A stretch of DNA of 64,000 nucleotides, from NCBI GenBank assembly GCA_002989075.1, contig PSQN01000014.1:310001-374000 (forward strand), in the 5' to 3' direction. Source of the stretch: Arthonia radiata (lineage: Eukaryota; Ascomycota; Arthoniomycetes; Arthoniales; Arthoniaceae). Shown in pieces: positions 1-64,000 of this stretch. Numbering within the stretch: position 1 is the first letter of the stretch; every line of letters starts with the position of its first letter. The notes under the pieces were generated by a model that was not told the origin of the DNA, ran no database searches, and saw only the letters and a program-made list of their open reading frames with translations. Made by a program: the position numbers and the translations under genes.

Positions 1-49
1 CAGTGGCGAGGCTGGCGACGCCCAACACAAAAGCTGTGGCGAAATGCAT
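1..49 (-). CDS. Start of a secreted protein (partial, runs off left edge)
   Basis: The complement reads from an ATG at 49-47 into MHFATAFVLGVASLAT, an N-terminal Met followed by a hydrophobic, Ala/Val/Leu-rich stretch typical of a fungal signal peptide. No in-frame ATG is visible just upstream. Only 16 codons are inside the window, so the family cannot be told. The mature protein would be exported through the ER. The main alternative is a chance ORF. Confidence 0.4.
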   Translation of the reverse strand, partial: MHFATAFVLGVASLAT

Positions 50-1378
50 GACTATGGCTGGAGTGTAGGATGGTTCCTCGTGAAGAAGTGAGTAGCGCGC
101 TTGAGCGATCGACTTGTTACGTGAGTGTGTTGGAACAACAAGAAGGCTGATTAGAGATGCTGAAAAGATTGCTTGCTGAGTGAGTGGTGGATGACAATGA
201 GCGGCGACAGCGTACCCATCTTATAATCACGCAGATGACTCCCACACATGGTCTCGCCGTCCCTCATGGTTTCTCGCCATGCGTCGATTGTTCTCGCCAG
301 CGCCATTCTTAGATCTTCATCGTGACAACTGTCGTCTCGAAGTGTTTGCGGCATGCAGTGAGCGTGTTCGGCGCGTGTGTTCCCCGGTCAAGACTGTGGG
401 AGCCCTCGGCAAGAGGCAGTGAAGATGACGAGAAGGATGACACAAAGTTTCTTGACAGGCTGACGCCATTAAGCGCATTCAGATCATTCGTTGTCTCGTC
501 TTCACGCCCGTCTACTCGATATAGGTGTGCCTGTTTCAGGGTGCCGAGAGGGGTCAGCGCAAGCCGCAGGGCGGTCCGACACCAAGAACTGTCTTTTCCT
601 CGGCCGCTTAGGCTGGAGTGCCTGAGAAGCTGTTCGTCAAATCCAATGACGAGCGAGAAAAGTCATTCTGCTGTGATGTGCTTTATCCACTGAGCGTGTG
701 AGGTACAATCGCCATTCTCGCATCCATCCAATGAAACGTGGTAAAGATCGAAATGAACACAATGATCCGCGGAATGGTGGACAAGATCCCGCTCCGGCAT
801 GCTCGACCTATGCTCCTGAACATCTACGGAGTAGGCCAAACGAACTCAGCTATTTCTGAACGTAGGTGCATAAGGTTGAAGAAAGACCGCGGAGATGCCC
901 ACGTGTTTTGGAGTCATGAAACCTAAAGGCATAATGAGGGGCTAAAAATGGTTGATGTTGCTCCAATAGCAGGCTGTGATTGCAGTTCTGCACTTGCCAT
1001 GGCCTTATTGAAGATGCAAAGCCCAGATATGCGCTGAATGAGCCGGGCTCGTTTCCTGAGACATCCTTGCCCGACGCCGTTTTCTATCTTGCCGTTCCCC
1101 GAAAAGCTTACCTCAGAAGCTACTGTGTCGGCGCAACAGGAGAACAAGTTCCCAGTATGAGCAAGAACACATCATACGGTGCGAGATGCTGAGAGGCATG
1201 ATCAGCTGCGGCTTGGCTCTAAGCAATGTGGAGAGAGAGCAGTTAGCCCCAATATGATCCTCGCTGCCTCGTGGCTCTGGCCCCGGTCAGCAGCAACCGA
1301 ACAGCTCCTCAAGCGGCTATACTGCGCGAGGGAACCCATGCCTTGGCGCCTGAGGCCGGCGCGTGGGATGCTGAGGGG
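50..1378. other. Non-coding stretch, no convincing gene
   Basis: Short ORFs occur in several frames, but none has a signal peptide, known motif or consistent splice signals. The first few hundred bases are the likely promoter of the leftward secreted-protein gene. Confidence 0.4.
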
Positions 1379-1870
1379 TTATGCGCGCCACGGAGGGCCA
1401 GGTTGCCAGCATATCGTGCCGTCAAAAGGGCGCAGAGCTTCTTGTTCGAGCACCGCAAGCCAAATCGGTTGGTCGACCACGAACCTTCTCCGATCTGTCA
1501 GAGTCGTCTGCATTGCCAGGGATATTTTGGTGTGTAACGCAACCATACGAAGGTCTAAATTATCCAGCCTAGCGTACTGCAACGCCGACATGTATGCGCC
1601 GAAGCTGCGGGGCGACTTTGCCCAGTCGTTGATAGAAAGATCGATAATGAACGAGATCCGATAGCCGCCATCCTCTAAGCGAAAAGGAACAGGTGATAGG
1701 CATTATGCCTGATAAAATCGTCAACACATTTCGTGCGAAACACGAGTTCGGTTTGCTAGCTTCTCGGGAAACTGTTCTACGGCATTGCTATGGCACGGCC
1801 GACAATCCGGTGTATCAGCTTCTTGACGTCGGTAAGCTTACCCCGATCATGCGAAGGCTTCGGGCGAAGC
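1379..1870 (-). pseudogene. Decayed relic of an unrecognised protein gene
   Basis: The minus strand holds a protein-like open stretch (about 1379-1660) containing DGGYRISFIIDLSINDW and ending in RPFDGTICWQPGPPWRA. Just upstream, another frame reads KLTDVKKLIHRIVGRAIAMP and later TKCVDDFIRHNAYHLF, also protein-like but interrupted by about three stops. Together this looks like the 3' part of a gene that has decayed. I do not recognise the family. Alternatively it is a low-expression gene with introns I failed to place. Confidence 0.3.
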
Positions 1871-3085
1871 AGAGACCTGTGTCATACGTTTACAGCCGAA
1901 GTAATTTTCGAAGCGGGGTCTGTCTCTAGCAGTCGTGCTTCGTGCGTGAGCTGGTCAGCGTCAGCGCGACGCGAGGAAGGGTTTGGGATACTGGGAGGAT
2001 AGCGTTGCTGCCGAAGGCTTTCCTGAACAACGCGCCTAGCAAGTCGCAGATATGCCATCTCGGGGCTCACAGAAATGCTACAAGCTCTACTTTTGCTTTG
2101 CCACTCGCTTGGTTGCGGGGCTCTTGGGCCACAAATGCTGCATCGCTTTCTACACGGGCCGCACACGGGTCAAACGGGCTGGCAAGCCTGCTATCAGTGG
2201 AAGCTCTACTAGAGCTAAGGGTCATACTCGATTGAGGCTGAGAGCTGCCTCATATCTGCAGCCAGCTGTTCTTTGAAAAGAGTCTGGGGCTTGTTGCGCC
2301 CCTGCGCAGTGATCCATCGATTCTTTAACACTTGTGGAATCAGCTCTTCGGGCGGTCTATGTGACCGGCCTGGGCAAAGTTTGCACGAGGATGACACCTC
2401 AAGATAATGGTGTCTGGCACCGCTCTCGCTGATGCAGGTGAGGCAGTTGAGATGGAATGGCAAAAAGTAAAGACGGATCGATCTGTGGAGATGAGAGACG
2501 CGTCCTTGATGCCAAGACTCAGCCCTGTATCATCAGATGCCTGAAGGAGCAAAGTTCATCCGCCCGGTAGCAGACTGCGAAATATTTGTGCACGCTTTCC
2601 TGACGTTTGATACTCGTCCGAGAAGGCCGACAGGCTTTGTTGCATATCAAAATTGCAGTGATAACAAAAACATTTGCAATGCGTGCGTCTCAGCCAGCAG
2701 CTAGTCACATGTTGAGAATGGGACCCCTTGCTTCACCACCTCGCGCCGGAAGTGTTCCCGACCGTACGCCTGATACGTGGCTTGTTTCACAAAACTCGAG
2801 TAACAAACAGACTCAGAGCATTGTCTACACTCGGGCTCTCTGAATATATGCCGTAATAGGTTTACGTGGCATGGTATTGTCGCCGTGGACGGCAATGCAG
2901 ATGGACAAATGCAATGGTGTCACATATCGCCACTCCTTGGTATATAGACATCGCTACTCGCGATCGAGTAAGGAGTGTATTAGTCGCCGCAGCGTCTGTA
3001 TATACATATATATATATATATCAATCGAGAACGCCCTACTCAACGCCTAACAAAGCCAGTTGCACAGCACACCATCGTTGCCGGA
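1871..3085. other. Non-coding stretch
   Basis: No supported gene is visible. The right end contains the TA microsatellite near 3000 and the 3' flank of the leftward secreted-protein gene. Confidence 0.4.
3000..3022. repeat. (TA)n microsatellite
   Basis: An uninterrupted alternating A/T stretch with one C lies just downstream of the secreted-protein gene. It is a simple-sequence repeat with no other meaning that I can see. Confidence 0.7.
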
Positions 3086-3681
3086 TCACGCGGTAGACGT
3101 GGAAATTTTCAAGAACACAGGATCCGTTCGTGCGTCCAAGGGGCCGTCGTCTACGGGGCAATTGTACCCTCCCTGTGCAAGCAGATTGTAGCCGGAGAGC
3201 CAGTACTGGAGAGCCCTCTCGGTGTTCGTGAGATCGTCTTCGCAAGGCTTCGCACCCCCGTTGCAATCCGCATAGAGGCCGCTGAGGGAGTCGACCATGC
3301 TCTCCACTGCCAACGTCAGAGCAGTAGTACCGGTGTTGCAAAGACCGATTCCTGTAGTGCCCCAGCACGCAACGACCGTGGCAGTTTTGGCACCGTTCGC
3401 GCAATTGCTGGGTTGAGCCGTGAGTGTGCCCGTTAGCCCTTGCAGTTTGCGATAGGCTTTGGCATATTCGGATTGCACGAGGAGGGGCATTCCGTTTCCC
3501 TGGCAGTTGTGCTATCATGACGTTAGTTGGCTGGCTAGATGCGCTTAGATTGAAATCGGTTCACCACTGCATTCTCTCGTTTCTCGAACACATTGCCAGG
3601 GTTTTGACTTTGGGATCTGCTGGTGGGAGTGGCGACTGCAAGGGTTGCAAGAGCGATTGTAATGGCTGAGAGGAACTGCAT
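3086..3681 (-). CDS. Small secreted cysteine-containing protein
   Basis: Two exons on the minus strand. Exon 1 starts at ATG 3681-3679 and reads MQFLSAITIALATLAVATPT, a clear signal peptide, followed by a Lys-Arg (KEX2-like) site in VFEKRENAV. Exon 2 (about 3500-3086) reads QGNGMPLLVQSEYAKAYRKL and ends at a stop at 3086. The intron between them spans roughly 3501-3550. The acceptor (CAG before GGAAACGG) is clear, but the donor is less certain. The mature part carries about six Cys (CANG, ACWG, LCNT, DCNG, KPCE, NCPV), which fits disulphide bonding in a secreted protein or effector candidate. No family is recognised. The Ala/Leu-rich helices around the Cys make it unlike hydrophobins. Confidence 0.65.
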
Positions 3682-4870
3682 TGTGCTAGTGGGTAAGATT
3701 GATGATCGGCGGTGGAGGATTATGCTGCGTGAGTCTTTGTTGTGAGTTTGTGCGTGATTATGTGCTGATCGAGTGAGAGTGTTTCAAACAGATATGAAAG
3801 GATACAAAAGAAATAACAAGAAAGAAAATCGTGGCGACTTAGAGTCTTGTTGATGTAATAATGTTCAGCGCTGGGGTGAGCCCAAGTGGTGAGAACACGA
3901 TACCTTTATATCCTCACTGACGACTAACCCCTCATGTTCTCGCCTTCAAAAGCCATGCCGATAGTGCCTAGCCCTTGATTTGTCGACATTGCGTGTTTCG
4001 CCTCGATGATTTGGGAAGTACGTGGTCAACCATGTGTGGCGACGTGGTGGGGGGGGAGGATCGTGCGGCACAATTGGGCGACTTTGGCGAGCACTTCGAC
4101 TTAACGAAGTTTGGGGCTGCAAATCATAACGCTGGCACTGGAGTTGTTCGGGAAGGATTTTAGGCGAGATGTATCAACATATATAGATGCGATCTCATCG
4201 GGTTTTACGCAGTGCCTAAATCTGGTTCGGATCTGTAAGGGTCTGGACTTGAGTTAATAATTTTACTCCAGTGTGCTCGAACTGCAGACCTTTTCACAGC
4301 CGAAATGCCAGCATACATAGGCAAGATTTCATGTCGCCTCCTTGTATCTCGGGAGCGTGGTGAGACGGCTGGCTCGAGAATTTTGACAGCCTTGAACCCC
4401 AAAGTAGGATTGCAGGTCACATGTGAGCCTAGTGCAAACATACTCGCGTCGGCGCTCGTCACTCCGCGCGGTTAATCCAATCCGGGCCTAGAGTCGAATG
4501 TGGGCAATGTTCTGGTGCATTTTGTGTAAGAGGAGAGGCGAGAATAGACACGCGCCGATGTCCGGACTCAAACGTGGAGATGAGACGCCTCTCACATATG
4601 CGAGGAGCGGCTGAAGCCTTGGCCTGAGCGTATGAGGAACTTGCGCGTCTCAATACCCAGGACGAAGCTGAGCCAGGCTCGAACGCTGTGGGGTATCGCA
4701 AGCACATTCATATGAATGCTGCAAGACGAAAACGCGGCACTGTCGCGAAACATGCCAAACAAGGAACGCAGGGAGGTCTGCATTAGCAGTTGAGTGAGGA
4801 GGAGATACAAGGCGTGACACTGAACTTATGGATCCCTATTGTAGCTTGGGAAATCCGCGTGGACGTGAAT
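3682..4870. other. Non-coding stretch (promoter side of the secreted protein)
   Basis: Nothing convincing as a gene. The sequence upstream of 3681 is A-rich on the plus strand around 3780-3850. Confidence 0.4.
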
Positions 4871-5143
4871 TCACAAGCCACTTTGAGTCGTTGCTTTTAG
4901 AAGTACCCCTATCGACGGACAGTTGTGCAAAACAGTAGTTTTTATTGCAGATCCAGTGGCCCATACGACGTCAAATAAGTGGTGAGTTGTAACAGGGAGC
5001 GGCGCACCAGGATTTGAGCAAGATCTTGGGACGGGAACAACGTCAGTGGCATGGTTGTTGAGCAGGGGACAGCAATAATGTTGGAAGAAGAGATGAGAGG
5101 CCGGGGGTAAAGATGCAAAGAGCGCTGCCAGGAACGCTATCAT
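4871..5143 (-). CDS. Possible small secreted protein with a Cys-Cys pair
   Basis: A 90-codon ORF from ATG 5143 begins MIAFLAALFASLPPASHL, a plausible short signal peptide. It continues with QHYCCPLLNNHATDVVPV and two further single Cys. The CC pair and later Cys recall hydrophobins, but only four Cys are present against the eight of that family, so I do not assign it. There is no intron evidence and no neighbour in support. It may be a chance ORF. Confidence 0.28.
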   Translation of the reverse strand: MIAFLAALFASLPPASHLFFQHYCCPLLNNHATDVVPVPRSCSNPGAPLPVTTHHLFDVVWATGSAIKTTVLHNCPSIGVLLKATTQSGL

Positions 5144-5986
5144 CGCCAAGATTCTCGCCCTTGGCGGTAAGGCGGCGCTAATGATGCGGGGTCACGTCGA
5201 CCACACATGCTCAATTATTTACAGTGATGGCTAGACGCATGCCAGCGTTGCAGCTGAAGATTGACGGGATGCAGGAGGCACCATCCAGTACGGTCACTTA
5301 TAAGCGCTCAAGATTGTAGTCTGTGTGCCGAACAGAGGCCTACTCAGGACGAGATGAATGTGGAGGGGCACAGGGATTGATCAGATGAATAAGACGCTAG
5401 CGAAGAGCCGGACCAGTCAGCTGTCTTTGCTCGGTCGCTTCCCCTGGGAGGCTCGACTCGTCTTCACCGAGTCTTTAAGACACTCCGTCTTCGCCATCTG
5501 CTCTCTGTCGCCGGCAGCAGTTCAACTTCCTCCATCTTTACACTGTTCCTAACCAGCCCTCACGCCAAAAAGCGGAAACCGTACGTGGCTCGCCACTGCT
5601 ATCTGACAGGAGGGGCCAAGCCACCTCTCTTCTCACGCGCAACCACGAGCACGATCACGCTCAGCACTTGCCCACTTTCTCTTCAACTCGCCACGACGCG
5701 CAGACGCTCCTTCCTACGTTGCGCTCGCAAGCTACCGATCTCTCCAACACCTTTGCTTCTTCCGACTCTTCCAACATCTTCATTTGTGTGATTACTTGCA
5801 TGATTTACGGGGCAGCCCTTTATCGCTTCCGACCTTCATTCCTCATCTCGCTCACATCGAGACGTGATTGAACGTTGACTCTTCAGCCTCACAGAAGATC
5901 ACAGCTGGGCTGTGCTGCATTCTCCGGTAACTGAGCAATTCCTCGCCAATTCGCAGCCTTGGTCCAATCAGAAAACACTGGCAAAC
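5144..5986. other. Upstream region of Pal1 gene, pyrimidine-rich
   Basis: About 840 bases without a supported gene. From about 5480 to 5870 the plus strand is rich in C/T runs, common in promoters and 5' leaders of filamentous ascomycete genes, and probably includes the transcription start of the Pal1 gene. Confidence 0.4.
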
Positions 5987-7820
5987 ATGGCTTTCCAGCA
6001 ATCTTCCCTGCAAGGTACGAATACCATATCCCTGGACAGATTGCCTATCGCAGCAGCAAGATGCTTCGGGCGTGTTACATTGGCTTGCCCCACAGCCCTT
6101 CCACGTCATAATAAGGTCATACTGACAGGGTTCCTGATACAGAGCGACGGCCTCAACCGCCCGAGTTGTCCATCAACCTGGCTTCGAACAACCCTTTCCG
6201 ACGCAACGCATCGCCAGTACCCAATTCTGCCTCCTCGATGAGTCCTTCGCGCCTGACTCCCGACGACAAGCGGAGGTCGACGAATCCTTTTCTCGACACA
6301 TACAACCCAGACGCGCCTGTTGCTAGCATGGCAACAAGACGGCCAGAAAGCCCACAGAAGTCCGCCAATGGTGTCTCTTTCGGCCGGCCGCAGAGAAAGA
6401 CCGAGGCCGGTGTGACTGAAAGATTGGTTGACTTATCGTTGCAGGATAAGCCGGCATCAGACCGTAAATAGATCGCTGTGTGTTGTTGACAGCGCGTTCG
6501 CTGACAAGTATACGCATAGGACACCAATCACGTCGACCGCCGCGACACGCTCCTCCCGCTATGAATCACCGCACGACACACTCGAATGAAGAGAAGCGTG
6601 ACGGCAAAGCCACAGAGAAGTCTACTCTCGATATCTTCGCGTCTCCGTACAGAGTGGAGAATAAGCGGCCAACGCGAGCACGCCGAAACTCCGACTCGTC
6701 AATGGTCTCTGTTAAAGACGAAGAGCGCAGAAAGCGTGAGCGTGAGCGACGACGTAGAGAGCGAGATGGCCGGGACAAGGACGGCAAATCGCGTTCTGGG
6801 AAGACGCGAAGACCCCAAGGTATGGACCTCATCGATCAGCTAGATGTGACGGGTCTCTATGGTCCTGGCATGATCCATCATGATGGTCCTTTCGATGCTT
6901 GCAATCCCCATCGCAACAAGAACAACCACCGTGCAGCACCAATGTCAGCGTTCCCTGTTGGCTCGCTGAACAACGTCCTCGGTGGCTCCGGACCCGTCAA
7001 TAAAGGCCTGGATTACGACGCCTTCCACGGCCGGACTGTGCAGGGCTTCTCGGATTTCAACGACACTAAGCAAGACGATACGGCAACCTACGATTCCGTC
7101 ATCAGCCACATCAGGAAGAACTCGAAGGGCCAGGTTGAGACGGAAGAATACAACGCGAAAGAGACAGTTGCTCCTGTCCACGGCGAAGCCAGTGCCGGGT
7201 TGGGCACATCGACGTTCTTCGAAGGCACTGTTGCCTCTAAGAAGGATCGCGAACGCGAGCATATGCGTCGAGAGTCTGAAGAGCAGCCGCTCAATCCTGG
7301 TGGTGCTGGCGGCCTCAGCCGGAAGCGCTCAATTGCTCAGAAGATTCGTGGGATATCCAAGCCGCGAAACTTTGGATCCGTTACATCCCCTCGCAGTCCT
7401 GACTACATTGGCGTGCAGAGTGCGGGCGGTCGCAACCGCATGTACGAGCAGAACCCATTCTTTGAAGACGAGGGTCAAGCAGTCAAGAAAGGCGACACCA
7501 CTACTACGATTGTACCCACTGTTGAGACACCTGGTCCATCAACCACACGCCCACGTACCGCAAGCTCCCCCAACAGAAACCACGATCGTGCTCCCAGCTC
7601 ACCTCCTCGACGTGAATTCTACCGGGTCAAGACGCAAGACGATGACTTTGGCATGCCTTCACGAGCCGAGGCTGCGCCGACGGGCTTCATTGGCCGTGTG
7701 AAGAGCTTGCGTACGAAGAAACGGCCCGATCGCTTTGCGAATGTCAGTAATGGTGGCGGTGTCCCTGTTGCCGCTGGCAGCGCGACTACGCCTACGACTG
7801 CCGGAGGATCTGCGGCTTAG
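5987..7820 (+). CDS. Pal1 cell-morphology family protein
   Basis: Three exons: 5987-6014, 6143-6463 and 6520-7820 (introns of 128 and 56 bp, both phase 1), giving 549 aa. The protein opens MAFQQSSLQERRPQPPELSI. It has the family hallmarks TLDIFASP (about residue 152), a basic Ser-rich segment and the core DLIDQLDVTGLYGPG ... HHDGPFDACNPHRN (about 218-250). Pal1 proteins are cortical; in fission yeast Pal1 localises to growth sites and, with Sla2, maintains cylindrical shape. In this group they are linked to endocytic patches and eisosomes. The middle has a strongly charged RKRERERRRRERDGRD helix and the C-terminus is disordered. The start is the first ATG that keeps the frame through both introns. 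This is a conserved single-copy gene with nothing odd. Confidence 0.9.
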
Positions 7821-8338
7821 AGAGTGGGACGGTGGTCGTTTGCTTGACTGGATGGACTCAATGTCAAACATATCGGGGCGAGGTTTCACTGGAGACACCT
7901 CGGGCACAAACTGGAAAACGGCCGCGGCAGAGGTGCGGCGAGCACAGTAATCCTCCTCTGGTAAGCACGACGAACCAAAATGGCAAACAGTCACGAGTAG
8001 CTGGACATTGAGTATTGCAGGCCAGGCGTCGAGCCGCGAGGGAGTCGGGCCCCGCTCACGGACAGCCTTGGAAGGGTGGGAGGGATAAAACAGGCGTGTA
8101 CGACTTGGATAGGATACATTGAACTATGCTGAAACGCAATTTCTTGCGTTCCCTTTCCTCGCACGTATCGCCGTCGTCAGCGGTCTCCTCGCTGACCGCC
8201 TTAACGACCACGTGACACCGCGTAGCTCTAGCGCGGCAATGTCTCCAGTTCTCGTCCTCTTTCATTCGCACTTTCTCTCCCACTTCCATCAAATGTTTTG
8301 AACAGTCTGCAACATCCACTATAAAAAGACGACCAACC
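7821..8338. other. Intergenic between Pal1 and Rad51-like gene
   Basis: 3' flank of the Pal1 gene followed by the promoter of the next rightward gene. An ATAAAAA motif at 8321-8327 lies very close to the ATG and is unlikely to act as a normal TATA box. Confidence 0.4.
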
Positions 8339-10433
8339 ATGACCGCCGCCCCCGCCCGCCCCATCCTTGCCTCCACACTCTACGAGATCGCCCTCAAGCG
8401 GAAGCGCGACGCCGAGCAGTCTCCGCACAAGCGACAGCGCGTGAAAAGCGGTATCAAAGGCATTGATGAAGTTGTGCTTGATGGCGGGTTTGCAGCGTCG
8501 GGACAGGAAGGTCCGGTGGTGGGATTGGCGGTGGAGAGGGCGGAGGGGTTGGAGGGGTGGGGTGGGTTGGTGAGTTTTTCTGCTTTTGCTGGGGATGTGA
8601 TGATGATTGTGTCGGTGGGGAGGCTGTGATACGAGAAGATGCGTGATTGTGGGTCGTTGGTGAGTGTGAGATTCTGCGTTATGCTCGCTGAGGTTTATTG
8701 GGCGTGAGGTGTGGTTGGCTGTGCTGGAACGGCGGTGTTAATGTGGTATGAAGTGACAACGTTCGTGCGTATGCAAAAGAAGATTCGGATGGCCTTGAGT
8801 GCTCAATTTTGTAAGTATCGTCAGTAAGCTTTTGACACACAAAGGTCACAGCAATCGAGCATAAGGCGTACGAGACATATCATAGGCAAGACACGAAGGC
8901 CCTACGAATGAAGGCTTTGGCGCGACCGAAAAAGGGCAAGAGATCAGGCTCTACTTCTCTAAACGCCGCGTTTCTTTCCTCCTTTCCAGCCAAACCCATC
9001 CCATAGATGTGCTACGCAAACCTCTTACTCTGTCCATTCGACCAACCGCACCCACATTCCGCTAACCACCACAGATCCTCACCAGCACAATCGCAACCCA
9101 CCTTCTCTCCCACACCCAGTCCACGCAACCACCAACCACCTCCCCACCTCCGTCAAGACCAATCGCCCACCTCATCGACCCCACCGGCTCCTTCTCGCTG
9201 CCCCTTCTCTATGAGACCCTCCTCTCACGCCTGCGCTCCTCTTTCTACTCAAACGCGGACTTCACCCACCAAGGCGGCTTCACGTATAGTAAAACTTCCG
9301 AGTCCGCTGCACAGTCAGCTGGAGGTAACGCAGCCACCGCGCCCGGCTCTGAGAAGGACAACGAAAACGAGCTGGAGGCACGAGCGAAAACACTGTTGGA
9401 CGGACTGGCGGTGACGCGCGTCCTGGATTTCGAGGGATTGATGGAGGTACTGGGGGAGATCTCAGAGTCATTTTCGAATGCTGCAGGCTCGCACAGTGCT
9501 GGACATGCGCAGGATGTCGCAGGGACGGTGCCGAGTCCTGTGGAATCGGGTGAAATTGGTGAAGAACGGCAACAGGCGGAGCAGCAAGTGAAGGCTGGCG
9601 AGGCAGAAATGAAAGAGATCCAGGACAGCCAGATGGATCTCGATGATGAGCCTGTGGAGTGGTCGCCGTCGCCGTCGCCTCCTCATCTACCAGAACACCA
9701 TTCTCGCCCATTACGGTCACCTCAACCTCACCCACCTCAACCACCTCAACCACCTCATCCACTACAATTCGGACAATCAGACGCACAGCCCAACACACCA
9801 AACCACCAAGCGAACCTCCCACCACAGCACCATCACCACCACCCCACCGACACCACCCCGAACCCCACCGCCCCACCAACCACACATCCCACAACAGCAA
9901 ACACACTAATCATAATCCCCCAAATCCACACCCTCATCTCCCCGCTAATCCGCACAAACCACATCCGCGGCCACGCTTTACTGACGCATTTGCTGCGGCG
10001 GCTACGTGTGCTCTCTAGAACTTATTGGTGCACGGTAATTTTTGGGAATACGACTGTGGCGCCTTCGAATCAAAGCGGCGGGGTGAATGAAGACGGCCCG
10101 AGCGTCTTCGAAAGCATAAAAGCCCGCCCGGCGCTGGGGAGGACATCGGCGTTCGGGCTGGACGTGTCGATTATGGTTTCGAGGTTGGGTAGAGGTGGAG
10201 GCGGTGGGGTGGATGGCGGAACGTCTCGCGGTACATATGGCGGTGGTGTCAGCGGCAACGGTAGTGGTGTTAGCGGGGTGAGAGGAAAAGGCCAAGAAGG
10301 GGAAAGGGTTGTGGTGGAGTGTCTTTACGATACTAGATCTCACAAAGAGGGAAGAGGTAGGGGAGGGCGGTGGGTTGTTCTTGAGTGTGTTGAGGAGGCG
10401 GGGGTGGTTGGGGCGAGGAGGGTGGTCAGTTGA
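8339..10433 (+). CDS. Divergent Rad51/RecA-like (Rad51-paralogue type) protein lacking Walker A
   Basis: Exon 1 (8339-8569, 77 codons) reads MTAAPARPILASTLYEIALK and SGIKGIDEVVLDGGF, matching the 'TGI..LDELLGGG' entry of Rad51-family core domains. A 505-bp intron, long for this window, joins in frame at 9075 to ILTSTIATHLLSHTQS and AHLIDPTGSFSLPLLYETL, the usual helix and strand after the nucleotide loop. Further on come TLIIIPQIHTLISPLI, with a hydrophobic strand in the Walker B position, and HALLTHLLRRLRVLSRTY, then KARPALGRTSAFGLDVSIM, which resembles the C-terminal 'ALG..W...VD..L' of Rad51 paralogues. Total 529 aa. Where Walker A (GxxxxGKT) belongs, exon 1 has VVGLAVERAEGLEGW, so ATP binding is doubtful. 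A Pro/His-rich insert (about 9700-9890) splits the core. Role inferred: recombination mediator (Rad55/57- or Rlp1-like). A missed exon in the long intron could restore part of the loop. Confidence 0.6.
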
Positions 10434-11061
10434 CATCGCAGGGAGCTGAGTCATTGCTGTTATGAGTTGGAGGTGGTACAAGGACGGAGGGGAAGTGATG
10501 CGAAGTGAATGCACTGAGTTCAGTCTGAATGTCTGCAGAGCCTGACGGCTGCCCGGCCCTCTGTGACGGCGCCGGTAGCCGCGTGCAGCTTCTGTGAGTA
10601 GGAATGCGTACTGTGTGAGTCTGCTGCAAGCATGGCAGCGTGACAGCAGGGCGTCCTGCTACGCATAGTGCAGGTCAGACATGCTCGTGGTTCTGCTCTT
10701 ATGGAAACCCATCGTGAACACGAATGGAGATGGGGAGCATACCACATCTTTCCTGGGGATCGCGAAGAACCGAATCGCATGCGCAAGTATGCTCGAAATG
10801 TATATGTATTTATAAATCTATACCTGAGGTGTCGTACTAAGCTTTTGGATCTATCCTCTCCAGTGTCACTGCGTCCTAAGCGGGTATCTAATATGTTCCT
10901 CGTGTCCTCGTTGCTCATGTATCGTACCCTTTCCCTTTCCCCTCCTTACCTTCCCATGCCACGCAACCCAACGCATCACGAGCGTTCCATCACTCACCTC
11001 CGCCACCGCCAGCGTACCGCCTCCCCACGCACGCTCTACACCCACTCAGTCCCAGGACTCT
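10434..11061. other. Convergent 3' flanks
   Basis: The space between the rightward Rad51-like gene and the end of the leftward disordered protein. It probably holds both 3' UTRs. No supported gene is seen. Confidence 0.4.
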
Positions 11062-13484
11062 CTAAGCCCGCCGACTGTACGATCCATTCGTGCTCCCATC
11101 CGTAGCATTCAAGCGCTGCTGCCGTCTTGCCTCCAGCCTCTCCGCCAGTCCCGCGCCCGTACTCGGCGGTAATCGATCTTTCCTTGCACTCCCATTGCTG
11201 CGTCTATCGCTTTTGCTGTCGCTCTTGTCCAAATCTCTGTCTTTCTCTCCGCTCTCCGTCTTCGAGCCCCTGCGTTCTTCGCCGTTCGTGTATGCTTGAC
11301 CAGACGCAGACTGCGAGACAACCTCTTCACGATCATCCTGCGGCACGCTATTCGATCTTGCACTCCTGCCAGCCCCGTTCGCTCTCGGTATCCCACTTGG
11401 ACCGGTGACGGATCCAGCTCTTGCGGTCCGACTAGACGCCACGCTTGGACTGCTCCCATTGCCCCTCTCCAGCACCTTGCGTATACTCGGGCTCAACCCC
11501 TCGGGCAGCGGATGCCGCTGCGTATAATCCTTGCTCAGCCGCAGATCGCGCGGACTGTGGTTATTACTGTCTTTATGCGGCGAGATGGCGCGACGTGCCA
11601 TGTTTGCGACAGGCGCGGGTGGCTCGGTGGCTGTGCGTGTGGCGCGGAGGGCGGAGGTGTGGTCTTGCTCTTCGTCGCTGGAGTCGGAGGAGGAGGAGGG
11701 ATCATTGGGACGTGTATTGGAGGCGTTGGAAATGGAGCGGGAGGGCGCGGAGTCCTCGTCCATGAGGTCCGCGGGGTCTTCTGGCATGTCGAAGCGGGAG
11801 TGTGTGGAGACGCCTGTGGTTGCTGCGCGGTTGAGATGCTTGGGCGTCCATGTGCTGGAAGATGCTTCGACGACGGAGTTTGCGCGACCCGCTGGGGTGC
11901 GGGAGTCGACGGAGCGGGCGTTCGCGCGAGTTTGAAGGCGGCTGATGCGGTCAGCAAGGTTGCGGCGCGATTCGAGGTGGGAGGAAGGGGAGTCGTTGTA
12001 GCCGTTGTGAAGGTGGTGGCCTGAAGAGGGAGTGCCGTATTCGGATGCTGCAACGCGGCCTGAGCTGCTGGGTCTGTGGCCAGAGAAGTTCACGCCGGAG
12101 AGCGCCGAGGGAGGAGGCTTAGCTGTGTCGTATGGTGAGCGCGGTGGGAAGCCAGAGGAGGATGTGGCGCGCGCTTGTTCGCAGAGGACGATCGCCAGCT
12201 CAGTGAGCGAGCGACAGAGATTGTCTGCTTTGCGCTGAAGGCGCTTTGGGTTTCGATCTGGGTCGTCGGCTGTGGCGATGGAGGTGAGGTCTGAGGGCTC
12301 AGCGTTGGCGCGGGCTGAAGCAGCGAGTTGAAGAGCGTCGGAGGCGGAGGAGTCAAGCGCGGTGTAGACCTCGCGAGACGTAACGAGACGCGCCTTGCGG
12401 AGCGCGGAATGGAGGAGCGGATGGGGCTCGCTGGACTCTGCAAGAGATTGTTGTGGGCGAGGAGGGAAGATGGGAGAAAGGTGGTCATTATTGGAGCTGC
12501 GACGGGAAGCGGAGGTCGTGGTTTGAGTAGTGCCGGTCTTCGGTCGATCGAAGCTGGAGGTGTGTTCTGTGGTTGTAGGTGTGGTGGTGCTGTAATGTCG
12601 CGAGCGTGTCGAGTTAGACTCGAGCTTGCGCATACGCGCTCTGAGATCGTGAAGCTCGTCCCAAAGCCCGGATTGTGCAGCTGTCGAGGCATGAGATTCC
12701 AGATCATCAGAGTGATGTGGCCAATGCTGCTTCTTGGACTCTGGAGGTGCCGTCCTTGGTCCGCGCGAGATACCTTCGTGCGCTTCAGGCGTGGTATAGG
12801 CAAGCTCGGAGGGTCGGTATGCTGGACGTGTTGGAGAGGGTGTCGTGTAGTAGCTAGCAGAAGATAGTCGTTTATTGCTGGCTTCCGTATGCGACTCGCC
12901 ATTAGCAGCACCCTTGCTCGGTCGCAAAGTAGGCGTACGTGAGCTGACGGAGGACGCCTGGTCCTGTCGATCACCAGGTTGAAGAGTTGACCCAGGATTC
13001 TGTGACCCTCGTTGTCCTTCTGGAGCTCTTGACGTGCGTTGCGAAAGGCTGTGGAGGTATTTGAGAGGGCTAGAGCTGCGCTGATCTTCTACTGGCGCTT
13101 GCGGCTGCTGCGGCTCGACGCTGGTGGACTGTGATCAGAGCGGTCAGTAATGGTTGTAAAGCATGAGAATGGACGCGGATGCCGAGTATACAGGACGCGA
13201 CGTACTTTACTTCTGCTCCTAGGCTTGAGCTGCGACCCATCATCATTGGCGAGGTTCAGAAAGACGTCGTCGGCGCCAGCGCCTAGAGCTTCACTGTTGA
13301 CTCTCCGTCTGGCGGACGGTGCCTGCGGTGTTTGAGCCTTTGGCGTTTCTGACCCGTCCAAGGGTGCGGGCTGCTTCTTCGCGTCCGCTTTCTGTTCCTT
13401 CAGTGTAGAGGCATCCCTATTCCGCGCGGCAGCTTTTGCGGCAGCTTTCTTGCTTCCCCTTCGTGTCAGAAACGACAGAGGCAT
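11062..13484 (-). CDS. Long disordered conserved fungal protein with a short coiled segment
   Basis: Two exons: 13484-13206 (93 codons) and 13128-11062, with a 77-bp phase-0 intron; 781 aa. It starts MPLSFLTRRGSKKAAAKAAA at the ATG 13484 (an upstream TTG is not a likely start). The Ser/Thr/Arg-rich protein has two ordered islands: LWDELHDLRARMRKLES, a short coiled coil, and EPHPLLHSALRKARLVTSRE followed by NLCRSLTELAIVLCEQ, both helical. I recall fungal proteins of this layout being annotated 'LPXTG-domain-containing', a name that says nothing about role. No membrane segment or enzyme motif is present. Phosphorylation-type RS/SP sites are abundant. A scaffold or cytoskeletal role is only a guess. 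Confidence 0.75.
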
Positions 13485-13968
13485 CTCATTTGGTATGGAC
13501 AACAGCGAGGGCCTCGCGATGGCGCGGGTGGGGCCGCAGTGTGCTGGATGGCGAGAGGCGGTGTGATATGGATGTCGTGCATGTGAGACTGCATAGGGAA
13601 TGTGGCGTAATTTGGGTGATGATTGTGCAGGTTTGCGAGGTTGTTACGACGCGCGAGGTCAATCATACAATTCGTCGTTGGGCGTGTTGAGGAGGTGGAC
13701 CAGGAAAGACGACATGCGCCTCTCCGCGCTAAGGGCTGGCCATGATCACTCACACGCACAACCAAGACGAACAGAGACGGCGGAGAAGCACAGAGAACTT
13801 GCGATCGAAACGTCTTGCGTGGACGAGAGAGTGTTAAACCCCGAGATGCACTCATTGAGCGCTTGCTTGTATTGTGCACACGCTAGCCCACACGGCTTCA
13901 GCGGATTAGGTCGAGTATCCTGTAAACAGGGAATTGGCTTCAACAATAATGTTCATATATGAGAAGCT
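13485..13968. other. Intergenic, promoter of the disordered protein
   Basis: About 480 bases between two leftward genes. It contains only short shadow ORFs. Confidence 0.4.
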
Positions 13969-15700
13969 CTAAATAGGATGTATCTGCCAGCTCTTCATAT
14001 CCCCCCGCTCAGTCAACAACTCCTGATACGGCCTTTTGTTCATCGCCTCATACCACTGCAATAGACTGCTCGTCAAGTACGCGCCTGAGCCCCAGATCGT
14101 GCCCAGATCCGCCTGGTACTCACCCCACTCCACATCGTAGGACGCCGCCCCGAAGCACGCAATGAGTCTGTTCATAGTTAGCCACGTACCCCAAGGCGAG
14201 CAAGTAGTTTTGCACTCACAGGAAACCGATCGACCCAACCACCGCCCATGCTCCTATCCACCACCCAATAGTAGTCGGCTCCGGCTTCCACCACTTCTCC
14301 TGCGTCTCGAGCGTGAAGAGTATACCCGCCGTAAGGAAACACGTGCTTGCCACGATCTGTGGCACCCAAAAGGCAGCCTCTTCCTGCCACGGCTTCAAGC
14401 TCGTCAGAATACCCGGTAGAACCACAATGCCCGTGATTCCGTACAAAGTCGCGCCGAACAGCTGGATCGCACACGCCACGTACCCGATCTCATACACATG
14501 ATGCGTCTTCAGCGCATGCCACGTTGGGAACCACCGCCACGTCGTATACGTCGTTTGCGTGCCTTCACTTGCTTCCCCGAAATCCACGACGCCGCGGCGG
14601 GGCGCCGGTCCTTTGCCTGTTGGATAAATTGAGCCAGGCCGCTCAGCACGATCCTTCGTGTTCCAGCCTGCCTCCGGGTCAACCGCGTCCGCCGCCTTCT
14701 GCATCACCATTTCCTCGTCGTCCTCACCGCGATGGTGGCGATGATGATGGTGCAAATGCGCGACATCGAAATGCCCGAAGAAATGATGAATCTTCTCATC
14801 CACCATCTTCCGACTCGCGTCCTCATGCCCCTCCAAAAACCGCTGCATCGCGCTTCCCTGAAATGACCCGTCATTCACCGCCTCCAGATACGCCATCGTC
14901 GCGCCGATCTGGTACAGCAGCGTGCCGATGAAGAAGCACAGGGGCCCGCCGTACGTGACGAGGTTCTCGTGCACGGACTCCGGGTGCGCGACGTCCTGCC
15001 ACGCCCAGGAGCCGTCCATGACGAAGAGGATGGACCCGATGCTGTAGGACCACCCGGACCAGAAAGCCATGTCCCAGTAGGCGAACACGGAGAACATGCG
15101 GAGGATGTTGGTGGCGGTGTGCTGGAGCCGGGCTGTCAGGTGCGCCTTGAACGACGGTCCGGTTTTCGACGGCGCGGGCACGGCGACGGAGTTGCGACCT
15201 TTGCGGTTGTCGCGCGAGCGCCAGAGGAGCGTCTTCTCGCCGACGATGCGGCCGAGCGAGGGGCTGTCATGGCTGCTTGTGCGGGCGGCGGGGTCGTCGT
15301 CGTCGTCCCATTTGACGTGGACGCGGACGTTGGTGGGATTGAAGAATTTCGCGGGACCGCTCGCTTTGATGTCCTGGAGGTGAAGTTGCTGGCGCGCGGC
15401 GTGCGCGGCGGACTTGACGGTCTCGACAGCGGTCAGGTGGTTGTCGTGTGATTGCTGCTTGGATGCGTGCGCAGCGTGCGCGGCGGATTTGACGGTCTCG
15501 ACGGCTGTGGCGTGGTGGTTGTCATCGGAGTCGTGTTCAGTTTCCTGCTTGTCTAATCGATTCCCTGCAGGCGAGGTTGTCGTCTGACCTGGCTGCGTAG
15601 TTCTTGTCTCATCTTCGCCCCTGTTTTCATGCGCCTCATCTTGAAAGTGGACGGCATTGAAGTTAGTATTGACCTTGGGCGGTACTTCCGTACTTGGCAT
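13969..15700 (-). CDS. Multi-pass integral membrane protein, fungal family of unknown function
   Basis: Exon 1 15700-14220 and exon 2 14167-13969 (52-bp phase-2 intron), 559 aa. The start ATG is 15700 (MPSTEVPPKVNTNFNAVHF). The hydrophilic N-terminus holds two near-identical copies of HLTAVETVKSAAHAAR-type sequence. Membrane segments follow: YWDMAFWSGWSYSIGSILFV, GGPLCFFIGTLLYQIGATMA, IGYVACAIQLFGATLYGITG, WVPQIVASTCFLTAGILFTL and TIGWWIGAWAVVGSIGFLL. A His-rich loop (HLHHHHRHHRGEDDEE) could bind metal. After the intron the C-terminus reads YLTSSLLQWYEAMNKRPYQE. The architecture matches a conserved fungal 'integral membrane protein' group; substrate and location are unknown. Confidence 0.8.
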
Positions 15701-16004
15701 GGTGTTTACGCTTGGCAACCAAACCAGCTCATCAACAAGGTATCAGACGCGCGTACAGTGGAGCAAGAAGGGTGCAAAAAACGGGACGAGGATTCCCCCT
15801 CAAAGCTTGGTCGGGGTCGCGTGAGCATCTTGCGCCGCGGAGGGCGACCGAGCCGCCCCCAAAAGCTTGGACAAGATGCAGGCAGCTCGGACAGGAACGA
15901 CGCAGATTCATGACATGTTGGTGACGGAGGTAGCAAATGATAGGAGAGGATGACTTGGAGAACGCTAAGGCAGCTCTCAAAGAGGGAACAAGGCTTCCAT
16001 CGCC

Positions 16005-16383
16005 ATCGGGGCTACACCTCGGCTCACACACAGAGAAGGTGAACGCCTACACGGCGTGCACAGACCATCCCTAATCAGGTAATCATTTTAACATATGTTT
16101 AATATATTAATCATAGAAATATATGTTAAATATATAGTCGTACCCGTTGCTCAGCGTTAACTTCTGCGAGGGTCCTCCCTCCCTTTAGAGGGCCCCTTCT
16201 ACTAAAGCTGCGCGGGAGTTTCTCTGCCTTCGCTCGAGGGCGGAGAATAAATAATAATATTAGGAGACAATATAACTAGGATATATTGAATGTATATTAA
16301 AATTATTACCTTATTAGGGATAGTCCGTGCACGCGGTGTGGGCGTTCAGCTTCTCTGAGTGTGAGCCGACGTGTTTCCCGTCG
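16005..16383. mobile_element. Foldback/MITE-like element with long terminal inverted repeats
   Basis: The left arm (about 16005-16095) and right arm (about 16285-16383, read on the complement) match closely: CTCGGCTCACAC / GTCGGCTCACAC, GAACGCCTACAC / GAACGCCCACAC, GCGTGCAC in both, and CATCCCTAATCAGGTAAT / TATCCCTAATAAGGTAAT. The arms are thus about 90 bp, imperfect, around a centre of about 190 bp with AT-rich flanks and no ORF. That is the form of a non-autonomous DNA transposon (MITE/foldback). I could not define a target duplication, so the superfamily is unassigned. It lies between the membrane-protein gene and the 3' end of the P450. The arm divergence implies an old insertion. Confidence 0.75.
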
Positions 16384-16505
16384 CCATTTGCTACTGCAAT
16401 TTCCCTGACAGGTAATAAACCACTCTTGCCGTGGAACGCTCTAAGGATGATCTCAGATCCCTTGAGACTCTGTCTCGCTAGCTTGAGCGGACCCCAACAC
16501 CCATC

Positions 16506-18204
16506 TCAACTCCTCAGCTTCATGTAGCACCTTTCGCCTTTCGGCCTCAACACAAAATGATCTTGCGTGCCCATGTCGTCGTCGCACATTCCTGATCGAC
16601 CAGCTTCGACATCATCGTGTCCGAGCGCGCCATACGCCGGTTGCAGCCCAGAAGGAAGAGCGCGGTAGAGAGTGGCAATCGCATGTCGCTGCTCGAGCAT
16701 CGTGAAGTTCTTGCCTAAGCACGTGCGCGTGCCGCCACCGAAGGCCACCATGCGGTCTTTCATAGCCTGCGTCGGCTGTTCCCAGCGGGAGGGATCGAAG
16801 CTAAGTCGTTCTGTCAGTGATGATGTCCGTTATGCGATTGCTGCACTAGGAGGGGCATCAAGCAACTTACCGATCAGGATCCGGGAACGCCGTGGGATCA
16901 CGGTGTAACGTGTATGCCTGTATTGAGACTTGACTGCCTGCTGGAATATACAATCTGTCGCAAGTGTGCAGACCACCCGCAGGCACATATCGCGGTAGTC
17001 CAGACCCAGCCGCTGGATGAAGCCGCAAGTTCTCCTGCAGGACTTGGTTCAAATACTTCGCGTCTCGCAGGTCGCCGCTGGTATAGTCATCAGGCAAGCT
17101 GTTCATCTCTTTGCTCAGAGCGGCCTCGAGCTCTGGATGCTTGCCCATCTCCCACAGCAAATTCGTCAGCGTCACAGCAGTGGTGTCGGTGCCAGCAGTC
17201 AGGTAGCTCATGGCCTCTCGAGTGATCTGCTCGTCGTCCATGAATCCTTCTGGCTTGTGAGCATCCTTTCCATTGGCTTCATAGACCTTTGAAAACAGTG
17301 TGGGTTTCGTATCATCGGATTTGAGTTTTTCGCTGTCGCGATGTCTCTTGAGTGAGTCTTTTGCGTATTGTACACGTCTTTTGTCGATCACGCGCATTGT
17401 ATGAAGGGGACCAAAGGGCGCCCACATGTTGAGAGTGTGCAAGATTGGGAACAACCCACACATGTAACGATACGGAGGGCTCTTCACGACATTCTCCCAG
17501 TACTCGCTGTTGGCTTTCACTCCGTGGCTGAGCAGATCAAAGCTGCTGCCAAAGGTAGCGATCGAGATCATGTCCGCAGCCAACGACACGTTCCATGCGA
17601 ACAAGTCCGTATAGCCCTGAGGATCTTTGAGGTCTGCTTCGATCTTCTGCTGCCAGAGAGTAGTCTCTTCCTTCATCATGCCTTCAAAGTTCTTAATCAG
17701 ACTGGTTTCGGTCATAGCATTGCCAAGCAGCTTCCTCGACTGCTGATGCCCATGGGGGTCACGAGTAGCGAATACGCTGGGCTTGCCGCGTCCGCTGAAG
17801 TTCGGATACCACTCCGTCTTGTAGTAAGGTTCTTTGAGGTTGTAGATGGTCTTCACCGTTGCGAGGTCTGCCACGGAGACTCGATTGGGAGCCACACGAA
17901 CCACGGGGCCGTATCGCTGATGCATCTGATGCACCCAGTGGCATTGACGGCCTTTGACAGAAGCGTATTGAAACTTCATTGAAGTGAGCCGAGTGCTTAG
18001 AGGACCTGGAATGGAACGCAGAGGGTTGAATAAGACTTTCATGGTTTTCATCTAATGCGGCTGTTAGCACAGAGCCATCGAAGCGGTGCTTCAGTGTGCG
18101 TTATAGCATACGAGGAGCATGAGGGTAATCGCTGCTACTGCCACCAGCGCGTAGACTTTGACATGAGACATCTCCATCATGGGTCGGGCGTTAGTTGTCT
18201 CCAT
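16506..18204 (-). CDS. Membrane-anchored cytochrome P450 monooxygenase
   Basis: Three exons: 18204-18112, 18051-16871 and 16800-16506 (introns of 60 and 70 bp), 522 aa. Exon 1 encodes METTNARPMMEMSHVKVYAL plus AVAAITLMLL, the ER membrane anchor. A later ATG at 18180 is an alternative start. Exon 2 has the proline hinge (IPGP), the I-helix AGTDTT (about residue 318) and ExxR in ENLRLHP. Exon 3 has the haem loop FGGGTRTCLGKNF with the Cys ligand near 452. All catalytic elements are intact. It resembles fungal P450s of secondary metabolism or xenobiotic oxidation; the substrate cannot be read from sequence. A cupin and a Zn2Cys6 regulator lie just upstream, but there is no backbone synthase. Confidence 0.9.
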
Positions 18205-18845
18205 TACAGCTATAAATTGCTTCGCCCCAGCGTCAGTATGCCTGAGAGGCAATCTCGACTACTATCAATCTTTGCTTAGGTATACTCATACGACGTCTTG
18301 CTGGGCTGAAGGTATGACGTTGACACAAGAGCGATATGAATTGTAGCGAACAGATTTCTATACCTGTCGAATATGACATGTTTAAATACCCTCCTTGTTT
18401 TTTCGCCTCGGATGCAAAGATATCATGCGCCTCTGGCAGGAAGCCCGAAAGCACGAGAGACTGAGAAGCACTCGGCGCCGAAAGGGAGCGACATCAAGGT
18501 AGGCAGGTCACACAACGCCAGCAGACTGAGCTCATCAGCTCGTCTCCGGCCGAGAAGGTGTGCTCGCTTCCGATGGACTCTCGTGCTGAGCATGTGCATC
18601 TCTAGGAGCCATTGGCACGGTACGCAATATCTGCACACCAGGATCGCCCAATAATCCAGATGACAAGCCAAGACATGGGATGCCCGGTGCAGAATTGCCT
18701 GATTGGGCAAATATTTTCAAGTCACGTAAAGGACGCCTCTATATTTTCACTTTCACCTCCTGTATCCTAGATTCCTAACATGCTAATCGGCATGTGACAA
18801 GAGCCATATACCATGATAGATGATCTGTTGAGGCGGGTGAAGAAG
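18205..18845. other. Intergenic between P450 promoter and cupin 3' end
   Basis: About 640 bases without a supported gene. The left part is the P450 promoter. Confidence 0.4.
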
Positions 18846-19579
18846 TCATCCACTCATTAGCCCACACCGCTTAGCGCACGAGTCAACCAGCGAAGCAAAC
18901 TTATCACCCACGCTCGCCCGATACTCGTCGATGTTCTCCGGCGCCAAAAGCTCTGGAAAGCCCACCCCCGATTCCACAGCCCCATCACTTATGATACTGA
19001 AGAGAGACTGCGCGGCCTTCACTCGTCCCGGATCATTGCTGTCAAATCCCGCCGCAAACAACGCTGGCTCGCACGTAGGATTGTGCTGATAGTGCGCTGC
19101 CCGCAGTTAGCACTCTCTACGATCTTCAAACCGAGCGACTTACTAAATCCCTGCGTGAAGATCGTCCCTTGGAACCGCTCCAGCGTATAGTTCAACACCA
19201 CGTCGTTCGCGAGCAGCTGCACCGCGACTAGCTCGCCTTCGACGACCGTGAAGAACTCGTTGGCGCGTGGATGGCTGTGCGGCATGATGATACTGCAGGG
19301 GTCGATGTACCCCACCGAGAGATCGAGGTGTGTACCAACCATCGCCGGGAACGACGCGACGTCGGCAATAGGGGTGGTATTGGTGAACGGGAAGATGAGG
19401 TTGTCGGCGGAAGTACCGCTGGCCGTGAGTAGAGATTGGCGCTGCTGAGATGTGGGCGCTAGCTCGAGTGCTTGGAGTAGAGATAGGTCGGCGGTGGGGG
19501 AAGGGGCCTGCGGCAGGGGCAAGGCATTTGCGAGGATGTTGGCGGCGAGGACTGCGAGTGGAAGACTGAGGTGGAACAT
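18846..19579 (-). CDS. Secreted germin/spherulin-like cupin
   Basis: Exon 1 19579-19144 and exon 2 19096-18846 (47-bp phase-1 intron), 228 aa. It begins MFHLSLPLAVLAANILANAL, a signal peptide. The cupin motif PHSHPRANEFFTVVEG supplies His101, His103 and Glu108 as metal ligands. The second half, after the intron, has HYQHNPTCEPALFAAGF, typical of the spherulin-1/germin-like group. These are secreted single-domain beta-barrels, often Mn-binding, associated with stress or spherulation; the activity here is not predictable. The intron call restores the GF-T-HYQHNPTCEP junction, which an unspliced reading loses. Confidence 0.85.
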
Positions 19580-19669
19580 TATGAAAGGCTCTGGTCAATA
19601 GCGATGGTAGTGATGTGAGTTAGCGGGCGAGCGAGGTATGGAGATTGTTGTGATGCTAAGTTGACCTTT

Positions 19670-19680
19670 CTTTATATATT
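19670..19680 (-). promoter_or_regulatory. TATA-like box of the cupin gene
   Basis: The complement reads TATATAAAG about 95 bp upstream of the cupin ATG, a good TATA match at a distance usual for fungal promoters. No functional evidence. Confidence 0.4.
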
Positions 19681-20161
19681 CTTCAAACTACTGCTGGAAG
19701 AATAACATACTCTCCATGCGTTGAGATGTATATTTGCATCTCGCTCACCGCTTGCCGTCAGCGAAGTCCTTCTTTTCGTTCTTAGCTGTCAGCATGGTGA
19801 GTCCCATAGCCTCGTCTAATAAGTCAAACGAAGGAAACGATGCAGGAGAGAAAGGACGCGGCGGTGAAAACATAGGTAGTCACCATCTATCTCGTTCTCG
19901 TTCAACGTTTCATACTCATCTTCTACCTCGTTCTCGTTTAGCTTTCAGCGCTTACTCATCTTCTGCATCGTAGTCTTGTGCCAAGCTTCATGCGACATTA
20001 GCGCTTACTCCGATTGAAGGGACTTGAGAGCAATAAGAGCGTGGCGAAACTGTTTGCTATCTGTGCTGGTATATCTTTCGCAACAAGCCAGCGGCGGTCA
20101 TGGGAGCATAGCTTTTTTGGCCACCAAAAGACATGACAAACGTCCGTGATTAAACCTTTGG

Positions 20162-21578
20162 ATGCATCAAGCGACAATGACGGAAGAAGCTAATCTTCAA
20201 GTTCCCGAAACCCCCAAGAGCCGGATCAAACGATCGCACAAAAAATCCACGCAAGGCTGTATGACCTGTAAACAGAGGCGAGTTAAGGTATGTACATCTC
20301 CAAGCCTTTTTAAACGTAAACGACCGATTGACGCTAGGCTACTAGTGCGATGAAACAAGACCTCGTTGCCAGGAGTGCCGCCGCAAGAGACTGGATTGTG
20401 GGTATTCCAAAGAGAAGCCAGTCCAGTCGCCGCGGAGTGGGAATGCAGAACACCGCGGAAAGGATTCATTGACTGCGACGCCGACAAGCGGTAGCAGCTC
20501 TCCCGGGGATACTCTGTTATGGAGCACCAAGTCGCCAAATCCAGCGAGTATCCCTGAAACAGAACTTGCACGACATTATCTCACGCATACCGCGCACTTC
20601 TTCACAGAGAATAGCGTTTGCGGAGAGCGAGCGGATACATGGCGGGCGCTCATCCCCGCACTGGCCCTCAATTCCCTGGCGGTACGACGTGGTATGCTTA
20701 CCCTTGCGGCAATGTGTATGCAATATGACTCTGTCGCTGCTGATCCGAGCGAGCACTCTTCGGAATATCTGGAGGTCGCAGAAGCGCACGGCATAATCTT
20801 CGTCGCGGAGAGTCGAAAGATATTGCAAGATTTACACTCGTCGGAGTCCGATTCCGAGCTCGTCTTCGCCTGCTCGATCTTGTTGTGTATCCTCGGATTT
20901 GCATTTTTCCGGGCTCATCGCCGGAACGGCATTACTCTTACTGATCGCGCTGCGTGGACATGGCTGCAGCTGCTGCGAGGCGTAAAGAGCACTTGTGTTG
21001 CTGGACTTGAGCCTGGCCAGGGCATTGATGAAGTGTTCGCAAAGGACATGAATCTCGAATTCCCGTCGGCTGAACGTTCTCGCTTCCCGGCAACCCTATG
21101 CACGAAGCTAAGTCCCGAACATAAGCTACTTTACTTCGTTCGACGGTCTCAGAAGGAACGTTTTGACGCTCTGCGATACACACTCCGTGGCAGTTGGATC
21201 GCTCTTGGCGAAGATAAGCTCGAAGATCTAGGCACCGCAATCGATGTCCTGAATGAAGTCACGGAGCGCGTTTGTTCGCAGCCAGTACATGATCTATTCC
21301 GCACCATCTGCACGTGGCCTAACGACGTTCCAAAAGGGTTTGCCGACATGCTGATCGGTACATTTCCTCCCGTGCTGGCGGTGTATGCGCATTGGCTGAT
21401 GCTGGTCGTTGTGGTGGAAGATCTCTGGTGGATCAATGACATGGGAAGAGCCGGTATACGTAATATTATCGACATTTGTGACGGCGCCGACTCCAATGTC
21501 CGCGCGCTTTTGCATTGGCCGCGGCTGATGCTGGATCTGAAAACTAAACCAATCAACCAGTATAATGCAAGTGGTTAA
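20162..21578 (+). CDS. Zn2Cys6 transcription factor
   Basis: Exon 1 20162-20287 and exon 2 20346-21578 (58-bp phase-0 intron inside the zinc cluster), 452 aa. The DNA-binding domain is complete only after splicing: CMTCKQRRVKC then DETRPRCQECRRKRLDC, with Cys at 33, 36, 43, 50, 53 and 60. Lys/Arg-rich sequence precedes it. The remainder is helical and resembles the C-terminal region of Upc2-like or C6-finger regulators (LARHYLTHTAHFF near residue 100, LTLAAMCMQYD). It is divergent from the cupin/P450 pair, with about 580 bp of shared promoter space, so it may regulate them; that is inference. Confidence 0.88.
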
Positions 21579-23004
21579 AAGCTCTCCTTTGTGCTGATGT
21601 AGGGAGCCCGGGTTGCGTGCGGGAAATTCATTGGTTCATGAAGCTGAGTAAGAGTCGAGGCGGAACGAGAACGACGTCGCCGCCAGAGACGCGTCTGATA
21701 TTTCAGATCTTTCGAAATCAAGTAGGCCTCAAGCTGAGCACATGCCTGTTTAAGTAGATGTCACCAGTGAGTCTTGACTCAAGAGCTTTTTTGTTAACCG
21801 GTGACAACTCGTCTCCAAATGGCGGTGCGGGTACGTTTGCGGGTGCGACCTGTGTCCAAGTCGATGGATTTTGCCATCCCGAAAGCGCTTGAGATTTAGC
21901 AGTGTAGCTGTAAAAATAAGGGTAGACGTCCGGTGCTCTTTTTCCGACGTTATATCCTATCTTTTACAACTCACCAACTTGCTCCAGATGGCTATCACTT
22001 TCATCATTGCGCTCGCTTTGCTTACCAAGGGGGACCGGTCTCTTATCCACCCAACAACAATTTCGCGTCATCGGGATTATACAGTGCCGTCACCGAAGAA
22101 AGTCAACGTAAAAACAAAACGCTCACAGATTTACGTACCGGGTAGCCTAGATTAAGGGAATAGCATCTGGCTTGAACTTCGGATTCAGAGGAAGAAGCAA
22201 AGCCAAGGAACATTTGTCTCGAAGATTGGGAGACTCCATCACGACTTACCAAGAACAGTATTTTCTCTCGCGATCCGCATCCGGACGTGCCGGACTAAAG
22301 CGAAACGGTCGCGATCGCGTAAAGGCCGAGCTACCATGATAGCGCTCTTGACCATCTTTACTCCTCGGATCCAGTATGTATTTATTTAGCATAGGAGCAT
22401 CAATACAGACTACGGCGCTCAAAGGTGTGGCTCATTTTCATGCCAATAAGAACGGCAGATTCTCGCTACACATCCGATGCTGCGGCTGGAAGAAAGCTGC
22501 CTTGGAGTAGCGCTGACGGTGCGCCTGGCATGCCTGTTCGCGTATAACACTGTCATTGCGTTCTTAGAAGCCAGTGATGGTTTCTGTCAGGTGTTTCCAT
22601 GCTTGCATTGATTGCCTCTTGCGATCAACGCAGCAAGCCGAACGTTGCGAGACTCCCGCTCGAGCCTAGTGCTGGACCTGCCTACTCTCCCAACCAAGCT
22701 GATTGGCAGATCGTCCTGAGCTCATTCGCAACCGACGCCCTATTGCAGATACGTGCATACACTGCCGCTGCTCGTCTCTGCTGTCGCCCCAATTGAGGCC
22801 TCTCTTCACTCTTAAGGCGGCTCTGACGTGCGGGCTGCCCCAAATCTGCCTGATCGGATTCAGCTTAGCCATGGTACCTGTTCGGCAGAGGTCAGCACAG
22901 ACGGGGTGAGCTCACTTATGAGACAATATGCATAAAAGAGTGGGCCTGCTGCAGCGCCCCCATTTGTGCTCTTTGTATCTGTGGAGACCTGCAATGCGTG
23001 AAAG
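21579..23004. other. Long intergenic stretch
   Basis: About 1.4 kb with only short ORFs lacking domain or splice support. It contains the 3' flank of the regulator and the promoter of the next rightward gene. Confidence 0.4.
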
Positions 23005-24296
23005 ATGGACGAATGGACGTCGACGCAGACACATCTTCAGGAGACATTCGTCGCTTTGATGGTTTTGTCGTCCTTGCTGGTCGTCATCAGGCTCTATGCG
23101 CGTTCTGTTTCTGACAGCGGGTGGTGGTGGGATGATGGCCTCGTGTTGTTGGCCTGGGCCTTTGTTATAAGTACCACGAGTGTCTTCACATCGGGTGAGG
23201 CAGAGTCGCAGGCAAATGTTAATGAGCGCAGGGCTAATGTGTGCTTCAGAGATATCACTCGGTCTAGGCAGATCGGTCCACGAGCTGCATAACCCTGTCT
23301 CTGCGTTTCTGCACAGAAACTTCGTAGGCGAATGCCTTCTACACCCATCGCTAGCTACGATCAAGCTCGTGGTACTCTACTTCTACGCGAGGATCTTCTC
23401 AGACAAGATACATCGAAGGTGGCTGATCGGGGTGGGACTCATCAACATCTTGTGGCTTGTTGGGACAGGCATACCCCTGCTATTTTCTTGTGTGCCCCTG
23501 AAGAAGGTAGTATATGAGCTCGAACAGGACAGTCATGGATGACACTGATGGATCGACAGACGTGGCTGAAGAGCGCCGTGCCATACGGACACTGCCTGGA
23601 CTTCTCCAAGTACCTGCTTGGCCAGTCGACAGCAAACACACTAATCGACTTCGCTTTACTCGCATTGCCAGTCGCATTTGTCTGGAAGCTCAACATGAGC
23701 GTGACGCAACGTGTCGCCTTCAGCGCAGTCTTCTGCGTTGGGATATTGTAAGTGAAAGGTTTGAGGCAGCATGACTCGCCGGAGGCTGACTTGCGACAGC
23801 GAAACTGCGGTAAGCATTGCAAGGCTCGTTGTCTTCAAGAACATCCAGTACGACGACATCAGCTGTAGGCGTCTCCTCTCACTGCCTCATGAATCAGTAG
23901 CTAACGCTCAGTATAGTGGACTATGTTCCGCCGGCCAAGTGGTCCGTCGTCGAGATCAATGTCGGCCTCATGTGCTGCTGCATCATGGCATTTGGGCCGC
24001 TCCTGAAACTCGTTCGCCAGCGGTACTTCACTTACAACGAGCCAAGCGGCTACAATCATCGAAAATACGGTCTGGCTTCTATTCGCTCAAGACATGCGAA
24101 GATAAACAGCAACGATCACCACACTGATGATCTGACAACGCTGAGAGACAATAGACGGCAGACGGTGGAGAGTCTAGAAGAGGCGTACGTCGGAGCCAGT
24201 ATCAAAGACCCGGCGTCGGACAGGTCGGCTGTATCGTTAGACGATCTCACGCCTGTGAAGATGGCCACAATCGGCACGAAGCCAACCTTGTATTGA
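23005..24296 (+). CDS. Fungal rhodopsin-type (PTH11-related) seven-helix membrane protein
   Basis: Five exons: 23005-23194, 23250-23506, 23560-23747, 23800-23864 and 23917-24296; all introns 52-55 bp; 359 aa. Helices run through TFVALMVLSSLLVVIRLYAR, LVLLAWAFVISTTSVF, ATIKLVVLYFYARIFS, WLIGVGLINILWLVGTGIP, TLIDFALLALPVAFVWKL, FSAVFCVGIFETAVSIARL and VEINVGLMCCCIMAFGPLL. The WWWDD motif after helix 1 and the Cys/Trp-containing loop (CVPLKK-TWLKSAVPYGHCLD) are signatures of the fungal rhodopsin-domain superfamily, which includes PTH11-like putative GPCRs at the plasma membrane. The tail (STNDH-type, Ser/Asp-rich) is cytoplasmic. The ligand is unknown. The exon phases all close without stops. 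Confidence 0.88.
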
Positions 24297-25441
24297 AAGC
24301 GTGTGAAGGGGGATGTGATAGCCTAACACAGTGCAACTGATATCAGGACTTCATCCTACCGCAAGGCCAGAATTCTCGGCCTGGACGGGTATATGGTTTT
24401 AAGAAGTGCATTGATCCTGCTCGGTGGCCAGGCCAGCATGCCGATGAATGTGATCGTCAGGAGAAGCACGAAGGATGCCGCGCTGCAGACGTCGCTCGCC
24501 TGATGTTGTACTTGGCATATGGTAAGCTTTGTTTAGAAAAGTTCATCAACTCCTGAGCATGTCTCAGATGAGTGAATCGTGGCTGAAACCGAGCACGTGG
24601 AACGCGCGAGAGTGGCGATACCGCTACGACCGTAATAGGCTTAGCAGAAATCCTCCGAGCCCGAATCCACGTTTCGTTTCTGTTCTTGGACTTTGCAATC
24701 CCACACCCTTGCTCGCCAATTTTCCAATGCCTGATACCACATGAACTGCTCATGTTGCCTTTGATTAACACTGCATCTAAGATTAGAACATCGCCTGTGC
24801 CTCACGGCCGCCTGCTTCGGTGACACATGTATCACTCGGTCCCGTGCAGCAGTAACTGCTCGCCCACCAAGCTGACGTGAGTTGAATTGGCCGGACAGCT
24901 GTCGAAGTGATGAATCAATCTCACTTCATCCTTCCACGACGAAATGTTGAGGCCGCGAATTTCCAATGCGAAAAAATAGGAACACGAGCCGATCTAAGAC
25001 TAGCGAGCGGCAAATTGACCTCAAATTAGGCCCCGTGTCCAACCTTGTGTGGCTGCCGCTGTCTGCCGCAACGGAAACAGTGCTCGAGCACCGCCTGTTA
25101 CGCGGCAAGCTCTGACCATCCAAGTTCTGGACTCGCAGCGACTCGCAGAAGACGGCATTGCTTAGGATTTTTGGGAATCCTTCATACGCGTCCGCTGACC
25201 AGATGACTGACTTCGCCAGTGGCGCCTAGAATGTCTTTGCACACCAACGTGTCTTTCCTGCATCTCCAGCGCCCCGCCCCCGCTCCGTATATCAAGCAGC
25301 CCTCTTTCCGGCCCCTTCTGAGCATTGTGTAACAATGTGCCAACAATTTACTCCATTGGGTTGAAGCGTTCGCGGAAGCACACTTCAAAACGCAACCTCA
25401 CCCGCACGCGCGCAAAGCAACGAATAACAACAGCACTCGCC
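24297..25441. other. Intergenic stretch
   Basis: About 1.1 kb without a supported gene. The right end is the promoter of the first GPI-type paralogue. Confidence 0.4.
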
Positions 25442-26044
25442 ATGGAGCTCATGTTGCTCTTGTTCGCCGCTCTTTGCTCGACTGCGACTGCGCAACTGAA
25501 TCCAACGGGCGCAGCGCTTTCATGGACGATCACTTACAGCTATGTGAACCAGGTGAGCGTGCACGCAGGAACTGTGACGCGATTTTGCACGACGACTGAT
25601 CCCCAGCCGTAGGACATATCGCTCAGCAATGCCTTGTCCTCTGCTTCTTCTTCATGGCAGAAGTCGGTCACCACGGACAACAACTGGTCTGCACTGATTA
25701 GCGCAGTGCCGGCCGATGAAGCTTCACAACTCTCAGTCTATGTCACTGCCGATCCCACCGGCTCCGGATTCTTCAGCGCCGCCAGAGCCCTGGAGACGTG
25801 GCCCACCACCGCCGCGACTGTTCCTGGCCCTGTTCAATCATGGTTTGCCTCCGCCGAGAACCAACGCTGGTGTGGCACCGTTGCCGTCATCAAGAACTTC
25901 GGCGGCGTGATCGCAGCGCAAACCGGATTCTCATGTCCCAACGCCGCAACCACCGGACGACTGACGAGCAGCGCCGACGCCTGGCTTCTGACTGTCGCGG
26001 TCTTTGCTGCGAGCTCGATAGCCGGCGCCGCATTACTGTTGTGA
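25442..26044 (+). CDS. GPI-anchored-type small cell-surface protein, paralogue 1
   Basis: Exon 1 25442-25552 (37 codons) and exon 2 25613-26044 (144 codons with stop), 60-bp phase-0 intron; 180 aa. The signal peptide is MELMLLLFAALCSTATAQ. The mature protein carries WQKSVTTDNNWSALISAVPA, an Ala/Ser-rich middle, two Cys (WCGTV, SCPNA) and a hydrophobic C-terminus VFAASSIAGAALLL with no charged tail, as expected for GPI attachment. It is paralogous to the gene 520 bp downstream: same intron position and phase, same exon-2 length of 432 bp, and shared PSEEASQISV/PADEASQLSV and WCG/YCG motifs. A wall or plasma-membrane surface protein is inferred. Confidence 0.82.
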
Positions 26045-26562
26045 AGATACACCAGTATTGCCCCAGCTCCAATATCGCAATCCAACCATTCCGTGGTTTG
26101 CATCTCGAACCAACCACAGGAGCAGATTTTGGGGGCCAGGCACCTGCTGCGCCCACTGCGGGCCGCGGGGTCCATAACAACCCATGCAGCGCCCCAACAG
26201 CCCCCGCACCTTTTCCGTTATAGGGCTCTTGGCTCGGATTTATTTCTGGATGCCCAATAGTCGGGCTGCTTTGACGCCTGCTCACACAATATGAGACTAA
26301 TATGTTTCATATCCTTACCTTAGCAGGCGCACCCCGTAGCTATCTGGTTCGCAATGAGGCGAAGCACCCTGGTCACCAAACCACTTATCCAACGCTGTAC
26401 TAAATACCGAAAGGTGATAAAAGAGCAACTGTCGCGTCTCACAACAGATCCTCAAATTTGCCCATAGCTACCCGCAAACCCACCAAAAATCTCACGATCG
26501 AGTCGCAAATCGGCTGACACGCTTGCACGCCCTCAGCACTCACCAGACCACACATCGCCATC
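26045..26562. other. Spacer between the two GPI-type paralogues
   Basis: 3' flank of paralogue 1 and promoter of paralogue 2. No ORF of note. Confidence 0.4.
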
Positions 26563-27160
26563 ATGGTCCGACAAATACTATTGCCGCTGGCATGCAGTCT
26601 CACCGGCGCACTGGCACAGTTCGCCGCAGTGACGCCGGAGATCACCTTCAGCAACACTGCTTCAGTGAGTTCACTTTCCCCGCCCCACCGCCTCAGTCAT
26701 CCCTACCAGAGCTGATACCTCCCATCAGGAAATGTCCTTCCTAAGCGACTTCGCCTCCTACAAATCCAGCCAAGTCGCCTCCATGACCAAGGACCCCAAT
26801 TGGGTCCTCTTCACCAACGCACTTCCCTCAGAGGAAGCTTCTCAGATCTCCGTCGGCATCAACGCCGCGCCCACGGATGACGCCGCCCTCAGCGCCGCAG
26901 AAGCCGTTCAGACGTGGCCGACGGCGATCCCCTCCGAGGTGCCGACGTCGGCCGCGTCCTGGGTCTCCTCGATGCTGACCGCGGATTACTGTGGGCAGTC
27001 GTCCGTCATCCACAAGTATGGTGGTAGCGTGCCTTCTGCGACGGGTGTCACGTGCCCGTCGAGCGGCGCGAGTGGGTTGAGCCATGGTGTGGCTGCTGTG
27101 GGCATGCCGGCGCTGCTGGCTGCGGGGGGCGGTATCGCGGCTGCGGCGCTCCTTTTGTAA
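26563..27160 (+). CDS. GPI-anchored-type small cell-surface protein, paralogue 2
   Basis: Exon 1 26563-26664 (34 codons) and exon 2 26729-27160 (144 codons with stop), 64-bp phase-0 intron; 177 aa. The signal peptide is MVRQILLPLACSLTGALAQ. Then come FLSDFASYKSSQVASMTKD, WVLFTNALPSEEASQISVGI, TADYCGQSSVIHKYGG and VTCPSSGASG with two Cys, and a hydrophobic end PALLAAGGGIAAAALLL suited to GPI processing. The ORF starting at 26732 is only the second exon. It is a tandem duplicate of the preceding gene; sequence divergence outside the motifs indicates an old duplication or fast evolution, as for surface or effector proteins. Confidence 0.82.
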
Positions 27161-27476
27161 GAGGTCCGAACCTTGCTAGTGGATGGTCGTGCGCTCCCAT
27201 CCAATCGCCATCATGCTACCCAATTCCGATATATATCCCATGTCCCTTCAAGATACCAAGATGAGCAAGCGCGTCAGTGTTCAAAGCGTCACGAATGAAA
27301 TTGATGTTCTGACCATGTTTCCCTCAGTCTTTCTTCTGCCCCCGTTCTCGAGACCCAGTTCTATTTCGCGCACGGCAATTGTGAAGCAGCTCGTAACCAG
27401 CCTCGCCAACACGCGCGCTACTTCCGAGCACAGGATTGCGAGTGAGGAAGGCGCGACTAGCCTCACCAATTATCTT

Positions 27477-27641
27477 CTATAGTCGCCCAAACTTCGCAAC
27501 CCCATCCTTGTAAGGGCAGCCGCACTGTCGTTGCTTCTTCTTTTGACACACATCCCAGTTGGCTTTCATATTCGAATACATCTTCAACCGTGCCTCTTCT
27601 ACTTGCAGCTCTTTCAGCTGGCCTACCTTGTTTCGCTGGAT
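27477..27641 (-). CDS. Possible terminal coding exon of a small coiled-coil protein
   Basis: On the minus strand an exon after a CAG acceptor (start 27641) reads IQRNKVGQLKELQVEEARLK then MYSNMKANWDVCQKKKQ and CGCPYKDGVAKFGRL before a stop at 27477. The composition (helical, charged, Cys cluster at the end) is protein-like, but the upstream exon is not resolved: a candidate ATG near 27740 needs a weak donor. It is an unrecognised, possibly island-specific gene or chance. Confidence 0.25.
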   Translation of the reverse strand: MQRNKVGQLKELQVEEARLKMYSNMKANWDVCQKKKQRQCGCPYKDGVAKFGRL

Positions 27642-28375
27642 CTGGCCCAGTATGAAGCTTTAAGAAGACAGCGACTTGGACGAATAATTCTGTCAATGTG
27701 CCTGTTTCCGTCGAGGTGCTGGTCTTCTTGTCGTCGGCTCATTGGTTTGTGACGACCATGCCCGCCTGGACACCAGGCGTCGAACAAACAGCCAGCGAGT
27801 GGACGTCAAGCCCCGTGTTGCTACGGCTGCACTGCGGCTCTGAACAACCATGTGAGAAGGGCTACTGTTTAGTTGGCATCCCTGCACGGATGGGCCCAAG
27901 GTCTGACTGCTACAGGCTTCGGTCTCGCCTTCCGCTGAGTGAGACCGCCTGCATGTCCACACATCTCGCAGTTCGTCTAACGAAGTCAACACCAGTCTCG
28001 AGGGCTACATCTGCCCGTTGGCCTCTATGGACCGCTGTTTCGTAGTGACTCAAAATTTTCCGTATCCGGGTTGATTAGCGACTGTTACCCTCTACGGAGC
28101 ATGGGCGGACCAGTAAGCAGTCGCACATTTCACTCATTGGTTAATACTCTACGTCACCTTTCGATCGCATAGGTTGCGATCCTTCGAGCTTACGTCTTCC
28201 ATAGCGGAGAGCAACCTGTTCGTTGCCTAATAGCTCAGACGTGATATAAGCCTTTTAGTCCTGTATCGCCTCTATATCTCTTCCTTTGTATACTTACTCC
28301 ACTTTCTGCTTGCATACACCGTCGTAGCCGTCCGAGCAGACAAACACCGACGCTAAGCACAAAACAACCACCGCA
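27642..28375. other. Intergenic upstream of the Trp-rich family
   Basis: Contains a plus-strand ORF to 28045 with several Cys but no start context or signal peptide that I trust. Confidence 0.35.
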
Positions 28376-28696
28376 ATGTCACGGACAACCCCGCCACTCG
28401 AAGTCCCACCAGAGGGCTGTGAGCACCACCGAGAAGACCTCGGACTCAGCGAAGCGACGCAGCTCGAACTCAACCGCCGACACGACAACCGCGAGTCCTA
28501 AAAGTGGATGGGTCGTTGGCACATCAAGCATAACGGCGCGTGGCATCGTCTTATCGGTAAAGCGGAGTCGCGGAAGGAGTGGCGGGACGGGCAGTGGGTA
28601 GAGCTTCCGTGTGGTTATCGGCATTTCTTCGAGAAAGTCAAATCAGGTCCGCCAGAACCACCACCTCTACCACCTGATAATGGTCCGCCATCTTGA
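28376..28696 (+). pseudogene. Small Trp-rich family protein, copy A (one in-frame stop)
   Basis: Reading from ATG 28376 gives MSRTTPPLEVPPEGC, then LSEATQLELNRRHDNRES, a TAA at 28499-28501, and in the same frame KWMGRWHIKHNGAWHRLIGK, EWRDGQWVELP and FFEKVKSGPPEPPPLPP to a stop at 28696. The parts on both sides of the TAA align with copies B, C and D: helix with L-N-x-K/R-H, the WH box, a W-x-D/N-G-x-W box and an aromatic FxxxFxK end. The stop therefore interrupts a formerly continuous ORF of about 107 codons. An intron could remove the stop only by also deleting the conserved helix, so I reject it. Function unknown. Confidence 0.6.
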
Positions 28697-29793
28697 TGGT
28701 AGAATGGGGATGGTGTGTGGTCTTGCCGGGTTTGATTGCGCCCCGTAAGACTCAAGGTACTTTTGCTTTGGAAGGAAATGCATGATCTTGATTTACTACC
28801 GTCACGCTCCCATTGTACAAAATGCTTGTGTGCTCAGTCGGCTTTGTAGTGCTACTACAAGAAGTTTTATGAGTCGTGCCCGCGAATAAGAAATAGTAAA
28901 GCTTTCCTCTGAGGGGCTGTTTTCACAGAGTTTCCTTCGAGCGCAGCGTAGGAAGAGAACACCTTGCAAGAGGACCTAGGTGACCCCAATGGCTGGGGGG
29001 AAAGAAAAGGTTGCGGTGCTACAAGAGGGTGTGGCCCTAGGGAGAGTGGAGTATGGCGGAAGAAGGCATGGTTTCTCTGTGCAACTTTTCCGGCTAGCCT
29101 GCCTCATCATGCCAAACCTCGCCCGCCATGTATCTTGAAGAAGATGAACAATACCACGAGCACCTCCGCCAGCAGTGTACCGCCGGCAATCAAGGCGTTT
29201 CACTTCGCGCCGCCGGTTCATGGTGTGTCTACGGCGACAGCACGCGGAGTATAGGGTGTATACTACGCTTTTTCGTGGGTGCAACGGTAATGGGAAGCAA
29301 CTTCGTTGATTGAACGTAAGCTTTCACAGGTAATAACTGGATGAATGCTGACAAAAACGATACATTCCAGGATCTGTTGGACACAGCACCTCCATACATG
29401 GTATCGATTCAGCACGCTTACGCACAGCCCAATAGCAGGCAATCCATTTCTCATCGGTGTCCGTCATATCGCAACACCAGTGCCTTTGGGCCTCCGCACA
29501 TCCGTGGGCTAGCAAAGTCATCGAGAACTTTGTGAGAACGTTATGAGCATCGATCGAGACTCAGAACACGACTAATTTCATCATACGGAAGACGACAGGC
29601 GGTGATGAAGTTGAAGAAGACATGTGATGAAGCAGTAAAAAGAAAGCCTCAAAAGTCGCTGTTATGGAACAGCCAGGCCATAGAAAAGACGACCTGCGTG
29701 TTCCGCGCTGTTTTCCTTCTTTTGGGTTGCTGCCATTGGTACACTACCGCCTCCTGGAAAAATCACCATCCGCTTCTCTGCCTAGTCCGCGCA
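28697..29793. other. Intergenic stretch between copies A and B
   Basis: About 1.1 kb; several short ORFs, none with support. Confidence 0.4.
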
Positions 29794-30132
29794 TCAATTC
29801 TGAGAAGGCCATAGCGGCGTCGGAGGCGGGAACGTGTCATAGTCTGGTCTCCTCTTGAACAGATACCGAAAAGGACGCTTGTGCGGAAACGGCACCCACT
29901 TCCCATTCTGGAATATCTTGTTCTCCAGATCGCAGATGATAACGTGCTAAGCGCCTTCGTGCCAGACGTGCTCCTCGTCATCCATGACTACGGACCCGCC
30001 GCCTTTGTGTTTGCTGTTCAGCTTCTTCTGCGTCTCGTCACTGAGGGCGTCCTCTTCCTCTTCAATGATGTCGTAGTCGCCCGACGGTACATTGGTTGCT
30101 GGCTTTTTGCTCGTTTTCTTGGACCTGGCCAT
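29794..30132 (-). pseudogene. Small Trp-rich family protein, copy B (one in-frame TAG at a Trp position)
   Basis: ATG 30132 opens MARSKKTSKKPATNVPSGDY, followed by an acidic stretch, LSDETQKKLNSKH and EEHVWHEGA. A TAG at 29949-29947 follows, and the frame continues HVIICDLENKIFQNGKWVPF, PHKRPFRYLFKRRP to a stop at 29794 (113 codons in all). Alignment with copy C (HVWHAGAWYHI) puts the TAG exactly on a Trp codon: GCT-TGG in C, GCT-TAG in B. The sequence past the stop still matches the family closely, so the interruption is recent or is bypassed. It lies on the strand opposite to A, C and D. Confidence 0.62.
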
Positions 30133-30797
30133 CGTAGGTCGTTTTGTGTGAGATGGTGGGGTTAGTGGGGTGAAAGGGAAGGTGAGGTATACAGAAGGAA
30201 GGATTGGATGTGGTGGGGATACGGAGGATTATGTAGCGCTTTGAGTTCGTCTGAAAGCTAGCTTGATGATCCTCCGATCCATGTTGACAGAGCTCAGTGA
30301 ATTGACACCTTGATACGACACGTAATCCACCGTGCATTTGCCCTCTATAGGGGCTTTTCGCCCTCGTGGTTAGCGTAAGCGAAATAGGTCGTTTTCGCGA
30401 GAGCTGAACCGACCCATGGAATGCGTGCGCGCATCTGCTTGGTGTCGGTCCGAAAGAGCCTATGGTTTGGGCTGGAGTCGCGATCGCATCTGCTGGGTGG
30501 CAGATGCGGATGAAGTGGCTGACAAGCTGGCAAGTTCAGCCTCTGCTTGTTGTTCTGCGTCATCTCTTGGTGGACGCACCGTTTGCGACCTCATGCCAGG
30601 CGACAAGTTGTCGAGGCAACGTGTTCAACAATGAAAAACAAGATTTGTGCTGTTTACAACCCTCTGCAAAGCCCAGTCCCCATATTACCTGTACCCACAT
30701 TTTTTTTTCCTATGGTTCATTCTCGCCTTTCAGCTCACAAACACTATTGCTACTACATCAGAGAGTTTTCGGAAACATCAACACCACAGCAGATACC
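30133..30797. other. Shared promoter space of copies B and C
   Basis: Divergent promoters for B (left) and C (right). An open frame runs through from 30462 into copy C, but its composition before 30798 is not like the family and I treat it as 5' leader. Confidence 0.45.
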
Positions 30798-31106
30798 ATG
30801 CCACAAGCAACCTCCTCAGCAAAACGTGCGCCGGAAGTGGAATACGAAGTAATCAGAGAAGAGGACGTACCCGACGAAGAGACGCAGTTTCTACTCAACG
30901 ACAAGCATGCGAAGAAGGAGTCGGTCGACCGCAACGATCACTGGCACGTTTGGCACGCGGGTGCTTGGTACCACATCTTCGCTGATGTACACCAGAAGGT
31001 GCAGAAATGGGACGGCTCATGGGTGGACAATCCCCATGGGCGGAGCTTCCGGCATCTGTTCAAGAAAGGGGAGGCACCGCCACCGACACCGCCACCTGCG
31101 CGGTAG
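30798..31106 (+). CDS. Small Trp-rich family protein, copy C (intact)
   Basis: The ATG at 30798 gives 102 aa: MPQATSSAKRAPEVEYEVIR, then EEDVPDEETQFLLNDKHAKK, HWHVWHAGAWYHIF, VQKWDGSWVDNPHGRSF, RHLFKKGEAPPPTPPP. This is the best-preserved copy and defines the family layout: basic N-tail, acidic helix, WH-box, W-DG-W box, PHG-x-FRxLFKK box, Pro-rich tail. No signal peptide or membrane helix, so probably cytoplasmic or nuclear. I do not recognise the family. Copy B shares the order VWHxGA...FPHxRxFRYLFKR, which rules out chance similarity. Confidence 0.7.
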   Translation: MPQATSSAKRAPEVEYEVIREEDVPDEETQFLLNDKHAKKESVDRNDHWHVWHAGAWYHIFADVHQKVQKWDGSWVDNPHGRSFRHLFKKGEAPPPTPPPAR

Positions 31107-31568
31107 ACCGCGTGACTAGAGAAGTCTTGAGATCTGTCGCGACGTGGAAGATCCTATTTTAGTGTCGGAGTGAGACCTGAACGAAGTGTCAGTGAACAAT
31201 GGCCGACGCACAGACCGGTAGGAGGATCTGGTGATGCACGTCTGCTTTAGGTTCAATCAGCGACTGGGACCTGGTAGACGCGGGAGATTGGGACAGGTAG
31301 TTGAAGGATCTAGCCTGTGCTTATTGATCTACGTCCTGTCTTGATCATGTAGGGTGCGATTCGAAGTGCGTAGGTGTCCCGACATAGAAGGCGAGATATT
31401 TGCTATTCTATAAACTCTACCAAATGTAGATATCATTCGGGAATTAAGTGTGATTGTATCGTATCTCAGCTTTTCCCCTCCTGCGTGTACTTCGCCTTGA
31501 AACTTACAAACGCCATCATCGCAGTTCGAGAACACGACGTGCCCGAAATCCTGTAGAGGATAGACGCG
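31107..31568. other. Spacer between copies C and D
   Basis: 3' flank of copy C and promoter of copy D; nothing else seen. Confidence 0.4.
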
Positions 31569-31802
31569 ATGCCACAGGAAACTGAGCTGACAGAGGAACA
31601 AAGGCTCCTGATCACGCTCAACCGCAAACATGACAATGGCCAGTCCATATGGCATAACAGAAAATGGTGGATCTGGCACAACGACGAGTGGTATTATGAA
31701 AACGGTGATGTGATGAGGCGTCAGAGATTGGTAAACGGGCGATTGGTGGATGTTCCACGTCTTTATCGTAAGATCTTCCAGAGACACCCCGGCGGCGCGT
31801 AG
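31569..31802 (+). CDS. Small Trp-rich family protein, copy D (short)
   Basis: 77 aa from ATG 31569: MPQETELTEEQRLLITLNRK, HDNGQSIWHNRKWWIWHND, EWYYENGDV, RRQRLVNGRLVDVPRLYRKI. It shares its opening MPQ with copy C and LNRKHDN/LNRRHDN with copy A. The second box (VNGRLVDVP) has lost its Trp residues, and the Pro-rich tail is missing. It is likely a diverged member of the same family. Function unknown. Confidence 0.62.
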   Translation: MPQETELTEEQRLLITLNRKHDNGQSIWHNRKWWIWHNDEWYYENGDVMRRQRLVNGRLVDVPRLYRKIFQRHPGGA

Positions 31803-32042
31803 CCACCTCCAATAGAGACCGGACGAGACACAAGACTCGTTCAACGCAGAAGATCTAGAGTGCTGAGCTGGAGGCTGGAATGACGGTCAGTCTGCCGACC
31901 AGAAACCTTTAGCGCTCTACCTTGGCGTGTGAAATCAGCATTAACTTACGTCGTCAAACAGCCCGGAGCCGTCTGCCACTACGAGGGACCACGGCCAACG
32001 CACTAGCCCCAAGACCAGACCTAGCACTTCAACACTTGCCTG

Positions 32043-32470
32043 TCACGCTGCTGCACTCGTATCAGGCGCCGATCTGCTCGATTTCTTACCATGTCGCTGG
32101 TACTCACTCGTCATCTTCGCAAACGTGTTTGAAGTGGCACCGCTGCTCCCGCATCGCTGCGCACTGCTGTCGGTACTGTGGTTAGCGCTATTGCTATCCG
32201 TGCTGAATATGTTGCTAGAAGAGGGCCCGGTCACATTAGATGGCGGCGCGAGCGTGTTGTCCTAAGCAGGCCTTGGGAATGAACAGGGTTAGGCACCGAG
32301 TCGTCGTCGCCAGGTGTCGTAATCGTGCTGTCGTAGGCGGGTGTTTGACCGTGATTTACACCCAGCATTGATTCGTTGTAGAGCAAGATTAGATCGCTCT
32401 GCTTACCCGCCATCTCCTTGCACAGGGACACAATTCGAAAGGTGTCACGGCTCAAGCGTTTCGGTCTCAT
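32043..32470 (-). CDS. Small Ser-rich protein of unknown function
   Basis: Exon 1 32470-32360 (37 codons) reads MRPKRLSRDTFRIVSLCKEM and AGKQSDLILLYNESMLG. A 98-bp phase-0 intron follows, with GTAAAT donor, a CCTAACC branch site and CTTAG acceptor. Exon 2 32261-32043 reads DNTLAPPSNVTGPSSSNIFS, then Ser/Asn/Thr-rich sequence to SRSAPDTSAAA; 109 aa. The canonical branch and acceptor joining two unrelated open frames is good evidence that this is real. A further upstream exon is possible, because a CAG acceptor sits just before the ATG. The hAT-type MITE begins 53 bp upstream and may have displaced the promoter. Confidence 0.45.
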
Positions 32471-32514
32471 TGGCCTGCAACACACGCAACTGTCATGAGC
32501 AGGGGTGCTGATGC

Positions 32515-32522
32515 TTGCTGAA
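32515..32522. repeat. Left 8-bp target-site duplication of the hAT MITE
   Basis: TTGCTGAA, identical to 32965-32972 on the other side of the element. Confidence 0.85.
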
Positions 32523-32964
32523 CAGGGTTCCTTTCAGGACAAGATTTTCGTAGCTTAATTAGATTAGTGAGATTCTAAGCTAATTTCGGTGGTAGTCTTG
32601 CTTGATACGTCGCCTAATCAATTTTGCTAATCTAGCTTAGTAATCTTAATTAATAGGGTAAATAGGGGTACCGCAGTAGTTCTAGGTAATAAGTGTGCTC
32701 TTAGGATTGTTCTGAGCACTCTATTGTTATTATAACGTTAGTATTATAAGTTGATTATCTTTTACTAGGCGCTAAGGAGGCCTGACTTGCAGCATTTTTG
32801 GTAATAAAAAGGGGTTTAAGCCTCTTAAGAAGAAGCTTAACAGAATTACTTAACACAGTCAGATTTAAGCCAGCTAGCCTTTAGCTTGATTGAGTATTTT
32901 TTGGTAGGATTGACAAGATCGCCGATCAATCCAAGAAATGAGGATTAGCCTGAAAGGAACCCTG
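32523..32964. mobile_element. hAT-type non-autonomous DNA transposon (MITE)
   Basis: A 442-bp AT-rich element with perfect 16-bp terminal inverted repeats, CAGGGTTCCTTTCAGG at the left and its complement at the right. It is flanked by a perfect 8-bp direct repeat TTGCTGAA (32515-32522 and 32965-32972). An 8-bp target duplication with CAGGG-type ends is the hAT superfamily signature. No transposase ORF is present. The interior is rich in TTA/TAA and poor in CpA, consistent with repeat-induced C-to-T mutation. Intact ends and duplication point to a fairly recent insertion. Confidence 0.9.
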
Positions 32965-32972
32965 TTGCTGAA
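32965..32972. repeat. Right 8-bp target-site duplication of the hAT MITE
   Basis: TTGCTGAA, identical to 32515-32522. Confidence 0.85.
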
Positions 32973-33367
32973 GACTGTCGTCCTAGGTTTGGTCCACTAC
33001 GTGCTGCAGCAGAGTCTAGTCAGGGCCTCTATTGGCAGTGCACTCGATGAATCGGATCGGACCTGATTTGGAATGGTAGCGCACATTACTATACGCAAAC
33101 GAGACACTGTCATCCAACCCGGGAAGACTGTTGAATACAGATACACGTATCTTACTGAACATTTTGGTTAATCTGACATCCAAACCGACCCATCTTCAAT
33201 ATCTACCTCCAATCCACTGATATCGGGTCCATTGGGAACACTGTCTGTTGGTCGCCTGTCCGTCTCCATATCACCTGCATGGTTGCCAACGTGCTTCCTT
33301 TAACGGCCTGTTAGCATGCTAGATCTTGAGTGGCTTTCATTCGCTTCACAGAGAAAACCATCAAATC

Positions 33368-34195
33368 TTACCAGATGACTTGGAAATCGGTAGGGCTAGC
33401 GAATTGAAAGTGCCACCCTCCAGCGTTATTTCCAGCTCGCCATAAGAATGATTCCGCCATAGGATCCACAACTCGACGCTCTCCTGGTACCTCGGTGCGA
33501 CTTCGACCTATTTCGTCCTCGAAATAGTCACAGTCTTCTATATCCCGGTTGAAAACGAGTACTCCGGGCTGGAGCAGCGATTCCACAAGTAAGGTCCGTC
33601 CCTACTCCAAAGTCAGCACAATCGTAACTTTTTCTATGATTATCTTGATGAAGCCCGTTCTTACATCGACCACGAAGCACCAACCATAGACAGTATTCCC
33701 TCGCTTGTTGTCGTTGTAGTACCAGACCCATGCTTCTACGAAGCACCAAACTTTCTTCGTTTGTCGATTAGTGAGTTGTTCGCGGATTCTGACTCTCCGA
33801 AAGACCCAGATGCCATCATCGTGTTCTTCATCCACAGGAACTGTAGCCCCGCCGTGCTTTTTCATAAGCTCTTCTGGGTGGTGTCCTCTCGCGTATGTTT
33901 CTATGCCTGTTGTCTTACCCGCGACTTCGGGAATGATCTGTTCCAGTATTGACACTCCAGAATCTCGAGCGTGCTCAAGGAGCTCGACTGTCTGTTCATC
34001 CGAAAGCTCAGTGATTCTACGAAATATCATGCCGCAAGTAGCACTGGGGATTCGTCAGTCAAGGTGGTGACAACGTAGCTAAGACTCGTACCACTCAGTC
34101 TCCTCTTCAGCTTGATATTGGCTTACGGCGCCGCAAGATGGACAACTGTTCAGGTTTGCGGCATCTTCGCTAACACCTTGGATGTTGAATACCAT
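33368..34195 (-). CDS. Zinc-ribbon C-terminal module (probably the 3' half of the PNP/ULD gene)
   Basis: Three exons 34195-34092, 34043-33665 and 33601-33368 (introns 48 and 63 bp); 238 aa if started at the ATG 34195. After splicing it reads MVFNIQGVSEDAANLNSCPS, CGAVSQYQAEEETECATCGM, i.e. CxxC-x15-CxxC, a zinc ribbon assembled across the first intron. Then come FRRITELSDEQTVELLEHAR, WVFRRVRIREQL, VWCFVEAWVWYYND and WCFVVD-GRTLLVESLLQPGV. An apparent TAG at 33604-33602 is only the acceptor of a normal intron (GTAAGA donor, GCTGAC branch). The frame is open upstream of 34195 through EECFAPGQLVRMS back to the TAG that ends the upstream ORF, so this is most likely not a separate gene. Confidence 0.6.
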
Positions 34196-34234
34196 GCTCA
34201 TTCTAACAAGCTGCCCAGGTGCAAAGCATTCTTC

Positions 34235-35655
34235 CTAACGTTTACGAAGGTCGATGTCGCGCTTGCGTCGAAGGTCAGTGAGGACGAATTCTCCATCGCG
34301 GATCTTTTGGGAAGCGGATCCGTAAGGTCTCAGGTTGTTCTCTAAAACGCTAAGCAAGGCCTTGGTCCTAGAGAGTTAGCTACCTGGCGCGGCGAGGCGT
34401 GACTGTGACTTCTCACCTCGAGGGAGCGTATGAAGTCCAGGTGGAATGGATAGCTTTTCCCAGTAGGGTCCACAAGATACACAGGGTCTTGCCTAGGAAC
34501 TTCAAGGGGCAGCCTAGTTAAGGCACGCTCAACACTGGTGAGAACTCGCACCGCCGTCTCGTTCGTTGAACTGCGTTACTATCTTTAGAGAATTCAAAAA
34601 CAGGGATAGTGTGCCTCACGCCATTCCTCGCAGCCAATTGATGATTGTTTGGTTTTGGGCGAAGATCTGTTCGAATCACCATACTAGTCAGTCCCTTATG
34701 CAACAATCCTGTCGTTGAACGGTACCGTCTAAGTAGGCGCAGATGAGCTCACCTGCTGAGTTACAGTTGCAGCAGTAGGTTGAAGATCAACTTGTTCCGA
34801 GGGTAGAACTTGTAACAGACTTTTACAGTAGCAAGCCGCCGCCACCGACGCAAATTTGTGCCAGCCATCGTTCTTGTGCGAGTCGCAGTAGTCGCTGATT
34901 CCGCGGACAACGAGGCAAGGGAAAGTGTTCATCAAGCCACAAGCCTCCATCTCGAAGCACAATGGACTGCCGTGGACCTGTTCCATGAGGTCAGCTCTTC
35001 TGCTGCCGCTGGTTTTGATGACCCAGGATCCTGAGGCAATGAGCCCGTAGTGTACGACTGGCACTGACCGAGGCTGACGCGCTATTTGTTTGGTCAAATC
35101 GCCGGCCTCGTATAGAACATCCGCGAGGCCTTCGGTCGACACCAGGTGCTCAGGCTTGACTTCATTGAGGTATTGTTGGAATTGCGTATCGCCGAGACCC
35201 ATGTTTGTCTCTACAAAGACTGCTGCATTCCGCAAAGGCAAAGGTGGCCTGTCTAGATGGCCGGTAGGCTCGAATCCATTCTCCGTGAGTTTCCCGGCGT
35301 CATAATATACGACACCTCCATGTCCTGCGCCAGGCTTGCTTACTACAACATCTCCAAGTCGAATGTCAGCTGTCTTTGTAGGAACACCAATACCAATCCC
35401 AGACAGCAGATTGATCTTAATCTGTGGAAAGGTTCTCATCAGATGAGTTGCGCAGTGATTTGCTGGACTCGGGCCTGCCTCTCCAGCGCAGGCGATGACA
35501 ACGTTGTGGCCGTTGACTCGTCCCGTTGCATACATGTTCGGATCATCTGCCGGCTTTCGCGGGCATTCATAAACTTGATCAAACATGGCTCGAGCGGCCA
35601 TAAACTCGACTGGTAGAATGGTGATCCAACCCACGTGATACATGTTCCGATCCAT
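34235..35655 (-). CDS. Nucleoside-phosphorylase-domain protein with ubiquitin-like domain (NLR-related)
   Basis: Four exons 35655-34753, 34666-34620, 34570-34417 and 34360-34235 (introns 86, 49, 56 bp), 409 aa to a TAG. The N-terminal PNP_UDP-type domain has YHVGWITILPVEFMAARAM, GIGIGVPTKTADIRLGDVVV, VVHYGLIASGSWVIK, CFEMEACGLMNTFPCLVVRG and DYCDSHKNDGWHKFAS, the glycine loop, phosphate/ribose-binding and Asp-containing base-binding elements of the family. A short linker (IFAQNQTIINWLRGM) leads to a ubiquitin-like domain: LEVPRQDPVYLVDPTG, PFHLDFIRSLEALLSVLENN, KIRDGEFVL. Phosphorylase N-domains are frequent in fungal NLR-like proteins, where NACHT repeats usually follow; here there are none. 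The ATG at 35655 is chosen because the longer frame upstream lies inside a retroelement. Confidence 0.75.
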
Positions 35656-35720
35656 GATGTCGAAATAGATCGGTATCACGGGTACTGTGCCGTTGGCGTT
35701 GAGTGTATGCTTCACCTCGG

Positions 35721-35733
35721 CGTTACTATTCGT
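35721..35733. repeat. 13-bp target-site duplication, copy next to the tail
   Basis: CGTTACTATTCGT, identical to 36311-36323. Confidence 0.85.
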
Positions 35734-36310
35734 TTTGTTGTTGTTGTTGTTGTAATCATACGCCGACCCAATCCTTTTCAGGATTATGCGGGAGAGTATC
35801 CGCCTATATAGATATCTATCTATATAGGCGCCTGAGGAGTGTATATTTGGAGCGTGTCTCAAGCAGCTTTCGCCACTCTTGGGGTATGAAGCACCGCGTC
35901 TAGTTGTGCGTACTACCTTCGTCTTTACTCAAACGTTTGGGTTGCAGTTACTCTATAGAGTAGAGCTGCCTCTCGTATATTCTTTGAGTAGGCGTTTAGG
36001 AGTAGCGACTTCTCCGCGTCTATGCTACTAAGGTAGCTAATAGGCCGAGAGACGTTTGAGCTCCAATGCAGAACGCTGTTATCGGTATGTGTAGGATACT
36101 CGAGAGGCGATATTGTGCGTGGGAGCGCGTTGAGGGCGCGATAAGGAGTTTAGTGGTAGCTTTCTGGGCGGAGGCGACTATCGAGAACTGTGCTCAGTAC
36201 ACCCCTATATGTCTACCCAGAGACTTTATTTAACGTCAGGTATCTAGCTTTATCTAGTGTGCTGACTGGCCATTCCTGACGGGATACATTTAGCGCCTGG
36301 CCCAAGGCGC
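35734..36310 (-). mobile_element. 5'-truncated non-LTR retroelement (LINE-like) with (CAA)n tail
   Basis: A 577-bp segment flanked by a perfect 13-bp direct repeat CGTTACTATTCGT (35721-35733 and 36311-36323). Read on the minus strand, it ends in about five CAA units plus AAA immediately before the downstream repeat copy. A simple-repeat tail next to a variable-length target duplication is the mark of target-primed reverse transcription. A protein-like fragment, SLLLNAYSKNIREAALLYRV, lies in the middle, and a hairpin with 14-bp arms (CGCCTATATAGATA) lies near 35800-35829. A 5'-truncated LINE 3' end fits best; a SINE is possible. It sits about 65 bp upstream of the PNP-domain ATG, in its promoter or leader. 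Confidence 0.75.
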
Positions 36311-36323
36311 CGTTACTATTCGT
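36311..36323. repeat. 13-bp target-site duplication, distal copy
   Basis: CGTTACTATTCGT, identical to 35721-35733. Confidence 0.85.
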
Positions 36324-37031
36324 GTCAGGTAAAGCTGCCGCGAGAGCCAATCAATGGAGCTTTCGCGAGGTGTAAGTACTGTCTTCAACTTCACAGAGCA
36401 TCTGACAGGGCAGCTGTTTGCTGTCTACGAATGTATTTGGAACAGAGAAAAATCCTCGCGCATGTACTCATCATCCCCACATTGGGTCTCAAGTTACGAG
36501 CATGCCTTCACGGGTTGCCACTGGCCTGACATGCAGCGAGGCAACTGCATCGCCTGCACAGCCCCGATCGTCGCTGCCTGACGAGCATGGTAGGGTCGAT
36601 ACTCGTCTAGGGGCCTTCTCGCTAATTTCAGCGTTTTCAAAAATCAATCTAGGAATACCTAGTAGTCAAATGTGGTTTATCAAACGTAGATTCTGTAGAG
36701 GGAAAAAATGGCAGGTGGTTGGTCCTGTAAATTCGGTGGCGGGACTGCGCCAAGCCTTTCCACCCCCGTCCGTGCATCCTTTTTCTCAACAGTCAGTCAA
36801 AACAATTGCAGGGATGATCATTGATCACTATACACCTTTTCATATTCATCCAAGACTAGTGACGACCTGAGATACAGAAAAACCACCACAATCGAGAACA
36901 CTGGTGCACAACAACCTGACACCCAGACAGCAATAAGTCTTGGCGCTGTGGCGCTTTCTCCATCGTCCACGTCACGTGTTTAACAGCATATTGATACCCT
37001 CGCAAAGATGCGCTGAGGCTCTGCTATTAGA
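36324..37031. other. Intergenic stretch
   Basis: About 700 bases without a supported gene. It is the former upstream region of the PNP gene and the promoter of the AlkB-like gene. Confidence 0.4.
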
Positions 37032-37769
37032 ATGGCTTACAGTCCGATACCAGCATTCAGCACTCAAAACAGTCCATCCATGACCTCCCCGTCTCTGAAC
37101 GACCACACAATCCCCACGCTCCCTCCCACCTTCACTTACATCCCCTCCTTCCTCACATCCTCGCAAGAACGGGACCTTCTCAACCAAATCAACGCACGCC
37201 CGTGGATCTCCCTCTCAAAGCGGCGTCTGCAAGTCTATCCCGCCCAGCTGACCGCAAACAACGTCTTACTATCCAAAGACCCTTTGCCAGATTGGCTGAC
37301 GGAATTGAAAGCGAGGCTGGATGAACTGGGCTGTTTCGACGGTGCAGGCAAGGACGGCGAGAAAGCCGAGATGAACCACGTGCTCATCAACAATTACCGC
37401 CCCGGCGAGGGCATCATGCCGCACGAAGACGGGCCGGCGTATTATCCTGTGACAGCTACTGTGTCGCTTGGGTCGCATACTGTGCTTGACGTCGCGGAGA
37501 AGGGCGAGGATAGTAGGAGGTGGCGGATATTGCAAGAGCCGAGAAGTCTGCTTGTTACGCGGGGCGAGGCTTATGGGGAATTGATGCACGGTATTGCGGA
37601 GGTGGAGGTTGATGAGGAGCTTGGGGAGGGGAGTGTGGCGAATTGGGAGACGGTCGAAGAGAAGGCGTTGTATGAGGGGCGGAAAGAGAGGGCCGAGAGG
37701 GTAAGTTTGACGTGTAGGAGTGTGAAGCGGGTGTCGAAATTGGGGAGTAAGTTGATGGGAAAGCGGTAA
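37032..37769 (+). CDS. AlkB-like Fe(II)/2-oxoglutarate dioxygenase (ALKBH6 type)
   Basis: A single exon of 245 aa. TFTYIPSFLTSSQERDLL is the usual AlkB entry. NHVLINNYRPGEGIMPHEDG carries the iron ligands His131 and Asp133, LMHGI the third ligand His186, and RVSLTCRSV the Arg residues that bind 2-oxoglutarate. Short length, the NYRPGEGI-PHEDGPAY phrase and YPVTATVSLGSHTVLD point to the ALKBH6 subgroup, thought to act on alkylated nucleic acid. The start is the first ATG in the frame. The C-terminal part after His186 is acidic and variable. Complete and apparently functional. Confidence 0.9.
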   Translation: MAYSPIPAFSTQNSPSMTSPSLNDHTIPTLPPTFTYIPSFLTSSQERDLLNQINARPWISLSKRRLQVYPAQLTANNVLLSKDPLPDWLTELKARLDELGCFDGAGKDGEKAEMNHVLINNYRPGEGIMPHEDGPAYYPVTATVSLGSHTVLDVAEKGEDSRRWRILQEPRSLLVTRGEAYGELMHGIAEVEVDEELGEGSVANWETVEEKALYEGRKERAERVSLTCRSVKRVSKLGSKLMGKR

Positions 37770-38325
37770 GAAAGGCTGACAAAGTCGTTGTCAAGCGATT
37801 GGTGTGCAGCTGTAGATATCGTCCGATCACCAGGCGTGGAAAGCCATTCGTCTGTGCGAAGGTTAGAGAGTGAAAGCTTTGGGAAGCTTTTGAACCAGCT
37901 ACAGCATGCTGACCGGTCCACGGGTCCGTTCACAGCTACCTCGGCCAATCGTAGAGCCCGATCTGCAATCGATAAACGCAGTCTAAACGAGATCAGACAG
38001 AGCTGTAGGTTGCTTGGACGTGGAGTCGTCGTCGTCCGTACATATCGTCGAGGGTTGGCGAAGTAGAGGCGAGTTGGATCGCCTTGGGTTGGGTGGTTCG
38101 GAAATTTCATCTCGTACCCAAGCGCCAGGATCCTACTGTGGCGCCCCGCAGTCTTGGTTCGTGGGTCTCGGTCGTCGGAACATGCGTCGTCTGTTGTTCG
38201 GTGATACTGCTGTGATCAGTCACCGTTCTGATCGCGGCAGAGCTCATGAGCCCGCTGCGCGCGCCAATAAAACTAGGTGCGCCGCTTCTCTCTTCAGGAA
38301 TGCCTGCTATACCCTCTTCCATACG
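37770..38325. other. Intergenic stretch
   Basis: 3' flank of the AlkB-like gene; no supported ORF. Confidence 0.4.
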
Positions 38326-38525
38326 GTCTGCATATCTGCCGGCCCGGCGCAGCAGCAGCAGTCGAAAGGCACATGTTGCATGTCGACCGGCCCAGCGTCG
38401 CAGCAGTCGAAGAGCGTGTGTTGCATATAGACTGGATTGGGAATTCCAAAAGGTATAGACTCTATGTAGGAGCAGTAGGGTCGAATGGCATGTGCTGCAT
38501 ATAAACACGGAGCTGCTGACGCATG
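38326..38525. repeat. Degenerate short tandem repeats (about 45-50 bp units)
   Basis: Three to four units share TGTTGCAT followed by GACCGGCCC, a CGCAGCAG segment and TCGAA, e.g. near 38330, 38375, 38420 and 38490, with increasing divergence to the right. No coding explanation. Confidence 0.55.
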
Positions 38526-38559
38526 CCAGACTTGGTCAATGTACCGCAAACGCAAGAGC

Positions 38560-38705
38560 GCAGAAGAACTCGTTGCGACGCTGGAGGCGCAGAAAAACTC
38601 GTTGCGGCGCCGGAGACGCAGAGGAGCCTGTCGTAGCGCTAGAGACGTAGAATTACTAGTTGCGACGCTGGAGACGCAGCAACTCGTTCTGCTACTGTGC
38701 CTTGA
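38560..38705. repeat. Degenerate tandem repeats (about 30 bp units)
   Basis: The phrase AACTCGTTGCGACGCTGG-GACGCAG recurs about four times (near 38567, 38598, 38655, 38687). One plus-strand frame reads LVATLEAQKN ... LLVATLETQQL, but there is no gene context. Confidence 0.6.
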
Positions 38706-38734
38706 AAAGAGAGATGACGTTGAAAACATGAGTT

Positions 38735-38940
38735 CTTCCTCGGCGATCTACCTGAGTTTGGCAGGGATGTTCGACTTCACATAGTCGATCTGCTTGTGCT
38801 CCGTGGGGATATTCGACTGGTACTCACGCTTCTTCTTCTTCTTCCTCACGAACGAAAGTGATCAAACCCTCGTCGATCTACCTGAGCTCGATAAGGACGT
38901 TCGACTGGTCCCGCGCTTCTCGCTCTTCGCGAAGTCCATC
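38735..38940. repeat. Tandem copies of the 3' end of the hydrolase gene
   Basis: The last part of the hydrolase coding region (GATCTACCTGAGCTCGATAA then GGACGTTCGACTGG) reappears in diverged form at about 38742 and 38785, so three units of about 45-90 bp lie head to tail, one inside the gene and two beyond its stop. Confidence 0.6.
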
Positions 38941-40170
38941 CATTTCCAAATAAATTTGTGGACTGACGTAGCGGTTTGCAAGAAAGGCCAGAGCCGGGAT
39001 TCGAGATTTGAGACGAACAAAGCCAGTAATACTCTTGACCACGCCTTCCGTTTGCTGAAGCATGAAGTCATGCCCACCTTCAAAGTATTCGATCGCTACA
39101 CAATCTTCGGCGCCAGCAAGCCTCAGCATAGGTCTCAGATCCTCCTCGAACTCCTTGCTAACGACCACAGGATCGTCTTCACCAAGCAAGATGAGCAGAC
39201 CCATCGCCATCTCAAGCTTCGACTGTCCCAGGTTGTTGCAAACTTTCTGCCACGTCTCGAACTGCCCCACCGCAGGGGCATCTCTTACAGTCGCTCCCAC
39301 AACATCAGCAAAGGCAGGATGGTAATCAAGGCTCCATTGTCTGATCGCTCGGTCATCCACTCTCCTTTCCCGCCAGCTCACTTGTCCACTGCGGCTGTTT
39401 TCATGGTCACCATCACCCTCAGCGTTCAGCTTCAGAGTCTTTCCCGCATCGAGACCCAAACACGCCGCCACCGATCTCCTCGTCATTCCCCTTGTCGCCA
39501 CGCCGGGCCACCAAATCGGCCAATTTCCATACGGGCCCGGGTACCCCCTCAACAAGCCCGCCGGCGCGATCAACACAACGCCTTCCAACATATAGTTCAT
39601 CGTACTCGCAAACTCCATGGCATACGCGCCACCAATGCTGTAGCCAATCATAACAAAGCGATTTTCTCTGCCCGTCCAGGCGATAGACGACGACGCAAGC
39701 GCATACAAGACTTGCTGCGCGAACAGACGGCCGTCATAGCGCACGCGGAAGGGCGACAGAGCGGACGAGTAGCCCCGGCCATACTGGTCGAAAAGCAGGA
39801 CTCGGAATCCTTGCTCTGCGAGCGAATGCGCAAGTGTATAGAAAATGGGCGAAGGTGTCCCGTCGCCATGAACGAGAAGTACTTTCCTGCCTGTCTCCCG
39901 CCCGAACTCGTAGACTTGCAGCGGGCCGTGCGGTGTTGTAATTGAGCGTGCATTGGGGAAGAGGTTAGTGGGGTAGGGGTGAGTCGGCGAGGAGGACGGA
40001 GCCGGAGGATGGAGCAGTTTCCTGGATTGGCCGCGTTGACACTGAGTGTAAAGGACGAAGCTAGCGCTTAGGACGGGAATGAATAGGATGAAAGGGCCGA
40101 GTATGAAGAGAGCGGTCGCGAGAGTAAGGAGAAGGAGGAGTGGGAGAGTGTAAACAGCCCGGGGAGACAT
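38878..40170 (-). CDS. Membrane-anchored alpha/beta hydrolase
   Basis: A single exon of 430 aa from ATG 40170 (MSPRAVYTLPLLLLLTLATA; an upstream GTG is not a likely start). The N-terminal hydrophobic segment continues LFILGPFILFIPVLSASFVL, a membrane anchor. The fold shows KVLLVHGDGTPSPIF (HG oxyanion strand), LLFDQYGRGYSS, the nucleophile elbow GYSIGG, LILLGEDDPVV (acid Asp) and FEGGHDFMLQQ (catalytic His). The triad is therefore complete. The substrate is unknown; similar proteins act as serine esterases or lipases on membranes. Its 3' end is repeated downstream. Confidence 0.85.
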   Translation of the reverse strand: MSPRAVYTLPLLLLLTLATALFILGPFILFIPVLSASFVLYTQCQRGQSRKLLHPPAPSSSPTHPYPTNLFPNARSITTPHGPLQVYEFGRETGRKVLLVHGDGTPSPIFYTLAHSLAEQGFRVLLFDQYGRGYSSALSPFRVRYDGRLFAQQVLYALASSSIAWTGRENRFVMIGYSIGGAYAMEFASTMNYMLEGVVLIAPAGLLRGYPGPYGNWPIWWPGVATRGMTRRSVAACLGLDAGKTLKLNAEGDGDHENSRSGQVSWRERRVDDRAIRQWSLDYHPAFADVVGATVRDAPAVGQFETWQKVCNNLGQSKLEMAMGLLILLGEDDPVVVSKEFEEDLRPMLRLAGAEDCVAIEYFEGGHDFMLQQTEGVVKSITGFVRLKSRIPALAFLANRYVSPQIYLEMDGLREEREARDQSNVLIELR

Positions 40171-41064
40171 TGAGAGCGTGAAAATAGGGCACGAGAGTCG
40201 GAACAGAGTCTGAAGTGTCACAACGAGATGCGTTGTGTAGAGGGACTAATGGGTCAAGACGCTTCCTAAGCCCAGGCGAATTGAGCGAATTGAGTGATGA
40301 AACTCCTATCAGATGGCGTGCTTATATGTAAAGTAGTTGAGTTTAATAGCTGAGTGTGTTTAGCTTGCCTAAAATACTTAGACCTTGTCAAAGCAGCTTC
40401 ATCTAGCACCGTAGCACTGCAAACTCATCAACGCAAATACAATTCATTTGAGACGAAGGCAGGTCTTCGGCGATGATGACTGGCAATTGAGGTGAGAAGC
40501 ATCCATAGTATCTTTTCACTTTTGCGCCTGTCCTGCCGAAGAGTACGTACGTCACGTGAAGATATCTCGATTTCCTGAAAGGGCAAGTCCTCAGCTCCGC
40601 TAATGGTGCGTCTCGTGATCAGAAGGCTGTGTTCCACATGTGTACGTCTTCAATCTATGAGATGACAGATGGCTAATAATGTGATTGAGAAGTCTGTTCG
40701 AACGATCCCGGCTACTGCGCCTGCTGACATCCCGTTGGCTAACGCTACTGCTAACTGAAGTTTGCAAGTGGCGGATGTCTTGTCTAGATCTCCAACAGGA
40801 GGCGCGAGATCCACATTGACGCCTTGGCCTCAGATGCGCTTAACAGACCTGGGCGGTGTTCTGTGGAGAAATTAGAGGCCGAGAAGGACGCGTCCTCATG
40901 ACATTTCACAGAGGCGTAGAAAAGGCGGATGCAACTCATGTCTCCGTTTTCTAAAGAGGCTCTAACAGCTGCATTAGGACTACACTCCTCAGATCTAGCT
41001 CCGACGCTGAACGATGGCGAACGCTCCTCTTCGAAGAATTTAAGCTTTGAATGAGCCCTAATAT
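40171..41064. other. Intergenic stretch
   Basis: Promoter of the hydrolase and 3' flank of the transporter, about 900 bases. No supported gene. Confidence 0.4.
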
Positions 41065-42518
41065 TCACGCACGCACACCTGATCTCCATCCGCGCTTGGC
41101 CACCCTTGCCCCCATCATACATACGCTTCCCACTCCCAACAGCCCTCCAGTCCACACCTGCAGACCGAGCCAATCTCCATCCCTCAAGATCGCCCCCGCG
41201 ATTGGCGCGCCCACAAGCACGCCTACCCCCGCCGAGACCATAGACACAGCCATCCTCGTCCCTAGCACCTCCAGATTGTCTGTCAGACTGACCGCAATGC
41301 TGGCAGGTAGCGTCGTAAACGCGCCCGCTACAAAGGCGTACAGGACGCTAAAGGCCACCGTTGCACCGGCGCTCGTAACGACGATCCAAGCGAAGGAGAG
41401 GATCATCGCAAACAGTCCGCAGAGGACCTCGACCTCAAGACAGCCCCAGCGGTCGGCGAGGATGTTGGGGAGGAGGCGGCCCGGCAAGCCGCCTGCGTTC
41501 AGGATCGCTATCAAGTAGAGTGACAGGGCTGGAGTGATGGAGGTGCGCACATTGGCGTAGAGCTGGATGTAGAAGAAAAAGATATAGATTGCGCCGTAGC
41601 CAAAGAAGCAGGCGGCTGTGAAGAGAGCGAACGGTAGATCGAGTTGCGGGGCACGGAGAAGTGCATGACTATTAGATGGCGCCAGACGCGGGCGAAGGAG
41701 GAAGAGAGGAGGCAGGAGTGTGACGAGGATAAGAAAACCGAGGACTCGGGTAGCCCACGGAAAGCCGACGCGGGGGTGGAGGCCGTTGAAGGCGATAGGG
41801 TAGATGATGCCCCCTTGTGGCGCGTGGCTCATCAGCGGGTGATACGAGAAACAGGGAGGATGCGCACCTATGCTTGCGCCGATTCCTGCGATCCCGACCG
41901 CGGTCGATTTGCGGCTGCTGAAGTACTGACCCACGACTGTTATGCAACAAAGGAAGAGAAAGCCGTTGCCCAACCCCATCATGAGACCTTGACAAAGCAA
42001 GATTTGCCAAAAGGAGGAGCAGATACTTGTGAGCATCATGCCGAGGACAGTTAGGAGCGCACCCATGGACAGCAGAAGGCGCATGTATCCCAAGTCATAT
42101 AGCGGACCTGAGACGGCGGCAGCGATGAATAGCAATCCGGTCTGTGTGGAGCCGATCCATGAGATCTGAGAGGCGGTGTTGTGGGAGAGAAGATCAGATT
42201 GATAATAGGCTTGGTAGACGCCGAAAGTGCTTGTAACCCCTCTGGTTACGAAAATTCAGTCCATCTCACGGAGGAGTGTCACGGTCCTTAGGCTAGAGCG
42301 GTTGCAAAGGATTGTTCAGGGGTATGAAAGATCGCGATTTGAAAATGGGCTGGAATTAGGACCTACGAGGTGTTTGCAAAGATACAGAAGCCGCCCACAA
42401 CCTGGAGCCAGGCGTTGAGCCCGCCATTGGGTGGTGGATGCGCTGATCCAGGCCTTGGGATTTCGCAATCGATCGCAGATGATGAGTACGCACCGTCTGA
42501 GTTCTCATCTATTTTCAT
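41065..42518 (-). CDS. MFS transporter, monocarboxylate-transporter type
   Basis: Three exons 42518-42367, 42241-41868 and 41813-41065 (introns 125 and 54 bp), 424 aa. The cytoplasmic N-terminus ends PPPNGGLNAWLQVVGGFCIF, the classic fungal MCT entry into helix 1. Then come TFGVYQAYYQSDLLSH, QISWIGSTQTGLLFIAAAVS, GMMLTSICSSFWQILLCQGL, YFSSRKSTAVGIAGIGASIG and FPWATRVLGF. The 54-bp intron keeps the frame and is easily overlooked; removing it restores the family phrase GASIGGGIIYPIAF. Twelve helices are expected. Plasma-membrane import or export of monocarboxylates, riboflavin or related small molecules is typical. The substrate is unknown. Confidence 0.85.
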
Positions 42519-43269
42519 AGCCTACGTCTCGCAACGCGAAAGCAAGTGGACGAGGTGTGAAGACAGTGCTATCTGTCAGAATGGTGCTGATCATTGAGGC
42601 GGCTGCGGCCGCCAATTGTCAGCTTGCAACCAGTGACACATTATCGGCGGGAAGAGTCTCGATGATCGGGCACCGAAAACTATCGCTGAGGTAAGCAAGA
42701 CAATACCGCTGCTGTGTCGCTTGGTGTCACCTTCTGTAAGCAGTATCGTGGCAGTGGAGTGCCTGTCATAAGCTGTCCGCTTGTATTGAGACCGTGGTCA
42801 TCGTAGCGGGCTACGTGTTATACATGCAAGACCTCTCAGTCTCGCGGGCGGCGAGGTCTATTGTCGTCGCAGGATTTCCCACGAACCTTGCAGGGTAGGG
42901 GTGCCAGGCGGATACGGTGCTACAGGCAATTGAGTATCGGTCTTATCCGTCTAATCTCAGCGTGTTCAGCCAATCTCAGCCTATCTTGATTGGAAGCCAT
43001 CTCTTTACACAAACTTCTTTAGGACAAGTGACTGCGTGTACCACAAGGAACGCTGTGTTCGAAATACTTGCTATTTGGGGAAACCGGACGACGATCGAGC
43101 AAGGCTACACAGCCCGTTTGCGGCTTAGCACGAGACACTGCTCCTTATCATCCTGCAGCTGACAGATTGTAGCAATGTCGTCGAAGAATGCCATTTCCAG
43201 GTATCGTGCCATACGACAGTACTGGGAACAGCAGAAGATGTGGATTAATTGGTCAACTCATTTCGCCCT
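42519..43269. other. Intergenic stretch
   Basis: About 750 bases with no supported gene. Confidence 0.4.
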
Positions 43270-43640
43270 CTACGACGGTTGCAACATTTTTAGGTAGCCC
43301 TTGATCTGTCTCTTACGTGAGCCATTGGGCAAAGCGGCTGCACGCAACCACCATACAGTAGTGCTCCAGAATCGCACCAATGGGCAGAAACCGAATGCGA
43401 TGCCAAAGTCGATGAGCATTTCGAGGATGTGTAGCATCTCCGATCCACCTGAACGGTCACCGTACTTTATGCCAACCACCAATCACGGTGAATTCGAGGA
43501 TCTTACCGCATGCTTTGGACGCATGCGGATGATCTATGTAGCCATCAGCCCCCATGGCGGTAACCATCACGAACCAGTAAGTACCTCGGATCGTGGCAAT
43601 GTAACTGGACGTGCGCCAGGTATGCGCACCTTGCGAGTTA
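43270..43640 (-). CDS. Possible multi-exon gene, unrecognised (3' part)
   Basis: Three candidate exons join in frame: about 43640-43585, 43533-43507 (27 nt) and 43464-43270. They read FDITRKVRIPGARPVTLPRS-E, IIRMRPKHA, then YGDRSGGSEMLHILEMLIDF, GIAFGFCPLVRFWSTTVWWL, LPNGSRKRQIKGYLKML. The last exon has hydrophobic helices and a basic end. The splice sites are acceptable, but the 27-nt exon is unusual and the 5' end is not resolved; it approaches the start of the rightward adenylation gene. No family recognised; chance cannot be excluded. Confidence 0.28.
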
Positions 43641-43753
43641 TATCGAACGAGATACACACGTAATGACCGCAGCAAGTAACTGCTAAAATGTGTCCAATAT
43701 CAACAAAGCTTCGGTCCAGCTTATCATGTTCCTCACCTTCCCTTCGTTCACTT

Positions 43754-45468
43754 ATGGAGCCTGATTATCGGCCCTCAACAGAAAGCTACGGCCAGCGACT
43801 CGTCCCGGTCGTGGTCGATGAGACTGCTGCTGGACATCCAGACAAGGCTTGCATCTCACTTGCAAGAAGTACCGACCCGCGCGATGGCTTCGATGATATC
43901 TCATTCTCGACGATGGCGCGTGCTATCAATCGCTGCGCATGGTGGATCGAAGAGAGGCTGAGGAAGACTTCGCGCTTCGAGACGATCACGAGCTATCTCA
44001 TGCCGCAAGATCCCCGTCATATCATTTTGATTGTAGCGGCTCAGAAAACAGGCTATAAGGTAAGTCGTGAGAGCACAGTCTTGGACAGAGTGTTGATGGT
44101 TGGTGACTCATGTGCCCGGATAGATGTTCTTTGCCTCCCCCGTAAACACCCTCGAGTCCCACTTAGCTCTGTTGGAGAGCTTGCACTGTCGGATCTGGCT
44201 TAGGCCTGAGTATCGCCCTGAGATCACGCACGAAATCTTGAGCAAACGAGCTATGGCAACGATAGATCTTCCACCGTTGCAGTATTGGTTTGGAGATGGC
44301 CATGTTGCTGCCTACCCGTTCAAAAAGACATTTGAAGAGGCTCGGATGGATCCTTCACTAGTGTTACACTCATCCGGCACCACCGGCACACCCAAAGTCA
44401 TCGTTCAAAAACACGGGACTGATGCAGCTGTCGACGCGTACCAGCTGTTTCCGTCCCTTGGTGGTCAGGAATGGGCAGGCAGCAGACTGAGAGGTAAACG
44501 CGTCTTTACAAGTATGCCGCTATTCCACGCGTGGCGCTCCGGTACTGTTCAACACCGCCATATTCTACGACTACGTCTGTCTACTGATGCCATCCGTACA
44601 AAAGATCAACGCGGACACCGCGACTTACATGCATGCATCAGGACAAGTGCAGGCTAGCTTGCTTTCGCCGGCCCTCATTATCGACACCGCTAAGAGCAAA
44701 GAGTATCTGAACGCGCTTCGAGGAATTGAGATGCTGTCCTACACCGGTGGCACGCTACTACAAGAAGTTGGTGATCTAATCAGCCAGAACACGAGCCTAG
44801 TCCAATTCTATGGCTCTACGGAAAGCAGCCATTACCCAGTCAGGCCGCAAAACAAGCCGTTGGACTGGGCCTACACTAGCATAAGTCCGTTCTATGGAGC
44901 AGAGTTCCGTCACTTTGTGGCTGATTTTTGGGAACTCGTGATCATGCGCGACCAGGAAAAAGAAATGTTTCAGAGTGTTTTCTGTACGCTACCAGAACTG
45001 ACGGACGAGTACCATGTGAAAGATTTGTTCCTGAAACATCCGACGAAAGAAGGATGGTGGCGCCACTGCGGCCGCATCGACGACGTCCTTGTATTCACGG
45101 ATGGTCGCAAGCTCAACCCTGTGGGTATGGAATACACTATCGAAGCGCATCCTCTCGTCAAAGCAGCACTTATATGTGGACATGGGCGTGAACGTCCTTG
45201 TCTTCTGCTCCAACCTGCGTCGGATGCGGATACCATGGAGCGTCAGCACTTGTTGGAGAAAATTTGGCCGACCGTCGAGAAGGCGATGGCGATCGCGCCG
45301 AGGTCTGGCTTCCTCACCCAGGACATGGTTGTCCTTACAGAGACGGGAAAGCCCATGCTCAACGCAGGCGCGAAGCTGACAATCCACCGCATGAAGACAA
45401 ATGCACTCTATGGTGAGGAGATGGACCAGCTCTATGCGGGCGCAGACGGCCATCACCCAGCAACTTGA
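43754..45468 (+). pseudogene. Stand-alone adenylation (AMP-binding) domain of NRPS-like type, frameshifted
   Basis: Exon 1 43754-44059 (MEPDYRPSTESYGQRLVPVV) and exon 2 from 44124, 64-bp phase-0 intron, joining AAQKTGYK to MFFASPVNTLES. Motifs: A3 core LHSSGTTGTPKVIVQK, MPLFHA, then a one-base shift near 44531, after which the other frame continues GAPVLFNTAIFYDYVCLLMP, LSYTGGTLL, FYGSTESSHYP and GRIDDVLVFTDGRKLNP to the stop at 45468. Without the shift it is an AMP-forming domain of about 540 aa like the first module of fungal adenylate-forming reductases. No carrier (GGxS) or reductase domain follows, so it is also truncated relative to that family. A sequencing indel is the main alternative to a true pseudogene. 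Confidence 0.7.
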
Positions 45469-46251
45469 ACGAGCTGTGTCCGTGTTAAACACCGACGTCG
45501 AAGTGAGAGTAGGCCGCTGACGCTTCGATTTGCATCAATGATGTCTTCCAGACTCGGCTCTCTGTTATACTGTGGACCTGCCTCTTTCAGCTGACTTGTA
45601 GCGGCTGGCGATTGAAACGATATTTACCAATCATGCTTGCGTGACTGTTTCTGTGTACAAAGACTACAGCGAAACCATCAACGGCGCCTTGCCCGCGCCA
45701 TCTTCCTCATCCGAGCCTCAACCGCTATCTCGCTCCTGACTTGCCCAGGGACAATGCAGTCCACTTGCAGCAAGACACGGGTTCATGACTCGAACGACGC
45801 AGTACGTACGTGGTGATCTACAGTACAAAGATACATCAACTACGTACGCCATTTTCTGTCCGGTACATGTATCGATGGACTCACGCGTTGCTGACGGATA
45901 CGCCATGCGGCACGACCTTGCTGATCCGTGCAAATCACCTTTGCGCACATGCGCCGACCATGCATCTCATTTGTTCTCTTGCCCCCCCTCGACCTGCATG
46001 CAATTCATTGCGTTCTCACCTGCGTCCACGAGTTCCCAGGTATCCTACCCGTCCCCACACCCAAAAAACGGGCCGCACAAGGCTCAGCGAGCTACCAGTC
46101 GGACGTAATGCCCAATCATACGATTGTGCCTGCCAGCATGTATTCCTTTTGATCATGAGACCACGCTGCTCCGGCGCTTCAGTCTACGTCCCTGTTGCAG
46201 TTTTTCTGGCTAGAGCTGTCCGATATCTGAATCTCAACGATAGCTCACGCA
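45469..46251. other. Intergenic stretch
   Basis: About 780 bases; promoter of the next rightward gene. No supported gene. Confidence 0.4.
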
Positions 46252-47538
46252 ATGAACGAGAGCCGACAAAGCGCCATTCTCGGCCCTGTCATCGCTCTGA
46301 CAGCCTTCTCGATCCCGCTCGTTCCCCTACGCTTCCTGGCAAGACGCTTGTCAGGCGTTGGATACTGGTGGGACGACTGGGCGGTCTTGCTGTCGTGGGT
46401 GCGCCGATTCACTGCTTCCCGCGACTACCTGCCTATCTTTTTTCGCTTGCATTGCTGCCACTGCGCCAGAATCCGAGCAGAGCCAACAGCGCCAGGGCTT
46501 CTGCATCACCACCAGCGCCTTCACCTTCGCCGGTGTTCAGGGGGGACTCGGCGAACACGAACACCAGCTCAACGCGCCGCTGTCGAGCGTGCTATATAAC
46601 CTGTGGGTCGCTCCTTTCGACACGTTGCACGCCGTTGCTCTGCCCTGCTCTCATCTCCCGATGACGAAGACTTCTAATGCTTCTCATTCAGTTACTTCAT
46701 CGAGATCTTCACGCACCTGTCCGTCTTCACACTCAAGATATCATTTCTCCTTCTCTACGCGCGGGTCTTTTCCACGTCCCGCTGCCGCATGATGTTCTGG
46801 GTCGTCGCCGCTTTGACGGTCGCCTGGTTCGTCGGCACCTTCCCCTTGTTGGTCGCGCAATGCCGGCCCATCCAAAGGGTATGGAACCGCGAGGTACCAG
46901 GGAATTGTATCAACATCAAGGCCTTTTTCTACGGGCAGAGCGTGCCAGACGCGCTTTTCGATGTTGTGATACTGGTGCTCCCGATGGCAATGGTGGGATC
47001 GCTGCAAATGCGGTGGGAAAGTAAGATGGCTGTGCTGGGGGTGTTCGGGCTGGGGGTGTTGTGAGTTCACCTTGATCCTCCGATGCGGGCGTTAACGTAC
47101 TGACGAGAGAGCAGTGACGTCGTTTGCAGCGTTGTGAGACTTGTTGTGTTTGTGAGGTTAGGCGTGGAAGATGTGACGTGTAAGCTGAGCCAGTAGGGTG
47201 GCGGCACCGATTGGAGAGTCGCTAACGGAACGACAGGGCCGTATTACCTTGCCATCATATGGTCTCTCGTCGAAATACACGTCGGGCTCATTTGCGCCTG
47301 TTTGATTACAATGAAGCCGCTGCTACGGGTCATAGCACCCAGACGGTTCGCCAGTCATCGGACACCGCATTTTGCGAAGCTGAGAGAAAGAAACGAGGAC
47401 ACGCAACAACTGGCGCAGGGTGTTGGATGCAGTCCAGAGAATAGCCAGCAAGCCGGCGTGACGGGATGGAACGCAGGCAAGGGAGGAAGCGAAGCAGGGA
47501 TGGAGGCTATTGAGCTGGGTCAGATAAGTCGGACTTGA
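46252..47538 (+). CDS. Fungal rhodopsin-type (PTH11-related) seven-helix membrane protein, second copy
   Basis: Five exons 46252-46398, 46496-46602, 46692-47060, 47115-47179 and 47237-47538, 329 aa. Exon 1 reads PVIALTAFSIPLVPLRFLAR then GYWWDDWAVLLSW. Exon 2 was placed to start at 46496 because LLSWGFCITTSAFTFAGVQG then aligns without gaps to LLAWAFVISTTSVFTSEISL of the gene at 23 kb. Later helices: LSVFTLKISFLLLYARVFS, FWVVAALTVAWFVGTFPLLV, LFDVVILVLPMAMVGSLQM, DVVCSVVRLVVF and YYLAIIWSLVEIHVGLICAC. Same family and intron pattern as the first copy but much diverged, so not a recent duplicate. Candidate plasma-membrane receptor. Confidence 0.83.
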
Positions 47539-48419
47539 AGGAGGAAGCAAGCTACGTGGCCGTTGCTTGTTCCAAGCATGTTGTCTTGTCAGCAAGACTT
47601 GGTGAAGTGTGTCAGATGCACACAATACTCTGACTATATAAACAGCTCGTGAGTACAAACCTGTGCTGGTAGTAAAGTGCAGTATGCTGAGCTTTATTCG
47701 ATATCCTCGCTGCACGCACGATCTTCGCTGTTACTCCTCCACCCATCACTGAGGGAAGCGGCTTGATCCTCCAGATTAGGACGATGCTTGCGAAAGTCTT
47801 ACCTCGTGGACGAGCGCGTCTACACAGCCAGGGGATCAATTACTCATTTTACTTGTGGAACAGTCTAACAAACCAAGTTGCCTTAGGCCGCTCGTGGGTG
47901 GATCGAACACCCGCCATGCCGCTGACACAGGCACAAGTAGGCAAGTCGACATGACAGAGTACTGTCTTTACCTAGAGCTGGAGCGGCACATGTGTAGGCG
48001 GGTGAACTCTGACAGGTATCTGTAGCGCCGTCGGAGCTGTGGGTGAAGACGACGTACCCCGTTGACAGCAGTTCGAGTGCTGGTGCGCGTCTATCATTCC
48101 TGTGCCAACGATACGCATGCCTGGCAAAACGCCGCAGGCAATTTCCCGCACCTCATCATCGCGAACAAGTGTATGTTGAACAAGCTTTGTCAAAGACACA
48201 CGTGACAGCAGAGGCAAGGAACGATGGCGGTGACGGCGAAGACCGGGGTTCGGCCTTTCGGCACAAAGACCCGCGCCTCAACCACGCGGAAGTTTTCGAC
48301 TAATCGGGCGCTAGCGAAAGATTGTTGGCCCCAGCACCAGATCTTGCTCCAAAAGCTATCACCGAATTACAACCTCGCCGCTCACCTCACCACCGCATGC
48401 TTCTATAACTCCTCTCAAA
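47539..48419. other. Intergenic stretch
   Basis: About 880 bases; promoter of the cytochrome b5 reductase gene at its right end. No supported gene. Confidence 0.4.
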
Positions 48420-49483
48420 ATGAGTGCCATAGCCAGTCAAGCGCTCACCGTGCTGCCCGCCGCAGCCCTCCTCGGCGCAATCTATATCCTCCAGCCTTCC
48501 TACCTTCCCGTCGCTATCGCCGGTGCTTCAGCATGGACCGGCTACCGCTTCTTCACAGGCAACAGCGGTTTCACCGGCTCCGGACCACAACAAGCAGCTC
48601 ATGAAGCCCTGGACGCGGCAAACAAGGCCAAGAAAGCTGTCAATAGAAACACCACTGGCGTCGCGAACCCTGATGTCTTTCAAGACTTTCCACTCACGGA
48701 GAAGAACCAAACGAGTCACAATACAGCCATGTACGTTTCTCCCCACTACCCGCTCACACACTCCACAGAGCATCCACTCACACTAAACCCCACAGCTACC
48801 GCTTCTCCCTCCCCCGCCCCACCGACGTCCTCGGCCTCCCCATCGGCCAGCACATCTCCCTCGCCGCGCAGATCCCGGGCGAAGAAAAAGAAGTCGTCCG
48901 CTCCTACACGCCCATCTCCTCCGACGACAGCGCCAAAGGCCACTTCGACCTCATGATCAAATCCTATCCCACCGGGCGCATCTCCAAGCACATGGCGTCC
49001 CTATCCCTCGGCGACACCATGCGCGTCAAGGGCCCCAAGGGCGCCATGGTGTACACGCCGAACATGTGCCGGCACATCGGGATGATCGCGGGCGGCACGG
49101 GGATCACGCCGATGTTGCAGATCGTCAAGGCTATCTCTAGGGGTAGGGCGCAGGGTGACGTGACGCAGGTGGATTTGATGTTCGCGAATGTGAATGAGCA
49201 GGATATCTTGTTGCGGGAGGATCTGGATGAGCTGGACAGGACGGATGATAAGGTAAGGGTGCACTATGTGCTTAATAACCCGCCGAGTGGGTGGACCGGG
49301 GGTACGGGCTTCGTGACGCCGGATATGATCAGTAAGAGCCTGCCCCCGCCGGCGGACGACATCAAGATTTTGATATGTGGGCCGCCGCCGATGGTCAGTG
49401 CGATGAAGAAAGCGACGACGGAGTTGGGGTATGAGAAGCCGAGGCCGGTCAGCAAGCTGCAGGATCAGGTGTTCTGCTTCTAG
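48420..49483 (+). CDS. CBR1: NADH-cytochrome b5 reductase
   Basis: Exon 1 48420-48730 and exon 2 48796-49483 (65-bp phase-2 intron), 332 aa. The N-terminus [20 protein letters not shown] is a membrane anchor. [21 protein letters not shown] leads to [20 protein letters not shown], the flavin-domain start. [10 protein letters not shown] (about 139) binds [17 protein letters not shown] (about 195) and CGPPPM (about 305) bind NADH, and the C-terminus is DQVFCF. All motifs are intact. It transfers electrons from NADH to cytochrome b5 for fatty-acid desaturation and sterol synthesis at the ER or mitochondrial outer membrane. The sequence around the flavin domain resembles Cbr1 more than Mcr1. Confidence 0.92.
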
Positions 49484-49563
49484 TGGAAGCGACGAGGGTG
49501 GAAATGTGAACTGCCGATATTTCGAGCCCTGGATAGCACAACGTCGGTGTTCGTAGACATTGT

Positions 49564-50149
49564 TCATCGATACCGCATCTTTTGCCCCCCACGCTTCTCC
49601 ATCTTCTCCGCCCGCTTACTCTGCCCCCCTTCCGCACCCTCACCCTCCCCACCACCACCACCAACCCCACTCATCCCTCCAAACCCCTTATACATCCCCC
49701 AAGCGCACCATCCCGAATACCCCGGTACAGCCCCCCAAGCAACCCACCCCCAATCCCCCACAACCGCAGCCAGCACAAGACACCCCCACGTCCAATACAA
49801 ACAATCCCACATCCACTCCGTCACGCCCTTCTGCTCTAGGTCGTCGCCTGCTCTTCGCACTTCACCGGTTTCGGTGTATGTAGGACGGGATTGGTATTCG
49901 AAGAGGGTTTCGATCGCCAGCGCTGGAGAGGAGAGGATGAGGTAGAGGAGGAGGGAGCGGGGGGTGAGAGTGGAGGTTAGGAGACGGATGAGGAGGGAGA
50001 GGATGTGTAGGAGGAGGGTGAGGGTGTGGGTTGTGTTTAGCCGGTGCCGGTTGGAGGAGGCGAGGGTTTTGAGCGCTTTCTACGCGGGGGTGGTTAGTTA
50101 TGGGTTAAAGGAGGGTGAGAAGGGGGAGGGGGAGGTGTACTTGTGCCAT
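49564..50149 (-). CDS. TMEM208/SND2 family ER-targeting protein
   Basis: Exon 1 50149-50141 is only nine bases (Met-Ala-Gln). After a 61-bp phase-0 intron, exon 2 50079-49564 continues KALKTLASSNRHRLNTTHTL, so the mature start MAQKALKTLA matches the family. Then come hydrophobic helices (LLLHILSLLIRLL, SLLLYLILSSPALAIE), RPTYTETGEVRRAGDDL, GVTEWMWDCLYWTWGCLVLA and VPGYSGWCAWGMYKG, and a basic tail ending KMRYR; 174 aa. Homologues (yeast Snd2) act in SRP-independent targeting of membrane proteins to the ER. It is convergent with the b5 reductase gene, 80 bp away. Confidence 0.85.
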
Positions 50150-50513
50150 GCTTGGTGTGAGGTAAATGGTGTAGGGACTCGCAAGCTGCGATAAGGTTTC
50201 ACGACAGAGACGCAGCGTGTGAGCTGGTTCTCGTATAGCTTTCAACGAATATAGAAAATACGTGACGTCGGTCCGAGATGATTCACGCTAAGAGCGGGAG
50301 CGCCCGCGATGGGGCTGGAAAGGCCGTTGTTATTTACTCATTTTTAGCATCGCGCTTGACAGGGGAAACGGGCGGGGTTGAACTGCACCTGCAAGTGATG
50401 CCTGGCACGCGGTGGCAAGTATCTGTCTATGTGCATGCGTTCTGGAAGTCTAGGCGACATTCGTAGGGAACGTGGGCTCTGCAAGAAGATCGTAGTTCAT
50501 TACACTCATCTAT
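50150..50513. other. Short intergenic stretch
   Basis: Promoter of the SND2 gene and 3' flank of the BEACH gene; no supported gene. Confidence 0.4.
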
Positions 50514-53500
50514 CTATCGTACCGCATTCCATTCATAAACGTATCCAGCGCTGTCGCCGGCCCACACTTTTTGGTCTTGCGCCAGTAATGCCGTGATGCT
50601 AGGTGGAGATGCCGCTTTAATATAGCGATCTGTGGGCAGTCTGTTCAAGAGCTCAAGCGTCCAAACGCCGTCCTGTGAGGTCGTCAAGTTCCAAACCTTG
50701 ACGATGCCCTGCGTGTGCCCACTGAGAAGGATCTCAGAATCATACCAAGCGTTCGTTGACTGCTGGTAGTATGCGCAGGTCGTCAGTGTCTCGCCGGCGT
50801 CGCAAACGCTTTGGTCGAGCAGAAGCCGGCCGTTGATTGTATATAGTTGCAAAGATCCTCGGCAACAGACGAGTATTCTACCGCTGCTGTCGCTGATCCT
50901 GACACTTCTAATGCTGCCATCCACGTTTATTTGGCGAATATACTCAAGGCGATTCAAGTCCCATACGATGATTTTGCCGTCGATGGAAGCCGTCAGCAGA
51001 ACACTGAATGCTCTTGAGACTGCCATAGCCAGAATTCTGGCGCGGTGACCAAATAGCGTAGACCTCAGTTGCAGTTCAACCGAGTCACCATTGCTGTTGA
51101 CATGCCATGCTGTTACTGTACCGTCGTCGCTCCCCGTGAAGAGTGTGGCCGAGTCAGCGAATACAGCTGTGGTAATAGCACCATCATGCAGCTGCTCATG
51201 CAAGCCGAGCCTCTTGCGACGGTCGCTACTGTAGAAACGAAGACTTTGATCGGCGGACGTCCAATCAACGATGACATCGAAGAACGGTGGACCGAGACAA
51301 GTGCTCGTAGCCGCGGCCACGAGCGATCGCGAGTAATGAAGAGATGCTACACCACCTTGCATCTGCTGTATCGGTGATCGTAGCTTCGCCAGTGATCGCA
51401 TGCTTTCCCGAAGCTTAGTACTCCTTGTCGCCACGTGCTCGCGGCGGTCGTGAGGCCGCAAGAATATCTGTCTTGGAGTCTGTCCGAAGTTGTGTATGAT
51501 GCCAATGGTCGCCGCGCGCTCATGTTGGTCATCAATGACATCAAGATCTTTTGCGCCAGGATAAGACAGATAGTGGAAGACATTAGTCGACTCTCGAGCA
51601 GCTTCCCCACGCTGCTTGAAGCCAAAGATTAGGTCTATCCAAGCGTGGAGGTTTTGGCTTACATATGGACTCTCTAAAGCTTCGCGATGCTTGGCAATGA
51701 AGATCTCAGGGCTGCCCTTCGCCCATGGCGGCAGCTTCACATCGTCGACATTCTCATTGTCACCCTGTCGTAAGCCAAAGTTGTACTTGTTGACATTGAC
51801 AAGGAAATCAGAGAGGCAATAGAACTCCGGTATGAGTTCGCGTACATCTGACAGACCTTCAAGGCCTGCTGAGCGCCATGCTTGCTCTACGGAATGGAAA
51901 AGTCGGTTCGCATGGTCGAAGCTGCCGCCTTGCAACAAAACATGTGATTGCGCGAACGGCTGCAATCTAATCAGGAAGCTGGTAACTGTCATTGCTGAAG
52001 AGTAGTGCGTGCCGTAGTGGAACGGTGGCGTCTGTTCGTCCATCTCGGCCAGACTATTGTACCGCTCCTTGAAAGACTCGGCGCGCTCAATTGTCTGGCA
52101 TCCCATGGGCTTGGAGAGATCGCGGAATGAACGCGGGTTCGACAGATCAAGCTCCTTGCTTGTGTAGTCTGCAAGAACCCACGGAAAGACAGGGTATTGG
52201 GTCAGATCATTGAACGTGCGACCTGCCTGGGAATTGATCCACATCAAGTAGTGAAAGTTCGAGACTTCGCCTTTGATCCACTTCTTGGTCATAGGGTTGG
52301 CGACCATAGGACTTAGCAACTGCGACAGCTTGGAGGTGCCTTCTCCGGGATTTCTGAGTAGGTCCTTCCGCCATGCCGCTTCATTCTCCACCTGAATTGC
52401 TTCACGCGTTTTGCTAGTGCTCTTGAGCAGATCAGCGTACAGGCTGTTGCGCTGCTCTTCGTCTGTGGTAGTTAGGAGATAGCTTCTACCATCGGTGAAG
52501 AATACTTCGACAGCCACTGGTCGCGTCAAGAAGTTGCGCTTGGAAAAGCTGAGGATCTCTAGCCAAGGCCAATGCCGTGTAGGCTCGTACTTCCTCTTGA
52601 CCGAGCGTAACTCCTCCACTTCGTGGCCTGATAAGATGCGTGTGTATTGATCTCGCTCGTCGGCTCGTGCTTGGTCCACGTTGACAACCTCGCCGTCTGA
52701 CTGCTGAAACAGGCCATCCACGAGATACAAAGATGTCCTACCTATGATCAGCAAGCCCTCGTGGGCTTCCAACCCAACGATGCGAGAGACGTTGAACGCA
52801 TTGAGCACGTGTTCGCCCCTCTGTAAACTGCGCATGACCTTCCTATTCTTGTCTTCTTCTTCTTCATCAACAGGTTGGTCGTTGATTATCTCGAAATTCT
52901 CACCTGCCACTTGAGGGCTAGGCAGTGTGAAGTCTCGCTTAAGGTTGGTGTCTACCTCGAGCACCCCGTTACGCCGTGGCCGAGATTGCTGCGGTGTTCC
53001 ATTACTCTGCGTACGAGAGCCAACTAAGCTTTGTGTCTTGCGTCGCGCTGTCTTGGTCGACTTTGGCTCGTAACCGATCTCGTTGACGTCCTGTGAGGGC
53101 GCAAGGCGCAATCGCATTCTGTCACGACCCTCGCACTCATCAAGCTGCCACTTTGGTTGATCTCCAGGGGTGTCGGTCAATCCAAGGCGTCCCAAGGGCT
53201 CAAGAAGCTTATCCGTGTCATATCTGAGATACTCAAAGGTTTCATTCTGATCTTGCTGGGACCTGGCGTATTTATGAGCTTCAGATCGCACGATATTATC
53301 AGTCCAATTACGTGCGGATAACTGATGCTCCGTCCACGAATGCGAAGCTGCTAGATCTTCCAAATGCAGCTCCTCCAGACGTTCTTCGCGTTTTGCAGAT
53401 CTTGCATCTACAGACGCAGCAGCTTTCTTCTCCGCAAGAGCTATGAAAGGCATGAGAATCGAATCTTTTGCATATCGAGACAAGTCTCCCACTTCCTTTC

Positions 53501-56500
53501 GATACTCTTCTAGCCAGTCCCTGAAGGCTTCAGTGCTTCCATGAAGCGCTGAGACGAAGTCATACAGTGTCTCTGCGAACTGCGAAAAATCGTCATCTTC
53601 AAAGACATCTAGGACCTCTTGCTGTCTGCTCTCGATGAGGATGTGGAGAGCAGACTGAGCCACTTCAAGCTCATTGCCCTCAGCTTGTGGTAGCAGTCTT
53701 AGGATGGCACAGAACAATGGACCGGTGCATTCCATTAGATCATCTTGTCCACTTCCCATCGCCGTCGACCAGTCAGGCAGCGACACGATAGAAATGAGTC
53801 GTTTGAGACCCTCGAACGAGTCTTTGGCTTTCGCCACATGGAATAATGTTGTCCGCGCTAGGGTGGACCGTATCGTATAGAGTGACGGGCTACAAAGACG
53901 AACGTCTTTGATGGCTTGGATGCTGGGCTGCTGCCAGTATTGCAAGAACGCCACGTTAAACTTAACAAGACGCAAAGCCCCATAAACGAGCCAACCCTCC
54001 GTGTAGGCTTCGAGAGCCTGCATTGAGAACCTAGCCAAATTCATGAGAACCCGCGTCTCGTTAAAGATGCTTGGATTGGTGCGAAGTCGGTCCTGAAGAT
54101 TGTGCATCGTTTCTCGGATCATGTATGCATTCACACTCGCTCTGAGTGTGAACGAGCATGCTGGTGCCTTGTGAAAGAGGCCCAGACCGGTGAAATCTTT
54201 ACGCTCCAGTATCTGACCCGCTAGGACTCGTACGAGCAAGTGAACACTTAGCATGAGCAGTTCGTCATTTTGAAATAGATTGACGATATCGTTCTCAGAG
54301 TCCGGCATATCCTCTTGATGTGTGGTGTCGCTGGTCAACGCCTGTATGCTTTCTTTCGAAGGCACTAACACAAAAGAAGACTGACGTCTCCTTCGTCGAT
54401 TCGTGTCAGGTCGTGGACCTGACCCTTCTGCATTGCCCCGCATTGATACCGGCATGTGCGATGATGCGGTCGGTGAGATCAAGTCAAGATGATGCGGATC
54501 TGATACCGAGAATCCGTCTTTGGGAGACAAGAGGCTGCCAGCACCACTAAGACGCGCAAATATGCATCTCAGTATGTCGCGAGTGAAGTTTGATTGAACG
54601 CAAAAATCGTTAAAAGCAGGGACTGTGTCTTGCGCATCTCTGAGGAGTTTCAGAACCTTCGCAATCAAGGCAGAACTAGGTGTCTCCTCTTGGTCGGCCT
54701 CGGAAGTAAAGACTGCAGAGGTCGCTCCGGGGTCAGTATGGTTCGTGTCGTTGGATAGCTCCACAAGCTTGGACGCTCTGCAAGCGACTTCAAGCATGGA
54801 CGCCATGACAGAAAATACTGAGGGGCAGTACAATCCGTTCGCTGCCTTTTTCGAAATGCCTGCAGCAATGCTGTCGACGTCAAACTTGTTTCGGGACGAA
54901 ATTTCGATCGGGTCAATACCAAACATGACGGCGATGCAACTCTCCCAGACGGATTGAACGTGCCACCACTTTCTCAGCTTCAACTTCAGAAGCTGTAGTC
55001 CGTTACAGGTATTTTCGAACTTTGACAAGTACCGAGGGCCTTGAACAACGAGTAGTCTCGAAAGAATTTGCATGCACGGTCCAATGACGGTCTCACTCTC
55101 GCACGAGAGTAGATGAAGGCACCATTTGTTGGTGACGGTGCGAGCAAATTTACGGATCTGAACAGAGGAGGAATCGTCTAACATCAAATGTGAAAATACT
55201 TTCAACACTTGCGCGCCAATGTCGAAAGAAGAAGGTCGACTGTGCTCGTGATCACGTTCAAACGTAGTACTAATGCTTCGAATCGATTGCGACTTTCGTA
55301 AAGTACGTTGTAGAATGCTGGTGGGAGTTCGGTGGGGGCCTGCATTAGTCACAGTGCTTCTTTCTGGGTTAGCCGTTGCGTATGTGATGTACAGTGCTAT
55401 CGCCCGATAAGCTTCCGAGGAAGGCATATTTGACAAAAACGACTGAAGGGTCTCGAGCGCCAAAGGTAAACACCTCCGGCTCATCTGCTCGCTTTTGAAT
55501 GCGTTGATGAGTCGCTTGACGGGACCTGTTGTATGTCAGTTGGACCACATGGGATCGCCGGTGCAAGTAATCTTACGCATTCGACTGAGCCGCTTAATAT
55601 TGAATTGTCTATAGCGTGAATGTGCTATGAGATCGACGTATTGCTTATAATACAACCTCTGGGAGACTTCTTCAGCCGATCGCCAGATATCGGAATCGAC
55701 GATCAGAGACCTGTAAGCGAGCGGATTTGAGATTACAGCAGACGTCGGATCTTCAGCATCGTAGCCAGTATTGCCTAGTATAAGTTGGAGGAGGCGGAGT
55801 GAGAACGGCGAGCCCTTCTCGTCACTGTGTTGAGGTGCGTCTCGATGGAGCATGTTTTTCGAGCGAATTAGAAAGCCCATCATTGGAAATCCACCCTCTC
55901 TTTCGAAGGCCTCACTCAGTCTCCAGTTATCGCGTACTAGTCCGAAAATGATACGAATCGACTGGAGGATCTGGTCTTCTTCGACGGCGGACTGCAAAAG
56001 CTTGATTGCGAACGCTATGCCTCCACTCATGCGCCAGACAAAGTGGCCGATCGACCTTGCCCGAGCTAGCTTGAACCCACCATGGCCGTGTAACACAGCC
56101 ACTTGCTTTTTGAAAGTAGATGCAGATGGCGGCGAAGCCAAATTTAGAAAGTCGTCATGAAATATGTAATGACCTTCTCCTGCAGTCACACTGGACGAAC
56201 TCAAGGGCTTTGTGGCGTCTCTCAAGACACCTGAATCACAGCTTGCGGCTGACAGGTTCAACAAGAAATTGCCTCCATCGTTAATCGCGCCCGCGCGACC
56301 TTTGATGGCTTGTGCGATGACAGACTGATCGTCAGACCCAGCATATAGCCGCTCATGCATCAGACTGAGATTCGTCGACGTTTCGTAAGTTTGAAAAGAG
56401 CCAAGACAGTCCTGAAAGCTCCCTACATATTCGGGCCCAAGATTTTTGTAGACAAAGATGAGTTCCTCTGGAAGTGCACGAGCCACGAGTTGACAACTGG

Positions 56501-58079
56501 CAAGGGACCATCGAGAATGCAATGTCCCTGTACCTAGCCGAGGTGCGATGTTTGTAGGCGTTCCGAGAAAAGCTTGTACGGCCAAATTTGGTGCCGGCGG
56601 CATACCGAGATGTTTGCTTGACGCTCGCGGAATGAGTTTCCGCGGAGGATCCATCGGGTACGCACACTTGACTTTCTCAGTTGCAACGCCATCTATGATG
56701 AGAGTGGCGCGTCCAGAATTGGTCGCGCCAGGGTGCTTGTGCACGATCGCCACATGATACCAACGCCCAGCAGCGAAAGGCTCGCATTTGAATCGGATGC
56801 TTGGCCTATCCGACTTGACCGACGTCTGCAAGACTAAACGTTTCGTCTCACGCTCTAGATAAAGGAGCACGAAGCACGTTTGCGTGCCGTCGAAGGCGCC
56901 AAAGAGTGTCGTGTGGCAGGCCTCATCATAATCATCGATGCAGAGCCACGCCATGAAGGTGTAGCCACCGGCTTGCTCATTTGGAGGGAAGGGCCCAGGT
57001 AACGCTGCAATCTCGAGTGATGCGTAGCCGTGCAACGAAAGGTCCAATGCGATATGTGGAGGCTGGCTAGGTTCGTTTACGAGGGCCTCCAACAAAGAGT
57101 TGGTGCTTGTGAACGCTTCTCTGCAGATTTCTAGTGCTGAACTGGACGACTTTGATCCATTGCTCAAAAGTTTTCTCCTTAAACTGCCCACAGATGCCCG
57201 CGCTTGTGGTTGGAGGTGGTCGTGAAGATTGCTAGAACACAACACCTCAACAATATCTGAGTCAGCCATGCTTACCGCGTTCCAATGGCTCTGATTCATG
57301 AGTTGAAGCAGCTCCCGTGCGGTCGAGGATAAGAGATCGTCCAAATGCTTGCTATTGAATCTGGGTTGGTCTGCTGAAGCGATGGCAGTACAAAGATGTG
57401 CAATGATTGACAAAGCCTCAGGAATCCAGATGATCGCTATGTTTTGCCGACTACCGCCTAGCACGGGCCGTGTAGATTCTGTTTGGCCACTCTGCGGGTT
57501 GTTCTCCTTCAATGTCCTACTATCTGCATCCTCGCGCAATGTGAAGGAGAAGACAAGATTCAGGAGCCTGCGTAACCATGACGTATCCTCTGTGCTAGAT
57601 AGCAATATAATGCTTTGAAAATCCAGGAGATGTCGTTGCAGCACATGCCAACGATTCGTGCCTCCAGACTGCGAGAAGTGTCGGCCATTGACACGGTGAT
57701 CTAGCAACACCTCGGATAGGACGAGAAAACATAATTTGAGAAGTTCGAAGACTGTTCTGTTTGGTCCTGTTAATTCCCAGAGGGACGAGACATTGCCCAC
57801 AACACCCAAAAGGACATCAAACCCATCAGCATGGCGAAAGTCGTCTTTTACTCTTCCATGCCGGTGAGAGGTATCGATCAAGATGATATGTAGCTCTCGC
57901 AATCTGTCGCATTGATCTTCAACATAGCGATCAGGCCCGTCCTTGCCAACTTCCTCAGCAGAGACTAAAGTCAGCAGGTTGCGTATACGCCCAAGCGCCG
58001 TGGACGATGTTGGAGATAATGCATCATCAGGTGGATTGTCTTTCCCGAGTGTAGGGTCGCGGCTGGCGATGTCGGCCAT
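50514..58079 (-). CDS. BEACH-WD40 protein (beige/Bph1/LvsA type)
   Basis: Two exons 58079-55577 and 55525-50514 with a 51-bp phase-1 intron, 2504 aa. The start is MADIASRDPTLG at 58079 (a GTG upstream is rejected). A concanavalin-A-like domain lies at about 343-490 (GGYTFMAWLCIDDYDEACH, WYHVAIVHKHPG). After a long helical region a PH-BEACH domain occupies about 1725-1870 (ILSFSKRNFLTRPVAVEVFF). The BEACH domain runs about 1900-2190 with MTKKWIKGEVSNFHYLMWIN, FPWVLADYTSKELDLSNP, HYGTHYSSAMTV and EFYCLSDFLVNVN. WD repeats follow to the end (FTGSDDGTVTAWHV, LTASIDGKIIVWDL, SGHTQGIVKVWNL). Such proteins are large scaffolds for vesicle traffic, endolysosomal and vacuolar sorting. Complete, conserved, nothing odd. 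Confidence 0.93.
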
Positions 58080-58705
58080 ATTCCCCGACACGGGACGACG
58101 GAATTAAGACAGGAAATGCGTGAGAAAGCCACCACATCTCGGCGAAGTAGAAAAGCTTGAGAGGGTTTGTGGATCCGAAAGGCGCGTCAACGGATACATG
58201 TGATATCAACCAAGCAATCAGACCAGAGTATGTGGAAAGGTACGAGCTCGAGTCCAGCCGGATACATTGAAAACGCGCTCTACGGCGAGTGAAGCTGCTG
58301 GTGAACGGTAAGGTTGAGCTTCGTACCCCGTTAAAATGCGACGCTTGCCAGCCGGAGTCGTGATCGAGGACGTCCTAGAATGCAGCAAAGACCTACTGAC
58401 GTCCTGTATGATCAGCTGAAAGATGGGACGGTGGAAGAAGCGTGAAGACTGATTCGGGAACGCCAAGCCCCGGTATCTCCACTAGCGCGTGTCCAGGGTC
58501 ACGCGAGTTGGCCCCAGCGTTCGCAGCAACGAGCATGTCATCGGGCTACTGCCTTGTGACAGACCTCCAGCCTCCTCTATCAACACCTTATCTTCCCATC
58601 CGTCCTCCTTCCATCCACGCCCTTCTTCTGTTTCACTCGACTGCAGTCCCAGACTTTTATCACCTATTGCTAGTTGCTCTGCTCACAGTGCCCATCAACA
58701 GCAAG
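58080..58705. promoter_or_regulatory. Divergent promoter of BEACH and subtilisin genes
   Basis: About 630 bases between two divergently transcribed genes, so both promoters must lie here. The protease side (58600-58700) is pyrimidine-rich. No specific site recognised. Confidence 0.4.
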
Positions 58706-60514
58706 ATGCGGTCCCTGCTAGCCCTCTTACCCAGCCTCGCTGCAGCCACGCCAGCCTTCTGGAGCTCTCAGAACGAGCTCGCACCTATTCTATCAACTGC
58801 GGCGACAGCTGATACCATCCAAGACTCATACATCGTTGTGTTCAAGAACCATGTAAAGCATAATGATGCGGTCGCCCACCACAGCTGGGTTCAGAACCTA
58901 CATGATGCTTCGGAGTCAAGCCGAGGCGAGCTCCGCAAGCGATCTCAGCTTCCTCTCCTCGACTCTACCTACGCTGGCTTGAAGCATACATACAACATTG
59001 CAGGCAGCCTACTTGGCTATTCTGGTCATTTCGATGAGGACGTGATCGCGGAGATCCGAAGGCATCCTGACGTGAGACAACTGGCGCCCTCACCACCGCT
59101 GCTGCTAATCCTCCATCCCAGGTTGAATACATCGAACGAGATCAAGAGGTCCACACCCTCGAATACCGTGATGCATATGACGAGCTTGCCCACATCAGCA
59201 AGGGCGATGAGGGCGAATTACAGAAGAACTCTCCCTGGGTGAGTCCACTACCTGGCGCATCCATCGAGGTCATTCTCTCGGCTATGAGACAGCCTGCGCA
59301 GATGCTCCTTAAGACGCGTTTTGCTAACACGTCTGTCCTTAGGGTCTCGCGCGCATCTCCCACCGCGACGGTCTCAGTTTTGGAAACTTTAACAAATACC
59401 TATATGCAGAAGATGGTGGCGAAGGCGTCGACGTTTATGTGATCGACACTGGCACCAACGTGAACCACGTGGACTTCGAAGGGCGGGCGAAATGGGAGAA
59501 GACAGTCCCTCAAGGCGACCCAGACGAAGACGGTAATGGACACGGCACCCACTGCTCTGGCACGATTGCTGGGAAGAAATACGGCGTTGCAAAGAAGGCC
59601 AACATCCGGGCTATCAAGGTCTTACGTTCCAATGGATCAGGCACAATGTCTGACGTTGTCAAGGTATGTCAACAGCGCCCCCACAGTGTACATTTGGGTC
59701 AAGAAACACCTGAGCGGATGCCGGGTCGCCGGCGCTGCTGAATATCCCCTTTTTCTCCTCCACATTCAACGTGCGTGAGCGCTGGGCTTTTTGGCTAATA
59801 CAGATTACTTCAGGGCGTCGAGCACGCAGCTGAGGCTCACACCAAAGCGGTCAAGGACGCTAAAGACGGCAAGCGCAAAGGCTTCAAGGGTTCCGCTGCT
59901 AACATGAGCTTGGGTGGCGGCAAGAGCCCCACCCTGGACGCCACTGTCAACGCAGCTGTCAAGGTCGGCATCCATTTCGCCGTCGCTGCTGGAAACGACA
60001 ACGCGGACTCCTGCAAATACTCACCTGCAGCTGCTGACCAGGCGGTCACTGTTGGAGCCTCTACTCTTGCCGATGATCGCGCTTATTTCAGCAACTACGG
60101 CAAATGCAATGATATCTTTGCGCCCGGTCTCAACATCCTCAGCACCTGGATTGGCTCTAAATACGCAGTGAACACAATCTCAGGTACCTCAATGGCCTCA
60201 CCTCACATTGCTGGTCTTCTGGCGTATTTGCTCTCTCTTAGCCCCGCCGGCGAAGAGCCTACCCCAGCCGAGCTCAAGGCCGAATTAATCGAAATTGCGA
60301 CCAAGGGCGCCCTTTCCGACGTACCGAGTAACACCAAGAACGTGAGTTGACCCCCTCTGTTTGCTCTTATATGGCCTCCCAAAGTCGCTTTTCCCCAGCA
60401 AACCCCGAGGATCGTAACTGACTAAAATTGCCCAATTAGATCGTCGCGTGGAACGGAGGAGGTAAATCGAACCTCACGGACATTGTCCACAAAGGGGTTT
60501 ACGCTCTGGCCTAG
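58706..60514 (+). CDS. Subtilisin-like serine protease (S8A, vacuolar proteinase B type)
   Basis: Five exons 58706-59071, 59122-59238, 59343-59663, 59814-60341 and 60440-60514, 468 aa, all introns phase 0. The signal peptide is MRSLLALLPSLAAATPAFWS. An inhibitor I9 propeptide follows (DSYIVVFKNHVKHNDAVAHH ... HPDVEYIERDQEVH). The catalytic triad is in VDVYVIDTGTNV (Asp about 196), DGNGHG-THCSGTIAG (His about 228) and SGTSMASPHIAG (Ser about 393), with the oxyanion Asn in AVAAGNDNADSC. Splicing is needed to keep the frame at each junction. Similar enzymes are vacuolar PrB/Pep2-type or secreted alkaline proteases; the sequence SSRGELRKR before the mature part suggests processing. Active by motif. 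Confidence 0.92.
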
Positions 60515-60800
60515 TTCGCTGAAGAGTCCGCGGAATGGCGCATGGACACCAGACAGAGCTTCATTGTAACTATTTGCGTAGTACCGGTCGTGTTTTTCGT
60601 GGCCATAGCGAAGATTTGCATGGCGTAGCCGTGCCGTTGAGCCCGCACACTGTCTTCATTCAGGTCTGAAACCTGCGTTCTTGGTGATCGTCGGCCAGTT
60701 GGCGCTCTGGAGCGCTGGCTGTGATGTCATTGTCGTAGGCGTGGATGCTGTGGGGTTTGCTGATATCGCTCTCTATATTCGGATTTTCGTGGCTTTTAGG
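60515..60800. other. 3' flank of the protease gene
   Basis: No ORF of interest. Confidence 0.4.
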
Positions 60801-60816
60801 GGGGGGGGGGGGGGGG
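60799..60816. repeat. Poly-G run (18 bases)
   Basis: An uninterrupted run of 18 G, immediately before the first unit of the degenerate tandem repeat. Length may be unreliable in assembly. Confidence 0.7.
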
Positions 60817-60817
60817 A

Positions 60818-62140
60818 ACAGACAGCGTTTCGGGGGTGATGGTAGGCCTTCTAGCATCACGGAATCTAGACTGCGCCGGCGTGTCGTATCTCGTAGGCGT
60901 GGGGTAAGACCTATTTGCTTAAGGTGTGTGTGCTCTTCTTTTTCCCTAACTTTGCCCTAACTTTGCTATATAACCTCACGGTCTACTTATATCAAAGTCC
61001 TTGAAAAGCTGTTCGTACACCCTGAACAGCGTTTCCACACTATCAATATCCTTCTCGCACCTCATTTTCTAGATCGCGCCGGAGTACCAGGTCTCATAGG
61101 GTGAGTTTGAGACGTAATTGCTGTAGGCGTGTAGGTTGTGCTATCTGCTGTTAACACAGGCCTGTCTGAGTGTTCGTAGCTTTTCCGGGCTATGGATATG
61201 CCTCAAGCACCTCAGTCTCTAGATCGCGCCGGGATACGGGGTCTCGCAGAGTAAGTTTGAGACTTAATTGCTGTAAGCGTGTAAGCTGTACTTTTCCCTA
61301 ACTTTGCTGTGTGCGTATACGCTCTGTATGTATGTTAGGTACCTTGTTTCGTCCTTTGTGCGTTTTGAACAGCGTTCTACGAACTTTGGGGACACTTCCA
61401 GGACACTACCTGCTCAAAAGCGCGTTGCGCCGGCATTTCGGGTCTCGTGGGCAAGGTGTCGGACCTGATTCCTGCATTGGTGTGCGCTGTGCTTTTTCCC
61501 TGGGTTTCTTGTTGGCTCCGCTGTTTGAGAGCTTTGGACGATGCTGATGTGCTCCTCTGTGCTTACTTGTTTCAGCATTTGCGTCACTTTTGGCAGAAGA
61601 AATATGTATTTGCTACGCTGGTTGGAAAGACTTACGTGCTGCAAAGTTTGCCGTTATCGTGGTGCAGCTGAATGTTTGCAAGAACGTTGCTGGAAATATA
61701 GGGGATACTAAACAGCATTTCAGGACTGATGCTAAGCGTCTGTCACGCGACACTGTGGGATGCGCCGGTGTACTGCATTTCACTGGTGTGCGTTGGGACT
61801 TAAATGTCGCACGTGTATAGGCTGTGAGGTCGTCGATGTGGGGTTTTCCTCATTCACTGTCTGCTGTCTGAACCTATCGAACAGCGTCCATCTACTACGG
61901 GTGAGCCTTATATCACCCATGACTCTGCATTACGCCGGCGCACTCCACATTGTGGGGGTTGATTGAAGTCTAATGCCCGTGGGCGTACATGCTGTAAGAT
62001 CTGTATAATCGTTCTCCTTGCCGAGCGATATGTCACTGGGATGCGCGGTATTCCTCGGCTCTGGACAGCATTTTACAGCTACGAATGGTCCATCTGGAGC
62101 GTATACTTTCGATAGTGCCGGTATTTGGGCTGCGGAGATG
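60818..62140. repeat. Degenerate long-period tandem repeat
   Basis: A two-part module, a/gACAGC(G/A)TT then about 52-64 bases later GCGCCGG or close variant, occurs at about 60821/60873, 61012/61078, 61366/61430, 61706/61770, 61879/61934 and 62064/62117. Another GCGCCGG copy at about 61226 lacks the first part. Between some modules TTTGAGAC-TAATTGCTGTA and GCGTGTA are also shared (61100 and 61258). Unit spacing is about 170-350 bp. The constant inner spacing rules out chance. No ORF spans the units. Origin unknown: decayed satellite, minisatellite or old element array. Confidence 0.6.
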
Positions 62141-64000
62141 GTGACATGGTAAAGTGAAGCTCGGAGTGCAGCTGCTCTCTACTTTGGGATACCTGGTTGA
62201 CATTTTGCGGGTGCTCAGGGTGCATTGACCTACTTTTGATGATAACGTGTGAGACTTCCGACATCTGCCTACCTTAGGTGCGCCAGTCAAGTGCCCGTGG
62301 TAGCCGTGGTTTGGGACCGGATAGCTGGAGGCTTGTCGGCTATGAGGTTTATGGCGGAGTGGCATTATTCACAGTCCTTGCCTTTGGTCCGTTGCATTTT
62401 CAGGCTGTTTGCACTTTGTATAGCGATCTACGGCTATCGCGGAGGCTCCAGCATTCAGTTGCTGATATAACGCAGCGGTCACGTTTAAGACGAGGCTTGA
62501 TGCGTACTACAAAGTAAGCAGTCGAAATGCTGCGCGGCATGCGTGCAGTCTCACCATCACGTTCTCGGACGGCGCTTGTGGATAGCGTGTCAAGACTTGT
62601 GGTACGGCGGTAGAACTGGTCGCCTTGGTGGGTATGAGTGGGCTGCCAGACCGCAGGCCTACTCTGTACCGGAGGCTGCGCGATGCGTATGCCGTTCATT
62701 ACGTTTCCTGTTCTGATTTTATACTTGATATGACGCTGACAGCCAGAAATCTCCTGATCCCAGTCCGGATCCAGAACGTGCAATCTTTGGGGAGCGTTGC
62801 AGTCTTGCAGCTCAAGCCCAGTCTAAAGTCTAGAAGCTAACGATGTGTCGGCTGTTAGAGTGGCCAGTGAACCTTGCCTCATGGTGCGCGGGCACTCAGT
62901 GCTTCGTATTTTTTGGTGCGCAATTTTGGGCCATCCAGTGGCCACTTGGGGTTGTGGCATAGCTCTGTGGGGTGTGGTGAAAGACTGGGTTGGAGTAACA
63001 ATGTCAATGCAGCTCGAGTCAGGTATTGCGTTGCGTTCGCTGCGATGTTCCTTTCGTTGCCCCACTTTGGATCACGTTGTTTGTTTTTTGCTGGACTGAG
63101 CAATCTCTAGATAGCTCGTCCTGGCGATGAGCGAGCTTTCGTGGGTGAGAAGACTACGATAACGCTGGCGTTACCGTTACAGACAGAGCACTTACAATCG
63201 TAGATGCATGGCATGGATGCTGTATTGTTGATACCATGATACTTTCGTGCTTTTACAAATGGCCTGCTCCCAAAGTATTGCTTCTAGTCCTCCGGATCAA
63301 GGAATGTAGTTCCAATATCCAATTTTCCACACGTCCCGGCAAGACGAAAGTGATCTTCTCGTACGTGATGCCTATTACGTGGATTCTACAGCATTTCTCC
63401 ATGCTGCTTTCCATGACTTCATATCGCCTTAGCTCTTCTTGGTGTTGTTCTTTGCTCTTGCCATTGAACATCACTTCTTATTTGGTGGCGCGTGCGTTCG
63501 TCTCCGCCAGAATCTATGCGCAAGCAGACTTGTTCCCACAAGCAAGAAGTCTGACGCGTGGTACACGATCTCTGCCGCGGGTTTTCTTTGCCTCCATTGA
63601 ACCGCTCTTGCTTGCGTTCGTGGCCGTCTTTGAATAGTTCTATGCAGATAGAGTCGGCTTCATGAGGATATGAACAGTTTTCTTCGAAGCTTCACGTCAG
63701 TGCAACTTCTGGGCGCCATCCCACGGGTTTCTATAGCGTGCATCAGCACGAGGTTGACATCTGAATGCATGTGGAGAGGGCGCATCCAGTAACACTCCGA
63801 TGAGCGTCATGCTGGGCACTACTAAGGGCTCGTTGATACGAGTCTCCGCGTGGATGGGCCAAAGTGAGAGACTTCACAATGTCGTCCAGCTTGCAAGGCG
63901 TCTCGGACTTCCCCACGCGATGTGGGAGAGGCTTGTGAAGAATTGGTCCTGAAGAGATGCATGTAACAGCAGGATTTGCTCGTGAGCCGCCCGAAAGAAG
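62141..64000. other. Gene-poor right end of window
   Basis: Weak continuation of repeat-like phrases to about 62700, then unique sequence. A minus-strand ORF at 63253-63471 (MFNGKSKEQHQEELRRYEVM, then KITFVLPGRVENWILELHSL) is protein-like, but bounded upstream by a stop and unsupported by splice signals. I see no secure gene. Confidence 0.35.

Follow-up and report, generated by a model that had tools for sequence, protein, structure and literature searches.

A PNP-family gene interrupted by a single TAG

The analyzed window, a 64,000-nt stretch of Arthonia radiata DNA, carries on its minus strand a PNP-family gene whose joined frame runs from 35655 to 33368 in six exons and 661 codons, with a TAG as its sole internal stop (Table 1). 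The RPB2 of this genome is 95% identical to that of a Coniocarpon cinnabarinum MAG, with three further sequences at 86-88% and all others of the 120 listed at no more than 75%; this places the genome close to Coniocarpon (Arthoniales, Arthoniomycetes). A frame of this length broken by one TAG had been the core of the original prediction, and we recovered it with the same frame, stop, and coordinates. Close to the gene lie a miniature transposon, a palindrome, and several further frames, which are described in the last section.

Table 1. Features of the PNP-family gene and its surroundings (positions in the window).
Feature	Position	Strand	Remarks
Exon 1	35655-34753	-	PNP_UDP_1 domain; residues 1-301
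Intron 1	34752-34667	-	86 nt; GTGAGC...CAG
Exon 2, linker	34666-34620	-	frame reading
Intron 2	34619-34571	-	49 nt; GTGAGG...CAG
Exon 3	34570-34417	-	linker and start of ULD_2 (from residue 343)
Intron 3	34416-34361	-	56 nt; GTGAGA...AAG
Exon 4	34360-34092	-	remaining ULD_2 (to residue 426), TAG, first CxxC pair (CPSC)
In-frame TAG, codon 410	34237-34235	-	Trp column in readable relatives
Intron 4	34091-34044	-	48 nt; GTACGA...CAG
Exon 5	34043-33665	-	second CxxC pair (CATC) and C-terminal region
Intron 5	33664-33602	-	63 nt; GTAAGA...TAG
Exon 6	33601-33368	-	C-terminal end and final TAA
Terminal stop TAA	33370-33368	-	end of joined frame
Miniature transposon	32515-32972		hAT-like
Inverted ends of miniature transposon	32523-32538 and 32949-32964		CAGGGTTCCTTTCAGG
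Small Trp-rich frames	30711-31106 and 31557-31802	+	neighboring frames
2OG-FeII_Oxy_2 frame	37029-37769	+	presumably AlkB-like
Palindrome	35801-35830		14-nt perfect arms, 2-nt spacer

Three introns upstream and two downstream of the TAG had been proposed to be intact. Both downstream introns stood as proposed, whereas intron 3 holds only with a qualification: the frame is preserved solely with an AAG acceptor (34363-34361), which lies past a nearer TAG acceptor (34370-34368). Use of that TAG acceptor, positioned 7 nt closer to the putative branch site, would disrupt the frame. We consider intron 3 plausible, because the ULD_2 matches of the paralogs on contigs C7 and C16 are likewise split at approximately profile position 27. 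An alternative placement of intron 2 (34551-34514) was ruled out, being 38 nt long and disruptive of the frame. No intron of 40-150 nt with a GTRNG donor and a YAG acceptor was found that could splice out the TAG while keeping the frame. The in-frame position of the TAG is independent of the splice model, since the two halves of ULD_2 share one frame around it.

The open frame downstream of the TAG is beyond chance. It continues for 251 codons without a stop; mononucleotide shuffles of this stretch averaged 13.1 stops, and 0 of 2000 were stop-free. GC content by codon position was 0.60/0.43/0.54 upstream of the TAG and 0.60/0.41/0.48 downstream of it.

Domain architecture and the conserved Trp

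In the joined frame, Pfam places PNP_UDP_1 (PF01048) at residues 42-273 (31.9 bits versus a cut-off of 25.1) and ULD_2 (PF22893) at residues 343-426, the latter in one stretch across the TAG (42.9 bits versus a cut-off of 24.5, with the stop entered as X). The exon-3 piece of ULD_2 by itself scored 15.4 bits in the genome search, under the cut-off. Downstream of the TAG are a CPSC and a CATC pair, which look like a zinc ribbon by their motifs, with Pfam Zn_ribbon_8 reaching 11.4 bits versus a cut-off of 34.4. The approximately 190 residues after CATC have no Pfam match above cut-off, and a search of exon 5 together with the four preceding residues of the frame found no confident PDB relative. 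The frame and Pfam thus support the domain order expected from the original prediction, namely PNP, ubiquitin-like, and two CxxC pairs.

Trp occupies the column of the TAG in five of five readable relatives. Four of these are ULD_2 paralogs from the same genome, on contigs C9 (L004), C13 (L005), C7 (L006), and C16 (L009), and the fifth is an Ophidiomyces protein (P0001). Identity to the window piece was 42% for P0001, 27% for both L004 and L005, 11% for L006, and 10% for L009; because the last two are only 10 to 11% identical, their placement also leans on the ULD_2 profile match. A sixth candidate from the same genome, on C1 (L011/L013), was dropped, as it was under the family cut-off and unreadable. 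Because ULD_2 is matched on either side of the TAG and all five relatives have Trp there, we read the locus as one gene, not two, in agreement with the earlier claim that a single gene is broken by a TAG exactly at a conserved Trp. A reading as two genes, of which the second begins at a Met past the TAG, is extremely improbable: the joined frame does have Met codons at positions 422 and 424, but ULD_2 forms one stretch across the TAG in one frame, and the second protein would begin close to the end of that domain.

Homologs of the two parts of the protein

A search of the protein collection with residues 300-640 returned one ULD_2 protein, P0001, which is the hypothetical and partial LOZ41_006009 of Ophidiomyces ophidiicola (34% identity across 49% of the query). 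Like the window gene, it has ULD_2 followed by CxxC; unlike the window gene, it has Trp in place of the TAG, and no PNP domain is listed for it. With the upstream 409 residues as query, 7999 candidates were scored, of which 2264, all PNP proteins, had E values of 1e-10 or lower. The closest among the matches listed were P0122 (311 residues) and P0123 (Trichoderma viride, 277 residues), both 75% identical. Both terminate at or barely beyond the end of exon 1 and its junction with intron 1, and they look like exon-1-only annotations.

Among the 120 PNP proteins listed for the upstream 409-residue query, none aligns past residue 342 of the joined frame, and the listed proteins include no full-length homolog that combines PNP with ULD_2. 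Matches of 633 to 687 residues (P0127, P0128, P0129, P0131, P0132, P0134, P0135, and P0139) were rejected as full-length homologs, as they appear, when read by eye, to consist of two tandem PNP halves.

Predicted function of the PNP domain

When the PNP domain was compared with the PDB, it aligned weakly with MTA/SAH nucleosidases, its EMEA and GISD motifs matching chains of 4wkb and 3dp9 with weak scores (E 0.0024). We take the Glu of the MEA motif and the Asp of the ISD motif to be the catalytic residues of MTA/SAH-type nucleosidases. The best PADLOC match of the domain was a PN-superfamily effector model (69.2 bits). Fungal PNP_UDP domains are described as common effector domains in NLR-type proteins (excerpt of PMC4986451). 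In the bacterial Detocs system, a PNP effector cleaves ATP, and PNP domains are also found in eukaryotic proteins with immune-like architecture (excerpt of PMC11249213). From these comparisons we infer that the PNP domain of the window gene may be an immune-type effector that acts by cleaving a nucleoside or a nucleotide. The whole protein would then be a nucleosidase-type effector under the control of ULD_2 and the putative zinc ribbon.

The fungal NLR-type PNP_UDP proteins (PNP_UDP/NACHT/ANK, as presented in an excerpt of PMC4986451) resemble the window gene in their N-terminal PNP_UDP domain and in belonging to an expanded, variable family. The window gene differs from the NLR type in that Pfam matched neither NACHT nor NB-ARC in the joined frame, which has ULD_2 and the CxxC pairs instead.

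Stop codons and RIP in the PNP family

RIP favors C before A and converts Trp and Gln codons to TAG, and its usual thresholds are a TpA/ApT index above 0.89 and a CpA index, (CpA+TpG)/(ApC+GpT), below 1.03. In the A. radiata genome, a PNP query gave 45 matches, of which 16 contain in-frame stops. For a tally of these stops, 40 loci (L015-L054; several overlapping or in the same place, and five fetched for ULD_2) were aligned to a profile built from 121 PNP sequences. Eleven PNP loci hold 95 in-frame stops (58 TAG, 35 TAA, and 2 TGA), a count that omits the duplicate loci L021 and L022 and may include introns read through; two TAA codons, one in L018 and the other in the C16 copy L043, fall outside the profile alignment and were not tallied. 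The stops of the family stand at Trp, Gln, and other positions.

Loci L035-L042 carry from 4 to 20 stops each, and L036-L042 from 8 to 20. In L036-L042 the TpA/ApT index is 1.61-1.93 and the CpA index 0.31-0.58; the corresponding values are 1.29 and 0.93 for L035 and 0.69 and 1.22 for the whole window. These loci form part of longer repeated units, with L035 and L037 matching at 85% over 3.9 kb and L041 and L053 at 82% over 3.5 kb. We read the stops in L035-L042 as RIP.

Other loci of the family have a single stop. L053 (C9:1572912-1573826) has one TAG at a PNP Trp, in a column where 95% of the profile sequences having a residue there have Trp, and its indices are borderline (0.98/1.05); L041 and L042 are RIP-mutated copies of it. 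L052 has one TAG where Gln stands in 71%, and its PNP match shifts frame once, which may reflect an intron or a frameshift. L043 has one TGA. Since the single TAG falls at a Trp in L053 and at a Gln in L052, single TAGs arise in this family irrespective of the residue. As a control, stops were counted in protein-kinase matches from the same genome (123 of 160 candidates scored, introns read through included). Stops occurred in 25 of 136 matches, comprising 9 TAG, 14 TAA, and 17 TGA, so that TAG is not in excess among kinases.

The window gene lies outside the RIP thresholds, both as a whole (0.76/1.14) and in its parts before (0.71/1.18) and after (0.80/1.07) the TAG, the latter part leaning in the RIP direction. 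A 1-kb slice at 33501-34500 is beyond both thresholds (0.92/0.98), and the gene has RIP-like flanks at 32520-32975 (1.44/0.95) and 35656-36700 (1.21/0.97). Searches of the same genome by DNA and by protein found no second copy of the gene. The RIP-mutated loci L036-L042 are like the window gene in family membership and in having stops at conserved Trp and Gln positions, and unlike it in having 8 to 20 stops and strong indices rather than one stop and near-background indices.

Origin of the stop codon

We consider it likely that the locus is a recent nonsense allele of a single PNP-family gene at the conserved ULD_2 Trp codon. In the sequenced individual, this Trp codon would recently have mutated to TAG. 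The mRNA would then either give a 409-residue protein, with a whole PNP domain, a partial ULD_2, and no zinc ribbon, or be degraded, and the contribution of ULD_2 and the zinc ribbon to the protein would thereby be lost. Given that RIP makes TAG out of Trp and Gln codons, finding one TAG at a Trp position is unsurprising in the PNP family. We do not call the window gene itself RIP-mutated, because it is single copy and its indices are near background. The best reading of the origin of the TAG is an ordinary transition or slight past RIP at a time when the gene still had a copy; leakage from the neighboring sequence is a possible source, as the flanks and the 1-kb slice look RIP-like.

Downstream of the TAG, each unit of neutral divergence would be expected to produce approximately 35 stops, and three are expected at a divergence of approximately 0.085. 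Because the downstream frame is still open, the lesion is probably younger than approximately 8% neutral divergence, and it is in this weak sense only that the earlier description of the locus as not a long-dead gene can be kept. Counting against a nonsense allele, the frame otherwise looks intact, including both CxxC pairs and both downstream introns; an intact downstream frame is also expected if the full-length product is still made. Most likely, the event is an ordinary one for the mutation-prone, fast-changing PNP family. On present evidence, the locus would be an ordinary nonsense allele from an immunity-like family with fast turnover.

It is unlikely that the TAG is instead the real end of a functional 409-residue PNP protein, with the downstream part a decaying remnant. 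Such a protein would have a whole PNP domain, and many listed PNP proteins are short, the 75%-identical relatives of 277 and 311 residues (which look like exon-1 annotations) being examples. However, a cut at residue 410 falls within a folded domain, whose match extends over residues 343-426, and a second stop is absent from the downstream frame.

RNA editing as an alternative

Restorative editing would convert the UAG to UIG, read as UGG, and yield the full-length protein only at some stage or under some stress. We regard this as very unlikely, and as highly improbable the fuller proposal that an Arthoniomycete employs A-to-I editing as a switch for an immune-type PNP effector, which would exist either as 409 residues lacking the zinc ribbon and a complete ULD_2 or as the full protein. 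Precedents exist in other fungi: Tad2-Tad3-Ame1 edits premature UAG codons (A-to-I) in Fusarium and Neurospora (excerpts of PMC11087585 and PMC11156358), premature-UAG editing is likewise established in the Neurospora OLD-ZAO module (excerpt of PMC12754623), and CHE1 is edited in Fusarium hyphae (excerpt of PMC11169179). Fusarium PUK1 and CHE1 and Neurospora zao-1 and zao-2 are like the window gene in having an in-frame TAG at a Trp in an otherwise open frame. In these genes editing was seen in RNA and hairpin loops are favored, according to the same excerpts, whereas the adenosine of the window gene lies in a predicted stem.

Such editing has as its signature a UAG in place of a conserved Trp where the surrounding frame is intact, and the bases at -1 (U), +1 (G), and +3 (A) agree with the published preference (excerpt of PMC11156358). 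The predicted structure argues against it. The hairpin-loop probability of the adenosine was 0.07, 0.09, 0.04, and 0.01 with flanks of 15, 20, 30, and 50 nt, respectively. Among TAGs of the same mRNA, the window TAG itself included, 13 of 17 were at or above its value with 20-nt flanks and 12 of 16 with 30-nt flanks, the mean probabilities being 0.32 and 0.23. Hairpin-loop siting is a preference of editing, not an absolute rule, and stems are edited in Fusarium too, although they are less favored than loops (excerpt of PMC11156358). The TAG of L053 gave hairpin-loop probabilities from 0.15 to 0.90 by the flank chosen and was not informative.

With respect to the machinery, the families to which OLD and Ame1 belong, OTT_1508 deaminase and DUF726, are matched three times and twice in the genome, respectively, but none of the five matches is on the contig of the window. 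OTT_1508 adjoining the target gene, which is the arrangement of OLD-ZAO, was not found: the three OTT_1508 matches are on C14 and C9, and the window is on C5. In approximately 10 kb of sequence surrounding each OTT_1508 gene, frames of at least 120 codons contained no C2H2 motif. OLD-ZAO occurs in Eurotiomycetes, Sordariomycetes, and one Basidiomycete (excerpt of PMC12754623); because it is reported in that excerpt from Eurotiomycetes and a Basidiomycete, editing capacity may exceed the Sordariomycetes. Against editing, genome-wide editing was reportedly not found in Aspergillus nidulans and Botrytis cinerea fruiting bodies (excerpt of PMC11156358), and our literature search on Arthoniomycetes and RNA editing found no report.

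RIP and similar mutations already account for Trp-position stops in the PNP family. More generally, in genomes with RIP the presence of TAG in place of a conserved Trp says little in favor of editing, because RIP yields TAG from Trp and Gln codons. The original prediction had hinted at transcript editing, visible as an A/G mismatch, and this part of it is not supported, given the predicted stem and the frequency with which RIP yields Trp-position stops here. Editing, if true, would extend nuclear mRNA editing to the Arthoniomycetes and tie it to an immunity-like gene.

Very little credence can be given to the TAG being an erroneous base in the assembly, or belonging to just one of two alleles, or of two strains, present together in the sample. 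Members of the Arthoniales are lichen-forming or related, and a lichen sample may contain several fungal genotypes. However, the TAG is a substitution within a 33.5-Mb, 16-contig assembly, and assemblies of this kind rarely contain substitution errors; moreover, the same type of lesion, with an understood cause, is present at other PNP loci.

Neighborhood of the gene

Approximately 400 bp beyond the 3′ end of the gene is a hAT-like miniature transposon, which we take to belong to the hAT superfamily. It has the inverted ends CAGGGTTCCTTTCAGG and is flanked on both sides by the 8-bp direct repeat TTGCTGAA. Its first 99 to 129 bp match inside two repeats, L069 (near C9:1601456) and L070 (near C9:520555). 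These two repeats, 90% alike across 1.9 kb, are found 6 to 8 kb away from L035 and L036, two RIP-mutated PNP copies. A large repeated element may carry PNP genes as its cargo.

The two small Trp-rich frames on the plus strand neighbor each other and share 32% identity over 76 columns (E 3e-10); neither has a Pfam match above cut-off. Also on the plus strand, the frame at the opposite side of the gene matches Pfam 2OG-FeII_Oxy_2 (43.4 bits versus a cut-off of 31.2), and we assume it to be AlkB-like. The perfect palindrome is located approximately 145 bp upstream of the start codon of the PNP-family gene.
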